Position numbers and translations under genes: made by a program | In this document: positions 1 to 50,194 of the stretch, one piece after another | Layout of the letters: the number at the start of each line of letters is the position of its first letter | How positions within the stretch are numbered: position 1 is the stretch's first letter | Notes under the pieces: model-generated | The model's input: only the letters and a program-made list of their open reading frames with translations | What the model was told of the DNA's origin: nothing | The model's database searches: none | Assembly: GCA_020053305.1 (NCBI GenBank) | Contig: JAGVNJ010000012.1 | Coordinates: forward strand, 1-50,194 | Origin: Candidatus Edwardsiibacteriota bacterium | GTDB taxonomy: Bacteria > Edwardsbacteria > AC1 > EtOH8 | Reading direction: 5' to 3' | DNA: 50,194 nt

Positions 1-54
1 TCTACAGAAACGGCCCCATCATGTACGGAGTTATTTTAAGCATCCCAAAGCGTC

Positions 55-171
55 CTATGCTGCATAACTCTTCACATATTTATTTGCCGGAGTAATAATG
101 ATCTGTTGGATCACGTACAATTTATTCAATTCGGGGTCGCTTTTAAGACATTGTTCCAATATCTTCAGCAT
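55..171 (-). CDS. 38-residue peptide of unknown function
   Basis: The ATG at 171 is preceded by a GGAGG ribosome-binding site at 179-183 with a 7-nt spacer, and the frame runs 38 codons to TAG at 55. The peptide begins MLKILEQCLKSDPELNK and continues with a hydrophobic stretch IIITPANKY. I do not recognise a family. It has no signal peptide or membrane segment. It lies downstream of a strong minus-strand promoter (559-587) and two tandem terminators, so those terminators could control it. Two decayed copies of its IIITPANKY-coding region lie near 12.3 and 12.6 kb. It could instead be a chance frame, but the ribosome-binding site is good. Confidence 0.45.
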   Translation of the reverse strand: MLKILEQCLKSDPELNKLYVIQQIIITPANKYVKSYAA

Positions 172-302
172 ATCATGTCCTCCCTTCGTTGCCGTGGCTG
201 AACTTGCCCTTACACTTCACTCTACTAAAGCATTATCAGAGAGCCTGCACTGAGATAACAGATTATTATTGCATACGAAGTGGGCAGGGGCGGGGTAAAA
301 GA

Positions 303-338
303 AAAAGCCACAGGTTTTATTGTTTTTCTGCGGCTTTT
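303..338 (-). terminator. intrinsic terminator (distal of two)
   Basis: On the minus strand an 11-bp stem (AAAAGCCGCAG with CTGTGGCTTTT, one G-U pair) closes a 14-nt loop and runs into TCTTTT. Its 3' arm and T-tract nearly repeat those of the terminator at 372-399, which suggests a tandem duplication. Confidence 0.65.
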
Positions 339-361
339 ATGGTTTACCATCGTAAAATGGC

Positions 362-552
362 AAAAGAAAAAGGCCACAGGTTTTGGTGAACCCATGGCCC
401 GTAAAAGATGTTAGATCATACGGTATGGCCGATGGGCGCACCTATCCCACTATCAATCATGGGAACTGCAAAATTGCGATATTTAAGCGTATTGCGGATC
501 ATTTTTTGCTATCGCCCTCTCGGCACTTAAAAGGTTAACGGTTTTTGTTGAC
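362..552 (-). ncRNA. candidate structured small RNA or attenuated leader
   Basis: This stretch of about 190 nt is bounded by a consensus-like promoter upstream and an intrinsic terminator downstream, both on the minus strand, and has no open frame. It folds into a plausible three-way junction. The outer helix is 513-523 with 429-438 (nine pairs around a small bulge). One inner helix is 504-509 with 468-473 (GCAAAA/TTTTGC). The other is 460-464 with 445-449 (TCCCA/TGGGA). I could not match it to 6S, SRP, tmRNA or a riboswitch class that I know. It is either a free small RNA or the leader of the small peptide gene at 55-171. Confidence 0.4.
372..399 (-). terminator. intrinsic terminator (proximal of two)
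   Basis: On the minus strand GGCCATGGGTT pairs with AACCTGTGGCC (11 bp including two G-U pairs) around the loop CACCAA, followed by TTTTTCTTTT. It would end the candidate RNA that starts near 552. Confidence 0.75.
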
Positions 553-558
553 AACCGG

Positions 559-587
559 ATTGTATACTAAATAGTATATCTTGTCAA
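559..587 (-). promoter_or_regulatory. sigma-70-type promoter with internal palindrome
   Basis: On the minus strand TTGACA (582-587) and TACAAT (559-564) are separated by exactly 17 bp. The spacer and the edge of the -10 box hold a palindrome, TATACT-4 nt-AGTATA (563-578), placed where a repressor could block polymerase. It fires leftward just after the stop of the lipoprotein gene at 596. Confidence 0.65.
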
Positions 588-595
588 GAGAAATT

Positions 596-1192
596 TTACT
601 GCTTGAAACATTTTTTCAACGGGGACAACAGTTTATTTTCCCCGATATCTGGCAGCACAATTTTTAATTCGGTGGTTATGTAAGGAATGACTTTGGCATT
701 GGCTTGTATTAATTCTCCCCTGGCATCAAACGCCTGGGTTTCCCATTTATTGGACAGGTAGGCCGCAGCCGCCCTCTTATCTTTGCTGCTCTTCTTAGCC
801 GTGACCGGTTTTGAGCCGTTGGGGGGGGTCATTTTATTCAAAGCGGATGTCATGGCGCCGCTGGTCATATCCCCCGATGCAACTGCCCTGCCCAGCAATC
901 CATCGAATTCGTTGTGAAATTCTTTCCATTTTCCCGTCTTGGCCTTGGGCGCCAAGGTCAGCTTGTTCTGGATTTGCCGGAGATTGTTTTTATGGCCCTC
1001 ATAGAATCCCACTGTTTTCTCCAGGCCCTTGAATGGTTGGTTTTCAAAATCCACCATTCTGGTGATCTCCAGTTGGTAGGCGCTGACCAGTGGTTTTATG
1101 TATTCAATGTACTTGGCATCCCTGGTAAAGCACCCCAGGCTTGATAAGGCCAGCACTATCGCAAGCATGATTGGAGCAAAAATCTTTTTCAT
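596..1192 (-). CDS. predicted lipoprotein of unknown function
   Basis: The ATG at 1192 is chosen because a GGGGGA ribosome-binding site sits 7 nt upstream; an ATG at 1207 would overlap that site. The protein is 198 residues, starting MKKIFAPIMLAIVLALSSLG and then a lipobox cysteine (LSSLGC), so it is probably exported and lipid-anchored. The mature part is charged and probably helical, with a Lys/Pro-rich stretch in the middle. No family is recognised. It lies 38 nt downstream of the pal-like gene in the same direction, so both are likely one transcript and the protein may act in the envelope with Pal. Confidence 0.75.
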   Translation of the reverse strand: MKKIFAPIMLAIVLALSSLGCFTRDAKYIEYIKPLVSAYQLEITRMVDFENQPFKGLEKTVGFYEGHKNNLRQIQNKLTLAPKAKTGKWKEFHNEFDGLLGRAVASGDMTSGAMTSALNKMTPPNGSKPVTAKKSSKDKRAAAAYLSNKWETQAFDARGELIQANAKVIPYITTELKIVLPDIGENKLLSPLKKCFKQ

Positions 1193-1230
1193 GGCGCAGT
1201 CCCCCATTTAATTTGATTTCCCGGATATAT

Positions 1231-1716
1231 TTATTTAACCTTTATCTCGGCCCGGCGGTTTTTTGCCCAGCTTTGCTCATCGTGTCCGGCGGCCGCGGGC
1301 TTCTCCTCGCCGAAGCTTACGGTCTGCAGCCGGCTTTTGTCCAATCCCGAGTTAATCAGGTATCCCTTTACCGCCATGGCCCTTTTCTCGCCCAGGGCCA
1401 GATTATATTCGGTAGTGCCTCTTTCATCGCAATGCCCCTCAATTGCCAACGAAATTTTGGAATTATTTCGTAGTTTGGCACTGAGCCCGTTAAGTGTATT
1501 CTTGGCGTCGGAGCGGAGTTCGTGGGAATCAAAATCAAAATAGATTATCTGGGTTTCCAGCTTGGCTTCGGGTTTCTCCTCTTTGGTCTGGATAGGCGGC
1601 TGGACGGCTTCGGTCTGTTTGACCGCCGGCTCCTGTTTCAGGGTCTGCTTTTTGGCGCAGCCGAACAGGCCGATGCTGAGAACCGCCAGGGCGATGGTAA
1701 GGTGAACTTTGAGCAT
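1231..1716 (-). CDS. pal: Peptidoglycan-associated lipoprotein (Pal/OmpA family)
   Basis: This 161-residue protein has a signal peptide ending in the lipobox LFGC near residue 20, a linker rich in Glu, Lys and Pro (about 21-55), and a C-terminal OmpA-like domain with IYFDFDSHELR and GHCDERGTTEYN, the sequence typical of Pal. It ends NRRAEIKVK, the usual peptidoglycan-binding Arg region. In the family this domain binds meso-diaminopimelate in peptidoglycan and links the outer membrane to the wall with TolB. A GGAGG site lies just before the ATG. No tol genes are adjacent, although a TolB-like propeller protein is encoded at 44.4 kb. Confidence 0.93.
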   Translation of the reverse strand: MLKVHLTIALAVLSIGLFGCAKKQTLKQEPAVKQTEAVQPPIQTKEEKPEAKLETQIIYFDFDSHELRSDAKNTLNGLSAKLRNNSKISLAIEGHCDERGTTEYNLALGEKRAMAVKGYLINSGLDKSRLQTVSFGEEKPAAAGHDEQSWAKNRRAEIKVK

Positions 1717-1748
1717 TTTATCCTCCTTGTTTGTTTTGTGTTTTATGA

Positions 1749-1778
1749 ATTATATGATTTTCGGGGCATACAATGAAA
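1749..1778 (-). promoter_or_regulatory. pal: possible promoter of pal
   Basis: On the minus strand a perfect TATAAT (1749-1754) is preceded, after 18 bp, by TTTCAT (1773-1778). It sits between the terminator of the response-regulator operon and the pal start. The -35 match is only fair. Confidence 0.45.
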
Positions 1779-1781
1779 GAA

Positions 1782-1812
1782 GCGAAACCTGATTATCAAT
1801 ATCAAGTTTCGC
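1782..1812 (-). terminator. terminator after the two-component operon
   Basis: GCGAAAC and GTTTCGC are part of a 12-bp stem (one G-U pair) around a 7-nt loop. The minus strand continues TTCTTTC. The plus strand continues CCCTTTTATTTTG, so it may work in both directions. It lies between the response-regulator stop at 1860 and pal. Confidence 0.6.
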
Positions 1813-1822
1813 CCTTTTATTT

Positions 1823-1840
1823 TGTAAGGTTTACCTTACA
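1823..1840. repeat. 18-bp inverted repeat
   Basis: TGTAAGGT and ACCTTACA form perfect 8-bp arms around TT. It lies 20 nt past the response-regulator stop and next to the terminator hairpin. It could be a binding site or part of the transcript end. Confidence 0.5.
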
Positions 1841-1859
1841 GATCGTCCATTATTTTATT

Positions 1860-2489
1860 TTACTTTATTTTATGTTCTATGGCATACCGCACTATATCGG
1901 CATTGCTCAGCAGGCTCATTTTCTCCAAAATCCTTCCGCGGTAGGTGCTGACGGTTTTGGGGCTCAGCATCAGCTCGCCGGCAATCTCCTTTAATCTTTT
2001 CCCCGAAGCGATCATGAGCAGTATTTGATATTCGCGGTCTGTTAATGACTCGTGCGGAGCGCCTTCATGTTCGCCATGCAGTACATCCGCCAGCTGTTCC
2101 GCCAACGATGACGTTATATAACGCCGCCCTTGGGTTATGCGGGTTATCGCCAGGCCCAATTCGTCAGGCGCGCTTTTTTTGGTCAGATAGCCCATGGCGC
2201 CTGCCCTCATGGCCCGGACGGCATATTCCTCCTCGGGATGCATGCTGAGGATCAGCACCGGCAGTTTGGGATATTGGACGATGATCTGTTTTAAAACGTC
2301 CAGGCCTCCAGCCCCCGGCATGGAGATATCCAATATCACGATGTCGTATTTCTTTTTGGCGATCATTTCCATGGCCTCCGTGCCGTCGGAAGCCTCGTCT
2401 ATCGCCCGGGATATCCCCTGCTCGGTTATTATCTGGCGAAGGCCCTTGCGGACGATGGGATGGTCATCAACCAAAATAATATTAATCAT
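1860..2489 (-). CDS. NarL/FixJ-type response regulator
   Basis: The start at 2489 (MINIILVDDHP) is preceded by GGAG and removes a non-homologous extension. The 209-residue protein has a receiver domain (about 1-120) with acidic D8-D9, phosphoacceptor D54 in LDISMPG, S82 and K104, then a LuxR-type helix-turn-helix (about 145-205) with LTDREYQILLMIASGKRLKEI. It is a DNA-binding transcription factor. It overlaps the histidine kinase stop by 8 nt, so the two are translationally coupled partners. The target genes are not evident here; the CDF transporter upstream in the same operon is a possible functional link. Confidence 0.93.
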   Translation of the reverse strand: MINIILVDDHPIVRKGLRQIITEQGISRAIDEASDGTEAMEMIAKKKYDIVILDISMPGAGGLDVLKQIIVQYPKLPVLILSMHPEEEYAVRAMRAGAMGYLTKKSAPDELGLAITRITQGRRYITSSLAEQLADVLHGEHEGAPHESLTDREYQILLMIASGKRLKEIAGELMLSPKTVSTYRGRILEKMSLLSNADIVRYAIEHKIK

Positions 2490-3816
2490 TGGGCTCCTTG
2501 GTGCCGAGTAGGATATAAACCGATAGGGTGGTGCCCCTGCCGGGCAGCCCGGCAATCTCCAGCCGGCCGCCCCAGGGCCGGATCCTCTCCCTTATTCCCA
2601 CCAACCCCAAGGAGCCGGTTCCGGAAACCTGTTGTCCGCTTATTCCCCGGCCGTTATCGGCAACCGTGAACACCAGTTCATTTTGGCTGCGCCTCAAAGA
2701 AACTTCAACCAGGGTGGCCTTGGCATGCCGGGCGATGTTGGTCAGGGCCTCCTGCAGAATTCTAAACAATATTGTGGATAGCTCCGTTTCACAAACCAGA
2801 TCCTGGGGCTCCGCAGCAAAGGTGTACTCCATTTTGGTCCTATGACAGAAATCCCGCAGATGCCATCTCAGGGATTCAACCAATCCCAGATCATCAAGCT
2901 GGGGTGGGCGCAGGGCCGATGAAATCCGCTTGATCACCTGCAACGACTGGTCCACCACCTGATCCATCTCCTTGATGCGTTTTCTCATGCTTTGGGACCG
3001 GGGGGGTGCCAGGGACCACATGGCCTTCAGATCGAACTGCATCACGGTCAGCAGCTGCCCCAACTGATCGTGGATCTCACGGGAGACATGGGCCCGTTCC
3101 TCCTCCCTGGCATTATCCAAATGCACCGCGAATTTTCTGAGTTCATTGGTGGTTTGCAGCAGTTTTTGCTCGGTCTTGCGCCTTTCCCGGATATCCGCCC
3201 TGATCAGGAAATAGCCGGTGGTCAGCAGTGCCAACGACAAGCCTATCAACATCTGAAGGGTGATGCGGGTCTGCCTCGAGGTGCGCAGGGACTTTTGTTC
3301 ACTATTGACCAATTTTTGCTGCACGTCCTTCTTAATCTGTTCTATCTTTTCCACCAGATCATCCACCGTCGTCTTGTCGCTGTCAATCTCCAGGGCGGCG
3401 TTCATTTCGTCGGCCCTGCCCTGTCTTCCCATTTCTATGACGCTGGCGATGAAATCCACCTTGGCGTCGAACATCCGCTCAAGCTCGGAGATCTGGACCA
3501 CTGCCGTGGTGTCATGGGACGACAATTCTTCCAGATGCTTTAGTTGGTCGTGTATCTTGGCCTTGTACGAATTGTACTGCTGCAGATGATTTTCTTTGCC
3601 GCTGATGATATAGGTCTTCATCCGGCTCTCGGCGGCCTCGATTATGGACAGGGTGGTTTCCAGTTCCTTCAATATCACTTGGCTTTGGATCACCTGCTGG
3701 CTGGTGCGCATGGAGACGGTGGTTCTACGGTAGGAAAGGACCCCCGCCAGAGCCAGCAACCCAAAAGCAAAAATAAACCCCAAAAGGATGATCTGTTCGA
3801 ATTTCAATTTAAACAT
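2482..3816 (-). CDS. membrane histidine kinase (CHASE3-like sensor, HisKA_3)
   Basis: The protein is 444 residues. Transmembrane segments at about 8-28 and 187-205 flank a helical extracytoplasmic region resembling CHASE3 (SRMKTYIISGKE, SDKTTVDDLV). After a coiled coil, the dimerisation and phosphoacceptor motif EIHDQLGQ places the phosphorylated His at 249. An ATPase domain follows with an N-box (LQEALTNIARHA) and DNGRG. This layout is the NarX/DegS type that pairs with NarL-like regulators, as here. The signal cannot be read from the sequence. The gene lies 18 nt downstream of the CDF gene. Confidence 0.92.
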   Translation of the reverse strand: MFKLKFEQIILLGFIFAFGLLALAGVLSYRRTTVSMRTSQQVIQSQVILKELETTLSIIEAAESRMKTYIISGKENHLQQYNSYKAKIHDQLKHLEELSSHDTTAVVQISELERMFDAKVDFIASVIEMGRQGRADEMNAALEIDSDKTTVDDLVEKIEQIKKDVQQKLVNSEQKSLRTSRQTRITLQMLIGLSLALLTTGYFLIRADIRERRKTEQKLLQTTNELRKFAVHLDNAREEERAHVSREIHDQLGQLLTVMQFDLKAMWSLAPPRSQSMRKRIKEMDQVVDQSLQVIKRISSALRPPQLDDLGLVESLRWHLRDFCHRTKMEYTFAAEPQDLVCETELSTILFRILQEALTNIARHAKATLVEVSLRRSQNELVFTVADNGRGISGQQVSGTGSLGLVGIRERIRPWGGRLEIAGLPGRGTTLSVYILLGTKEPND

Positions 3817-3834
3817 ATTTTTCAGCTGGTGATT

Positions 3835-4698
3835 TCATTTCCTGGGCGGGGTTTCCACATGTATGGTTATTGATACCTCCGGCATCTCGCTCTGCAGGTC
3901 CTCCTCCAGATGATCGGTCAGGTTGTGGGCCTCCTCCACCGTTTTGTCGCCCTTGACCGTCAGGTGCAGCTCGGCAAAGACCTTGTTTCCGCTGCGGCGG
4001 GTCTTGATATCGTGAAAATCCACGAACAGGCCGTCATGTTTTTTCAGAATTTCTATTATTCTGGCCTCCTCCTCGGGGCAGGACTGATCCATCAAACCGG
4101 TGGATGATTTTTTTATCAGGTCTATCCCCATTTTTGCCAGCAGCGCTACCACTCCGATGGCCAAAGCCGAATCCAGAAACGCCCATCCGGTGAGCTTGGC
4201 CACCATCAGGCCCGCCACCACGACCACCGATGACAGCACATCGGAGAGCAGGTGCTTGGAATCGCCCTCCAGGGCAATGGAGCCGAATTTGCGGGCCGTC
4301 CTTATCAGCATGAACGCCAGCAGGCCGTTCAATGCCGTGGCCCCCAAGGAAACGACCAATGCAATATTGACGTTTAGCAATGCCACGGGATGGAATAGCC
4401 GGACTATGGCCTTTTCGGTTATAAACACTGCCGCCACGATGATCAGAAAACCCTCGACCAGGCTGGAGATGTTCTCCACCTTCTGGTGTCCGTAATTGTG
4501 CGATCTGTCGGCCGGAGAGTCCGCCAAATATACGGCGTAGAGCATGATGCCCGAAGCGATGATATTGACCACCGATTCCATGGCATCGGACAGCAGGGCC
4601 ACCGAGCCTGACAGGAAGTAAGCCGCCAGCTTCATCCCGAAGATCACCAACCCCCCGGCCAGAGTGAACAGGGCCATGCCTTTTTTGGTAATGCACAT
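3835..4698 (-). CDS. cation diffusion facilitator transporter
   Basis: This 287-residue membrane protein has about six transmembrane helices, then a cytoplasmic metal-binding domain (about 205-287) rich in His and acidic residues. Helix 2 has SDAMESVVN and helix 5 has HLLSD, corresponding to the paired Asp/His metal site of the family, with Glu in place of the second Asp. YGHQKVENISSLVEG is also typical. The family exchanges Zn, Fe, Mn or similar divalent cations for protons. The metal specificity here is not determinable. It heads a probable operon with the histidine kinase and regulator, which might sense metal or envelope stress. Confidence 0.9.
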   Translation of the reverse strand: MCITKKGMALFTLAGGLVIFGMKLAAYFLSGSVALLSDAMESVVNIIASGIMLYAVYLADSPADRSHNYGHQKVENISSLVEGFLIIVAAVFITEKAIVRLFHPVALLNVNIALVVSLGATALNGLLAFMLIRTARKFGSIALEGDSKHLLSDVLSSVVVVAGLMVAKLTGWAFLDSALAIGVVALLAKMGIDLIKKSSTGLMDQSCPEEEARIIEILKKHDGLFVDFHDIKTRRSGNKVFAELHLTVKGDKTVEEAHNLTDHLEEDLQSEMPEVSITIHVETPPRK

Positions 4699-4825
4699 AA
4701 AATTGTTTCCGTGGATTTTGATTATTTTCCGATATTTTTATGTTTTCTGGATTACTGGCTTACCAACGACTCCTCCGTCGTCAGCATTTTCATATTTCCA
4801 ACCTAATAGCCAGAATAGAATACAT

Positions 4826-5728
4826 TTAAGTGATATCTGTTGGTGGGAATAATGGTTTTAAAGTAATACGACATGGGGTGGCAGCTAAAGATTCTATGTT
4901 AATTGAATATTCTTTTATTTCATTAATATCTTTTTCGTTGTATACTCCATCCATTTGCTCCATCAATATTGTAAACACGCTACAAATATAATTATGATAA
5001 CGTGCCACCCATACATATTTTGCACTTACACTAGGACTGCTTTTATATATTTCCAAGCCTTCTATTATTGCATCACGATGTTGTAACAACGGTCCATAGG
5101 ACATTGTGCCTTCATAAAATGTGTCAAAAGCTTCTATTAAATAGTTAATAAATATTGATCCATCTGCATCTTCTAATAGCCTTGAATAATGTGACGAAGA
5201 CATTACTTTATCATAAAAACCTAAATGAAGCTTCACAATTTCAATAACTCGCGTTGATAATATAATGCGTGGCGGCCCACCTTTCTTATTTAACTCAACA
5301 GCGTCTATCAAAGCTTCGCCAAAAACAATATCATCATCCATGAAGTGATTCCCGTAAGAAATGCCACCGCGCACAAAAAATCCTGCCGTTGCTAGGCTCA
5401 TTTGAAATTCAGAAAAAATACCAAATACCCGCGCTAATTCTGGCTCACCAAAACCTCTGTAATCAACCGGATAACCGATTACAATATTATCGGTAAAAAT
5501 CTTTAATGCAAAAGAATCTTGTCCGTTAAACTTATGATTATGTTTTTTAATTCTTTCATAAGCATTAGTTAAAGTATTCCTAAGTTTTTCTAAAAAATCA
5601 TTCCCACAATCTTGGCCTTTTAATAATGAGTCTTTACATAACTGCGAATAGCCCAATATATCAATGTAGCATACGAACGACATTCGCATTTGTGGCTTAT
5701 CTATTAGATGTGTATATGGGTTAGACAT
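4826..5728 (-). CDS. orphan protein resembling a class III nucleotidyl cyclase
   Basis: This 300-residue soluble protein has the order of motifs expected of class III cyclase folds: FVCYIDILGYS near residues 18-28 (metal-binding Asp candidate D23), LKIFTDNIVIGYP near 75-87 (second Asp D80), RGGISYG at 120-126, then VFGEALIDAVEL and PPRIILS. The same outline occurs in a large group of uncharacterised bacterial proteins and in Pycsar pyrimidine cyclases. No effector gene lies beside it; neighbours are typA and the CDF gene. It is clearly AT-richer than its neighbours, which suggests horizontal transfer. The start has no strong ribosome-binding site, and M14 or M16 are alternatives. Confidence 0.6.
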   Translation of the reverse strand: MSNPYTHLIDKPQMRMSFVCYIDILGYSQLCKDSLLKGQDCGNDFLEKLRNTLTNAYERIKKHNHKFNGQDSFALKIFTDNIVIGYPVDYRGFGEPELARVFGIFSEFQMSLATAGFFVRGGISYGNHFMDDDIVFGEALIDAVELNKKGGPPRIILSTRVIEIVKLHLGFYDKVMSSSHYSRLLEDADGSIFINYLIEAFDTFYEGTMSYGPLLQHRDAIIEGLEIYKSSPSVSAKYVWVARYHNYICSVFTILMEQMDGVYNEKDINEIKEYSINIESLAATPCRITLKPLFPPTDIT

Positions 5729-5766
5729 TACTTATTTCATCTGTTTTTGAGACAATTACTGGTTAG

Positions 5767-7602
5767 CTATTCCTCGGATTCCGCACCGGGCTTGCTCCGG
5801 CGGGATCTGCGGCGGTCGATATCCGACAGTATCTTCTTCCTTAACCGGATGGCCTTGGGGGTCACCTCCACCAGCTCGTCATCGGCGATGAACTCCAGCG
5901 CCTCCTCCAGGGTCATGATCTTGGGCGGGGTCAGCCGGATGGCCTCCTCCGAGGTGGAGGACCGCTGGTTGCCCAGCTTCTTGGCCCTGGTGACATTGAC
6001 TACCAGATCGTTCTCCTTGGGCCTTTCCCCGATTATCATACCCTGGTAGGCCCGGTCGCCCGGGGCCAAGAACAGCATTCCCCGCTCTTGGATGGAATCC
6101 AGGGAGTAGGAGGTGGCGATGCCGGTCTCCATGGCCACCAGCACCCCGTTGACCTGGGCGCTGATCTCGCCCCGGTAGGGTTGGTAATCCAGAAAGTTGT
6201 GATGCATGATGCCGGTCCCCCGGGTGTCGGTCAGGAACTGACCCCGGAAGCCTATCAGACCCCGGGCCGGGATGTTGAACTCCAGCCGGGTGCGGCCCTT
6301 GCCATCGGCCTTCATGTTCTGCAGCTCGGCCTTGCGCTGGCCCAGTTTCTCCATCACCGCGCCCACATAGGCATCATCCACGTCTATCACCAGATACTCA
6401 AAAGGCTCGCAGGTCTTTCCTTCGATCTCCCGGAGGATGACCTCGGGCCGGGATACCTGAAGTTCGTACCCCTCCCGCCTAATGGTCTCGATCAGAATGG
6501 ACAGGTGGAGCTCCCCCCGCCCGGAGACCTTGAATGAATCCGGCGACCCGGTATCCTCGATCTTCAGTCCGACGTTGGATTTCAGCTCCCGGGCCAGCCG
6601 GTCCCTTATCTGGCGGGAGGTCACGTAGGCCCCGTCCTGGCCGGAGAAGGGGCTGTTGTTCACCGAGAACAGCATGGAGATGGTAGGCTGGTCGATGTCC
6701 ACATAGGGCAGGGCCCGGGGATCCCCCGAGTCGGCGATGGTCTCGCCGATGTTGATCTCCGGAAAGCCGGCCAGGGCCAGGATATCGCCGGCCGTCACGT
6801 CCTGCACCTCTATCCGCTTCAAGCCCTCGAAGCCGTAGATCCGGGTGACCTTCTCGATCTTGGTGGTCCCGTCCTTCATTACCCGGGCCGCTGGCTGTCC
6901 GGACCGCATTTTCCCGTTGAGGATCCGGCCGATGGCCAGCCGTCCCACGTAATCGTTGTAATCCATGCTGGTGACCAGCATCTGCAGGGGCTTTTCGGGG
7001 TCGCCCGGCGGGGACGGCACTTTATTTATGATCACGTCAAAAATGGGGATGATATTGCTCCCCGGTTTTTCCAATTCCATGGTGGCGGTGCCCGATTTCC
7101 CCGAAGCGTATACCACCGGGAAATCCAGCTGTTCGTCGGTGGCGTCCAGGGAGACGAACAGGTCGAATACCTGGTCCAGCGCCCAGTGGGGCCGGGCATC
7201 ATGGCGGTCTATCTTGTTTATCACCACTATGGTCTTGAGGCCAAGCTTTAATGATTTCTGCAGCACGAACCGGGTCTGGGGCATGGGGCCGTCCACCGCA
7301 TCCACCAGCAGCAGAACGCCGTCCACCATGGACAGCACCCGCTCCACCTCGGAGCCGAAATCGGCGTGGCCCGGGGTGTCCACGATGTTGATCTTATATT
7401 CTTGGTAATGGATGGAGGCGTTTTTGGAGAAGATGGTGATGCCGCGCTCTCGCTCCAGAGGGTTGGAGTCCATCACCAGTTCAGGCACCTCCTGGTTGTC
7501 CCGGAAGAGCCCGCTCTGCCGGAGCAGGGCGTCCACCAGGGTGGTCTTGCCGTGGTCTACGTGGGCGATGATGGCGATATTTCTAAGTTTTTTGTCGGTC
7601 AT
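5767..7602 (-). CDS. typA: translational GTPase TypA/BipA
   Basis: This 611-residue protein is full length for the family. The G domain has AHVDHGKTT, the switch I region [15 protein letters not shown] and [10 protein letters not shown]. Domains II and III follow, then the TypA-specific C-terminal part with [20 protein letters not shown] and [12 protein letters not shown]. TypA binds ribosomes in the EF-G site and helps assembly or translation under stress. It ends in a short basic/acidic tail. The 174-bp upstream region carries a dispersed palindromic repeat, and the cyclase-like gene follows 38 nt after the stop. Confidence 0.97.
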
Positions 7603-7650
7603 TTATTTTATCGATCCTTTTCCTAACCCGGACTAGCCGGAATCAAATTA

Positions 7651-7732
7651 GACAGGATTAACATGATTTCCCGGATCCAGTGTTTTTTAATTGCCTGTTA
7701 TGTAAAATCTTGATCATCCTGTAAATCCTATC
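7651..7732. repeat. dispersed palindromic intergenic repeat
   Basis: GACAGGATTAACATGAT at the left and an imperfect inverse (ATCATCCTGTAAATCCTATC) at the right flank about 45 bp of AT-rich DNA. Repeats built on the phrase ACAGGATTAACAGGAT recur between genes in many environmental genomes. It fills most of the gap between typA and the HEAT-repeat gene. Confidence 0.6.
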
Positions 7733-7776
7733 AGATAATATTATTTACAGTTTGTATAGAATATCACTTTTTGTGA

Positions 7777-8811
7777 CTATTTGTTTTTTTTCGGTTCCTG
7801 CAGGATCTTGTATGTTAGATCATCCTTCTTTTCAATTTTAAATCCCTGTTTGGTCAGGGCCTGGTAGGCCGCCTGTCGGACATAATCATCGTCGTCATTC
7901 AGGGCTTTTTTAAGCGACTTGACCGCTTTCTTGTCGGTCCAGCCTTCCAGGCTCTGGGCGGCGGTGGCCCTAACTTCGAATTTGTCGTCCTTTAACGATC
8001 TTTGAAGGAACTTGAAGACCTTGTCATCGTGGATATGAGAGACCAGTTTTAAAAGATTGACCTTGACCAGCCGGGAATCGCTTTTCCAAAACTTCATCAG
8101 TGAATCCAGCCGGGCCTCCAGGCTGTCCGAAGGAAAATTCTTCAGATTCTTATAGGCCAGCGAGGTCAGATTTTCTTGGCCCAGATATCGCACAAAAGTA
8201 TTTAGGGCCGGGTAAAACGGCTTGCTCGAAAGCTCAAGCAGGGCGTTCTCCTTCAGCTCATCGGGGGCGTTTTCCAGCAAAGAGGCCCATTCGGCCGCCC
8301 GCTTGGATTTTTTGGCTCGCTTGGCCGAGATGTATTTCTTGATGCTTCCCAGGTAGAATTCCCGGGTAGAATCTGATAGTACCATCATTCCCTGCTTATT
8401 GGCAAAGCATTCGTAATAGACAATCCTCGGCAGCCGGTACCTGGACAGGAATTTCCCGGAAAGGCTGTTGGGTTTTAAAAAAGCGATGACATTCTGGCCC
8501 TCGGTAAAATAACGGGGATCGGCCCGGAACTCCGGGGACTGGATCACGCTGATCTCCTTGATCCTGGGGCTGCCCTTGACCACCTCCATTATCTTCAGGT
8601 GATAAAGATAATCCCCGACGATCTCTTCCTGGTCCTTGGTTTTTTTGCTTTTGACAACCAGTTCTCTGATCTCGGCAACATTGGCATAGACGATCAGGGG
8701 AGAGGAATCTATCTTATCCCCCATGGTGTATACCCGGTCGAAGGCATTCGCCGGTTTTAGAGAAAGACAGACGACTGCTGCGAAAATTAATAATAGGATC
8801 CGCTTTTTCAT
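7777..8811 (-). CDS. exported HEAT-repeat protein
   Basis: The protein has 344 residues. A signal peptide (MKKRILLLIFAAVVCLSLKP, cleavage probably after ANA) precedes a beta-rich domain (about 25-150). The C-terminal half (about 170-325) consists of helical HEAT-like repeats, clearest in the last two: DDKFEVRATAAQSLEGW and DDDDYVRQAAYQALTKQGF. Such repeats form scaffolds for protein binding. The tail is Lys-rich. It sits 35 nt downstream of the LolC/E-like permease and may be co-transcribed. The specific function is unknown. Confidence 0.8.
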   Translation of the reverse strand: MKKRILLLIFAAVVCLSLKPANAFDRVYTMGDKIDSSPLIVYANVAEIRELVVKSKKTKDQEEIVGDYLYHLKIMEVVKGSPRIKEISVIQSPEFRADPRYFTEGQNVIAFLKPNSLSGKFLSRYRLPRIVYYECFANKQGMMVLSDSTREFYLGSIKKYISAKRAKKSKRAAEWASLLENAPDELKENALLELSSKPFYPALNTFVRYLGQENLTSLAYKNLKNFPSDSLEARLDSLMKFWKSDSRLVKVNLLKLVSHIHDDKVFKFLQRSLKDDKFEVRATAAQSLEGWTDKKAVKSLKKALNDDDDYVRQAAYQALTKQGFKIEKKDDLTYKILQEPKKNK

Positions 8812-8846
8812 ATTTGATATTTGATATTTTATTTTTTAATTTATCA

Positions 8847-10079
8847 TTACTCGTATCGTATGGCCTCCACCGGGTCCAGGCGCGATGCCTTCCAGGCCGG
8901 ATAGATGGTGGCCAGAAAGCTGATCAACACCGCCGCCGCCGCCACCAAGGCGAAATCCCAGGGATTCATCTGCACCGGCAGTTTGTTGATGAAGTAGACG
9001 TCGGCCGGCAGATCTATGAACTGGTATTTGGCCAAAAGGATGCACAGCACATAGCCGATTATCAGTCCGATAAAAGTGCCCACCGTCCCCAGGGCCAGTC
9101 CTTCGTAGATAAAAATCTTCATGATGCTGCGGGAGGTGGCTCCCATGGATTTAAGAATGCCTATCTCCCGGGTCTTCTCGATGACCGTCATGATCAGGCT
9201 GGAGATGATGTTGAAGGCCGCCACCGTGATGATCAGCACCAGGATCAGGAACATCACCGCCTTCTCCAGCTTGAGGGCCGAGAACAGGCTCCAGTTAAGG
9301 TTCATCCAGTCGTTATAGCGGTACTGGGCCGGGCCCAGTTTTTTGACGATCTCCCGCCCCGCCTGCTGGGCCCGGTAGATGTCGCTGACCTTGACCTCGA
9401 TGCCGGTCACCGCGCTGCCCATGTCCAGGAAATCCTGAGCTTCATTTAAACTGATGAAGGCCAGTGTGGAATTATATTCGTACATCCCGGCGTCGAACAC
9501 CCCCGCCAGCCGGAACTGCCTGGCCCGGGGCACCAGCCCCAGGGGAGTGGGCCGGGCGGCCTGGGGCGAGGCCACGGTAACCGTGTCGCCCAGGTGGGCC
9601 ACCAGCCGGTCGGCCAGGTCCACCCCCAGCACGATGGCCGGCAGGCTGTCGGGATAGGCCGTGAAATCGTAATCCCCGGTGATCATGTTGCGGGAGATGT
9701 CGGTGACCGTCTTCTCCACCTCGGGATCCACCCCCCTTAAGACCACCCCGTCCACCCGGCTGCCCACCGCGATCATGCTCTTGGTGTAGATGAAGGGCGA
9801 ACTGCCGATCACCCCCGGCATGGAATCTATACGAGAGATAAGCTCCTTATATCCTTCGATGGCCTGGTTGTGGTATTTGAGGATTATCACATGGGCGTTG
9901 GTGCCCAGTATCCTATCCCTTAGATCGTTCTGAAAGCCGTTCATCACCGACAGCACTATCACCAAGGCCCCCACCCCCACGGTGATCCCGGCCAGGGAGA
10001 TGAAGCTGACCACCGAGATGAACCCGGTCCTCCTTTTGGCCTTTAAATGCCTTAAGGCTATGAAAAATTCGTAGGACAT
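8847..10079 (-). CDS. LolC/LolE-family lipoprotein-releasing permease
   Basis: The protein has 410 residues. The N-terminus has the family pattern (LRHLKAKRRTGFISVVSFIS) followed by one transmembrane helix (about 24-48). A large periplasmic MacB-like domain (about 50-260) comes next, then an FtsX-type domain with three helices (about 270-400). It ends with the usual SRLDPVEAIRYE. In this family the permease works with ATPase LolD to release lipoproteins from the inner membrane. No lolD is adjacent, so the ATPase must be encoded elsewhere. The many predicted lipoproteins in the window fit this role. Confidence 0.92.
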   Translation of the reverse strand: MSYEFFIALRHLKAKRRTGFISVVSFISLAGITVGVGALVIVLSVMNGFQNDLRDRILGTNAHVIILKYHNQAIEGYKELISRIDSMPGVIGSSPFIYTKSMIAVGSRVDGVVLRGVDPEVEKTVTDISRNMITGDYDFTAYPDSLPAIVLGVDLADRLVAHLGDTVTVASPQAARPTPLGLVPRARQFRLAGVFDAGMYEYNSTLAFISLNEAQDFLDMGSAVTGIEVKVSDIYRAQQAGREIVKKLGPAQYRYNDWMNLNWSLFSALKLEKAVMFLILVLIITVAAFNIISSLIMTVIEKTREIGILKSMGATSRSIMKIFIYEGLALGTVGTFIGLIIGYVLCILLAKYQFIDLPADVYFINKLPVQMNPWDFALVAAAAVLISFLATIYPAWKASRLDPVEAIRYE

Positions 10080-10146
10080 TTATTTAATATTTTATAATTT
10101 GCATTTTGAAATTTAATGCTCTTTTATTGTTTTAATCTAACACATA

Positions 10147-10241
10147 GTCATTGCGAAATTGGCTGTTCTTTTTCACAAATGAAGCAATCTAAAAAATGGA
10201 TCGCTTCGTTAGTACGACAGCATCGCCTTGCTCGCGATGAC
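10147..10241. repeat. dispersed palindromic intergenic repeat
   Basis: The left edge GTCATTGCGAA and the right edge TTGCTCGCGATGAC are imperfect inverses, with GAAGCAATCT and GATCGCTTCG paired inside. This is the GTCATTGCGAG type of repeat common in environmental bacteria. It lies between lysS and the permease gene. Confidence 0.65.
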
Positions 10242-10253
10242 CAAAGAAAGTGA

Positions 10254-11729
10254 CTACTCCGGCTTCATGGTGGGGAAGAACACGATCTCCCGCACCGACT
10301 GGGAATTGCTGACGATGGCAAAGAACCTATCCAGCCCCACCCCGAACCCGCCGCAGGGCGGCATCCCGTGCTCCAGGGCCTCCACGAAATCGCGGTCGTA
10401 CATCTGAGCCTCGGCGTCGCCCTTCTCCCGCAGCCGGGCCTGTTCCTCGAACCTGTCCCGCTGATCCAGCGGATCGTTTAGCTCGGAGAAACCGTTGCCC
10501 ACCTCGGCCCCGGCGAACAGCGCCTGAAAACGCTGAACATACCCATCACGCGTGGGGTGTTTCTTGGCCAGCGGCGAAACATCCAATGGATGATCTATCA
10601 AAAAGCAGGGCTGGACCAGTTCCGGCCGGACGAATTTTTTATACAATTGATCGATCAACCGCCCCCGTCCCAGCTTGGGATCGGGCTTGATGCCCATCTC
10701 CTTGAGCTTGGGTATCAGCGATTCGGCGGTGGGATACTGGTCCAGGTCCACCCCGGCCTTGTCTATCAGCAGTTGACGATAATCATAACGGGGCCAGGGC
10801 CCTTTGAAATTGAGTGTCTTGTTCTCGAATTTGATCTCCAGGCTGCCGAAGGTCTTCTCCAGCAGGGTTATGTACATCTCCTCCACCAGGGGCATCAATT
10901 GATTGTAATCGGCGTAGGCCCAGTAGAACTCCATCATGGTGAATTCCTGCAGATGCTGGGGGCTCATCCCCTCGTTGCGGAACACCCGGCCCATCTCGTA
11001 GACCTTGTCATATCCGCCCACGATCAGCCGCTTGAGGTGAAGCTCCAGCGATATTCTTAAGAACATATCTATGTCTAAGGCGTTGTGATGGGTGGCAAAC
11101 GGCTGGGCGTCCGCCCCGCCCGGTATCAGCTCCAGACAGGGCGTCTCCACCTCCATGAAACCCTTGCTGTCCATGAAATCGCGCATGGCCTTGACGAACC
11201 TGGTGCGCTTGATGAACAGCTGTTTGACCTCCGGGTTGGCGATCAGGTCCAGGTATCTCTTGCGGTAGCGCAGTTCCACATCCTGCAGACCGTGGAATTT
11301 CTCCGGCAGGGGCAGCAGGGATTTGGACAGCAAGATTACTTCCTTGACGTGGATGCTTACCTCTCCGGTCTTGGTCCGGAAGATCTTCCCCGCCACCCCG
11401 ATGAAGTCGCCCAGGTCGTACAGCTTGAAGGCCTTGTAGCTCTCCTCGCCCACCTCATCCTGGCGGATGTAGCACTGTATCCTGCCGCTGTCGTCCGACA
11501 GGTGCAGGAAGGCCGCCTTGCCGTGGCCCCGGATGGCCACTATCCGGCCGGCCGCCTTCACCTCGCGGCCCGATTCGATCAGCTGGTCCGGTGCGGCCAG
11601 GATCTCGGCCGCCTTGATGTCGGTCTGATAGGAGTAGGGATAAAGCTCTATCCCCATCTTTTTTAATTCTTCAAGCTTATGAATTCTCTCGGCCCTCTCC
11701 GGGATCTGGTTCTCCAAATGTTCGGACAT
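10254..11729 (-). CDS. lysS: lysyl-tRNA synthetase, class II
   Basis: The protein is 491 residues, the normal length. An OB-fold tRNA-binding domain (about 55-165) precedes the catalytic domain. Visible class II motifs include FRNEGMSPQHLQEFTMMEFY (motif 2) and GFGVGLDRF (motif 3). It attaches lysine to tRNA-Lys. AGGAG six nt before the ATG supports the start. It ends at KPE, slightly after motif 3, as usual. Confidence 0.97.
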   Translation of the reverse strand: MSEHLENQIPERAERIHKLEELKKMGIELYPYSYQTDIKAAEILAAPDQLIESGREVKAAGRIVAIRGHGKAAFLHLSDDSGRIQCYIRQDEVGEESYKAFKLYDLGDFIGVAGKIFRTKTGEVSIHVKEVILLSKSLLPLPEKFHGLQDVELRYRKRYLDLIANPEVKQLFIKRTRFVKAMRDFMDSKGFMEVETPCLELIPGGADAQPFATHHNALDIDMFLRISLELHLKRLIVGGYDKVYEMGRVFRNEGMSPQHLQEFTMMEFYWAYADYNQLMPLVEEMYITLLEKTFGSLEIKFENKTLNFKGPWPRYDYRQLLIDKAGVDLDQYPTAESLIPKLKEMGIKPDPKLGRGRLIDQLYKKFVRPELVQPCFLIDHPLDVSPLAKKHPTRDGYVQRFQALFAGAEVGNGFSELNDPLDQRDRFEEQARLREKGDAEAQMYDRDFVEALEHGMPPCGGFGVGLDRFFAIVSNSQSVREIVFFPTMKPE

Positions 11730-11769
11730 CTGCTTCTCCTGGTTTACTGCTGGGTGAAAGATATAAAAA

Positions 11770-11798
11770 ACACCGAACCTAAAATTTCAGTTCGGCGT
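11770..11798 (-). terminator. intrinsic terminator before lysS
   Basis: On the minus strand ACGCCGAAC and GTTCGGTGT pair (9 bp with one G-U) around an 11-nt loop and run into TTTTTTATAT (11761-11770). It ends the transcript of the anchored protein gene at 11829 and separates it from lysS. Confidence 0.85.
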
Positions 11799-11828
11799 CG
11801 TCTGGTTCACGGTAATTATACCTTAAAA

Positions 11829-12284
11829 TCAATAGATTTTCAAACCCTCGACCCCGGTTATCTGCCATTTTTTACGTTTTTTCAGTTTCAGCGTCAGCCG
11901 GGCCGGATTGCCGAAAGACCCCAAAATGAACCCCTGCTCGCCTCCCCGGCCCACCAGAACGATGACCCCGATGGTGTCTATGGCCTCATTACCTTTGACA
12001 TAAACCCTTTGGTCATCCAGGACGACCTTGGTTTTCTCGAACTCGCGGAAGAACAGGGTCAGGCTGGTGTCCACCTTGGGCTTGTCGAAGGGATCGCAAT
12101 AAAAATCCGAGGCAATGTTGTCCAATATCAGCGCCTGGTTCTTGGTGAGGAAGGCCTTGGTGGTCTGCTCCACGGTTGATTTTACCCTGGCCTTGGGACT
12201 CAGCCAGCCATTATATATTATGGCAAAGATGATGAAAGCCACCAGCACCGTAGCGGCCAGGATTATTTTGTTCTTTAAAGCCAT
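11829..12284 (-). CDS. membrane-anchored protein of unknown function
   Basis: This 151-residue protein has a single N-terminal hydrophobic segment (about 7-26, with IILAATVLVAFIIFAIIY) followed by a soluble domain of about 120 residues with alternating helix and strand, similar in outline to NTF2/SnoaL-like domains (TKAFLTKNQALILDNIASDF). It ends KKWQITGVEGLKIY, a strand usual at the end of such domains. It is probably exposed outside the cytoplasmic membrane. It has no clear ribosome-binding site and its own terminator, so it looks monocistronic. Confidence 0.65.
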   Translation of the reverse strand: MALKNKIILAATVLVAFIIFAIIYNGWLSPKARVKSTVEQTTKAFLTKNQALILDNIASDFYCDPFDKPKVDTSLTLFFREFEKTKVVLDDQRVYVKGNEAIDTIGVIVLVGRGGEQGFILGSFGNPARLTLKLKKRKKWQITGVEGLKIY

Positions 12285-12341
12285 ACGTTATTCACAAGAT
12301 TAGGCTTGGATTATTACTTCGGCAAATAAATAGCGCAATGT

Positions 12342-12414
12342 GTCATTCCTGCGCCACGCCCCGCCGAAGGCGAGGCTCCGCAAAAGCGGGGCCGTGGGAA
12401 GGCAGGAATCCAGG
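12342..12414. repeat. dispersed GTCATTCCTGC-type repeat
   Basis: GTCATTCCTGCG at the left and GGCAGGAATCC at the right are inverses, and the inside can pair as well (ACGCCCCG with CGGGGCCGT). This resembles the widespread GTCATTCCCGC...GCGGGAATCCAGG intergenic repeat of many proteobacterial and environmental genomes. Confidence 0.65.
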
Positions 12415-12648
12415 CATGGATGCCCGTTCCCCGATCTATGTCGAGGACAATCCCCACTTTCGTGAGGACAGGGCTTCACGGGTTGAGCACAGAAAGTAAA
12501 ATAAGTTTAGCCGAAATGCGCCTTTGGTGCACATGACAACAAGGACGTTTAAAAACGGGTAAGGATTATTCACCTATTTAATTGCCGGTGCAATAATAAC
12601 TAACCGACTGGTTACAATATTTTCTTAATGTTACTTTCTGTACCGCCA

Positions 12649-12707
12649 GACCTCACCCTCACTCCCTCCCCGTATCGGGGAGGGAAGCCGGAAGGCAGGG
12701 AGAGGTC
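12649..12707. repeat. 59-bp GACCTC repeat, copy 1
   Basis: It begins GACCTCACCCTCACTCCCTC and ends GGGAGAGGTC. An element of the same 59-bp length and closely similar sequence lies in the opposite orientation at 17128-17186 inside the DUF559 gene, and part of one lies in the type IIG gene. Confidence 0.8.
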
Positions 12708-13053
12708 AAGAGCTCGGCCGCGCACCTCCCGGGCCGGTAAATAACAAATGTGGGCCTCCCCGCCATGGCGGGGTTACGGCCACTTTGTCATTCCCGTCCG
12801 ATGAAGCGGCCATTTTCCCCTGGGGTTGGAACCAGTACCCCGCCATCCCTCCTACGCTCTGCTTCGGCGGACAGGCAGTGGAGCGGCTTGACTTCAGCCC
12901 CGATAAAGCAGTCATGGCGCATAGACATCTGGCATGTTCTGGTTCAATGAAGGCCGGGCCTGCTCAGAGAATAGCCCCGCGCTACGTGTGCGAAGGGGCA
13001 TAAGAAAGTATGATTAAATAGGACCGAAGCAATCAGGATCATTTTGTTTTTAT

Positions 13054-15558
13054 CTATCTTAAACATTCTTCTATCTTCCTGGTATACTCATCCACCAGTT
13101 CCTGGGCCCGGTTCTGGTCGTCGGCCTCGGCATTAATGTGGAACAGCTCCCTATTGGGGTCTGGCAGCACCTGCACCCAGTCTCGTCCGTAAAAAAGTTT
13201 GATGCCGTCTATGAACTGCTTCTCCGGGTGGTCCTTGGTCTGCTCCATCAGGGTTCTTAACACCAGGCCCTTCTTGCTCCAGGGGCAGGGGATGTTCTTC
13301 TTGACCATGTGGCTCATGGGGATCTCGGAGGTGATGCTCCCCAGTTTGCTTCCGGTCAGCGCCATCAGTTCCAGGATCTTGGTGATGGACAGCATGGCAT
13401 CGAAGGCCGGCTGGAATTCCGGAAAGATATAGCCGCCCCGGCGGCTGGCCACAAAGGCCACGTTCTCCCCGGCGGCTTCCTCGATCAGCGACCGGTTGTC
13501 TATCCGGCTGCGCTTGACCTTGACCTGGTATTTCTGGGCCATCTCCTCGATGGCCCGGGAGGCCGTCACCGGCACCGCCAGTTCCTTGACCGTCCGGCTC
13601 TTCATTACCAGCAACGAGACCGCCGCCAGGGCCTGGTCCTCATCCATTATCTTTCCCTGCTCGTCCACTAAGAAGACCCGCTCGGCCCCGCTGTCTAAAA
13701 GAAAGCCCACATCGGCCTTTATGGACTGCACCATCTGGGACAGCCTCTGCTGGGCGGCGACGAAATCCTCCCCCGTCTTGGTAAGTTTCTCCGGGTTTTC
13801 AAAGGCGTTGAGGGCCACCACCTCAATGCCCAGCTCTCCCAGGATGGAGGGGAAAATGCCGGCCGCCGCGCCGTAGGCGTAATCTATCACCACCTTATAC
13901 TTGGCCTCCCGGATGGCCTGGGTGTCAATGTATGACAGCAGGCCCTCCCGGTAGCCCTCCATCACCCGGTGGGGGAATTCTATCACCCCGGTGTCCTCGG
14001 GCTCGGCCCTGGAAAAATCCTCCCGTAAAAACATCCGCTCCAGATTCTTGATCTTGCCGGCCGGGAGGTCCTTGCCGTCCTTGTCGAAGAAGATGATGTC
14101 CACCATCTTGGGATCGAAGGGCGATTTTCTGGTGTGCAGCCCGCCCTGGTCCCCGCCGGTCTTAAGCTGATAGCGGACGATGGGAATTGGCAGGGCTCGC
14201 AGTTCATGAACCTTGACCCCGGCCGAAAGAAGCCCGGATATCACCGCCCGGTTGATCATCCGGCTGACCGGATGGCTGTCGCGGCTGGTCAGCACCACCG
14301 ATCCCTTGCCCAACAGGGCCCCGTAGGCCGCCCCCAGCTTGGCGGCGAACTCCGGGGTCATCTCCATGTTGGCCAGCCCGGTCACCCGGGGCCCGGCAAA
14401 GAACTCCTTGAACCAGCGGTCGCCCCAGATCAGGCTGGAGGTCAGCACCGCCTGGTCGTCCACCGATTTTCCCGGCCACACCTTGACATTGGCGCTGACC
14501 CGGGCCTGGCTGCCGATCTTCACCTGGCTGCTGAGGATGGCATGCTGTTCGATCACCGCCTGGCTGCCGATCTCCACCCCGTCGCAGACGATGGCCTCCT
14601 CAATCCGGGCCTTGTCGCCTATCTGACAGCCCGACCAAATGATGGAATGCTCGACAAAGGCGTCCTGGCCGATATGACAGTCATCTCCGATGACCACATC
14701 ATGCAGATGGGTCCCCTGGCCAATCGTAACGTTCCTGCCCATGATCACCGCCCCGGTCAGCCGGGAGTTCTTGGCGTTGATATTGGAGCCCTTGCCCACC
14801 CAGATGTCCTTGCCGATCAGGTTCAAGCGGTCGCCCTCGATGTCCACCCGCACCTCGCCCTTCAGGGCGTCCAGGTGGGCCTGGCGGTATTCGGTGATGT
14901 TCCCGATGTCCCGCCAGTAGCCGTTGGTGATGCAGCCGTAGAGCGGCTTCTTCTGGGACAGGATCAGCGGGAAGAGGTCCTGGGAGAAATCGAATTCCTT
15001 TTTATGGGGGATCAGGTCGAATATCTCCGGCTGGAAGACGTAGATCCCGGTGTTGATGGTGTCGGAGAACACCTGTCCCCAGGTGGGCTTCTCCAGAAAG
15101 CGGCTGATCCGGTCGTCCCGGTCGGTGATCACGATCCCGTATTCCAGCGGGTTGGCCACCCGGGTCAGGGTGATGGTGGCCAGGGCCTTCTTTTGATTGT
15201 GAAAGGAAATGATCCCGCCCAGGTCGAAGTCGGTCAGCAGGTCGCCGGAGATCACGATGAACGGCTCCTTTAAAAGCTCCCGGGCCATGCCCACCGCCCC
15301 GGCGGTGCCGTAATCGGCGTCCGGCCGGAGGTAGTCTATCCTGACCCCGAAGTTGCTGCCGTCGCCGAAATAGTCGGAGATGCTCTCCGCCTGGTGGAAC
15401 AGCAGGGCCGCCATCTCGGTGATCTGGTGCTCCTTCAGCAGCATGATGATGTGCTCCATCATCGGCCGGTTGACCATGGGCACCATCGGCTTGGGGATCT
15501 GGCAGGTCAGCGGCCTTAAGCGGGTGCCGAAGCCCCCGGCCATGATGATCGCCTTCAT
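13054..15558 (-). CDS. sugar-1-phosphate nucleotidyltransferase fused to phosphomannomutase-like domain
   Basis: The protein is 834 residues. The first domain (about 1-235) is an NTP transferase with AGGFGTRLRPLT and IPKPMVP, the signature of mannose/glucose-1-phosphate nucleotidyltransferases. A left-handed beta-helix of hexapeptide repeats follows (about 250-370), then a phosphohexomutase-like part (about 380-834). In that part the usual phosphoserine loop (TASHNP type) reads TSRDSHPVS, and the usual metal loop DGDxDR reads DSGAER, so mutase activity is doubtful. It would make NDP-sugars for surface glycans. Its ATG overlaps the stop of the GlmU-like gene (ATGA at 15555-15558), giving translational coupling. 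Confidence 0.88.
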   Translation of the reverse strand: MKAIIMAGGFGTRLRPLTCQIPKPMVPMVNRPMMEHIIMLLKEHQITEMAALLFHQAESISDYFGDGSNFGVRIDYLRPDADYGTAGAVGMARELLKEPFIVISGDLLTDFDLGGIISFHNQKKALATITLTRVANPLEYGIVITDRDDRISRFLEKPTWGQVFSDTINTGIYVFQPEIFDLIPHKKEFDFSQDLFPLILSQKKPLYGCITNGYWRDIGNITEYRQAHLDALKGEVRVDIEGDRLNLIGKDIWVGKGSNINAKNSRLTGAVIMGRNVTIGQGTHLHDVVIGDDCHIGQDAFVEHSIIWSGCQIGDKARIEEAIVCDGVEIGSQAVIEQHAILSSQVKIGSQARVSANVKVWPGKSVDDQAVLTSSLIWGDRWFKEFFAGPRVTGLANMEMTPEFAAKLGAAYGALLGKGSVVLTSRDSHPVSRMINRAVISGLLSAGVKVHELRALPIPIVRYQLKTGGDQGGLHTRKSPFDPKMVDIIFFDKDGKDLPAGKIKNLERMFLREDFSRAEPEDTGVIEFPHRVMEGYREGLLSYIDTQAIREAKYKVVIDYAYGAAAGIFPSILGELGIEVVALNAFENPEKLTKTGEDFVAAQQRLSQMVQSIKADVGFLLDSGAERVFLVDEQGKIMDEDQALAAVSLLVMKSRTVKELAVPVTASRAIEEMAQKYQVKVKRSRIDNRSLIEEAAGENVAFVASRRGGYIFPEFQPAFDAMLSITKILELMALTGSKLGSITSEIPMSHMVKKNIPCPWSKKGLVLRTLMEQTKDHPEKQFIDGIKLFYGRDWVQVLPDPNRELFHINAEADDQNRAQELVDEYTRKIEECLR

Positions 15559-16787
15559 CGGTGTTTCCCTCCGGATATATTTTCCCGGTCCCGGGCCGTA
15601 GCGTCAAAGATATTTTTCATCAGCTCGGCATCCCTCTCCGGCATTTCTATTTTTCTCCTGGCCATTACCATCCGGCAGGTGGCCAGGACCTTCTCCAGCT
15701 TGTGGTCGTGGAACAGGTCGCTGCAGCCCCAGCTGAAGGACGGCAGGTATTTTTTCACCGGACCGCCGAAGATGTTGCAGCCGATCCCCACCACCGCGCC
15801 GGTGTTGATCATGGTGCCGATGGCGGTCTTGCTGTGGTCGCCGATGAAACAGCCCGCCTTGATCCGGCCGGAATCAATATATTTTCCGTTGGCCCAGACG
15901 GTGATATTGCCGTAATTATTCTTGAGATCGGAGTTGCAGGTCTGGGCCCCCAGGTTCACCCAGCTGCCCAGGTAGCTGTGGCCCAAAAAGCCGTCATGGT
16001 GCTTGTTGGAGAAATCCATTATCACCGATTCCTCTATCTCCCCGGCCAGCTTGCAGCCCCGCCCGGCGGAGACCCCGGGCCGCAGCTTGGCCCCGTCTAT
16101 CAATGTTTCGGGCCCGATGTAGCAGGGACCCTCAATCCGGCTGAAGGGACGGATGACCGCCCCGGCCTCGATGATCACCGGCCCCTGCCGGGTGTCTATC
16201 ACCACACCCGGCTCGATGACGGCCTTGGCGGAGATCTTCAGATCGCTGCGTTTCCCCAGCAGGTATGACCCTTTGGGCAAGGGGAGCGAGCTGCTCTTGA
16301 AATAACCGGCATCGTGCGCTATGGCCGGTCCGTTGTGATCCACCATCTCCCACAGGTGGCGGAACAATTTAGCTGATGATGATATCTTCCTGGCCCCTTC
16401 GGCCAGTTTCAACAGAATGCTTTCATCCGGGTCTGAGGATAATATTTTTCCGATGCCCGGCGCATCATCTAATTTCAGCGCGGCGATGAAACCGTCGCCG
16501 GTGACCGCCGCCTTCCCTTTGACTTTCAGCAATGCGGACAGATCCTTTTGGGAGATGAAGGCCCGTCCGTTGACCAGGATCACCGGCCCCTGGCCGAAGG
16601 CCGGGCTGGCGGAGAAGACACTCCTTTCCCGGCTGGTCCATTGATGGACGATTGCCGACTTGGCGCTTTTTTCCATCCGCTGTTTCAGCGAAAAAGCCCC
16701 GCACTTCAAGTCCCAGACCGGCCGGAGATAGGTCAGGGGATACAGCTCGGGATAAAGATGATCCTCGTATAAGATGATATTATACAT
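15555..16787 (-). CDS. GlmU-like sugar nucleotidyltransferase/acyltransferase
   Basis: The protein is 410 residues from MYNIILYEDHLYPELYPLT; an ATG at 16802 is possible and neither start has a strong ribosome-binding site. The N-terminal half resembles a divergent nucleotidyltransferase (TYLRPVWDLKCG), while the C-terminal half (about 185-380) is a hexapeptide-repeat beta-helix with VNLGAQTCNSDLKNNYGNI, as in the GlmU-like family of Bacteroidetes and related phyla. That family is thought to make UDP-N-acetylglucosamine. It is translationally coupled to the nucleotidyltransferase/mutase fusion. Confidence 0.8.
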   Translation of the reverse strand: MYNIILYEDHLYPELYPLTYLRPVWDLKCGAFSLKQRMEKSAKSAIVHQWTSRERSVFSASPAFGQGPVILVNGRAFISQKDLSALLKVKGKAAVTGDGFIAALKLDDAPGIGKILSSDPDESILLKLAEGARKISSSAKLFRHLWEMVDHNGPAIAHDAGYFKSSSLPLPKGSYLLGKRSDLKISAKAVIEPGVVIDTRQGPVIIEAGAVIRPFSRIEGPCYIGPETLIDGAKLRPGVSAGRGCKLAGEIEESVIMDFSNKHHDGFLGHSYLGSWVNLGAQTCNSDLKNNYGNITVWANGKYIDSGRIKAGCFIGDHSKTAIGTMINTGAVVGIGCNIFGGPVKKYLPSFSWGCSDLFHDHKLEKVLATCRMVMARRKIEMPERDAELMKNIFDATARDRENISGGKHR

Positions 16788-16855
16788 TTGACTGATTACC
16801 ATCGGGTTAATAGATTAATAGATATTTCAAGTGTTTTTTACTCCGCCTAGGCGGA

Positions 16856-17011
16856 CAGGCACGGAAGCACTGAATTCATGAAAAGGAAATTGATAATAAC
16901 CACGGGCCTACCAGATATCGCTTAAATATTTTCAATATTTCCGTGTTTTCGCTTACGCTTCCTGCATGCCTTCTTCAAGTGCCATAGCTTTAGCGAAGGC
17001 ACTCAGTGGTT
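16856..17011. repeat. 156-bp dispersed repeat, copy 1
   Basis: It starts CAGGCACGGAAGCACTGA and ends TTTAGCGAAGGCACTCAGTGG. The same ends and a shared block TTCCGTGTTTTCGCTTACGC recur at 37937-38088, while the middle differs. CACGGAA and TTCCGTG inside are complementary. Both copies lie just downstream of a gene's stop codon. Confidence 0.75.
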
Positions 17012-17046
17012 AGTTGAACAAAGGTCTCGATTAATAATAGCCTAAA

Positions 17047-17442
17047 TCAAAGACGCTTGTCAACAGGATATGCCAGTTCCTTTATTCTGGATAACACCCT
17101 TTCGCTCCTGTTAACAACCTCTTCGTTGACCTCTCCCCGCCTGTCGGCTTCCCTCTCCACTGTGGAGAGGGAGTGAGGGAGCGGTCGGAGCTTGTCGTAA
17201 TCCCTTTGTTCCTCATGAATCCCGCCGTCTATTTCGACCACCAAGTTAAGCTCTTCGCAATAAAAGTCAGCTATGAAGCCATGAATGATCTGCTGTCGTC
17301 TGAAATGCAGCCCCATGAATCTATCGGTTTTAACCGCATTCCAAAAACATTTCTCGGCCAAAGTCATATTACTCCGCATCCATTTGGCCAATTCTAATTT
17401 ATTGGACTTAACCTTTTGTAAACGTATTAATCCGCTGGGCAT
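17047..17442 (-). CDS. DUF559 endonuclease-like protein with repeat in its C-terminal region
   Basis: The 131-residue protein begins as a normal DUF559 domain (Vsr/restriction-endonuclease-like fold): MTLAEKCFWNAVK, GLHFRRQQIIHGFIADFYC and VVEIDGGIHEEQRDYDKLR. In the family the segment between YDKxR and NEEV normally holds a strand like GIKVLRF. Here residues 86-105 (RPLPHSLSTVEREADRRGEV) are instead the translation of a dispersed 59-bp repeat, after which the normal NEEVVNRSERVLSRI resumes. The frame stays open. Loss of the core strand may inactivate the protein. It lies beside the type IIG gene. Confidence 0.75.
   Translation of the reverse strand: MPSGLIRLQKVKSNKLELAKWMRSNMTLAEKCFWNAVKTDRFMGLHFRRQQIIHGFIADFYCEELNLVVEIDGGIHEEQRDYDKLRPLPHSLSTVEREADRRGEVNEEVVNRSERVLSRIKELAYPVDKRL
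17128..17186. repeat. 59-bp GACCTC repeat, copy 2, inside the DUF559 gene
   Basis: It has the same length and closely similar sequence to 12649-12707 in inverted orientation, beginning GACCTCTCCCCGCCTG on the plus strand. It is read in frame as part of the DUF559 protein. Confidence 0.85.
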
Positions 17443-17460
17443 GCTAACGCCTTTCGTTTC

Positions 17461-17579
17461 GACCTAACCCCTGCCCCTTCCCCATAGGGAAGGGGTGTCA
17501 GAAGTCCCTTCCCTGGAGCCTGTCCTGAGTTATATGTATATACGGCTGGCGAAGGAGGGAAGGGATTTAGGGTTAGGTC
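17461..17579. repeat. 119-bp element with perfect 10-bp terminal inverted repeats
   Basis: GACCTAACCC and GGGTTAGGTC flank GC-rich internal palindromes (CCCTTCCCCATAGGGAAGGGG at the left). The stop codon of the type IIG gene (17573-17575) lies inside the right terminal repeat. A related fragment (GATTTAGGGTTAG) is found inside the same gene near 19.49 kb. Confidence 0.75.
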
Positions 17580-20500
17580 CCCTCCACCACCTTTATCTCC
17601 GCTTCGCTTAGCCCGTATAACCTGTAAACAATTTGGTCTATCTCGTGGTCTACCGCTGTAATTTTTATGCGGTTATTTTCCCGCAACAGTTTTGTCTTGT
17701 TCAATCCCAAAATTTCAGTTGCCAGTTTAACTATTTTATCGCGGGTTTGCCTTTCACCAGTTGTAGTAACGATTTTTATTGGCAATTGTTCTACATACAT
17801 CGGTTTTGCTTCTATAAACCCGCCAGCCCGCTCTGCAGCTATTGATTTAAGGTACCACCAAAGAAGTTTGGAGTTAAGCACCGCCAGTATAAACTTATCG
17901 TTTGTAGTTAAAATACAAGTTGGCGCATTTATATAATACCCCTCAGTATCAAGAGTAAAAGCAGCACGATCACATAGATTACCCCAACATATTTTTTTCT
18001 TTTCAAATTCATTGTAATATACGCATGAGCGCAATTCCCACCAGTACTCGCCCATATCATACCTTTTCATTGCTTGTGTCTTGAATTGGCTTAAATGTTC
18101 AGCCAAAGGTTTATAATTCTTTTCAAGCCAAGCCCATTTATCCTTTTCGGCGCCGGAATTATTTTTAGTCCATCCGTTTGGTATGAGAATTAAATAACGA
18201 CTTTCGTCATTTATTAAATACCTGTTTATGTCCTTGCCAACAAGGTATGGTTTAATTAGTTCTTTGCATTTCCCGCTTTGGTTAATTATCTTATTTTTGG
18301 TCTCTTCATTTATTATGAAAGCTTCATTTAAACCAGTTATTATACCTCGTAATACCTTTAAGCCATATAATTTTATCAGAGGTATCCCTGCTATTTTTAC
18401 CTTATTTATTAATTTTGTTTCCTCAACATTTTTCAAAATCCATATATTCCCATCAAGTACATTTTTATCTATATCGTATTGTATTTTTTCTATATGTGCT
18501 GAAAGTCTATTAAAATCTATGGTTTCAACGTTTGCCATGGAAAACGATTTACGTGGTGCCCCACTTTTTATCACTATTATACAAGGATAGATGGTTACTT
18601 GATCAAATACCGGGAGATCACCAAAATCAATGAGTTTTACAATTTCTTTCTCTAAAACCCATTTCCGGAATTGTTTGCCGTAATTTGCCCTAAACCATTT
18701 ATTGGGGACGATAAAACTGAAATACCCATTTTTATTAAGCAAACCAACTGATTTTTCCACGAAGTAAACATATAAGTCTGAGTTTGTATCAAATACCTTA
18801 TAGTTGGCGGAAAAATAATTTTTATAAATCCCTAACCCTTCCCTACGCACGTAGGGCGGATTGCCTATTACCGCATCAAAGCCGCCCTGTTCGAATACTT
18901 CCGGAAATAGGACCTCAAAATTAAGCGGGTGCTGTTCATCCGGTTTGCTGAAATAATCAGCCAGGTTGCCGTTCAATCTGCGATTCAGCGTTATTTCTGT
19001 GCTTTGTATGTCATCCCACAATTTATGTTTTACCGCATCATCGCTGGCCTTATAAAACTGCTTATGCAGTTTTAAAAGCTTTACCACATCCCCATCGGTT
19101 TCATAAACGTTGAACATGTTCAACTGTTCCTGGTCGGCAAGCGATTTGCCGGATATAAGCGAATTCCCGTGGCGTATATTAAGGTGCAGGCTGGGCAACA
19201 GTTTCCGTCCCTTCAGTTCGTCCCACCTATGCTTGTCTAATGCCTTCAACATCAAATTAAGCTTGCATATCTCCACCGCCCGCTGGTCCAGGTCCACGCC
19301 GTAAAGGTTGTGCTGTAAAATGGTCCGCTTTATGTCAAAATCCTTTTTATCCGGGGCAGCCTTTTTATAGGCGGCGTGAAACCTGTCGAAGGCATTGATC
19401 AAAAACGAGCCCGAGCCGCAGGCCGGATCCAGCACTTTTATTTTCTTTATTTCGTCGAAGGATAAGTCCCTTCCCTCACGGGGAAGAGATTTAGGGTTAG
19501 TACCGGCACCAGGGGTTGACCTCTCCCCTGCCCACTTTCGCTTGCCATCTTCTTTGGCCTCACTCAGTGCAGGCTCTCTCCCGGAAGGAGAGGGATTTAA
19601 TAATTCCCCCACCGTATTGGTGACAATGTAGTCCACGATATATTCCGGGGTGTAATAGATGCCCTGGCTCTTGCGCTTGAATTTAGCCTTGTCCTCGCGC
19701 ACCTTTAGGCCCTGCTTCTTGCCGCCCCTCAGCATCTCGCCCAGATAATCCTCGTAAACATCGCCGATTATGTTGACCGGCAGGCGGGAGAAATCCACCG
19801 AGGCCAGTTCGGAAACTATGGGCGCCAAGATTTCGTTGCTTATTTCAAAACCATTGATATATTTATCATTCTCAAACAGGTCGGTGTTGAACCTGTCGTC
19901 CATGGTAACAAACCACTTTTTCAACTCATCATAGACCTGCTTCTTGGTATAAAGGATGGAATCATGGGCGTTGGGGCCGATGATCCTTTTATCGTGGCAG
20001 ACATCTATAAAGATCATCCGGTCCAGTATCTTTTGGGCGTAGAGGTCTATCTTTTCCTTATCCGGCAATAGCTGGTTGTTTTTGGTCCATAATTCGGAGC
20101 GCAGGGATTCGCGCCAGTCCTTGAGCATTAAAAAGAAATCATCCCTTATGCTTTTTTCTTCGGGGTAGTAAATTTTATCCTGGGTAATTAGGCCCTGCGC
20201 TTTGCAGAAAGGATGGCGTTTAAATGTATTGAGAAAAGCCAAGCCCTCTGGCGAAAGAAGATCAATGTAACCGCTCTTATCAGTACCCTGCCATAAGAGA
20301 TCATGGAAGGCATATTTTTTATTTTGATATATCTGCCCGTGCTTGACTGTATAAAGCCGCCATTCGATAAAGTTGGTCAAGACCCCCCAATAAACGCCTT
20401 CGGCTTTGCAGTAATTTATCAACTGCTGTTCGAAAGATTTTTTATTCTTTCCGGAACCATAGTATCCGTCAAGCTTTTTTGCATTACCTGCATCCTTGCA

Positions 20501-20731
20501 TTCCACTACCAACAGGGTCCATTTATTGGCATCCTTTAAAAGAATGTCGGGCACCTTGCCGGTGGCCACATCCTGCCGGTCGCCCTGGGCCATGCCCCCG
20601 TCATTCCAATCCAGCATTTCCAACACTTTTACCACATAGCTGGATTGTACCTGCATTTCCGACAAATTATAAATGTCCCGGGTTTTGGCCTGGGCCACTA
20701 ATTTTTGCAAGGCAATTTTTAGATTGGACAT
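17573..20731 (-). CDS. type IIG restriction-modification enzyme
   Basis: This 1052-residue enzyme joins cutting, methylation and sequence recognition in one chain. An N-terminal PD-(D/E)xK nuclease has P61-D62 and E77-C78-K79. A helical region follows, then the N6-adenine methyltransferase with DPACGSGSF (about 431-439) and NPPYVRR. A TaqI-like C-terminal part probably contains target recognition (GGFIEAKPMYVEQLPI). Such enzymes defend against foreign DNA without a separate methylase gene. Residues about 379-421 (NPSPSGREPALSEAKEDGKR onward), just before motif I, are translated dispersed repeat. The stop codon lies in another repeat. Surrounding sequence is less GC-rich than average. Confidence 0.92.
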   Translation of the reverse strand: MSNLKIALQKLVAQAKTRDIYNLSEMQVQSSYVVKVLEMLDWNDGGMAQGDRQDVATGKVPDILLKDANKWTLLVVECKDAGNAKKLDGYYGSGKNKKSFEQQLINYCKAEGVYWGVLTNFIEWRLYTVKHGQIYQNKKYAFHDLLWQGTDKSGYIDLLSPEGLAFLNTFKRHPFCKAQGLITQDKIYYPEEKSIRDDFFLMLKDWRESLRSELWTKNNQLLPDKEKIDLYAQKILDRMIFIDVCHDKRIIGPNAHDSILYTKKQVYDELKKWFVTMDDRFNTDLFENDKYINGFEISNEILAPIVSELASVDFSRLPVNIIGDVYEDYLGEMLRGGKKQGLKVREDKAKFKRKSQGIYYTPEYIVDYIVTNTVGELLNPSPSGREPALSEAKEDGKRKWAGERSTPGAGTNPKSLPREGRDLSFDEIKKIKVLDPACGSGSFLINAFDRFHAAYKKAAPDKKDFDIKRTILQHNLYGVDLDQRAVEICKLNLMLKALDKHRWDELKGRKLLPSLHLNIRHGNSLISGKSLADQEQLNMFNVYETDGDVVKLLKLHKQFYKASDDAVKHKLWDDIQSTEITLNRRLNGNLADYFSKPDEQHPLNFEVLFPEVFEQGGFDAVIGNPPYVRREGLGIYKNYFSANYKVFDTNSDLYVYFVEKSVGLLNKNGYFSFIVPNKWFRANYGKQFRKWVLEKEIVKLIDFGDLPVFDQVTIYPCIIVIKSGAPRKSFSMANVETIDFNRLSAHIEKIQYDIDKNVLDGNIWILKNVEETKLINKVKIAGIPLIKLYGLKVLRGIITGLNEAFIINEETKNKIINQSGKCKELIKPYLVGKDINRYLINDESRYLILIPNGWTKNNSGAEKDKWAWLEKNYKPLAEHLSQFKTQAMKRYDMGEYWWELRSCVYYNEFEKKKICWGNLCDRAAFTLDTEGYYINAPTCILTTNDKFILAVLNSKLLWWYLKSIAAERAGGFIEAKPMYVEQLPIKIVTTTGERQTRDKIVKLATEILGLNKTKLLRENNRIKITAVDHEIDQIVYRLYGLSEAEIKVVEGT
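19469..19597. repeat. repeat inserted in frame in the type IIG gene
   Basis: This 129-bp stretch combines pieces of two intergenic repeat types in this window: AAATCCCTCTCC...GGGGAGAGGTCAAC and CCCTAAATCTCTTCCCC on the minus strand. It is a multiple of three, has no stop in the coding frame and adds 43 residues between the helical region and methyltransferase motif I. Confidence 0.75.
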
Positions 20732-20843
20732 AAACTCTTCTATCCGGTTGAATTTAACAATACTTCCGATTCCTAATCATACCCCCAAACGACCGGAAAA
20801 ATCAACAAAAATATCTAGCGGCAAACCGCATAAATAACAAAAA

Positions 20844-20869
20844 GGCGAAGGATGTTTCCATCCTTCGCC
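20844..20869 (-). terminator. intrinsic terminator of the OmpA-domain gene
   Basis: On the minus strand GGCGAAGGATG and CATCCTTCGCC pair perfectly (11 bp) around GAAA and run into TTTTTGTTATTT. It lies 20 nt after the stop at 20890. Confidence 0.95.
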
Positions 20870-20889
20870 CTGATTATGATGACAACCGT

Positions 20890-22920
20890 TTACTGCTGGC
20901 TCATCACCACGAATTCTATCCGGCGGTTGGCCGCCCGGCCCCTGGCCGTCTTGTTGGTATCCATCGGCAGGTCCTCGCCGTAGCCCACTACCGTCAGCCG
21001 GTCGCCGGTGATGCCGTGAGCGTTGATCAGATAATTGCGCACCGATGCCGCCCGGGCCTCGGACAGCCTCTGGTTCTTGGTGGCGCTGCCCCGGCTGTCG
21101 GTGTGCCCGCCGATCTCCACCTTGATGGTGGGATTCTCCTTCAGCATCTTGGCCGCCTCGTCTAAGATGGGATAGGAGCTGGTCATGATATCGGCCTTGC
21201 CGGTGCGGAACTTGATGCCGGCCAGCACCACCTTCTCGCCCTTCTTGGGGATCATCCGCATCTCGAAGTTCTGGATGAAGGTCTGCTTGTCGTTGACCGG
21301 GGCCGGGGCGGTCTCAATGTTGTAGCCCTCGGAATGGGCCTGGATGTTATAGATGTTGGGCGGCAGCTGGATGCTGTAGATGCCGGTCAGCAGATCGCTG
21401 GTGGCCGGGTTATCCATGGCCTTCCTATCCGGCCCGTAGAAATATAAGGTGGCGCCCATGGGATTGCCGGTCTTCTTGTCCACCACTTTTCCGGTGATGG
21501 TCCCCTTGGGGAATTCCTTGCGCTTGATGGGGAAGTCCAGCATCACCGTCTGGCCGTCGGCTACGATGGCCGGGCGCTCCTGCCATAGGAAGGAGTCGCC
21601 GGCCGCCACCTTCATCCGATAGGTTCCCGGAGGAACGGTGATGGAGAAGCTGCCGTCTATCTTCTGCAGGATCGGCTTGGCCTGCCCGGTGGAATCCATC
21701 AGGTAGCCCGGCATGGTGATGGTGGCCATCAAAATGGAATCGGTGTTGGCGATCAGCACCTTGCCCGAGATCACCCCCTGGGGCGCCGGCTTGGGCTTGG
21801 CCAGGGTCTGGGAGGCGACCGAGAAGCCGAACAGGGCGTTCCATTCCGGGGCCGAGGAGTGGCTGCCCATCTTGAACTCGCAGCCGCCGTCGATGGTAAA
21901 GCCGCCCGGGGTCTTGAACCTGACGCCGGGAGTAACCCTGGCCGGGCTGTTATAAAAGTATGATTTGCTGCTTTTGGCTTTTTCCCCATTGGCCTCCAGA
22001 ACGAAGGTGACATAGGGCCCAGCGTCTACCTCGAGGGCGGCGCCCCACAGCAGCTTGTCCTCCCTGACCGGGGTGCCGGCCACCGCGGGATGGATCCAGC
22101 TGGCCGGATCGACCGCCAGCATCGAATCCACGTAATTTCGGCGGTTCACCGAGTCCATGGCCAGGGTATCCCTGGCCGGGACCCACTGGGACGGGTCGAT
22201 TATATATGACGGCTTGGCGTTCCCGGCTTTCAAGTATCCCAGATTGCCGTGCAGCGAGGCCGGTCCCAAAGTAAGGGTGCCCAAAAACTTGGCTCCGATA
22301 TCGGTGTTGTAGGCCACCATCTCGGTAAAGCCGTGGGCTATCAAAGGCTGATCCGCCGGATCGTACATAGAATCCGAATAGATGTAGGCAGTGGTTACCG
22401 GAAAGCCGATGGAGACAAACGGCTCCAAGCCTACCGCATAGGAGAACCTGGCCCGTCCGTAAATTTTAGAGGGATATGACACCTTGGTTTTTATCAACAG
22501 GTCCCTCAGCCAGAAGTGGGCCAGGTCGTAATCGTCGCCGTCATACCTGTCCCGGCCGGTCTTGGTGGACATATTGGCATGCCGGTCGTAAACCACATAC
22601 ATCCGGGGAGCGATGGAGAATTCGAAATAATCCAGAGGGGCATAGGTTATGGACAACCTCGAGGTTGCCCGGTATTGCTTGTCCGGCTCTATCCCGCTGG
22701 AATCCCCCTGGAAAAACGGCTCGCCTTTGAACAGATCCTGGGCGGAGAGGTCCGATTCCAGAAAGCCCACCCCCAGCATGCCCCGGCCCAATGTCCGGGC
22801 CGATGAGACCTTGAAGGTGCCGCAGCCCCCGTCGAAGGCCGGCGGATTGTAGGCCTGCCCGGCGCCGACCAATAGGGCTGACATCAGGACCGATAATGCC
22901 AGTGTTTTGATGAACCTCAT
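20890..22920 (-). CDS. OmpA-family outer-membrane protein with carboxypeptidase-regulatory-like modules
   Basis: The protein is 676 residues. A signal peptide (about 1-23, ending GAGQA) precedes a long beta-rich region (about 25-375) with aromatic strands typical of a barrel. Two CarboxypepD-regulatory-like modules follow (GVISGKVLIAN, GTITGKVVDKKTGNP). The C-terminal OmpA domain (about 565-676) has GHTDSRGSATKNQRLSEARA and ends NRRIEFVVM, the peptidoglycan-binding signature. It probably anchors the outer membrane to the wall. It has its own promoter, an AGGAGG site six nt before the ATG, and a strong terminator, so it is a well-expressed single gene. Confidence 0.9.
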   Translation of the reverse strand: MRFIKTLALSVLMSALLVGAGQAYNPPAFDGGCGTFKVSSARTLGRGMLGVGFLESDLSAQDLFKGEPFFQGDSSGIEPDKQYRATSRLSITYAPLDYFEFSIAPRMYVVYDRHANMSTKTGRDRYDGDDYDLAHFWLRDLLIKTKVSYPSKIYGRARFSYAVGLEPFVSIGFPVTTAYIYSDSMYDPADQPLIAHGFTEMVAYNTDIGAKFLGTLTLGPASLHGNLGYLKAGNAKPSYIIDPSQWVPARDTLAMDSVNRRNYVDSMLAVDPASWIHPAVAGTPVREDKLLWGAALEVDAGPYVTFVLEANGEKAKSSKSYFYNSPARVTPGVRFKTPGGFTIDGGCEFKMGSHSSAPEWNALFGFSVASQTLAKPKPAPQGVISGKVLIANTDSILMATITMPGYLMDSTGQAKPILQKIDGSFSITVPPGTYRMKVAAGDSFLWQERPAIVADGQTVMLDFPIKRKEFPKGTITGKVVDKKTGNPMGATLYFYGPDRKAMDNPATSDLLTGIYSIQLPPNIYNIQAHSEGYNIETAPAPVNDKQTFIQNFEMRMIPKKGEKVVLAGIKFRTGKADIMTSSYPILDEAAKMLKENPTIKVEIGGHTDSRGSATKNQRLSEARAASVRNYLINAHGITGDRLTVVGYGEDLPMDTNKTARGRAANRRIEFVVMSQQ

Positions 22921-22965
22921 GATATTCCTCCTACCAGTTATTTATGCCAAAATATATTAACCTGA

Positions 22966-22995
22966 AATATACCAATTTATCATCATACTTGTCAA
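22966..22995 (-). promoter_or_regulatory. promoter of the OmpA-domain gene
   Basis: On the minus strand TTGACA (22990-22995), an 18-bp spacer and TATATT (22966-22971) lie 46 bp upstream of the ATG. It begins just before the stop codon of the rluD-like gene. Confidence 0.75.
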
Positions 22996-22998
22996 GGG

Positions 22999-23973
22999 TT
23001 AAAGGGCTTTCAGTGTTTTGATCAGCCCCTGCATGTCGTCCGGAAGAGGAGCCGCAAACTCCAGATATTTTCCGGTAACGGGATGGACGAACCCCAAAAC
23101 CGCGGCATGCAGGGCCTGGCGGCCGATGGTTGACAGGATTTTTTCGGCCGCCTTGGAATCGCGCCGGGCAAAATTTGTAATCGCCTGCTTCCCGGCGCCG
23201 CCGTAGGCAGCATCCCCCACTATGGGATGCCCCAGGTGTTTGAGATGCACCCTTATCTGGTGGGTGCGGCCGGTCTCTAATTTCAGCTCCAAATGACTGG
23301 CTATCCTGTATTCGCCCAGCACCCGGTAATTAGTGACTGCATCTCTTCCCCGGATGGCCGAGACATCCATTTTTTTGCGGTCGAAGGCCGAGCGGCCGAT
23401 GGGGGCGTTGATGGTTCCCTCCGGCTCCTCCATCAGGCCCCAAGCCAGGGCCTGGTAACGCCGGGTGATCTGGCGGGCCCCCATCTGCCGGGCCAGGACG
23501 GCGTGGGCCTGGTCGGACTTGGCCACCAGCAGCAGGCCGGAGGTGTCCTTGTCCAGCCGGTGCAGTATGCCGGGCCGCTGGCCGTCCCCGGCATCCGAAA
23601 GCTGATTTGAGTGATGGAGCAGGGCGTTGACCAGGGTCCCGCTGTAATTGCCGGCCGCCGGATGCACCACCATTCCGGCCGGCTTGTTGACCACCATCAG
23701 ATCCCGGTCCTCAAAGATCACCTCCAGCGGGATGTCCTCGGCTTTAGGCCGGCTTCTTTTCAGGGGCCCGGCCTCCTGCCGGAGATGAACCTGGTCGCCG
23801 GGCCTAACCAGATAGGAGGGGACCGCCCGCCGGCCGTTGACGGTGATGTTTCCGGATTGGATCAGGTTTTGTATCCGGTTGCGGGAGATGTTCAAGCCCT
23901 GGCAGATCAGATACCGGTCCAGCCGGATCGGCTTCTGCTGCGAGGATACGGTGATGTCGCTGGGGATCGCCAT
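22999..23973 (-). CDS. rluD: RluD-type 23S rRNA pseudouridine synthase
   Basis: This 324-residue protein has an N-terminal S4 RNA-binding domain (about 16-75, LDRYLICQGLNISRNRIQ) and a catalytic domain with GILHRLDKDTSGLLLVAK, where the Asp of RLDKDTSG is the catalytic residue. ETGRTHQIRVHLKHLGHPI is the second family signature. RluD-type enzymes convert uridines of helix 69 of 23S rRNA; RluA/C specificity cannot be excluded. It starts 8 nt after the stop of the chemoreceptor/solute-binding fusion gene, so the two and murI form one operon. Confidence 0.93.
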   Translation of the reverse strand: MAIPSDITVSSQQKPIRLDRYLICQGLNISRNRIQNLIQSGNITVNGRRAVPSYLVRPGDQVHLRQEAGPLKRSRPKAEDIPLEVIFEDRDLMVVNKPAGMVVHPAAGNYSGTLVNALLHHSNQLSDAGDGQRPGILHRLDKDTSGLLLVAKSDQAHAVLARQMGARQITRRYQALAWGLMEEPEGTINAPIGRSAFDRKKMDVSAIRGRDAVTNYRVLGEYRIASHLELKLETGRTHQIRVHLKHLGHPIVGDAAYGGAGKQAITNFARRDSKAAEKILSTIGRQALHAAVLGFVHPVTGKYLEFAAPLPDDMQGLIKTLKAL

Positions 23974-23981
23974 TTATATGT

Positions 23982-26900
23982 TCATTCCGTCTCCATCCAG
24001 CAGTCCTTCAGCCGGGCCGCCCCCATGGGGCGGATCCGGTAGCCGTGGAGGTAGGGATTGGTGGCCGTATATTTCATGGAATGATAGAGAAATATCCAGG
24101 GGGCGTCCTCCACCACCAGCCGCTCGATCTCCCGGTAGAAATTCAGGCGCTCCACCGGATTCCTCACCGCCAGTGCCCGGATCAGCATCTCATCGACCTT
24201 TTGCGATTTATAGAAAGAGGTATTCCCCGGCCGGCCCCAGTTCCTGGAGTGGAACAGCGGGTAGAGGAAATTATCGGGATCGCCGTTGTCGGAGGACCAG
24301 CCCCGGACAGACAGAATCGACTGCCCTTCATAGGATCTCTCCAACAGCTCCTTCCAGGGCAGGGGATTGGCCTTCAGCATGATGCCGGCCTTGCGGCACT
24401 GGCTGATGATTATCTCGGCCCTTTCCATCTGCTCCCGGTTGTCCCGGATATCCATCAGGTACTCGCCCGGCAGGCCGCCGGGATAGCCGGCCTGGGCTAA
24501 AAGGGCTTTGGCCGTTTCCGGATTGTAGGCGTATCCTTCCAGGTTGGGGTTGTAGGCCGCCAGGCCCGGCGGGAAAACCCCCCGGGCCACTGTGGCTTCG
24601 GCCCTCAGGCTGCTGGCGTCGATCAGGTTGTTCTTGTCTATGGCATAATTAAGAGCCTGCCTGACCCGTTTATCCACAAAGGGCGTGGACATGCTGACGT
24701 TTATGCATACATACTGGATATTCAGGGCCGGAAGCTTTTCCACCAGGCAATTCCCCCGGGCGCAGACCTCCTCCCTCTCCCTGCCCCTGACCTCAAGCTG
24801 GTCTATCTCCCGGCGCTCCAGTTTTTCGCTCCGCTGGTCTTCCGGGATGTCGACCCGGTATATTATCCCTTTCAGGGAGAGCTTCTGTTCGAAATAGTCG
24901 TTGAACCTGGCCAGCTCGATTCTGCTGCCGGGGATCCACTCCTTGAACTTGAACGGCCCGGCTCCGATGGGGTTGCTGCTTAAATTGCCCCCGGCCTTCG
25001 ACACCTCCTCCTTGGGAACAATGGCCGTCACCGAGGATGCCAGGTTCGCCAGGAAAGGCATATAGGCCGATTCCAGCCGGATGACCAGGGTGTGGGAGTC
25101 CATGATCCTGATCCCCTTGACGGAATTGGCCCGGCTGGCCCGGAAATCGGCCGCCCCCTCTATCATATCCACAAAATAGGAGTTGGGGGAATTCAGGACC
25201 GGGTTCAGAAGCCTCTCCAGGGTGTACTTCACGTCGTCGGAGGTCAGTTCCCTGCCATTGTGGAATCTGACCCCTTTCTTGAGATTGAAGGTCCATTCCA
25301 GGCCGTCGTTGGATATGCTCCAGTGGGTGGCGATGGCCGGCACTACGTTGACCCCGGCATCGAACTGCACCAGGCCCTCGAATATCTGGGCCACCACTTC
25401 GTTGGAAGTGGCGTCGGTCCTCATGGCCGGGTCCAGGGTCAGGGGCTCCGAGGGCAGGGTTAATTTCAAAATCCCGCCGAAGTCCTCTTTTATTATCCGG
25501 TCGTCAATCTGGCCGAACAGCTGTCCGGCAATCTGCCCGAAGCCCAGCAGCGATTCATGGGCCTGTTTGAACAGCCGCTGGACCATCTCCAGGTTGCTGC
25601 TGACCGCCCGGAAGGAATTGGCATAGCGGGAATACACCTCCACCAGGCCGTTGCGGCTGGCCGCCTGGGCGTCAATACCGGCCCTGGAGCTGCTCCCGAT
25701 GGCGGACAGCCTTCCGGCCTCCTCCAGCACCTTGTTCAGGGAGATGTCGGCCTGTGAGATATCTGTCAAGTTGAGGCCGACCATTTCAATGTTCCGGTCC
25801 AGCAGCGACACGGTGTTCAGGAACTGTTTTTGCAGTTCGGCCAGCATCGGCGTCATCTTGGCCGAATCGCTTTCGGCCTGCAGGGCCAGGCCCCTGGTCT
25901 GGGAGACTATGGGCTCCAGCTCCCTGGTCCATTGCCCCATATCGGCCACCTCCACCGCCGAATAGAAAGCCAGCAGCTTGACCTGCTCCGCAAACGAACG
26001 GATCCCCTGGCCGGTCTCCTGAAGCTCGGCCAGGTCCCGGGAGATGCCGGCGCTGACAGCCTTGAATTCATCCAGCAGGCCGCGGAGCAGTCCCAGGTTC
26101 TCGGTCGAGGTTTTCAAGTTTTTCTGTATGTTGTCGGCCCGGCTGGTCACCGATTCCAGCCTAAGCCCTATCTGCTGCACCCCCTGGCCCAGCCCGTCGA
26201 TGCCGCCGAACAGCCGCTCCATCTGGGCCCATACCTGGGTGGCGATGTTCTCCTCCTGCAGGGCGGTGCTCTTCAGCCCGATGACCGATTCCTGCAGGCC
26301 GTGCCAGTGGCTGACTGAGGATCCCAGAGACGACTGGAGATGCTTCAATTTTATGGCTATCTCCCGCAGGATGGAGGGGGCGGGCCGCTTCTGCCATGCC
26401 GCCCGGGCCGCCTCCAGCTGCTCGCGGACGAACTCTATCTGCCCCACGCTGGCCATCTCGGTGGTCAGCACCGAGGCCACCACCTCCTGGTTTATGCCCA
26501 GGTTGGCCGTGATCTCGCTGATGTCGGCTATGCCGGCCAGCAGCCGGTCCCTTATCTCCTCCTGGCTGTCGGAATGCCGGCGCATCTCCTGAAAACCCTG
26601 CACTATCAGCTGGTTGGCCTGGTAGATATCCGACAGCTCGGCCTCCATGGATGTCGAGATCTCCTTCAGGCCGGCCGCCAGCTCCTTGGCCCGGCTCAAG
26701 CCGTGGGAGGCCCGGGCGATCTTCTCCTTCAGGGAGGAGTCCAACCCGGGAGCTTTCCCCGCGGCTTTCCTCAGCTCCTGGGACAGCTTGTTCATGTTTT
26801 CGGCGATCACCCCGAAGCCCCGGCCCACATTGCCGGCATGAAAGGCCTTGATCTCAGCGTTTCGGGAGACCTGGCTGATGGCCAGGGACATCTCTGTCAT

Positions 26901-27335
26901 CACCGCCACCAGGTCCTGCAGCTGTTTGGATATGTCCGCCAGGCTCTCCAATCCGCCGGTCAGCTGGCGGTTAAGCTCCAGCGACTGGTCGAAGGAGGTT
27001 ATCAGCGATTTGAGCACCTGCTCGGTCTCCAGGATCACCTGGTTGTAATCCTGGCTGGTGTCCAGCACCATGGCGGAGTATCCGGTGATCTCCTCCTGCC
27101 CCCGGAATATCTCGGCCAGTTTGTCCTGGAACTCCTGGATGACCGTCAGGTGGATATTGTCGGCCGCCGAAAGCTGCTTGATGCCCTCCATGATGGCCGG
27201 AAGCAGGTCGGTGAACTGGCTGATCTTGGTGAGATAGTTGTTCAGGTCGTTCTCCGAAAGCCGGTTTTCATAGACATGGCCGGCCCTTGCCCCGGCTGAC
27301 GTTTCCCGGTTCTTATTTCTTTGGAAAATATTCAT
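23982..27335 (-). CDS. fusion of tandem chemoreceptor-like coiled coils with a family 5 solute-binding domain
   Basis: The protein is 1117 residues. No signal peptide or transmembrane segment is visible (start MNIFQRNKNRETSAGARAGH), so it appears cytoplasmic. Residues about 30-610 are almost all helical. Two segments resemble the tip of chemoreceptor signalling hairpins: ISQVSRNAEIKAFHAGNVGR (about 153-172, then GFGVIAENMNKLSQ) and IRSFAEQVKLLAFYSAVEVA (about 445-464). Residues about 619-1117 are a peptide/nickel-type solute-binding domain (WTFNLKKGVRFHNGRELTSD, then DVKYTLERL) normally found outside the membrane. No che or transporter genes adjoin. It overlaps murI by 4 nt (ATGA) and is followed by the rluD-like gene. 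Confidence 0.85.
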   Translation of the reverse strand: MNIFQRNKNRETSAGARAGHVYENRLSENDLNNYLTKISQFTDLLPAIMEGIKQLSAADNIHLTVIQEFQDKLAEIFRGQEEITGYSAMVLDTSQDYNQVILETEQVLKSLITSFDQSLELNRQLTGGLESLADISKQLQDLVAVMTEMSLAISQVSRNAEIKAFHAGNVGRGFGVIAENMNKLSQELRKAAGKAPGLDSSLKEKIARASHGLSRAKELAAGLKEISTSMEAELSDIYQANQLIVQGFQEMRRHSDSQEEIRDRLLAGIADISEITANLGINQEVVASVLTTEMASVGQIEFVREQLEAARAAWQKRPAPSILREIAIKLKHLQSSLGSSVSHWHGLQESVIGLKSTALQEENIATQVWAQMERLFGGIDGLGQGVQQIGLRLESVTSRADNIQKNLKTSTENLGLLRGLLDEFKAVSAGISRDLAELQETGQGIRSFAEQVKLLAFYSAVEVADMGQWTRELEPIVSQTRGLALQAESDSAKMTPMLAELQKQFLNTVSLLDRNIEMVGLNLTDISQADISLNKVLEEAGRLSAIGSSSRAGIDAQAASRNGLVEVYSRYANSFRAVSSNLEMVQRLFKQAHESLLGFGQIAGQLFGQIDDRIIKEDFGGILKLTLPSEPLTLDPAMRTDATSNEVVAQIFEGLVQFDAGVNVVPAIATHWSISNDGLEWTFNLKKGVRFHNGRELTSDDVKYTLERLLNPVLNSPNSYFVDMIEGAADFRASRANSVKGIRIMDSHTLVIRLESAYMPFLANLASSVTAIVPKEEVSKAGGNLSSNPIGAGPFKFKEWIPGSRIELARFNDYFEQKLSLKGIIYRVDIPEDQRSEKLERREIDQLEVRGREREEVCARGNCLVEKLPALNIQYVCINVSMSTPFVDKRVRQALNYAIDKNNLIDASSLRAEATVARGVFPPGLAAYNPNLEGYAYNPETAKALLAQAGYPGGLPGEYLMDIRDNREQMERAEIIISQCRKAGIMLKANPLPWKELLERSYEGQSILSVRGWSSDNGDPDNFLYPLFHSRNWGRPGNTSFYKSQKVDEMLIRALAVRNPVERLNFYREIERLVVEDAPWIFLYHSMKYTATNPYLHGYRIRPMGAARLKDCWMETE

Positions 27336-28225
27336 CCCGCAGCGCTTTCCTTTTCGGCGTTCAGTGAAACATGCCGGGGGTTATCCAGCAGTTTCACCTC
27401 CTTGAGCTCTATCTTTTCGGAGGTGATCTCCTGCCCCATGAAGATTCTGGCCAGGTGATCAAAGTGGTCGCACTGGTCGGTGGTCAGGTATCGACAATTT
27501 CCTCCGGTGGTGATGAGCAACTCCATCTCCGGATGGCGCTGGAGATATTCGGCCAGACTGGGCGCCACCAGTTCGTCCTGGGAAAGGATCTGGATGTTCT
27601 TGGGCAGGATCTTTTCGATCTTATTTTTGAGAAGCGGGTAATGGGTGCAGGCCAATAAAAGTGTATCGATTTTTGGGTTCTGGATCTCGGTCTGCTTCCA
27701 GTATTTTTTTATGAAATATTCCAACCCTTCGCCCTCCAGCTCTCCGGCCTCCACCAAAGGCACTAACAGGGGGCAGGCCTGCTGGATCAGCTCCACCTTC
27801 GGGGCATGATTGACCATCTCCAGCACAAAGCTTTGGGAGTTGACCGTCCCGGCCGTTCCCCATAAGGCCACGGTGTTACTCCTGGTTTTGTTTTGAATGG
27901 ACTCCACGGTGGGACGGATCATCCCCAGCACCCTCCGTTCGGGGTAGGTCTTGGGCAGGTACTGCTGCTGGATGCTGCGCAGGGCTTTGGCGCTGGCGGT
28001 GTTGCAGGCGATGATGATCAGCGGGCAGCCCTGGGAGAAAAGGTACTGCACCCCCTCGGCGGTGAACTTGAGCACCGTCTCGAAGGAGCGGTTGCCGTAC
28101 GGCGTCCGGGCGTTGTCGCCCAGATAGATGTAATCGTACTGCGGCATCAGCTCCCGGATCTTGCGGAAGATGGTCAGCCCGCCGAACCCGGAATCGAATA
28201 TGCCTATGGGTGAATGATGGGACAT
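27332..28225 (-). CDS. murI: glutamate racemase
   Basis: This 297-residue enzyme makes D-glutamate for peptidoglycan. It has IGIFDSGFGGLTIFRKI at the start, YLGDNARTPYG, the first catalytic cysteine in ACNTASA and the second in LACTHYPLL. The extra 25-30 residues at the C-terminus are unusual but not damaging. Its TGA overlaps the ATG of the fusion gene (27332-27335), so the two are translationally coupled, an odd partner for a cell-wall enzyme. Confidence 0.95.
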   Translation of the reverse strand: MSHHSPIGIFDSGFGGLTIFRKIRELMPQYDYIYLGDNARTPYGNRSFETVLKFTAEGVQYLFSQGCPLIIIACNTASAKALRSIQQQYLPKTYPERRVLGMIRPTVESIQNKTRSNTVALWGTAGTVNSQSFVLEMVNHAPKVELIQQACPLLVPLVEAGELEGEGLEYFIKKYWKQTEIQNPKIDTLLLACTHYPLLKNKIEKILPKNIQILSQDELVAPSLAEYLQRHPEMELLITTGGNCRYLTTDQCDHFDHLARIFMGQEITSEKIELKEVKLLDNPRHVSLNAEKESAAG

Positions 28226-28308
28226 TATAAAATATTAAAGCTTAAGTTATAATTTTTAAACATATTCAGTTGGTCTAATCTGCCATATCAAACCCGATAT
28301 CTGAGAAA

Positions 28309-28875
28309 TCAACTCTTCTTCCTGCCGATATGATAACCCGCTTTAGGCTCTCTGATTTTAAAACCTATGGTGCGTTTTGGCCGGGACGGCGGATCCATTA
28401 GCCGGCGTATGGCTTCAAAAATGGCATGGATCTCATGGTCGTGCTTTTCCACCTTGCGTTCCAGCAACGAAAATTGTTCGGCCAGTTCTTTGTGATCGGA
28501 CAAAAGTTCCCTCAGCTTAACGAACGTCCGCATAATAGCCACATTGACCTGAATGGCCCGCTTACTGCGTAGCACGCCGGAGAGCATGGCTACGCCCTGT
28601 TCAGTAAAAGCAAACGGCCTCTTTCTGAGACCGCCCCAACTTGAAGTCACAAATTGTGACTTCAAGTTGGCAAGCTCCACCCGAGTTAATTGGAACATGA
28701 AATCATCCGGGAAGCGCTCAATGTTCCTTTTGACGGATTGCATCATTACCTTATGCGGAACGGCATACAGATTGGCTAGGTCTCCGCTCAGCATCACTTT
28801 TAAGCCGCGAACAAAATAGATGCGCCGCTCGATATCGGCATCAGATATGACCAGGCCATGTTTTTCTTTACTCAT
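28309..28875 (-). CDS. ORF6N-domain protein
   Basis: The ATG at 28875 (MSKEKHGLVISDADIERRIY) has AGGGGA upstream and fits the family start. The 188-residue protein has an ORF6N domain (about 10-110) with IYFVRGLKVMLSGDLANLYA and FAFTEQGVAMLSGVL, then a coiled coil (about 115-155) and a basic tail. ORF6N/KilA-N-type domains are common in phages and mobile DNA and are thought to bind DNA. A perfect 35-bp palindrome lies inside the coding region. It follows the amidase gene and is probably an accessory, laterally acquired gene. Confidence 0.85.
   Translation of the reverse strand: MSKEKHGLVISDADIERRIYFVRGLKVMLSGDLANLYAVPHKVMMQSVKRNIERFPDDFMFQLTRVELANLKSQFVTSSWGGLRKRPFAFTEQGVAMLSGVLRSKRAIQVNVAIMRTFVKLRELLSDHKELAEQFSLLERKVEKHDHEIHAIFEAIRRLMDPPSRPKRTIGFKIREPKAGYHIGRKKS
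28636..28670. repeat. 35-bp palindrome inside the ORF6N gene
   Basis: Seventeen-base arms (CCAACTTGAAGTCACAA and its exact complement) surround a single A. On the coding strand it encodes ANLKSQFVTSSW, a conserved part of the domain. It could be an operator for the protein itself or a foldable mRNA element. Confidence 0.85.
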
Positions 28876-28959
28876 AAATTCCCCTGATGTACCATCGGAC
28901 ACTTTCCTCTGCTTCCGGCAAACCCACCGTTCCCACTCATCAAATCCCAATTCCCGTTC

Positions 28960-30162
28960 TCACGGTTCTATCCTGCCGAACTTGCATTTATACCGTTTGG
29001 CGAATTCCCTTAAGCCTTGGGCGATCCCCTCGGCGACGTTCTGCCTGAAAGTGGTCTTCTTCAGCAGCCTCTCCTCCTCGGGATGGGAAATAAAAGCCGT
29101 CTCCACCAGCACCGACGGCATATAGGCCCCGTTGAGCACATAGAACCCGGCCTGATTGACCCCCCGGTTGGGGACCGCCAGCCCGGCCGACAGCGCCTCC
29201 TGGATCCACTCCGCCAGATCGCTGGATTCTTTTAGGAATTCGTTCTGCATCACATCCCACAGTATCAGCTGGATGTCGTCGAAATTGGCGGTCTTCTTGT
29301 CCGGCTGTTCGAACTGGATGGCGGAGTTTTCCATGGCGGCGGTGGCCCGGGCGTCGTCGGTCTTGGCCAGCGACAGGAAATAGGTCTCCACCCCCCGGGT
29401 GGTGCTCCGGTTGCGTTTCTTTTTGGGAGCGGCATTGCAGTGGATGCTGATGAAGATGTCGGCCGCCTCCCGATTGGCAATGGCGGTGCGGTCGCCCAAA
29501 GAAATGAAGACATCGTCATCCCGGGTCATCACTACCTTGACCCCGTACCTGTCCTCCAGGATGGTCTTCAGCCGAAAGGCGATATCCAGGTTGATATCCT
29601 TCTCCAGCAGGCGGCTGGGGCCCACCGCCCCGGGGTCCTTTCCTCCATGTCCGGCGTCGATCACCACTTTCTCGATCGCCCGGGCCTTCTGGGGCAGCCG
29701 CGGCCTGGCCTGCGGGATGCTGACCTCCCGGGGATCCAGCATTCCCAGGCTTAATTTGCGGCCCTGGGGATCCCAGCCCACTCCCTTGCCCCAGAGCGGT
29801 ATCAGAAATCGGGTGAACATCTCCAACGGCACCCACAGCCCTGAATCGTAGAGTCGTACCGGATTATACAGATTGTATGATTTGCCGTCCATCAAAAAGA
29901 AGGTGTTGTCCGCCGAAAGCCTTAAGGAATGCCCCGGCAGTTTGACCTCGGCCCGGCCCTCGATATCCGACCAATTGACCTGCCCGGACCAGGGCCCGGT
30001 CAGATCGTCCAGCGACAGGTACTCCTCCCGGTCGAACAGCAGGGTGCCGACCACCGTGGTTCTGCCTTTGGCGTCTATCACGGTCAATGACTCGGATAAG
30101 GCCATTGAGGGAATAAGCGCCAAGTAACATAAAAAAAAGTTTATCCACACTGATTTTATCAT
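28960..30162 (-). CDS. N-acetylmuramoyl-L-alanine amidase (Amidase_3)
   Basis: The protein has 400 residues. After a signal peptide (about 1-23) comes a domain resembling the copper-amine-oxidase N-terminal repeat (about 35-135). The zinc amidase domain (about 165-395) shows VVIDAGHGGKDPGAVG, LLEKDINL, FISIHCNAAP and VLVETAFIS, giving the His-Glu-His metal ligands and the catalytic Glu. It cleaves the bond between muramic acid and the stem peptide, usually in cell separation. Its ATG overlaps the stop of the upstream gene (ATGA at 30159-30162), tying it to the glycan cluster. Confidence 0.93.
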   Translation of the reverse strand: MIKSVWINFFLCYLALIPSMALSESLTVIDAKGRTTVVGTLLFDREEYLSLDDLTGPWSGQVNWSDIEGRAEVKLPGHSLRLSADNTFFLMDGKSYNLYNPVRLYDSGLWVPLEMFTRFLIPLWGKGVGWDPQGRKLSLGMLDPREVSIPQARPRLPQKARAIEKVVIDAGHGGKDPGAVGPSRLLEKDINLDIAFRLKTILEDRYGVKVVMTRDDDVFISLGDRTAIANREAADIFISIHCNAAPKKKRNRSTTRGVETYFLSLAKTDDARATAAMENSAIQFEQPDKKTANFDDIQLILWDVMQNEFLKESSDLAEWIQEALSAGLAVPNRGVNQAGFYVLNGAYMPSVLVETAFISHPEEERLLKKTTFRQNVAEGIAQGLREFAKRYKCKFGRIEP

Positions 30163-31274
30163 CGCGTATTAATCCGTTTTCCCTGTTTCATAATCTGTGC
30201 CGGCGAATGCCGCAGTGCGAGGGATTGGATCTTTTTCTGCGACAAGCCTAACAGCCGGGCCCGGGCCATGGCTTCGCCCACCTTCAAGCCGGCTGCGTGC
30301 AGCTCGATTACCGGCCTCGGCCCCAGTGCGGCGAAGGTCAGCCCCATCCGGCGCTTGCCGGCGCCAGTCGGAGGATAGTGGGGGATACCCTCCGCTGTGA
30401 GACTAACGACATCCACCTCCCCGCACAGATGAATGATTGAAATTCCCGGAGCCGATTTTTTGATCTCCCCGGCCGTAATCTGCCCATATCGTCCGATGAT
30501 GGTTTCTTCCGAGGAGTAATCGGCGATAATTATAGCATCGCAGTCCCTCAGGCGGCGACGGTGTTCCCGGCCCCGTAAATGCGGAAGCGCAAAAACCGAG
30601 GCCCCGCCCTTTAAAAGATGGGCTGCTATCCGCCGCCCGAACTTGTCTCTTCCGACCACGGCGATCCTGCTTTTATGAACCTCTATCTCCAGTTCCATCA
30701 GCATCCGCTGAACCAAGGGTCCCACATAATCGAACACTCGTAGGTCCGGCGCATCCTCGTCGGTGCCCATCACCGGGATGCCCCGGGCGGCGCAGGCCTC
30801 CAAATCGACATCGCCGGGCCGCACCTCCCACGCCTCGCACATGGCGGGCACAACCGCCTGCGGCCCCATCATAGCCACGGTGGATTCATCAATCGGCCGC
30901 ACCATGCCCAGGTTGGTGACAATGTGCGCCCGGCCCAGCTGCCGGGGATCCTTGCGGGTGACCATCGTAACCTGCTCCTGTACTCCGCAGTATTGGGCAA
31001 GCCGGCGGCAGTGGGCTTTCGCCGCCTCGGCCGTTCCGTACCGCGAGCCACGGGCGATGGCGTACACCTCTGCCCCGGCCATGGCAGCGATGACCGGGGT
31101 CACCGCATAGTTGCCGGTGGCGGCTTCGGTAAAAACTACCAAGCCGCGCAGGTCCAGCCGCAGTTCTCGGATAATCTCGGAGATTAACCGTCGCACCCGT
31201 TCCGGGTTTACCATTCCCTTCCGTCGCAAATGATTGACGGTGGTCCACTGTGTTCCCCCGCTGTTTGGTCTCAT
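30159..31274 (-). CDS. Rossmann-fold, 2-hydroxyacid-dehydrogenase-like protein of unknown role
   Basis: The start at 31274 is supported by an ATGA overlap with the aminotransferase gene. The 371-residue protein contains a region like D-2-hydroxyacid dehydrogenases (HIVTNLGMVRPID, LEACAARGIPVMGTDE) and a Rossmann-type segment IAVVGRDKFGRRIAAHLLKG near 208. The Arg/Glu/His catalytic set of the dehydrogenases is not obvious to me. The C-terminus is basic. Its place in a glycan cluster suggests a step in sugar or lipid-carrier metabolism, but I do not recognise the family. Confidence 0.6.
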   Translation of the reverse strand: MRPNSGGTQWTTVNHLRRKGMVNPERVRRLISEIIRELRLDLRGLVVFTEAATGNYAVTPVIAAMAGAEVYAIARGSRYGTAEAAKAHCRRLAQYCGVQEQVTMVTRKDPRQLGRAHIVTNLGMVRPIDESTVAMMGPQAVVPAMCEAWEVRPGDVDLEACAARGIPVMGTDEDAPDLRVFDYVGPLVQRMLMELEIEVHKSRIAVVGRDKFGRRIAAHLLKGGASVFALPHLRGREHRRRLRDCDAIIIADYSSEETIIGRYGQITAGEIKKSAPGISIIHLCGEVDVVSLTAEGIPHYPPTGAGKRRMGLTFAALGPRPVIELHAAGLKVGEAMARARLLGLSQKKIQSLALRHSPAQIMKQGKRINTR

Positions 31275-32404
31275 CGCTTCCCCTGTCCCGGATGACGGGA
31301 TTCCACCAGGTCCCTGACCACGGCCGCTACATAGTCTGCTTCATCCTCGGTCAATCCGTTGTAGAACGGCAGGGCTACGGCGTGTTCATATATCTCGGCG
31401 GCCTTCGGGAAATCGGCAGGCCCGAAATTGTATTTATCTCGGTAATAGCCCAAAAGGGGGACGGCATAGGTCCCGATGGTTGCCTCAATGTCGCGCTGTC
31501 TCAGATGCTCGATGATCGTCCAGCTATCGATGGTATCAAATCGGACCACCAGCGATTGCCAAGCGCATCGGCATTGTTGAGAAGTTTGCTGAAAGGCCAG
31601 ACCTGGTACCTTTTCCAGCAGCTTCCGATACCGTTCGTGAAGTTTTCGCCGTTCCTGAATCAACGGTTCGATCCGCCCCACCTGTTCCAGCCCCAGGGCG
31701 GCTTCCATCTCGTTCATTCGGTAGTTGAAGCCCGGCAAAATCAGATTGGGAACGCCGTCTTTGAACGACATGCCGTGGCTCCGTAGCATTCGCACTCGCT
31801 CGGCCAGCGCCTGATCCCTTGCCACTACCATGCCGCCCTCGGCGGTGGTGGCCACCTTTCGGGGGTGGAAACTGAAACATCCGGCTTCGCCGATGGTGCC
31901 GCACTTCCTTCCCAATATCTCGGACCCCAGGGCCCCGGCTGCGTCCTCGATCACCGCCAGAGATCGCTCGTGAGCCAGTTGCATCAGCGCATCCATAGGG
32001 GCTGGCACTCCGAACAGGTGAACCGGCATGATGGCCCGGGTCCTTCCTGTCACGGCCATCCTTGCCCGGCTGGGATCGATGGTGAAGGTCTTGGAGTCGA
32101 TATCGGCAAACACCGGCCTGGCTCCGGTCAGCTCCACAGCGTTGGCCGTAGCCGGGAAAGTGTAAGCCGGGACTATGACCTCGTCGCCCGGCCCGATATC
32201 TAGAGCCAGCAGAGCCAGGTGCAACGCGGCCGTGCCCGAGCTCACCGCCGCGGCGTTTGGCGTCCCCAAGTATCCGGCGGCCAGATCCTCAAACTCTCGA
32301 ACCCTCCGTCCCGAGACCAGGTAACCGTCGTTCAGCATCTCACCGAACTCCGCCAAGAGCTTCTCCCTGCCGGCGAATGAAGGTTTGGAGAGTCTGACTT
32401 TCAT
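31271..32404 (-). CDS. DegT/DnrJ/EryC1/StrS sugar aminotransferase
   Basis: The start at 32404 (MKVRLSKPSFAGREKL) is set by an ATGA overlap with the epimerase stop; upstream in-frame sequence is a shadow. This 377-residue PLP enzyme has SSGTAALHLALLAL, EVIVPAYTFPATANA, VIEDAAGALGS and FSFHPRKVATTAEGG, where the Lys holds the cofactor. The family transfers an amino group to keto-sugar nucleotides, making amino sugars for surface glycans. The sugar product cannot be told from sequence alone. Confidence 0.93.
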   Translation of the reverse strand: MKVRLSKPSFAGREKLLAEFGEMLNDGYLVSGRRVREFEDLAAGYLGTPNAAAVSSGTAALHLALLALDIGPGDEVIVPAYTFPATANAVELTGARPVFADIDSKTFTIDPSRARMAVTGRTRAIMPVHLFGVPAPMDALMQLAHERSLAVIEDAAGALGSEILGRKCGTIGEAGCFSFHPRKVATTAEGGMVVARDQALAERVRMLRSHGMSFKDGVPNLILPGFNYRMNEMEAALGLEQVGRIEPLIQERRKLHERYRKLLEKVPGLAFQQTSQQCRCAWQSLVVRFDTIDSWTIIEHLRQRDIEATIGTYAVPLLGYYRDKYNFGPADFPKAAEIYEHAVALPFYNGLTEDEADYVAAVVRDLVESRHPGQGKR

Positions 32405-33372
32405 GGGGCCTGACGCTTCCGGTACCATTCGATGGTGGCGGCGATGCCCTGGTTCAGGTCCACCGCCGGGGAGTAGCTCAGTAATGACTTGGCTTTCTCG
32501 ATGTTGGGAATCCTCAGTTCCACGTCCACATAGGTCTTGGGCACATGGACGATCTTGGAGGACGAGCCGGCCAGGTGTACGATCTTCTCGGCCAGGCCCA
32601 GAATGGTGATTGTGCCCCGGGGATTGCCGATATTGAATACCTCGCCCACCGCTTGGTCCCTCTCCAGGCACAGCAGGACGCCGGCAATCATGTCGTCGAT
32701 GTAGCACCAAGAGCGGATTTGATCTCCCTCGCCGTGGATCTTCAGGTGTTCGTTCCTCACTGCCTGCACCGAAAAGTCATGGATGGCTCCCTCACCCACC
32801 TGTCCCGGCCCGTAGACGTTGAACGGCCGCACAGTTACGCTCCTCAGGCCGTGCTTCTGGTAATAGCTGTGCACCAAGTGTTCGCCGGCCAGCTTGCTGA
32901 CGGCGTAGGTCCAGCGGGCCTCGCCCACCGGCTGCATGTTGGTGGCTGTTCGTTCGTTCACCCGCACCGCCTGGACACCGAACACCTCGCTGGTAGAGAA
33001 GTTCACAAGTCGCTCCACCTGAGGGATCCTGCCCAGTTCGTGCAGAGCCTTTAATAGGTGGTGAATGCCTATCATGTTGACTTCCATGGTGTGGGCCGGG
33101 TCCTGAATCACCGTGTCGATGCCGGCCACCGCCGCCATATGAAGCACTATATGAACTGTTGAAGGGATGCTGCTTTTGAGAAGATGGTAATCCAGAATAT
33201 CGCCGGTGATGACCGTCAAGTTTGGATGATTGGATAATCCCGAATCCTTCAGGGAATCCCGGCGGAAGCTATCGTAGATGACAATCCGGTTGTCATTAAT
33301 CAGCCTGCGGCAGAGATGAGCCGAGATAAACCCTGCCCCGCCGGTGATGAATATGGTTTTGTCTTTGATCAT
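32401..33372 (-). CDS. NAD-dependent sugar epimerase/dehydratase
   Basis: This 323-residue short-chain dehydrogenase has the nucleotide-binding motif TGGAGFISAHL near residue 10, a catalytic Ser in FSTSEVFG and the active pair YAVSK (YxxxK). NVYGPGQ and RSWCYIDDM are typical of UDP-glucose epimerase and dTDP-glucose dehydratase relatives. It acts on NDP-sugars and would provide the substrate for the aminotransferase, with which it is translationally coupled. Confidence 0.92.
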   Translation of the reverse strand: MIKDKTIFITGGAGFISAHLCRRLINDNRIVIYDSFRRDSLKDSGLSNHPNLTVITGDILDYHLLKSSIPSTVHIVLHMAAVAGIDTVIQDPAHTMEVNMIGIHHLLKALHELGRIPQVERLVNFSTSEVFGVQAVRVNERTATNMQPVGEARWTYAVSKLAGEHLVHSYYQKHGLRSVTVRPFNVYGPGQVGEGAIHDFSVQAVRNEHLKIHGEGDQIRSWCYIDDMIAGVLLCLERDQAVGEVFNIGNPRGTITILGLAEKIVHLAGSSSKIVHVPKTYVDVELRIPNIEKAKSLLSYSPAVDLNQGIAATIEWYRKRQAP

Positions 33373-33401
33373 CAGTTATAATATTTAGTGATTTGTGAAG
33401 T

Positions 33402-33424
33402 ACCCTGTGCCAAGAGCACAGGGT
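33402..33424. repeat. hairpin between glycosyltransferase and epimerase genes
   Basis: ACCCTGTGC and GCACAGGGT form a perfect 9-bp stem with a 5-nt loop. No T-tract follows on either strand, so it is not a classical terminator. It may set relative expression or mRNA stability within the cluster. Confidence 0.6.
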
Positions 33425-33475
33425 GTTGAAAATTATCAACAGCCTTAATATTTAAAACGCACGATACTCCATTTG

Positions 33476-34552
33476 CTATATTTTCTCTGAAGTGGCCCGA
33501 TCTAGTATCCCGGCGACTACCGCGCCGGCCTCGTGGGTCTCCTCGAGCCATTTCCGGCTCCGAGCGGCCAGCCCGTTCCGATAGGAGTGGTCGGAGACCA
33601 GACGCTCCAGCCTTTCCTCGATGGTGTCCTCGTCGATATCCACCAGCGGGTGATTTTTAACCTCGCTGGCCATACGGGGCGCGATGGAAGTGGCTACTGG
33701 AATGCCCATAGCCAGCCACTCCAGGGTGCTGATGCCGTAGCCCCAGGGGCTGATCTGATCGATCCCGATGTCACAATCAGCCTTAGCTTTTAAGGCCTCG
33801 GCATGCGAAAGATTTTCGATCAACACCATTTCCACAGGATGTCGCTGGGCAGTATGTTCAATCGCTCGTATGATGCGTTCGGTCCCCTTGAGCGACCGGC
33901 TGGTGGGCGAATGCCCGATCCGCAGCTTCTCGCGTGCGGGTTTTGCGGCCACCGTAAACTGTGAGATGTCAAACGGCGCGTAGCAGTGAGCTATGTGTGG
34001 ATGCAGGTCCAGGTGGTCCCATTCCAGAGTAATGTTCAGATCGGAAATCGCATCGATCTCTGGCATCACCCCCCGCACCCGCAGGTCGCTGCCCAGATAG
34101 CAACAGATCACTTTTTTCCCGGCCGCATGCCACTTGGGAATGATATTGTCTTTCTTTGAAAAACCCTGTCCGCCGTCCAACTGGTAGACATCAAATGAAT
34201 CGAGGTGGTATTTCTTTATATACCCCTCTATCAAAGGCCGGGTCATCCGGTCCCGGAGATTTATTAGAAGGCCGGCCAAGCGATTGGCCGGCTTCCAAAC
34301 TGGCGGAATCTGCAGGGGCTGGGCCAGGCCGGAATCCTGAAACGGTCTGGGTTTAGGATAACATATTTTTTTCAGTTTGGCAACAATTTCCGGCTTCCAG
34401 AAAGACAGGTTCAGACAGATGTCCTCCGGATACCGCTGCTGGCTCTGGTTCAGAGTCACCAGATGGCTCTCATACCCCAGCTTTCGCTCTGCTTGAACGA
34501 AAGCGATCGGTATCCCGGCGGTGTTGTATGGCGCGATGTGCAGGATGCGCAT
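33476..34552 (-). CDS. glycosyltransferase (GT4-like)
   Basis: The protein is 358 residues, starting MRILHIAPYNTAGIPIAFVQ, a GT-B type N-terminal strand. The C-terminal half has RIGHSPTSRSLKGTERIIRA and WGYGISTLEWLAMGIPVATS, the usual donor-binding and Glu-containing region of family 4 enzymes. It would transfer a sugar from a nucleotide donor onto a surface glycan. The acceptor is unknown. It lies 9 nt after the acyltransferase gene in the same operon. Confidence 0.85.
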   Translation of the reverse strand: MRILHIAPYNTAGIPIAFVQAERKLGYESHLVTLNQSQQRYPEDICLNLSFWKPEIVAKLKKICYPKPRPFQDSGLAQPLQIPPVWKPANRLAGLLINLRDRMTRPLIEGYIKKYHLDSFDVYQLDGGQGFSKKDNIIPKWHAAGKKVICCYLGSDLRVRGVMPEIDAISDLNITLEWDHLDLHPHIAHCYAPFDISQFTVAAKPAREKLRIGHSPTSRSLKGTERIIRAIEHTAQRHPVEMVLIENLSHAEALKAKADCDIGIDQISPWGYGISTLEWLAMGIPVATSIAPRMASEVKNHPLVDIDEDTIEERLERLVSDHSYRNGLAARSRKWLEETHEAGAVVAGILDRATSEKI

Positions 34553-34561
34553 GTCCGGTCG

Positions 34562-35533
34562 TTATAACCTCAATTCATGAGTTTCTTTTATAAATCCGCC
34601 AGCCCCGAAACCTTCCTTGAACCGGCCCAGGTCCCAGTTGGGCTGCATGTTAATGGTGATGGTTCCCAAATCCAGATACTTGAATCCGTTCCCCCATCCC
34701 CATTTTATCACCTGGTGGCAGACCGAGTTCACCGGGCGGTGCTCCTGGTAATTTTGATCGTGGCTGATGTAGAAGGCCAGTATCACCTTTGAATTACAGA
34801 CGAAGACCGTCATCCCGGCCACCGGGGTTTTGCCCAGATAGGAGGTGAATTGAAGGATGCTTTTCGGCAGCAGTTTTTTCAACCTTTTCAACTCGGCCAA
34901 GGTATGGGTGGGTTTGACCTCGTGTCGGGAGCCCAGGTTTTTCTCAAGAACGCGGTAGAACTCATCGATATCTTCACTGGCCCGGGCCGTGATTCCGGAT
35001 CTGTACGATTTCCTGAGGGCGGTCCTAGTCTCCGGCCGAAAGCTGGATATGATGGATTCCTCATCGGAGAATTCCAAGGGAATGACAGCGGTGATCTCCC
35101 GCTTCAGGCAGGAATAGCCCAGCTGGGCCAGGCTGAAATCGATATACTGGTTGGGTTGCTGCATATAGATCAGCGGGGGCTGGGTGATCAATATCCGCTT
35201 GACCTCCTGACGGGACCAGTATTCGGTGGCCGCCTCGGCCATCCGGTTTATCTCGGCTATCCCCAGCCCTTTGGCAATCACCAGGCCGCCATAGGATGCT
35301 CCGCCGTACGAGATCACCGTTTTGTTGCCATGCTCGTCCTTGATCAGGGCCGGCATCACGGCAGCCAGCCGTGTACCGTCGTACAGCATCAGGTGATGGT
35401 TATCAAATCGGTCCTGGGGATGATAATCCAAAAACTGCTGCCGGTGAAATATTGTGCCATTATTGGCAGCAGCCACGAATTCCTCCCATTGGGGCCGGAG
35501 GTTATTTTTATAGGGTTTTATTTGTAACGTCAT
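34562..35533 (-). CDS. FemAB/GNAT-like acyltransferase
   Basis: The protein is 323 residues. It has a GNAT-type fold layout as in the FemAB and Acetyltransf_6 families: ISYGGASYGGLVI early, then SSFRPETRTALRKSYRSGI, and FYISHDQNYQEHRPVNSVCH followed by KYLDLGTI. Members of this group transfer amino acids or acyl groups onto cell-wall or exopolysaccharide precursors. As first gene of the glycan operon it probably modifies a sugar. The upstream 200 bp must hold the promoter, but I see no clear one. Confidence 0.8.
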   Translation of the reverse strand: MTLQIKPYKNNLRPQWEEFVAAANNGTIFHRQQFLDYHPQDRFDNHHLMLYDGTRLAAVMPALIKDEHGNKTVISYGGASYGGLVIAKGLGIAEINRMAEAATEYWSRQEVKRILITQPPLIYMQQPNQYIDFSLAQLGYSCLKREITAVIPLEFSDEESIISSFRPETRTALRKSYRSGITARASEDIDEFYRVLEKNLGSRHEVKPTHTLAELKRLKKLLPKSILQFTSYLGKTPVAGMTVFVCNSKVILAFYISHDQNYQEHRPVNSVCHQVIKWGWGNGFKYLDLGTITINMQPNWDLGRFKEGFGAGGFIKETHELRL

Positions 35534-35836
35534 ACTTCATGGTAAATCGGTTTATAGAAAACGGGAACTACCGACAGCAATTATCGTCTCCTATGCTTCA
35601 CACGATAGAATATATCATAAACCGGCCCAATATTCCAGCGTTTTAAACCTCGTGAGGCATCTGCTTAATATGTTATCCCCCGGAGATGATTCACAAATTA
35701 ACTTCTATTATGCCCAGTTGTCTATCATTGATTATACGTTTGGTATAACTGCCCTTTGAAGGCGCCAGATTATAAAGATCGCCATCAACAGCAACATAAT
35801 GCTGAAAAGTTTAAAAAACCTGACAAATAAATCCCT
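35534..35836. other. intergenic region between the redox and glycan operons
   Basis: This AT-rich, mostly structureless region holds the possible small membrane peptide at 35732-35797 and the unidentified promoter of the glycan operon. No clear terminator is visible. Confidence 0.5.
35732..35797 (-). CDS. possible 21-residue membrane peptide
   Basis: A short frame starting MLLLMAIFIIWRLQRAVI, with the hydrophobic run continuing upstream in the same frame (FVRFFKLFSI), lies directly after the FTR-rubredoxin gene. No ribosome-binding site is seen, so it is weak. It may be a membrane peptide or the remnant of one. Confidence 0.2.
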   Translation of the reverse strand: MLLLMAIFIIWRLQRAVIPNV

Positions 35837-36343
35837 TTAAATCTTGTATTCCTCAAATCGCTCCTTCTTGGCCCGGCAGATGGGGCAGACCGGCGGGGCC
35901 TCCGGCCGGGCGCAAAGATAACCGCAGACCTGGCAGCGCCAGGTTTTTATCTTTTCATTTTTCTGGACATTGGGGATTTCAGTCTTGTTGTCAACATCAT
36001 CGCTTGATGTTTTTTTTGTCTTACCCGGCTTTCTCCTCTCCGGAATTGGATCCGGCGGCAGTCCCTGGTTGATATATCCCTGAGTGACATACAACGCACA
36101 ATAGCAGCGCCCGAATTCTTTGAGATCCGGTTCGCGGTACCGGCAGGGGCAGATGATATCCAGGTCTTGCGCCCTGTCGCCCGAGGCCCTCCGGCAGGGA
36201 CAGTTCCAGTAACCCAGCTTATCTTCGTTGGCGGAAATGCCTTCAATGATCCCCTCCAGTATCTCCCGGTCGGGGTTCAGAAGATATCCCTCTTTATCTG
36301 CCAATTTACGGATCTCGGCTTCGATCTCTATAACCGTCCTCAT
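35837..36343 (-). CDS. ferredoxin:thioredoxin-reductase catalytic-like domain fused to rubredoxin
   Basis: The start at 36343 is fixed by a 4-nt ATGA overlap with the glutaredoxin gene. Of 168 residues, about 1-90 form the FTR catalytic domain with NCPCRR, ICPCRY and RCYC, binding a 4Fe-4S cluster beside a redox disulfide; the plant-type CHC is CYC here. After a charged linker (about 95-130), a short rubredoxin-like iron site follows with WRCQVCGYLCARPEAPPVCP. The chain could take electrons from ferredoxin or rubredoxin partners to reduce disulfides, most simply those of the adjacent glutaredoxin. Confidence 0.88.
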   Translation of the reverse strand: MRTVIEIEAEIRKLADKEGYLLNPDREILEGIIEGISANEDKLGYWNCPCRRASGDRAQDLDIICPCRYREPDLKEFGRCYCALYVTQGYINQGLPPDPIPERRKPGKTKKTSSDDVDNKTEIPNVQKNEKIKTWRCQVCGYLCARPEAPPVCPICRAKKERFEEYKI

Positions 36344-36624
36344 GATAATGCCTTTCTGATCTCCGGCTCCTTGAAACCTACTATGACTCGCTTGCCGTCT
36401 ATTACCATGGTGGGAAAGGTCTGGGCGGGGTTGCACTTTTCTACCTCGGTCATCACCCGTTCTTCGTCTCGTTCCTCCAGAAGGTCGACAAAGATGAACT
36501 CATATTCCACATCCAGGTTGTCCAACAATTTTTTCGTCTTCCGGCACCAGACGCAGGTGGAAAGGGCATACAGCATGATCTTGTGCGTTTTGCTGGTCCC
36601 CTTAACCTTGGTGGGCGCATACAT
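36340..36624 (-). CDS. glutaredoxin/NrdH-like protein
   Basis: The ATG at 36624 has GAGG eight nt upstream and avoids a long overlap; an upstream GTG at 36684 is possible. The 94-residue protein has the active site CVWC, the cis-Pro region TFPTMVIDG and an otherwise normal glutaredoxin fold. It probably reduces protein disulfides in the cytoplasm. Translational coupling to the FTR-like gene suggests that this reductase, not glutathione, recharges it. Confidence 0.88.
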   Translation of the reverse strand: MYAPTKVKGTSKTHKIMLYALSTCVWCRKTKKLLDNLDVEYEFIFVDLLEERDEERVMTEVEKCNPAQTFPTMVIDGKRVIVGFKEPEIRKALS

Positions 36625-36649
36625 ATTCTCTACCTCAATTGCCCTTTTT

Positions 36650-37294
36650 TCAGGGTCCTTGCTTTTTATCGGTTTTCGTGGCACTATCGACCGGCTGGAT
36701 GTTCTGCACCGGCATCTCGTCCGCCCTCTCCGGTTTTCCCAGCAATAGAATGCCGGGGCTCTTTTTGGACGGGCGGCCCTTGAAGGAGGTCTTCTTTTTA
36801 TGATAGGCCAGAACGTAAGACATGGGCTGGCCCGGCACTATCACCTGCCCGTTGGACAAAGTTAGGGGCATGGCGAACTCAATGACGGCGCCAGTGGAAT
36901 TGGCGCCGGTGGCAAAGTTCACCAGCAAGGGTTTGTCTATGGGCTTGTGGGTTGACACCCAACTGCCCCCGTGCTCGTCCACCCGGCCACCGCCCGGCTT
37001 ATGGTACCCGATGAACATGGCGGTGCCCCGGATCTTGCTGTTGCCGAAGGCGATGGCCACCCAGCCCTGGGCCGGACTCTGGAGGGCGACATAAAGCAGC
37101 TTGCCGTCGCTGACCCAGCTGACGCCGACGCCGGTCTGGGAATCCACGAAGTTCGTGGGGTATTCATCGGCCTCCACCTGGCCGTCAATTTTGACGTTCA
37201 CCGTAGTCAAATTAAGAATGCCGTGCGGTTTGCTTTGGGCCCAGCAGAAAGCCGACAACGAAAGACCCAACGAAATCAGCATCAGTTTTCTCAT
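36650..37294 (-). CDS. exported DOMON-domain protein
   Basis: The protein is 214 residues. A signal peptide (MRKLMLISLGLSLSAFCWAQ) precedes a DOMON-like beta-sandwich (about 30-170) with VSWVSDGKLLYVALQSPAQG, then WVAIAFG and GTAMFIGYHK. DOMON domains bind heme or sugars in extracytoplasmic electron transfer. A Lys-rich tail follows. It lies 16 nt downstream of the flavin reductase gene in the redox operon, so a role in electron transfer across the envelope is plausible. Confidence 0.85.
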   Translation of the reverse strand: MRKLMLISLGLSLSAFCWAQSKPHGILNLTTVNVKIDGQVEADEYPTNFVDSQTGVGVSWVSDGKLLYVALQSPAQGWVAIAFGNSKIRGTAMFIGYHKPGGGRVDEHGGSWVSTHKPIDKPLLVNFATGANSTGAVIEFAMPLTLSNGQVIVPGQPMSYVLAYHKKKTSFKGRPSKKSPGILLLGKPERADEMPVQNIQPVDSATKTDKKQGP

Positions 37295-37310
37295 TTTCCC
37301 TCCTTGAAAT

Positions 37311-37820
37311 TTATTTTATCAGGCAATTAAGCACCTCCCCCACATACATCCGGTGATAATCCTTGATGGGGTAGTTCTTGTGAATCTCGGAGTCCAGGAA
37401 TTTTTGGGGATCGATATCATGGTAATAGATCTTCCGGCACTCCAGCACCAGCCGGGCCTGTTCAAAATATACCGCTCCGGTGACCCCCGAAAGCGGTGTC
37501 AGCCCGGTCTCCTTCACCTTGTCTATGTTCCGGCCCGATTTGGACCCGCAGATATCCAACGCTTTCCGGTATTTCTCCGGGTAGACTGAAAGGCTGTAAT
37601 AGTGTTCTTTCTCCATGAATCCGTAAGTATGGCGGTTGGGACGGACAAAACAGAAAGCCACCGGCTTATGCCATAGAATTCCCAACCCTCCCCAGCTGGC
37701 GGTCATGGTGTTGAAGGAATCGGCTTTGCCGGCGGTTATCAGCATCCAATCCTTGTCGACAAGCCGGAACACATTGTCATCCAACTGTTCGGGATCGATA
37801 TTCTTGAATTCACTGGCCAT
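37311..37820 (-). CDS. flavin reductase-like/flavoredoxin-type protein
   Basis: This 169-residue protein has the FMN-binding split-barrel pattern: WMLITAGKADSFNTMTASWG, PVAFCFVRPNRHTYGF and SLSVYPEKYRKALDICGSKS. Members bind FMN and pass electrons from NAD(P)H or low-potential donors. An AAGGAG site lies five nt before the ATG. As first gene of the redox operon it could feed electrons to the rubredoxin part of the fusion protein. Confidence 0.9.
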   Translation of the reverse strand: MASEFKNIDPEQLDDNVFRLVDKDWMLITAGKADSFNTMTASWGGLGILWHKPVAFCFVRPNRHTYGFMEKEHYYSLSVYPEKYRKALDICGSKSGRNIDKVKETGLTPLSGVTGAVYFEQARLVLECRKIYYHDIDPQKFLDSEIHKNYPIKDYHRMYVGEVLNCLIK

Positions 37821-38105
37821 GAATGCTCCTTGCCTTCTGATTTATTGTTGCTTCTGCAAAAGCGTTTTCTTTCGTATGACAAGTATTGCTGCATTACTCA
37901 CGCCGGAATTTACTCTGAGGCTAGCGAAGGGACGTGCAGGCACGGAAGCGCTGATTTTCGGAACAATAATCCCGAAAAAAACGGTTTTAGGCCCTGGCCT
38001 TGGTATTTTCGGTAGTTCCGTGTTTTCGCTTACGCTGCTTGCAGGTCTTTTTCAAGTGCCGTAGCTTTAGCGAAGGCACTCAGTGGTTTGTTTAGCAGAG
38101 GTCTT
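37821..38105. other. intergenic region mostly filled by a dispersed repeat
   Basis: Apart from the repeat at 37937-38088 it should hold the promoter of the redox operon in its left 115 bp. I see no convincing -35/-10 pair and no gene. Confidence 0.5.
37937..38088. repeat. 152-bp dispersed repeat, copy 2
   Basis: Starts CAGGCACGGAAGCGCTGA and ends TTTAGCGAAGGCACTCAGTGG, matching 16856-17011 in the same orientation. It ends 17 nt before the stop codon of the gene at 38106. Confidence 0.75.
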
Positions 38106-38474
38106 TTATTGATCCTGTTCCGCCAGCCAGTCCAGAGCTTGATCGACGGTGTCGAACAGGTGTATCTTGCGTCCGATAAGCTTTGACAGCGTTTGATAAA
38201 TCACCCTTTTAATCCCGGTAATTCCCACTGCGGCGCTGGCTTTTATAAAGGGAGTCACCTCCAGCGAGAATCTTTTAAGCCGGTCCACCGCCTGGGGCGA
38301 ATAGTGGGTGTTGATCAGGACGGTCAGCAGCAGCACCGATTTGGGGGGCCGGGTGAAAATGATGCCCTGGGTCTGGTCGAAGACGGCGATATTCTCCTCT
38401 ATGCTCTTGGAATCGGTCAGGTCCTGCACTAGGATCTCCCGGCCTTTGTGAGTCAGATATTTCACCCTATCCAT
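38106..38474 (-). CDS. STAS/SpoIIAA-like protein, second of a tandem pair
   Basis: The start at 38474 (MDRVKYLTHKGREILVQDLT) has GGGAG upstream. The 122-residue protein is a paralogue of the preceding gene product: both share PKSVLLLT, TPFIKASA.VG..GIKR and end with a WLA motif. The pattern suggests the SpoIIAA-like (STAS/SEC14-like) fold. No conserved phosphorylation Ser is obvious. The partner or ligand is unknown. Confidence 0.7.
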   Translation of the reverse strand: MDRVKYLTHKGREILVQDLTDSKSIEENIAVFDQTQGIIFTRPPKSVLLLTVLINTHYSPQAVDRLKRFSLEVTPFIKASAAVGITGIKRVIYQTLSKLIGRKIHLFDTVDQALDWLAEQDQ

Positions 38475-38496
38475 ATTAACGCTCCCTTGTTGTAAA

Positions 38497-38862
38497 TTAT
38501 TCCTGCCCGGCCAGCCACTCCTTGGCCGCTTCCACATCGTCGAAGGGCATGATCTTCCGACCGGTTATTTTGATTATAGTATTGAAGATCAATCGCTTGA
38601 TGCCGGACACCCCCACCACCGCGCTGGCCTTGATGAAAGGAGTATTCTCTTTGGAATAGGTTTTGATGGCATCGGCCCCCGCTGTGTCATAGCGGGTATC
38701 GGTGACATTGGTCAAAAGGAGAACCGATTTTGGAGCCTGGGTTTTTATCAACCTGGTGGCGTTCTGCAGGGTCTCAATACTTTCATTGACATTCCTGATA
38801 TCGGATATATCCACCACCAGTATATCCTTGCCGTTATGCTTTACAAAAGAGATTCTGTCCAT
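38497..38862 (-). CDS. STAS/SpoIIAA-like protein, first of a tandem pair
   Basis: The protein is 121 residues, starting MDRISFVKHNGKDILVVDIS. It has APKSVLLLTNVTDTRYD, NTPFIKASAVVGVSGIKRLI and ends AAKEWLAGQE. Its sequence is close to the next gene, so the pair arose by tandem duplication. It lies 14 nt after korB, in the same direction, and may be co-transcribed with the oxidoreductase. Confidence 0.7.
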   Translation of the reverse strand: MDRISFVKHNGKDILVVDISDIRNVNESIETLQNATRLIKTQAPKSVLLLTNVTDTRYDTAGADAIKTYSKENTPFIKASAVVGVSGIKRLIFNTIIKITGRKIMPFDDVEAAKEWLAGQE

Positions 38863-38876
38863 ATAGCAACCCCTTG

Positions 38877-39740
38877 TTATCTGAATTCAGTGATCAATGA
38901 TTCCCTATCGTCCTTCTTTTGCTCCCCCTTCAGCAATGATATTCTCGACAACTGGGGCAGCTGTTTTTCCAAAGGAACCCTATTGTTTTTATAAATGATG
39001 CCGGTCGGTATCTTGTCTCCCCACTCCTGAGCTTTGGCGAAAGCGACCGTCTTGTCGTAGGGATCGTATTCAGGCGGGAGTTTATAAACGCGATCCTGGT
39101 ACCATTTGAAAGTGTTGACCTTGTTGAAAGTGATGCATGGCTGCAGGATGTCGATGAAAGAGAAACCGGGATTCTTTAGGCCGGCTATAATCAGTTCGGT
39201 CAGCTGCCCGGCATCGCCGGCGAATCCCCGGGCCACAAATGAACATTCTGCGGCAATGGCCAGGGTCAGCGGTTGTTCCGGAAAATTGAGATTCCCCAGC
39301 GGAGTGGTGGGACTGACGAAGCCGAACTCCGAGGTGGGCGAGGTCTGGCCCTTGGTCAGTCCGTAGATCTGGTTGTTGTGGACCAGATAGGTGAGGCCTA
39401 GGTTCCGCCTGACGGCGTGGATGAAATGATTGCCGCCCTCGGCATAGCCGTCGCCGTCGCCTCCCTCGGCGATGACCTGGAGCTGGTGATTGGCCAGTTT
39501 GATGCCCTGGGCCACCGGCAGGGCCCGGCCGTGCAGGCCGTTGAACAGGTTGCATTTGATATAATGCGGCAGTTTGGCCGCCTGGCCGATCCCCGAACTG
39601 AAGGCCAACTGATGGGGCGGTATATCCAGGTCGGATAAGGCCTGCTTGAGAGCCTTCAGGATGGAGTCGTTGAAACAGCCGGGGCACCAGGCTATCTCAT
39701 CCGGGCTATGATAGATTTTGCTTTCATTCATCTCAGTCAT
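38877..39740 (-). CDS. korB: 2-oxoacid:ferredoxin oxidoreductase, beta subunit
   Basis: The protein is 287 residues. WCPGC near residue 18 belongs to the iron-sulfur cluster site and AEGGDGDGYAEGGNHFIHAV is the thiamine-diphosphate motif, followed by NNQIYGLTKGQTSPT. With the alpha subunit it oxidises 2-oxoglutarate or a related 2-oxoacid to the CoA ester and reduces ferredoxin. Its ATG overlaps the stop of a second korA 3' end (ATGA at 39737-39740), a trace of former direct coupling to korA. Confidence 0.93.
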   Translation of the reverse strand: MTEMNESKIYHSPDEIAWCPGCFNDSILKALKQALSDLDIPPHQLAFSSGIGQAAKLPHYIKCNLFNGLHGRALPVAQGIKLANHQLQVIAEGGDGDGYAEGGNHFIHAVRRNLGLTYLVHNNQIYGLTKGQTSPTSEFGFVSPTTPLGNLNFPEQPLTLAIAAECSFVARGFAGDAGQLTELIIAGLKNPGFSFIDILQPCITFNKVNTFKWYQDRVYKLPPEYDPYDKTVAFAKAQEWGDKIPTGIIYKNNRVPLEKQLPQLSRISLLKGEQKKDDRESLITEFR

Positions 39741-39817
39741 AAATTACCATAACTGTCGATAATATATTTTGCCGTTATGGGACGGCCGTCTCCACTTTTG
39801 TATATATTAACGTCCAT
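39737..39817 (-). pseudogene. second copy of the korA 3' end
   Basis: A 26-codon frame ends SGDGRPITAKYIIDSYGNL and its TGA overlaps the korB start. The current korA C-terminus is KFDGRPITAKYIVDSYEALD, so 14 of 15 central residues agree while the DNA differs at many third positions. This looks like the original korA 3' end, now displaced from the gene body by the GxxExxY gene. It could be translated from ATG 39817, but no strong ribosome-binding site is present. Confidence 0.6.
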
Positions 39818-39855
39818 CGTATATCTCTTTTATTAGGAATCCATGAAGACAGGAA

Positions 39856-40226
39856 TTATTTTGAAATCACTCTTTTCACATCCAAAACCAATTTGCCGAA
39901 GTTCAGCAATAATCCGTGCTCCAACTTCAATGCTTTCAGGTACGATCTGACAATGGCAAAATGTATGTCTTCGAATTTTTTATCGCTTTAAGTTCGACCA
40001 CTATGGTTTTCTCCACCAGGATATCCAATCTATGTTTTCCCACTTCTAACCCGTCATATTCCACAGCCACTTCCATTTGCTGGTCAACGAACAGGCCGAT
40101 TTTTCTAAGTTCATTGACCAGCGCATTCTCGTATATCGATTCGATGAAACCCGGTCCCAGTTTTTTATGAACCGTTATCGCGGCTCCGATTATTGCCTCG
40201 GTAAGTTTTTCATGTTCTAATGCCAT
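39856..40226 (-). pseudogene. GxxExxY protein, frameshifted
   Basis: The first frame (40226-39936, 96 residues) has KKLGPGFIESIYENALVNEL, the GxxExxY motif, and VVELKAIKN. It then leaves the family sequence at an A-run near 39985. One frame over, the sequence continues with the expected [20 protein letters not shown] and [18 protein letters not shown], ending at TAA 39856. Adding one A to the run restores a full protein of about 123 residues. The family is PD-(D/E)xK-like and often associated with mobile DNA. The shift may be mutation, sequencing error or -1 frameshifting at A AAA AAT. Confidence 0.75.
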
Positions 40227-40273
40227 AATACCATGTATTTTATTTTCCTGTATTCCTGGCTTCCTTATAGGAA

Positions 40274-41995
40274 TCAGTCTAGTGCTTCGTAACTATCAAC
40301 TATATACTTGGCCGTTATTGGTCGGCCGTCGAATTTTCTTATCGCGCCCGAGGCCTTGATCCCCAGTTCGGTCAGCAGCAGTTTTTCCGTCTGCCCGGTG
40401 GCGTTCTGCTCCACCACGACTATTTTGGAGAATCCTTTGGCGGTTTCTCCGATTCCGGCGGAAAGCGGGTAGGCCTGGCCGATATGCAGGCCGGATATTT
40501 TTTCGCCCTTTCTGGCCAAAGTCTCCACGGCCTCGATGACCGGCCACTTGGTGGTGCCGAAGCCTATCAGCAGCACTTCATCGCCTTCCCCGCACACCAG
40601 CGGTTCCAGCGATTCCTCCTGCAGGCCGTGAAGTTTCTTCATCCTCTTGGCCATCATCTGCCTGCGGACCGAAGCGCTCTCGGCAATATGCCCCTCCTCG
40701 CTGTGCTCGTCGCTGTCCCAGTAGCCCACTGCGCCGGGACTGCCGGGGATCAGCCGGGGTGAGATGCCATCCGGGGTGGGGTGATATCTTTTATATTCTC
40801 CCTTAGTTTGATCCCATCTATCGAGCAACTTTCCCCGGTCTATACTCAACAGACTTGTATCGATATCGTCAACCGTCCAGTAGGAATCGTTCAGGTTCTG
40901 GTCGCCCAGAATTATCACCGGGATCTGGTAGCGGTCCGCCAGGTTGAAAGCCTGATTCATGCAATAGATTGCTTCTTCGGCGTCGCCCGGCGAAAGAATG
41001 GCCCGGGGAAATTCTCCGTGCCCGCCGTACAGAGAGAACATCAGGTCGCCCTGCTCGGTGCGGGTGGGAAAACCGGTGGCCGGGCCGGGCCTCTGGGCCA
41101 AAAAGATGACCAGGGGGGTCTCGGTCATCCCGGCCAGGGACAGCCCCTCGGTCATCAGGGCAAAGCCGCCGCCGGAGGTGGCGGTCATGCTGCGCACCCC
41201 GGCGAAAGAAGCGCCCAAAGCCATGTTGATGGCCGCGATCTCGTCCTCGGCCTGTTCAACGATAATGCCCAGCTCCTGCTGCTTGGAAGCGATGTACTCC
41301 ATGATGCCGGTGGAGGGCGACATGGGATAGGCCGACATGAATTTAAGCCCGGACAGAATGGCCCCCAGCCCGGCGGCTTGGCTGCCGTTCATCAGCAGCC
41401 TGGCTTGCGACCTTTCACTTTTTACTTTCAACTGACAATAGGGACAGGTTCCTTCCGGGAAATTTTTCCGGGCATATTCATAGCCCGCCCGGGCCGCCCG
41501 GATGTTGGCCTCCACCATGGCGTCTCCCTTGGCGGCAAAGATGTCGCCCAGGGTGTCGGCCAGTACGTCGAAATCGTATTCCATCAGGTTAAAGCACACC
41601 CCGCAGGCCACCGCATTGACCATGATCCGGTTCTGTCCGGCCTCGGTTGCCAGCTTTTCCAGCGGCACCGGAAAAAGATTCTGGTCGTCGTCATGATATT
41701 TGATCTTATCCCCGTCAAAAACAATCACTCCGTTGGAGATCATCTCCCCGGAGTGAAGCTTGATGGATTCCGCATTCAAGGCTATCAGGATGTTGGTTTC
41801 CTCGGCCAGCCCGCCCACCGGGTGGTCGGAGATGCGGATGGTGGAGAAATTATGCCCGCCCCGGATCCGGGACATCAGATCCTGGTAGCAGTAGATGCGA
41901 TATCCCTGGCGGGTGAGAGAGCGGGCCAGGATGGTGGAGATGGTCTGCATCCCCTGCCCGGCCGCCCCGGCTATTTTGATGGTGAGGTCGATCAT
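40274..41995 (-). CDS. korA: 2-oxoacid:ferredoxin oxidoreductase, fused gamma-alpha subunit
   Basis: The start at 41995 (MIDLTIKIAGAAGQG) fits the family; the longer frame is not conserved. The 573-residue protein joins a gamma domain (about 1-185, GAAGQGMQTISTILARSLTR, RGGHNFSTIRIS) to an alpha domain with YPMSPSTGIMEYIA, QAEDEIAAINMALGASFAG and GFPTRTEQGDL. A CPYC pair lies at the domain junction. It works with KorB to oxidise 2-oxoacids with ferredoxin as acceptor. It should precede korB directly, but a GxxExxY gene separates the two and its 3' end is duplicated. Confidence 0.93.
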   Translation of the reverse strand: MIDLTIKIAGAAGQGMQTISTILARSLTRQGYRIYCYQDLMSRIRGGHNFSTIRISDHPVGGLAEETNILIALNAESIKLHSGEMISNGVIVFDGDKIKYHDDDQNLFPVPLEKLATEAGQNRIMVNAVACGVCFNLMEYDFDVLADTLGDIFAAKGDAMVEANIRAARAGYEYARKNFPEGTCPYCQLKVKSERSQARLLMNGSQAAGLGAILSGLKFMSAYPMSPSTGIMEYIASKQQELGIIVEQAEDEIAAINMALGASFAGVRSMTATSGGGFALMTEGLSLAGMTETPLVIFLAQRPGPATGFPTRTEQGDLMFSLYGGHGEFPRAILSPGDAEEAIYCMNQAFNLADRYQIPVIILGDQNLNDSYWTVDDIDTSLLSIDRGKLLDRWDQTKGEYKRYHPTPDGISPRLIPGSPGAVGYWDSDEHSEEGHIAESASVRRQMMAKRMKKLHGLQEESLEPLVCGEGDEVLLIGFGTTKWPVIEAVETLARKGEKISGLHIGQAYPLSAGIGETAKGFSKIVVVEQNATGQTEKLLLTELGIKASGAIRKFDGRPITAKYIVDSYEALD

Positions 41996-42002
41996 TTTTT
42001 CA

Positions 42003-42032
42003 TTTAGCCCAGTCCTTAAGGGCCGGGCTAAA
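42003..42032 (-). terminator. hairpin before korA
   Basis: TTTAGCCC and GGGCTAAA form an 8-bp stem extended by GG/CC pairs inside. It lies between the metallo-hydrolase stop and the korA start. There is no T-tract, so it may be an RNA stability element rather than a terminator. It also overlaps the region where a korA ribosome-binding site would be expected. Confidence 0.35.
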
Positions 42033-42044
42033 TTATAAATCCTC

Positions 42045-42869
42045 CTAAAGGTCCAGCTCCTCGCCCTCCCTGGTCCCGAACAATTTAATCTGAGTGGTCC
42101 CCTGCATCTGCTTGATGATCTCGTCCAGCTGGTCATCGGTCCGCTCCGGGTCGTGATGGAAGAACCCCAGCCGTTTGACCCCGGCCTCCTCGGCCAGTTT
42201 TATGGCTTCGCTGAAGGTGGAATGCCCCCAGCCCCGGGTCCTCTTCATGTCCTCTTCGGTGTACTGGGCGTCATGCACCAGAATGTCCGCCCCTTGGCAG
42301 AAGGCCACGAAATCGCTGAACGGAGTGATGGGGTTGGCCGCCTGCAGTTCGTTGTCGGTGATGAACACGAAGGTCTTCTTCCCGTCCTTGATGCGCAGGC
42401 CGTGGGTGGGCACCGGATGGTTGTTCAGGATGGTGTCGAAATGCACCCCGCCGAAATCGAAGCCCTTGGCGTCGATGATCTCGTACTTGACCTGGGATTG
42501 CACCTCCTGCAGGTCGGCCGGGAAAACGTAACCGTCCATCTGGTTGTAGAGGGTCTGGTACAGCCGGTCGAAGCCGTCGTTGGCGCTGACGAACATCAGT
42601 TTGAAACGGGGCATGTAAATGGGAAGGAAGAACGGCAGGCCCTGGACATGGTCCCAATGGGCGTGGGTGATGAAGATGGGGATGGTGGCCGGATCCTTTT
42701 CCTTTAACAGTTTGATCCCCAGCTTCCGGATCCCGGTGCCGCAGTCGATGATCATCCGGTAGCCCCCGGTGGTGATCACCTCGGCGCAGGTGGTGTTGCC
42801 GCCGTAGCGGCTGGTTTCGCAGCCCGGCGCCGGGATAGAGCCCCGCACCCCGTAAAATGTGACCTTCAT
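42045..42869 (-). CDS. metallo-beta-lactamase-fold hydrolase
   Basis: The protein is 274 residues. It starts MKVTFYGVRGSIPAPGCETS and has the metal-binding ITHAHWDHVQGLPFF, further ligands in NNHPVPTHGLRI and ADILVHDAQYT, and FFHHDPERTD near the end. This group is often near signalling genes and includes cyclic-nucleotide phosphodiesterase relatives; the substrate is not known. GGAGGG five nt before the ATG supports the start. It lies downstream of the HD-GYP gene. Confidence 0.88.
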   Translation of the reverse strand: MKVTFYGVRGSIPAPGCETSRYGGNTTCAEVITTGGYRMIIDCGTGIRKLGIKLLKEKDPATIPIFITHAHWDHVQGLPFFLPIYMPRFKLMFVSANDGFDRLYQTLYNQMDGYVFPADLQEVQSQVKYEIIDAKGFDFGGVHFDTILNNHPVPTHGLRIKDGKKTFVFITDNELQAANPITPFSDFVAFCQGADILVHDAQYTEEDMKRTRGWGHSTFSEAIKLAEEAGVKRLGFFHHDPERTDDQLDEIIKQMQGTTQIKLFGTREGEELDL

Positions 42870-42909
42870 TCGTCCCTCCCAGTTGTATTGATTGTATAAT
42901 AAACAATAC

Positions 42910-44076
42910 TCATATTTCTTTGTATTTCTGATAGATCTCCATCACCCCGTCCATCCCCTTTTCAAAGGCGCTGACCACCACCGGATCGAAATGGGTTCCC
43001 GAGCCGTCTTTGATTATCCCCATGGTCTCTTCAATGGTCATGGCCGCCTTGTATACCCGCTTGTTGGACAGCGCGTCGAATACGTCTGCCAGGGCCACTA
43101 TACGGCCTTCGATGGGGATGTCCTCGCCATTGACCTTGTCGGGATAGCCGGTGCCGTCCCACTTTTCATGATGGCTCAGGGCGATCTTCAGGGACAGCTG
43201 CAGCAGGGGAATGTTGGAATCCTTTAATATTCCGGCTCCGATGGTGGTGTGCGATTCCATGATGACCCGCTCGTCCGGGGTCAGGCGGCCCGGCTTTAGT
43301 AATATGCCGTCCGGGATGCCCACCTTGCCGATGTCATGCATCGGGCTGGAGAGTCTGATCAGCTCGACTTTGTCGGGAGACATTCCCATCTTTTCGGCAA
43401 TGATGGCCGAGTAATGGCTCATCCGGCGGATGTGGTTGCCGGTCTCCTTATCCCGGTACTCGGCGGCGATGCCCAGCCTAAAAATGGTGTCTAAGTGCGC
43501 CTCCCGGATGTCGTCGTTGAGTTTGGCGTTCTTGATGGCCACTGCCGCCTGGGAGGCCATGGATAACAGCAGCTCCTCGTCGCCCCGGCCGAAGGGGATC
43601 ACCTGCCCCGCCGGGTCCATGGCGTTGATCAGCTGAAGAACGCCGATGATGCCTCCCTCGTTGTCCTTCATGGGCAGCTGGATCATGGAGCAGGTGCGGT
43701 ATCCGCTGCGCTGGTCAAAGGATTTGTCGAAATGGTATTCGGCGCCCTGGGGGATCCGGTAAGCATCGGGGATGTTGACTATAATCCCGTTGTTGGCCAC
43801 GTAGCCGGAAAGGCTCTTGTTTGAAATGGGAATGTTGAATGGCTTGAATGGTTCGGCCTGCTGGGATTCGCCCAGCTTTTTGGCCAGGGTGTCGTTCTGA
43901 CTGACCACGAATTTCAGGGAATCGCCCTCTTTTATATACAGGCTCCCGGCATCGCAGTTGGCCAGCTCCCGGGCCTGGGTAACTATGATATCCAGCAGCT
44001 TGTTCAGGTCGCGCACCGAGGATAGGGCGATCCCTATTTTGACCAGCTTTTCCAGGGCTGTGCCGCATTGTTTCAT
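42910..44076 (-). CDS. GAF-HD-GYP phosphodiesterase
   Basis: The protein is 388 residues. A GAF sensor domain (about 15-185) precedes an HD-GYP domain with GNHIRRMSHYSAIIAEKMG, MHDIGKVGIPDGILLKPG, and HHEKWDGTGYP, the core signature. Such enzymes hydrolyse cyclic di-GMP. The GAF domain may bind a small ligand. No transmembrane segment is seen, so it is cytoplasmic. A metallo-hydrolase gene follows. Confidence 0.92.
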   Translation of the reverse strand: MKQCGTALEKLVKIGIALSSVRDLNKLLDIIVTQARELANCDAGSLYIKEGDSLKFVVSQNDTLAKKLGESQQAEPFKPFNIPISNKSLSGYVANNGIIVNIPDAYRIPQGAEYHFDKSFDQRSGYRTCSMIQLPMKDNEGGIIGVLQLINAMDPAGQVIPFGRGDEELLLSMASQAAVAIKNAKLNDDIREAHLDTIFRLGIAAEYRDKETGNHIRRMSHYSAIIAEKMGMSPDKVELIRLSSPMHDIGKVGIPDGILLKPGRLTPDERVIMESHTTIGAGILKDSNIPLLQLSLKIALSHHEKWDGTGYPDKVNGEDIPIEGRIVALADVFDALSNKRVYKAAMTIEETMGIIKDGSGTHFDPVVVSAFEKGMDGVMEIYQKYKEI

Positions 44077-44218
44077 AGGCCTAATCCCCTGATATGATTA
44101 TCTTGAAGCGGTTTCCCAATATGAAACCAAGGTCAACCCGGCATATCTGACCGGGGCAAAAAGACATCCGGCTTGTTGTGCCCCTTGATATTTATTCCTA
44201 AAACAAAAGGGACGAGGA

Positions 44219-44413
44219 CTATTCATCCTCCTCCCCGCCTTCCTCCTCGAAATCGTCGTCGATGATCTCGAAAATATCCTGCGACGCGCCGCAATCCGGG
44301 CAGACCCAGTCCAGCGGAAGATTGTCGAAATATGTCCCGGGCCTGACGTCTCCGTCGGGGTCACCCGTCTCCGGATCGTAAATGTAACCGCAGACGTTGC
44401 ACTTGAGCTTCAT
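44219..44413 (-). CDS. rubredoxin
   Basis: The protein is 64 residues. [20 protein letters not shown] and [13 protein letters not shown] provide the four cysteines (CxxCG and CPxCG) that bind one iron. An acidic tail follows. It carries single electrons in anaerobic redox chains. GAGGAC before the ATG supports the start. It follows the TolB-like gene in the same direction but need not be linked functionally. Confidence 0.97.
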
Positions 44414-44441
44414 GATGTCCTCGTCATTGTGTTTTTGGTAT

Positions 44442-45617
44442 TTAAGGTTTGGTGATCTTGCCCAGCAATTGATCCCGGGCGATCAGCTTGTCCAGCTGCA
44501 TCAGATAGACGTCGCGGTCGCCGCCCCGGTCCGAATCGTACAGCATCTTTTTGCCGTCGGGTGTGAAGCCGAAGACGAAATCCTCAGAAGTATTGTTGGT
44601 CAACCTGAGGGAACGCTTCTGATCCGGTTGGTAGAGATATATCTCGTCGTTGCCGTCACAGACAGAGACATAGGCTATAGATTTGCCATCCGGCAGAACT
44701 ATGGTCGGTATCCCCGAACGAAATGACGGAATATTGATCTCGGTCGTCCGGCCGTCGCTGATATCAACCGACAGCAGGAAGCTTTGGTTCTTGCTCTCTC
44801 TCTGCACTATCAGGCGGCCTGGGCAGAGGCCGAAATAGGCCACCTCTCCGGTTTGATCCTCAAAAAGAACCTGGGGTGAATTTTCTTTTTTGGGGCTGCC
44901 TGACCCCAGAGCCATTCGCCACACGGCATATCTGCCGGAGCGGTCGGAGACCCAGAAGACCTCCTGGCCGTCGGGCGAAAAGCAGGGCAGCCAGTCATCG
45001 CTCTTGCTGTAGGTCTGCCGGGTTTCCTTTTTGGCTGCCAGGTCGTAGAGATATATCTCATCATTGCCTTCGCGGTCGGAGACGAACAGCAGTCGGCTGC
45101 CGTCGGGCGAGAACGACGGCCCGTAATCCACCGCCGGGTTGCTGGTGAGCCTCTGCTGGCTCCCGCCGTCGCCGGACATGATGTAAAGTTCGGTATTACC
45201 GTCCCGCTTGGACGAAAAGGCGATTTTCTTCCCGTCGCCGGAGATGGCGGGAAAGGCGTCATTGCCTTTGGCCTCGGTCAGCTTGTCCGAGGGGTAGGGA
45301 TCCAGGCCCAGATACAGGGATATCCTCTGGCGCAGCAAAGTATCGTCGGCCATCTCCGGATTCAGCTGAGCCAGTATGGAGTATTCCTTTATGGCCAGTG
45401 CAGCCGAGTCGCACAGGCAGTAGGTTCTGGCCAGCAGATAGTGGGCGGTGGCGTTTCGGGGATTTCTGGTCACGGCCTGCTCGAATTGAACCAGGGCCCG
45501 GGAGAGGTCGCCCATCTCCAGAAACTCCCGGCCCTTGGTTACGGCCCCCCGGTCTCCGCAGCCGAAAGCAGCGAATATCAGGGTTGAAACTATGGCGGCC
45601 CTTATGACCCGGATCAT
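44442..45617 (-). CDS. lipoprotein with TPR and TolB-like beta-propeller
   Basis: The protein is 391 residues. The lipobox AAFGC lies near residue 20, then tetratricopeptide-like repeats (about 28-100, [20 protein letters not shown]). A PD40/WD40 propeller follows with the repeated unit SPDGxxLLFVSDRxGNDEIYL ([40 protein letters not shown] and others). The fold is like TolB, and this could fill part of that role beside Pal, but that is inference. Its start overlaps the upstream gene (ATGA). Confidence 0.88.
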
Positions 45618-46294
45618 TTCCGTTTTTTCTTTACTGTTTTGACAGGGGCCGGCTTCTCCCAGGGGAACAATGCAAACAATTTTTCATCGTTGGTGTATTC
45701 CAGTATCTTGCCTTCCAGAATCAGGTTGTTGTAGCTTTTCAGCAAGGCCCGGCAGGTCTGGCTGTTTCGGCTTAAGCCCGGCTTATAGCCGTCCAGCTGT
45801 TTCTGCAGGCTGGTCTGCTGTTTGGCCAGGGCGTCCATCTTGGGCTTTTGTTTCTTGGCCAGCAGGCTGTTGTTCCGTATTGATTGCCTGAGGTCGGACA
45901 GCTGCTGCTTTGTATCAGCCAGCCGGCTGTTGGCATCGACCGCCCTGACCTCCAGGGTAAGGAAAGCCACATCGGCATTAAGGCAGGAATCCATGGCTGC
46001 ATTTATGGCCGGGTATTTTTTCAACTCCTTGGAGGCTTGGTTGTCCGTTAGCATCTTCTGGCTGCGGCCGATGAGCTCGTTATAGCTGGGAATATATTGG
46101 GCCTTTTGTTCGGCGGCCGAGGTCCCGACCTTGTCCCTGATGGCTCCTATCTCCTGATGCAGGATATAGAAGTTAAGAACATTGGGGGTTATGCCCTGGG
46201 AGATATCGGCCTTTTTTTTGCCGCAGCCCATGGCCGCCATAACCGTCAGGGTCAGGGCCATCACTGCGCACTTGGCTAACGCTTTTTGTTTCAT
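45614..46294 (-). CDS. coiled-coil lipoprotein of unknown function
   Basis: The start at 46294 (MKQKALAKCAVMALTLTVMA) is preceded by GAGGGGA; an earlier ATG at 46318 lacks a site. The 226-residue protein has a lipobox AAMGC near residue 24. The rest is helical, with a coiled coil in the middle (about 105-165, rich in Gln, Lys and Leu) and a basic end KKKRK. No family is recognised. It is the first gene of an operon with the TolB-like lipoprotein and has a good promoter. Confidence 0.75.
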   Translation of the reverse strand: MKQKALAKCAVMALTLTVMAAMGCGKKKADISQGITPNVLNFYILHQEIGAIRDKVGTSAAEQKAQYIPSYNELIGRSQKMLTDNQASKELKKYPAINAAMDSCLNADVAFLTLEVRAVDANSRLADTKQQLSDLRQSIRNNSLLAKKQKPKMDALAKQQTSLQKQLDGYKPGLSRNSQTCRALLKSYNNLILEGKILEYTNDEKLFALFPWEKPAPVKTVKKKRK

Positions 46295-46323
46295 TTTCCC
46301 CTCATTAGAAATGTCCATAATCC

Positions 46324-46352
46324 ATTTTATTCATACCGGCGGCAAATGTCAA
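46324..46352 (-). promoter_or_regulatory. promoter of the coiled-coil lipoprotein operon
   Basis: On the minus strand TTGACA (46347-46352), a 17-bp spacer and TAAAAT (46324-46329). It is divergent from the lpxH promoter 11 bp away. Confidence 0.8.
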
Positions 46353-46362
46353 TAAAAATATA

Positions 46363-46391
46363 TTGCCTTTTAATAAACCATATGCTATAGT
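46363..46391 (+). promoter_or_regulatory. promoter of the lpxH-eno-ftsB operon
   Basis: TTGCCT (46363-46368), a 17-bp spacer and TATAGT (46386-46391) lie 45 bp upstream of the lpxH start codon. Confidence 0.75.
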
Positions 46392-46436
46392 CTTACCTGT
46401 TGATAACATTAGCACGAAATATTTGAAAATGTCAAG

Positions 46437-47156
46437 GTGATATATTTTATTTCCGATGTCCACTTGGGTTCGTCCGGGCACTCCGGAAGCGACCGGGAGA
46501 AACTGGCCAGGTTAAGCCTTCTTTTCGACCGGATGGCGGGTCCGGACGACAGGCTTTTTATTCTGGGCGACCTGTTTGATTTCTGGTTCGAATACCGCAC
46601 CGTGATCCAGAAGGAACACCTGGAGATCATCGGCCTGTTGAAGAGTTTGCCGTCCCGGGGGGTGGCGGTCGATCTGCTGGTGGGCAACCACGATTTTTGG
46701 ATAGGGGATTTTCTGAGCCGGGAGCTGGGAATAACGGTTCACCGCCAGCCCTTGGTCCTGGAGGCCGGCGGCAAAAAAATGTTCCTGGCCCACGGGGACG
46801 GCCTGGGAAAAGGCGACCGGGGATATAAAATGCTGAAGATCTTTCTGAGAAATCCCTTTACCATCTGGCTGTACCGCCTGCTGCATCCCGACCTGGCCGT
46901 TCCTTTTGCCAAATGGTTCTCGCAGGTCTCCCGCAACCACCTGACCAAGGGTATGCATCTCGACCCCGGCCCTTTGATAGAGGTGGCCAGAGAAAAATTC
47001 GCCTTGGGATTCGATTTCGTACTGTTGGGACACACTCACCTGCCGATGGTTCACGAGGAAGACGGCAATATCTATATCAACCTGGGGGATTTTATCGACA
47101 ACTTTTCCTACGCGGCCTACCGGGATGATGTTTTAAGCCTGGAATATTTAAAATAA
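46437..47156 (+). CDS. lpxH: UDP-2,3-diacylglucosamine diphosphatase
   Basis: The protein is 239 residues, with a GTG start (no in-frame ATG upstream) and only a weak ribosome-binding site. It has the calcineurin-like metal motifs: FISDVHLG, LGDLFDFWFE, LLVGNHDFWIGD, HGDGLGKGDRGYK and LGHTHLP. LpxH removes UMP from the acylated UDP-glucosamine intermediate in lipid A synthesis, at the inner face of the cytoplasmic membrane. It shows the bacterium makes lipid A and so has an outer membrane with lipopolysaccharide. Confidence 0.92.
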   Translation: MIYFISDVHLGSSGHSGSDREKLARLSLLFDRMAGPDDRLFILGDLFDFWFEYRTVIQKEHLEIIGLLKSLPSRGVAVDLLVGNHDFWIGDFLSRELGITVHRQPLVLEAGGKKMFLAHGDGLGKGDRGYKMLKIFLRNPFTIWLYRLLHPDLAVPFAKWFSQVSRNHLTKGMHLDPGPLIEVAREKFALGFDFVLLGHTHLPMVHEEDGNIYINLGDFIDNFSYAAYRDDVLSLEYLK

Positions 47157-48452
<1,296 letters not shown>

Positions 48453-48461
48453 TACAACACC

Positions 48462-48788
48462 ATGCCCCGTTCCGGCGCACATAGGAGCAGCTCCACCAAG
48501 GCCGTTCTGGCGCTGGTGATATCCTCATTTGTGATCTTGATCCTGATGTTCGGAATGGGACGCTACGGCTGGATATCCATGCTCCGGGTCGACCGTCAGC
48601 AGAAGCGGATAAAAAAAGAGATGCTGGCCAACCTGGCCCACAGCGAGATCCTGTGTCGGGAGATCAAGCGTTTGAGGTCCGACAGCTTTTATCTGGAATC
48701 CCAGGCCCGGGAGAAGCTGGGGATGACCCGGCCCGGAGAGACCTCGTACCGCTTTTACCCGGCCGACTCGCTTAAGAAAAGACCTTGA
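48462..48788 (+). CDS. ftsB: cell-division protein FtsB/DivIC-like
   Basis: The protein is 108 residues. A single transmembrane helix (about 15-36, AVLALVISSFVILILMFGMG) precedes a coiled coil (about 42-80, VDRQQKRIKKEMLANLAHSE) and a short C-terminal region with YLESQAREKLGMTRPGE, typical of septum formation initiators. It would work with FtsL and FtsQ at the division site. It directly follows eno. Confidence 0.88.
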   Translation: MPRSGAHRSSSTKAVLALVISSFVILILMFGMGRYGWISMLRVDRQQKRIKKEMLANLAHSEILCREIKRLRSDSFYLESQAREKLGMTRPGETSYRFYPADSLKKRP

Positions 48789-48837
48789 CTTTAGGCCCGA
48801 TCTTTGGTATCATTGCACAGTTGATTTTAATAAACGT

Positions 48838-48914
48838 CGCGGGGTGGAGCAGCCTGGTAGCTCGTTGGGCCCATAACCCAAAGGTCGGAGGTTCGAATCC
48901 TCCCCCCGCTACCA
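48838..48914 (+). tRNA. initiator tRNA-fMet(CAT)
   Basis: The 77-nt cloverleaf with CCA encoded starts CGCGGGGTGGAGCAGCCTGG. Three consecutive G-C pairs in the anticodon stem and an unpaired C1 with T72 mark it as an initiator. The anticodon loop reads CCCATAA, so position 33, normally T, is C. Confidence 0.95.
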
Positions 48915-48923
48915 TAAATATAG

Positions 48924-48966
48924 ACCCTAGTAATGAGTTTATAGGCACTAGAAACTTTACTAGGGT
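48924..48966 (+). terminator. hairpin after tRNA-fMet
   Basis: ACCCTAGTAA and TTACTAGGGT are perfect 10-bp arms with a further AGTTT/AAACT stem inside. Only a short TTTCT follows. It may end the lpxH-eno-ftsB-tRNA transcript or aid processing of the tRNA 3' end. Confidence 0.5.
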
Positions 48967-48986
48967 TTCTAAATGTGTATAATCGC

Positions 48987-49361
48987 ATGAATAATTTTAC
49001 TGATCTGCAGGTTTGGCAGAAATCTCACCGGCTCTTTTTAGATTTCATCAAAGATATCGGCGTATTACCTAATAACCGGGTGACAACGGTTTTGATCGAC
49101 CAGACCGTTCGCAGCGTCAGTTCAATCAGCGCAAATATTGCCGAAGGTTTCGCTTCCAGGAATCCAAAAGAATACTGCCGTTATTTGGATATCGCCCGAA
49201 AATCTGCCAGCGAATCGGAGAACTGGTTTCTGAAATTTCGCGATTCCGAGATTACGGATAAAACTCTGGCGCAGACCCGAATAGATGCCTGCATTGAGAT
49301 TAGTAAGATGATTTACGGTTTGATCAAGTCAATTAAAAACCCAAATAACTCGAAACTATAA
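48987..49361 (+). CDS. four-helix-bundle protein (23S rRNA intervening-sequence protein family)
   Basis: The protein is 124 residues from the ATG at 48987; a GTG at 48975 is an alternative. It has LQVWQKSHRLFLDF, then SISANIAEGFASRNPKEYCR and SASESENWF, the pattern of the small helical family first found inside 23S rRNA intervening sequences. The function is unknown. Here it lies between two methionine tRNA genes. TATAAT at 48983-48978 read on the plus strand falls so near the start that a transcript would be leaderless. Confidence 0.85.
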   Translation: MNNFTDLQVWQKSHRLFLDFIKDIGVLPNNRVTTVLIDQTVRSVSSISANIAEGFASRNPKEYCRYLDIARKSASESENWFLKFRDSEITDKTLAQTRIDACIEISKMIYGLIKSIKNPNNSKL

Positions 49362-49387
49362 ACTATTGCCCAGGGCCTAAAAGCAGT

Positions 49388-49464
49388 GGCGGCTTAGCTC
49401 AGTTGGTTAGAGCAGCGGAATCATAATCCGCGTGTCCGGGGTTCAAATCCCTGAGCCGCTACCA
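49388..49464 (+). tRNA. tRNA-Met(CAT), elongator
   Basis: The 77-nt cloverleaf, with a G1-U72 wobble in the acceptor stem and CCA encoded, starts GGCGGCTTAGCTCAGTTGG. The anticodon loop is ATCATAA. A CAT anticodon can also belong to a tRNA-Ile with modified C34; the overall sequence looks like elongator Met. Confidence 0.88.
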
Positions 49465-49475
49465 TAAAATACGAA

Positions 49476-49503
49476 AGCCAGACATATGTCTGGCTTTTTT
49501 TAT
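49476..49503 (+). terminator. intrinsic terminator after tRNA-Met
   Basis: AGCCAGACAT and ATGTCTGGCT are perfect 10-bp arms with no loop spacer, followed by a T-rich tract. It ends the plus-strand run. Confidence 0.95.
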
Positions 49504-49590
49504 TTGGGTCGTTGTCGCAACATGTGTATGGCAAAACGCCGGGGATCTGCATCGGTTCAATAATGATTGATTTGCTGGCAAATCCTAAAT

Positions 49591-49803
49591 TTAATCCATA
49601 ATCTTTTTTTGCTTGCTTTTATATTCGTTTGATATTATATAAATTAAGATTGACATTATAGATGAAACACCACTGATACCCCAAACGTACAGCATGTGTA
49701 GCAACGGTTTCCCATTTGCGAACACCGCTATTAACATATAGACTGCTGAGATTATAAATATTGACATTATTCCAATAAACAATATTCTTAATACTTTACT
49801 CAT
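49591..49803 (-). CDS. small membrane protein of unknown function
   Basis: The protein is 70 residues with two hydrophobic segments (about 5-27, VLRILFIGIMSIFIISAVYM, and about 38-58) and a basic tail EYKSKQKKIMD. AGGAG four nt before the ATG supports it. No family is recognised. It is AT-rich and separated from the tRNA run by its opposite strand, so it may belong to an accessory region continuing beyond the window. Confidence 0.55.
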   Translation of the reverse strand: MSKVLRILFIGIMSIFIISAVYMLIAVFANGKPLLHMLYVWGISGVSSIMSILIYIISNEYKSKQKKIMD

Positions 49804-50194
49804 TTTGCTCCTTTATTTTATAATTCTATTGAAATAATATCCAAACTTACCAAGGAAGGGCAGAAGGTTTAGAACCCACTCCTACGCTATGGCCAAAACA
49901 CTGGCAAACAAACCATTGTCTATTATTTCGTTCGATACGAAATAATAGATCGGGTATGGGGGCGGTTGGCGGCATTGGGCAACGAATAAAATATTAAGAA
50001 TAAAGTCTGTCTTAAAATCAATTCATGAACAACTACTAATAACCGTTAGCTCAACCGCCCCCAAGACTTCCGACCCCACCCTTCCCTCCCCGCATCCAGA
50101 CTGTGTCATAATCGGAGCGGGAAGTAGGATAAAAGGCAAGTTGGGGTTGAGATATCAGTAACTTGACTTATCGGCGGGAAAATGTTGCTGTAAA
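49804..50194. other. 391-bp right edge with inverted repeats, no gene seen
   Basis: It holds a perfect 12-bp hairpin, CTATTATTTCGT and its complement around 5 nt (49920-49948). GGGGGCGGTTG and CAACCGCCCCC lie about 90 bp apart around an AT-rich centre (about 49957-50061). I looked for integron attC core sites, but the 7-bp boxes do not match. The sequence may be an accessory element cut by the window end. Confidence 0.5.

Follow-up and report, generated by a model that had tools for sequence, protein, structure and literature searches.

Rickettsia palindromic elements (RPEs) are palindromic repeats that can lie in frame within genes and thereby add peptide segments to the encoded proteins, as stated in the passages of PMC10969869 that cite Ogata 2000 and 2002. 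Intragenic REPs tagged with GTAG or CGTC are hairpins that carry a tag on one side and occur singly, in pairs or in clusters (Di Nocera 2013; PMC3733652). Such REPs encode 20-82 residues within ORFs and have been proposed to serve as flexible linkers, and insertion at the same site has been recorded once, in recB of Xanthomonas (PMC3733652). The same study noted REP-tagged repair and replication genes and described CGTC REPs that lack a dedicated transposase (PMC3733652). In a third type of system, the RAYT/REP 'REPtrons' and REPINs, inverted hairpins surround a gene, solitary hairpins are dispersed, and each enzyme clade has its own type of hairpin.

The locus described here lies in a window of 50,194 nucleotides, the whole stretch of DNA analyzed, from a Candidatus Edwardsiibacteriota genome. 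As with RPEs, a palindromic repeat is present in frame within an ORF and is missing from homologues, a likeness in the pattern of insertion. Unlike RPEs, the repeats have another host and sequence, carry GGTC-type tails, have a candidate partner nuclease, and occur at a recurrent site in one enzyme family. The GTAG/CGTC REPs differ as well, in that the hosts here are restriction-modification (R-M) enzymes, and the tabulated tail types end in GGTC, GTTC or GTGTCC, which places the elements outside the CGTC group. The RAYT/REP arrangement is matched in that a repeat flanks the gene and its type co-varies with enzyme clade, but the enzyme is a DUF559 protein (PD-(D/E)XK, Vsr-like) and not a Y1 HUH transposase. 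Features typical of MITEs are also present, including terminal inverted repeats (GACCTAACCC...GGGTTAGGTC and GACCTCACCC...GAGGTC), a noncoding nature and a high copy number of about 75 hairpins.

The explanation in which we have considerable confidence is that type A and F hairpins, and then a nested B element, landed in a loop of a type IIG restriction enzyme, and that they belong to a REP-like system with DUF559 as the probable partner. Small mobile elements of types A and F would have entered the codons for the loop that leads from the helix of motif X to the strand of motif I, and a 42-nt B element would have nested in the insert later. In the literature searched, which left most subscription journals outside, there was no report of the IIG linker as a landing site in multiple phyla and nothing relevant on IIG repeat insertions and partner nucleases, and no link between DUF559 and repeats was recognized in titles and abstracts. 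In-frame intragenic REPs are already known; what appears to be new within that literature is the hot spot in the IIG linker and the pairing with DUF559.

Repeat modules within a type IIG gene

The host gene encodes a predicted type IIG enzyme, with endonuclease, N6-adenine methyltransferase and specificity domain in a single chain. Pfam matches include Eco57I (residues 474-709), TaqI_C (827-985) and N6_Mtase, with a weak N-terminal match to HSDR_N, and PADLOC assigns the protein to REase_MTase_IIG (E 6e-98). A structure model based on 66 aligned sequences (mean pLDDT 87, pTM 0.83) was used, and a model from 10 sequences was discarded (pLDDT 51). The nearest solved structures are CamA, M.BseCI, BrxX, BpuSI, MmeI and DrdV, all of which have the fold and the gamma-type N6-adenine methyltransferase motifs in common with the window enzyme. 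Fused nuclease and specificity domains are a further likeness to this group, from which the window enzyme differs in having a repeat-derived connection from motif X to motif I (Table 1).

Table 1. Coordinates of the genes and repeat elements discussed, numbered from the first nucleotide of the window
Feature	Position	Strand	Remarks
Copy of the B element, type A-like tail, intergenic	238..299	+	in-window relative
Type A element, GACCTCACCC-hairpin-GGGAGAGGTC, intergenic	12649..12709		in-window relative
DUF559 nuclease gene, type F clade	17050..17442	-	PF04480, E 1.7e-23; tree
Type A element within DUF559 gene	17126..17186	-	in-window relative; has replaced conserved (D/T)xIINQYGIKVIRF
Type F element, GACCTAACCC ... 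GGGTTAGGTC, with nested B copy	17461..17579		in-window relative; supplies the IIG stop TAA, 17573-17575
Type IIG restriction-modification enzyme gene	17573..20731	-	1052 aa; Eco57I / N6_Mtase / TaqI_C
Composite in-frame repeat segment	19469..19597	-	approximately residues 379-421; disordered linker, motif X to motif I
Module 3, type F tail and hairpin ACTAACCCTAAATCTCTTCCCCGTGAGGGAAGG	19469..19501	-	faces the type A unit
Type A tail, GGGCAGGGGAGAGGTC	19518..19533	-	
Module 2, B element	19534..19575	-	length exactly 42 nt, or 14 codons; nested, with type A hairpin and tail on either side
Module 1, type A hairpin AATCCCTCTCCTTCCGGGAGAG	19576..19597	-	22 nt

The preliminary description had called the insert a multiple of three without a stop, which is accurate: the 129 nt keep codon phase 0 and contain no stop. 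One of the three sense frames and one of the three antisense frames are open, and a given frame is open in 18% of composition-shuffled 129-mers. Because its length is a multiple of three and one sense frame is open, the enzyme acquired a spacer of 43 residues and suffered no truncation. The origin from intergenic repeat types that had been claimed for the segment is borne out by dispersed copies, but the proposed number of two types gives way to three modules, namely A, nested B and F. In the sense of the gene, the B element reads AGCCTGCACTGAG...GCGAAAGT, and a 16-nt spacer separates the type A tail from the facing type F unit. Inspection of the insert junctions for a target-site duplication revealed no clear duplication.

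Both hairpins and B elements are dispersed through the 2.59-Mb genome. The pattern CYCTCNCCN{2,14}GGNGAGNG has 75 forward and 74 reverse matches (2 + 2 for a reversed control), which correspond to about 75 places because the pattern is nearly palindromic. A pattern for the B element has 19 matches versus none for its control, and a DNA search with the whole segment retrieves 7 further copies, all partial, from this genome. Most of the 19 B copies are immediately flanked by a hairpin on one side and by the tail of that hairpin on the other. Their ends (GCCTGCACTGAG ... CGAAGTGGG) are conserved, and the 20-22 nt middle varies in almost every copy, being common to only two of the 19 (243-280 and 17518-17554 of the window and 17 other places in the genome, L011-L027). 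A separate family of 101-nt direct repeats, with a GTGCCRTAGCTTTAGCGAAGGCACTCAGTGG core, is represented at 16927-17027 and 38004-38104 by copies that are 87% identical.

Among the hairpin matches listed, 52 places were compared with ORFs. The ORFs with a recognized Pfam domain that were hit in this sample include three IIG enzymes and four DUF559 proteins, among others. A cysteinyl-tRNA synthetase contains one in-frame hairpin, at residue 344 between the catalytic and DALR regions (L169, G000:C14, ORF 635-2047), and three further proteins (NuoF-like, PAP2 and Por_Secre_tail) are hit in an N- or C-terminal region. Wrong start codons may account for hairpins at the N-termini of ORFs.

The structure model places the segment in a flexible part of the enzyme. 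Residues 387-413 form a coil with pLDDT below 50, flanked by a helix at 363-378 (motif X, GIYYTPEYIVDYIV) and a strand at 433-435 (motif I, LDPACGSG). A structure prediction for residues 379-421 had been suggested earlier, together with a position just ahead of methyltransferase motif I, and the model agrees with that position in setting the segment between motifs X and I. The insert loop is predicted to be disordered and outside the methyltransferase core, and the insert would probably be neutral and tolerated by an enzyme that retains activity. Retention of all invariant motif residues of the 66-sequence alignment in a full-length frame, together with the confident full-length model, makes it quite unlikely that the gene is a decaying pseudogene in the course of accumulating repeats, even though R-M genes turn over fast, a repeat has taken the place of a conserved stretch in the neighboring DUF559 gene, and an element also caps the 3' end of the IIG gene.

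Empty sites and the order of insertion

In what follows, G000 is the genome of the window, and G001, G002, G008 and G009 are genomes with related IIG enzymes. The preliminary description had recommended alignment with homologues that lack the segment, and such enzymes exist in G002 and G008 and at G009:C84 and G000:C13. The empty site in G002:C5, from the same genus, is flanked by DNA that is 89% identical upstream and 86% downstream, and the encoded protein is 93% identical to the window enzyme before the segment and 75% after it. In G001:C35 (DNA identity 91%/86%), the insert site is occupied by just one type A hairpin, which differs from that of the window. A more distant relative, G009:C22 (68%/67% in the DNA flanks; a 56%-identical protein), carries an A+F composite from which B is absent. 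Subtraction of the 42-nt B element from the window segment leaves 87 nt, which is exactly the length of the G009:C22 insert, and the two are 89.7% identical.

Two conclusions follow from these alleles. Because A+F is present without B in a distant relative, B arrived later. Furthermore, because the A+F element is 89.7% identical where its flanks are only 67-68% identical, it moved as a unit of its own and not by common descent with the rest of the protein. It entered two distant alleles recently, either by independent insertion or by local exchange. Conservation of the same peptide in distant homologues, which had been named beforehand as the observation that would refute the original claim, was not found, and the recurrence in G009:C22 fits transfer of an element. 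The presence of this peptide in a 56%-identical protein might otherwise suggest an old inherited linker that was lost wherever relatives lack the segment, but this explanation is very improbable, given that it is contradicted by the identity contrast, that the segment is absent from the nearest relatives G001 and G002, and that its modules are dispersed repeats.

An assembly chimera caused by a repeat would be an even less credible source of the segment, although the metagenome-assembled genome is a draft in 77 contigs and repeats are able to cause misjoins. The frame is continuous over both junctions, one orthologue matches both sides, and an A+F composite occupies the same place in an independent genome. 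Since empty, A+F, A+F+B and other repeat-bearing alleles form a natural series in one linker, protein-building by mobile repeats can be tested with real alleles. Downstream of the IIG orthologue in G002 there is an AT-rich ORF, followed by a second copy of approximately 35 C-terminal IIG residues (L058, G002:C5:571165-572376), and comparable C-terminal fragments stand alone in G001, G003, G004 and G009.

The linker as a recurrent landing site

When 76 IIG proteins of many phyla were aligned (994 core columns), 12 were found to have a rare insert, 8 residues or longer, in the loop between motifs X and I, counted after residues 378, 381 or 427. Indels always accumulate in loops, and a repeat nature is proven for just some of the loop inserts in other phyla. 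The insert in an Anaerolineaceae enzyme derives from an unrelated repeat family that matches 34 places in its own genome, and two inserts from Ignavibacteria have a 49-nt piece in common (90% identical). A single weak copy was found for the L139 insert, and a search for a second copy of the L103 insert (Deltaproteobacteria) found none, leaving its repeat origin unconfirmed. Independent origins stand out most within the family of the window enzyme (G000:C2/G009:C22, G001:C35, G000:C23/G003:C5) and in the Anaerolineaceae genome. In the genome of the window, all three full-length IIG genes carry hairpins, compared with 0.26 expected from a uniform spread (P ~0.0025).

The X-to-I linker is permissive for the landing of elements, and different ones have arrived there independently. 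Its recurrent use, like the DUF559 pairing considered below, goes beyond what the preliminary description had claimed. This loop has been hit repeatedly, probably because it is among the few sites at which such DNA gets past selection. The same 76-protein alignment has a second hot spot for inserts immediately before motif IV (FDAVIGNPPY), and hairpin-derived RPLPGPPRIGEG is present in the C-terminal region of two IIG homologues.

Recurrence could also arise if the elements recognized the DNA of the linker and inserted site-specifically, which would be targeting and not tolerance. Type A, A+F and other hairpins do enter within a few codons of a conserved GAA-TTA-TT(A), and both junctions are common to P0001 and G009:C22. 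Nevertheless, we regard targeting as unlikely, given that the unrelated families of Anaerolineaceae and Ignavibacteria use the loop with different codons and that the hot spots before motif IV and in the C-terminal region have no common target sequence. Selection for the insert is likewise a doubtful explanation. In that case, the peptide or an mRNA hairpin would alter the balance of restriction and methylation or gene expression, and nucleases would be hit often for this reason, as the over-representation of IIG and DUF559 among named genes with repeats in this genome and the published REP-tagged repair and replication genes (PMC3733652) could suggest. Inserts vary in length and sequence among IIG enzymes, however, close relatives do without them, the segment is predicted to be disordered, and the over-representation of DUF559 is explained by the elements that flank its own genes.

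DUF559 genes and their flanking repeats

A further early claim, that two adjoining nuclease genes are affected, proved correct, with the qualification that the second gene, which encodes a DUF559 protein, has its GIKVIRF stretch overwritten by the repeat and not a tolerant linker filled. This case is a replacement and not a clean insertion, and the type A element probably disables the protein. PADLOC reports no defense family for this DUF559 protein. A type F element stands between the DUF559 and IIG genes. Because the window DUF559 is of type F and an F element adjoins the IIG gene, the A and F types of the insert match DUF559 clades present in the genome, which has 11 DUF559 genes. In two genomes a type F DUF559 gene is the neighbor of an IIG gene, lying upstream of it in G008 (L298, G008:C203) and downstream of it in the window (17050-20731).

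The over-representation of DUF559 among hairpin-bearing genes led to an examination of DUF559 flanks (loci L206-L216, L247-L310 [63 loci] and L319-L330). For 63 genes with usable flanks in 18 genomes, the two 300-nt flanks were compared by blastn (E up to 0.01). Repeats matching across both flanks were found at 43 of the 63, and many of these are inverted hairpins with tails, with a few pairs representing duplicated host-gene ends and not hairpins (e.g., L262, L293) and others being weak (L261, L301, L304). Paired flank repeats occurred in 4-12% of controls: 20 of 450 random places in three sets (Fisher 8e-32 versus DUF559), 16 of 150 surroundings of repeat loci, and 10 of 83 real ORFs with intergenic flanks, the last taken in part from stretches rich in repeats. 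Paired hairpins also flank 7 of 12 DUF559 genes on the plasmids and megaplasmids of bacteria in culture, and at one other gene a host-gene end is duplicated. The layout is seen in Deinococcus, Sinorhizobium, Azospirillum and Sphingomonas, including inverted repeats of 56 bp on plasmids of Deinococcus proteolyticus (95%) and D. psychrotolerans (98%) and of 114 bp (96%) in Sinorhizobium meliloti.

The type of repeat follows the type of enzyme. On a DUF559 tree, the tail types GATGAGTTC, GTTAGGTC, GTTGGGTC, GTGAGGTC, GTGGTC and GTGTGTC cluster by clade across genera and not by genome, with tag names that were picked after the flanks were read. A tag-free test was based on blastn sharing of a flank repeat between DUF559 genes, with long orthologous matches removed. 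Cross-genome pairs with a common flank repeat numbered 0 of 247 below 35% protein identity and 17 of 25 (68%) above 70%, with intermediate values of 1-3% at 35-50% identity, 16% at 50-60% and 28% at 60-70%. Permutation within genomes reached the observed contrast in 0 of 2000 trials.

RAYT was considered as a partner for the window hairpins and rejected. The genome has five Y1_Tnp matches (L163-L167), and the four whose flanks were tested have other hairpins or none, with types such as AGCCCCGTAGGGGCG at L163 and L164. The tails of the elements in this genome include GTGAGGTC and GTTAGGTC, among others, and its Y1 genes are flanked by other hairpins.

Overall, the analysis suggests that the repeats are DUF559-associated REP-like elements. 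The association is one of position and co-variation, from which we infer that DUF559 proteins might mobilize the elements. The system would be REP-like, its dedicated partner would probably come from the DUF559 family, and every DUF559 clade would have its own hairpin and tail type in its flanks. About as likely as not is the broader proposal that DUF559 proteins are the dedicated enzymes of a large and as yet unnamed class of REP-like hairpins in several phyla, with clade-specific recognition, spread of solitary copies as non-autonomous elements, occasional in-frame entry into coding genes, and IIG linkers as favored surviving sites. DUF559 is thereby proposed as the partner enzyme for a class of palindromic repeats, and if this reading is true, possible partners become available for those palindromic repeats whose transposase is not known. 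If DUF559 proteins act on these hairpins, many small genes annotated as 'endonuclease domain-containing protein' would be components of mobile elements instead of repair genes.

Duplicated host-gene ends were also observed around DUF559 genes, with lengths of 23-134 bp and identities of 72-100% (L206, L214, L255, L256, L262, L277, L289, L293, L330). These look as if insertion had carried or regenerated the end of a gene. A CxxC-encoding 5' end is common to the sites beside L206, L255, L262 and L289.
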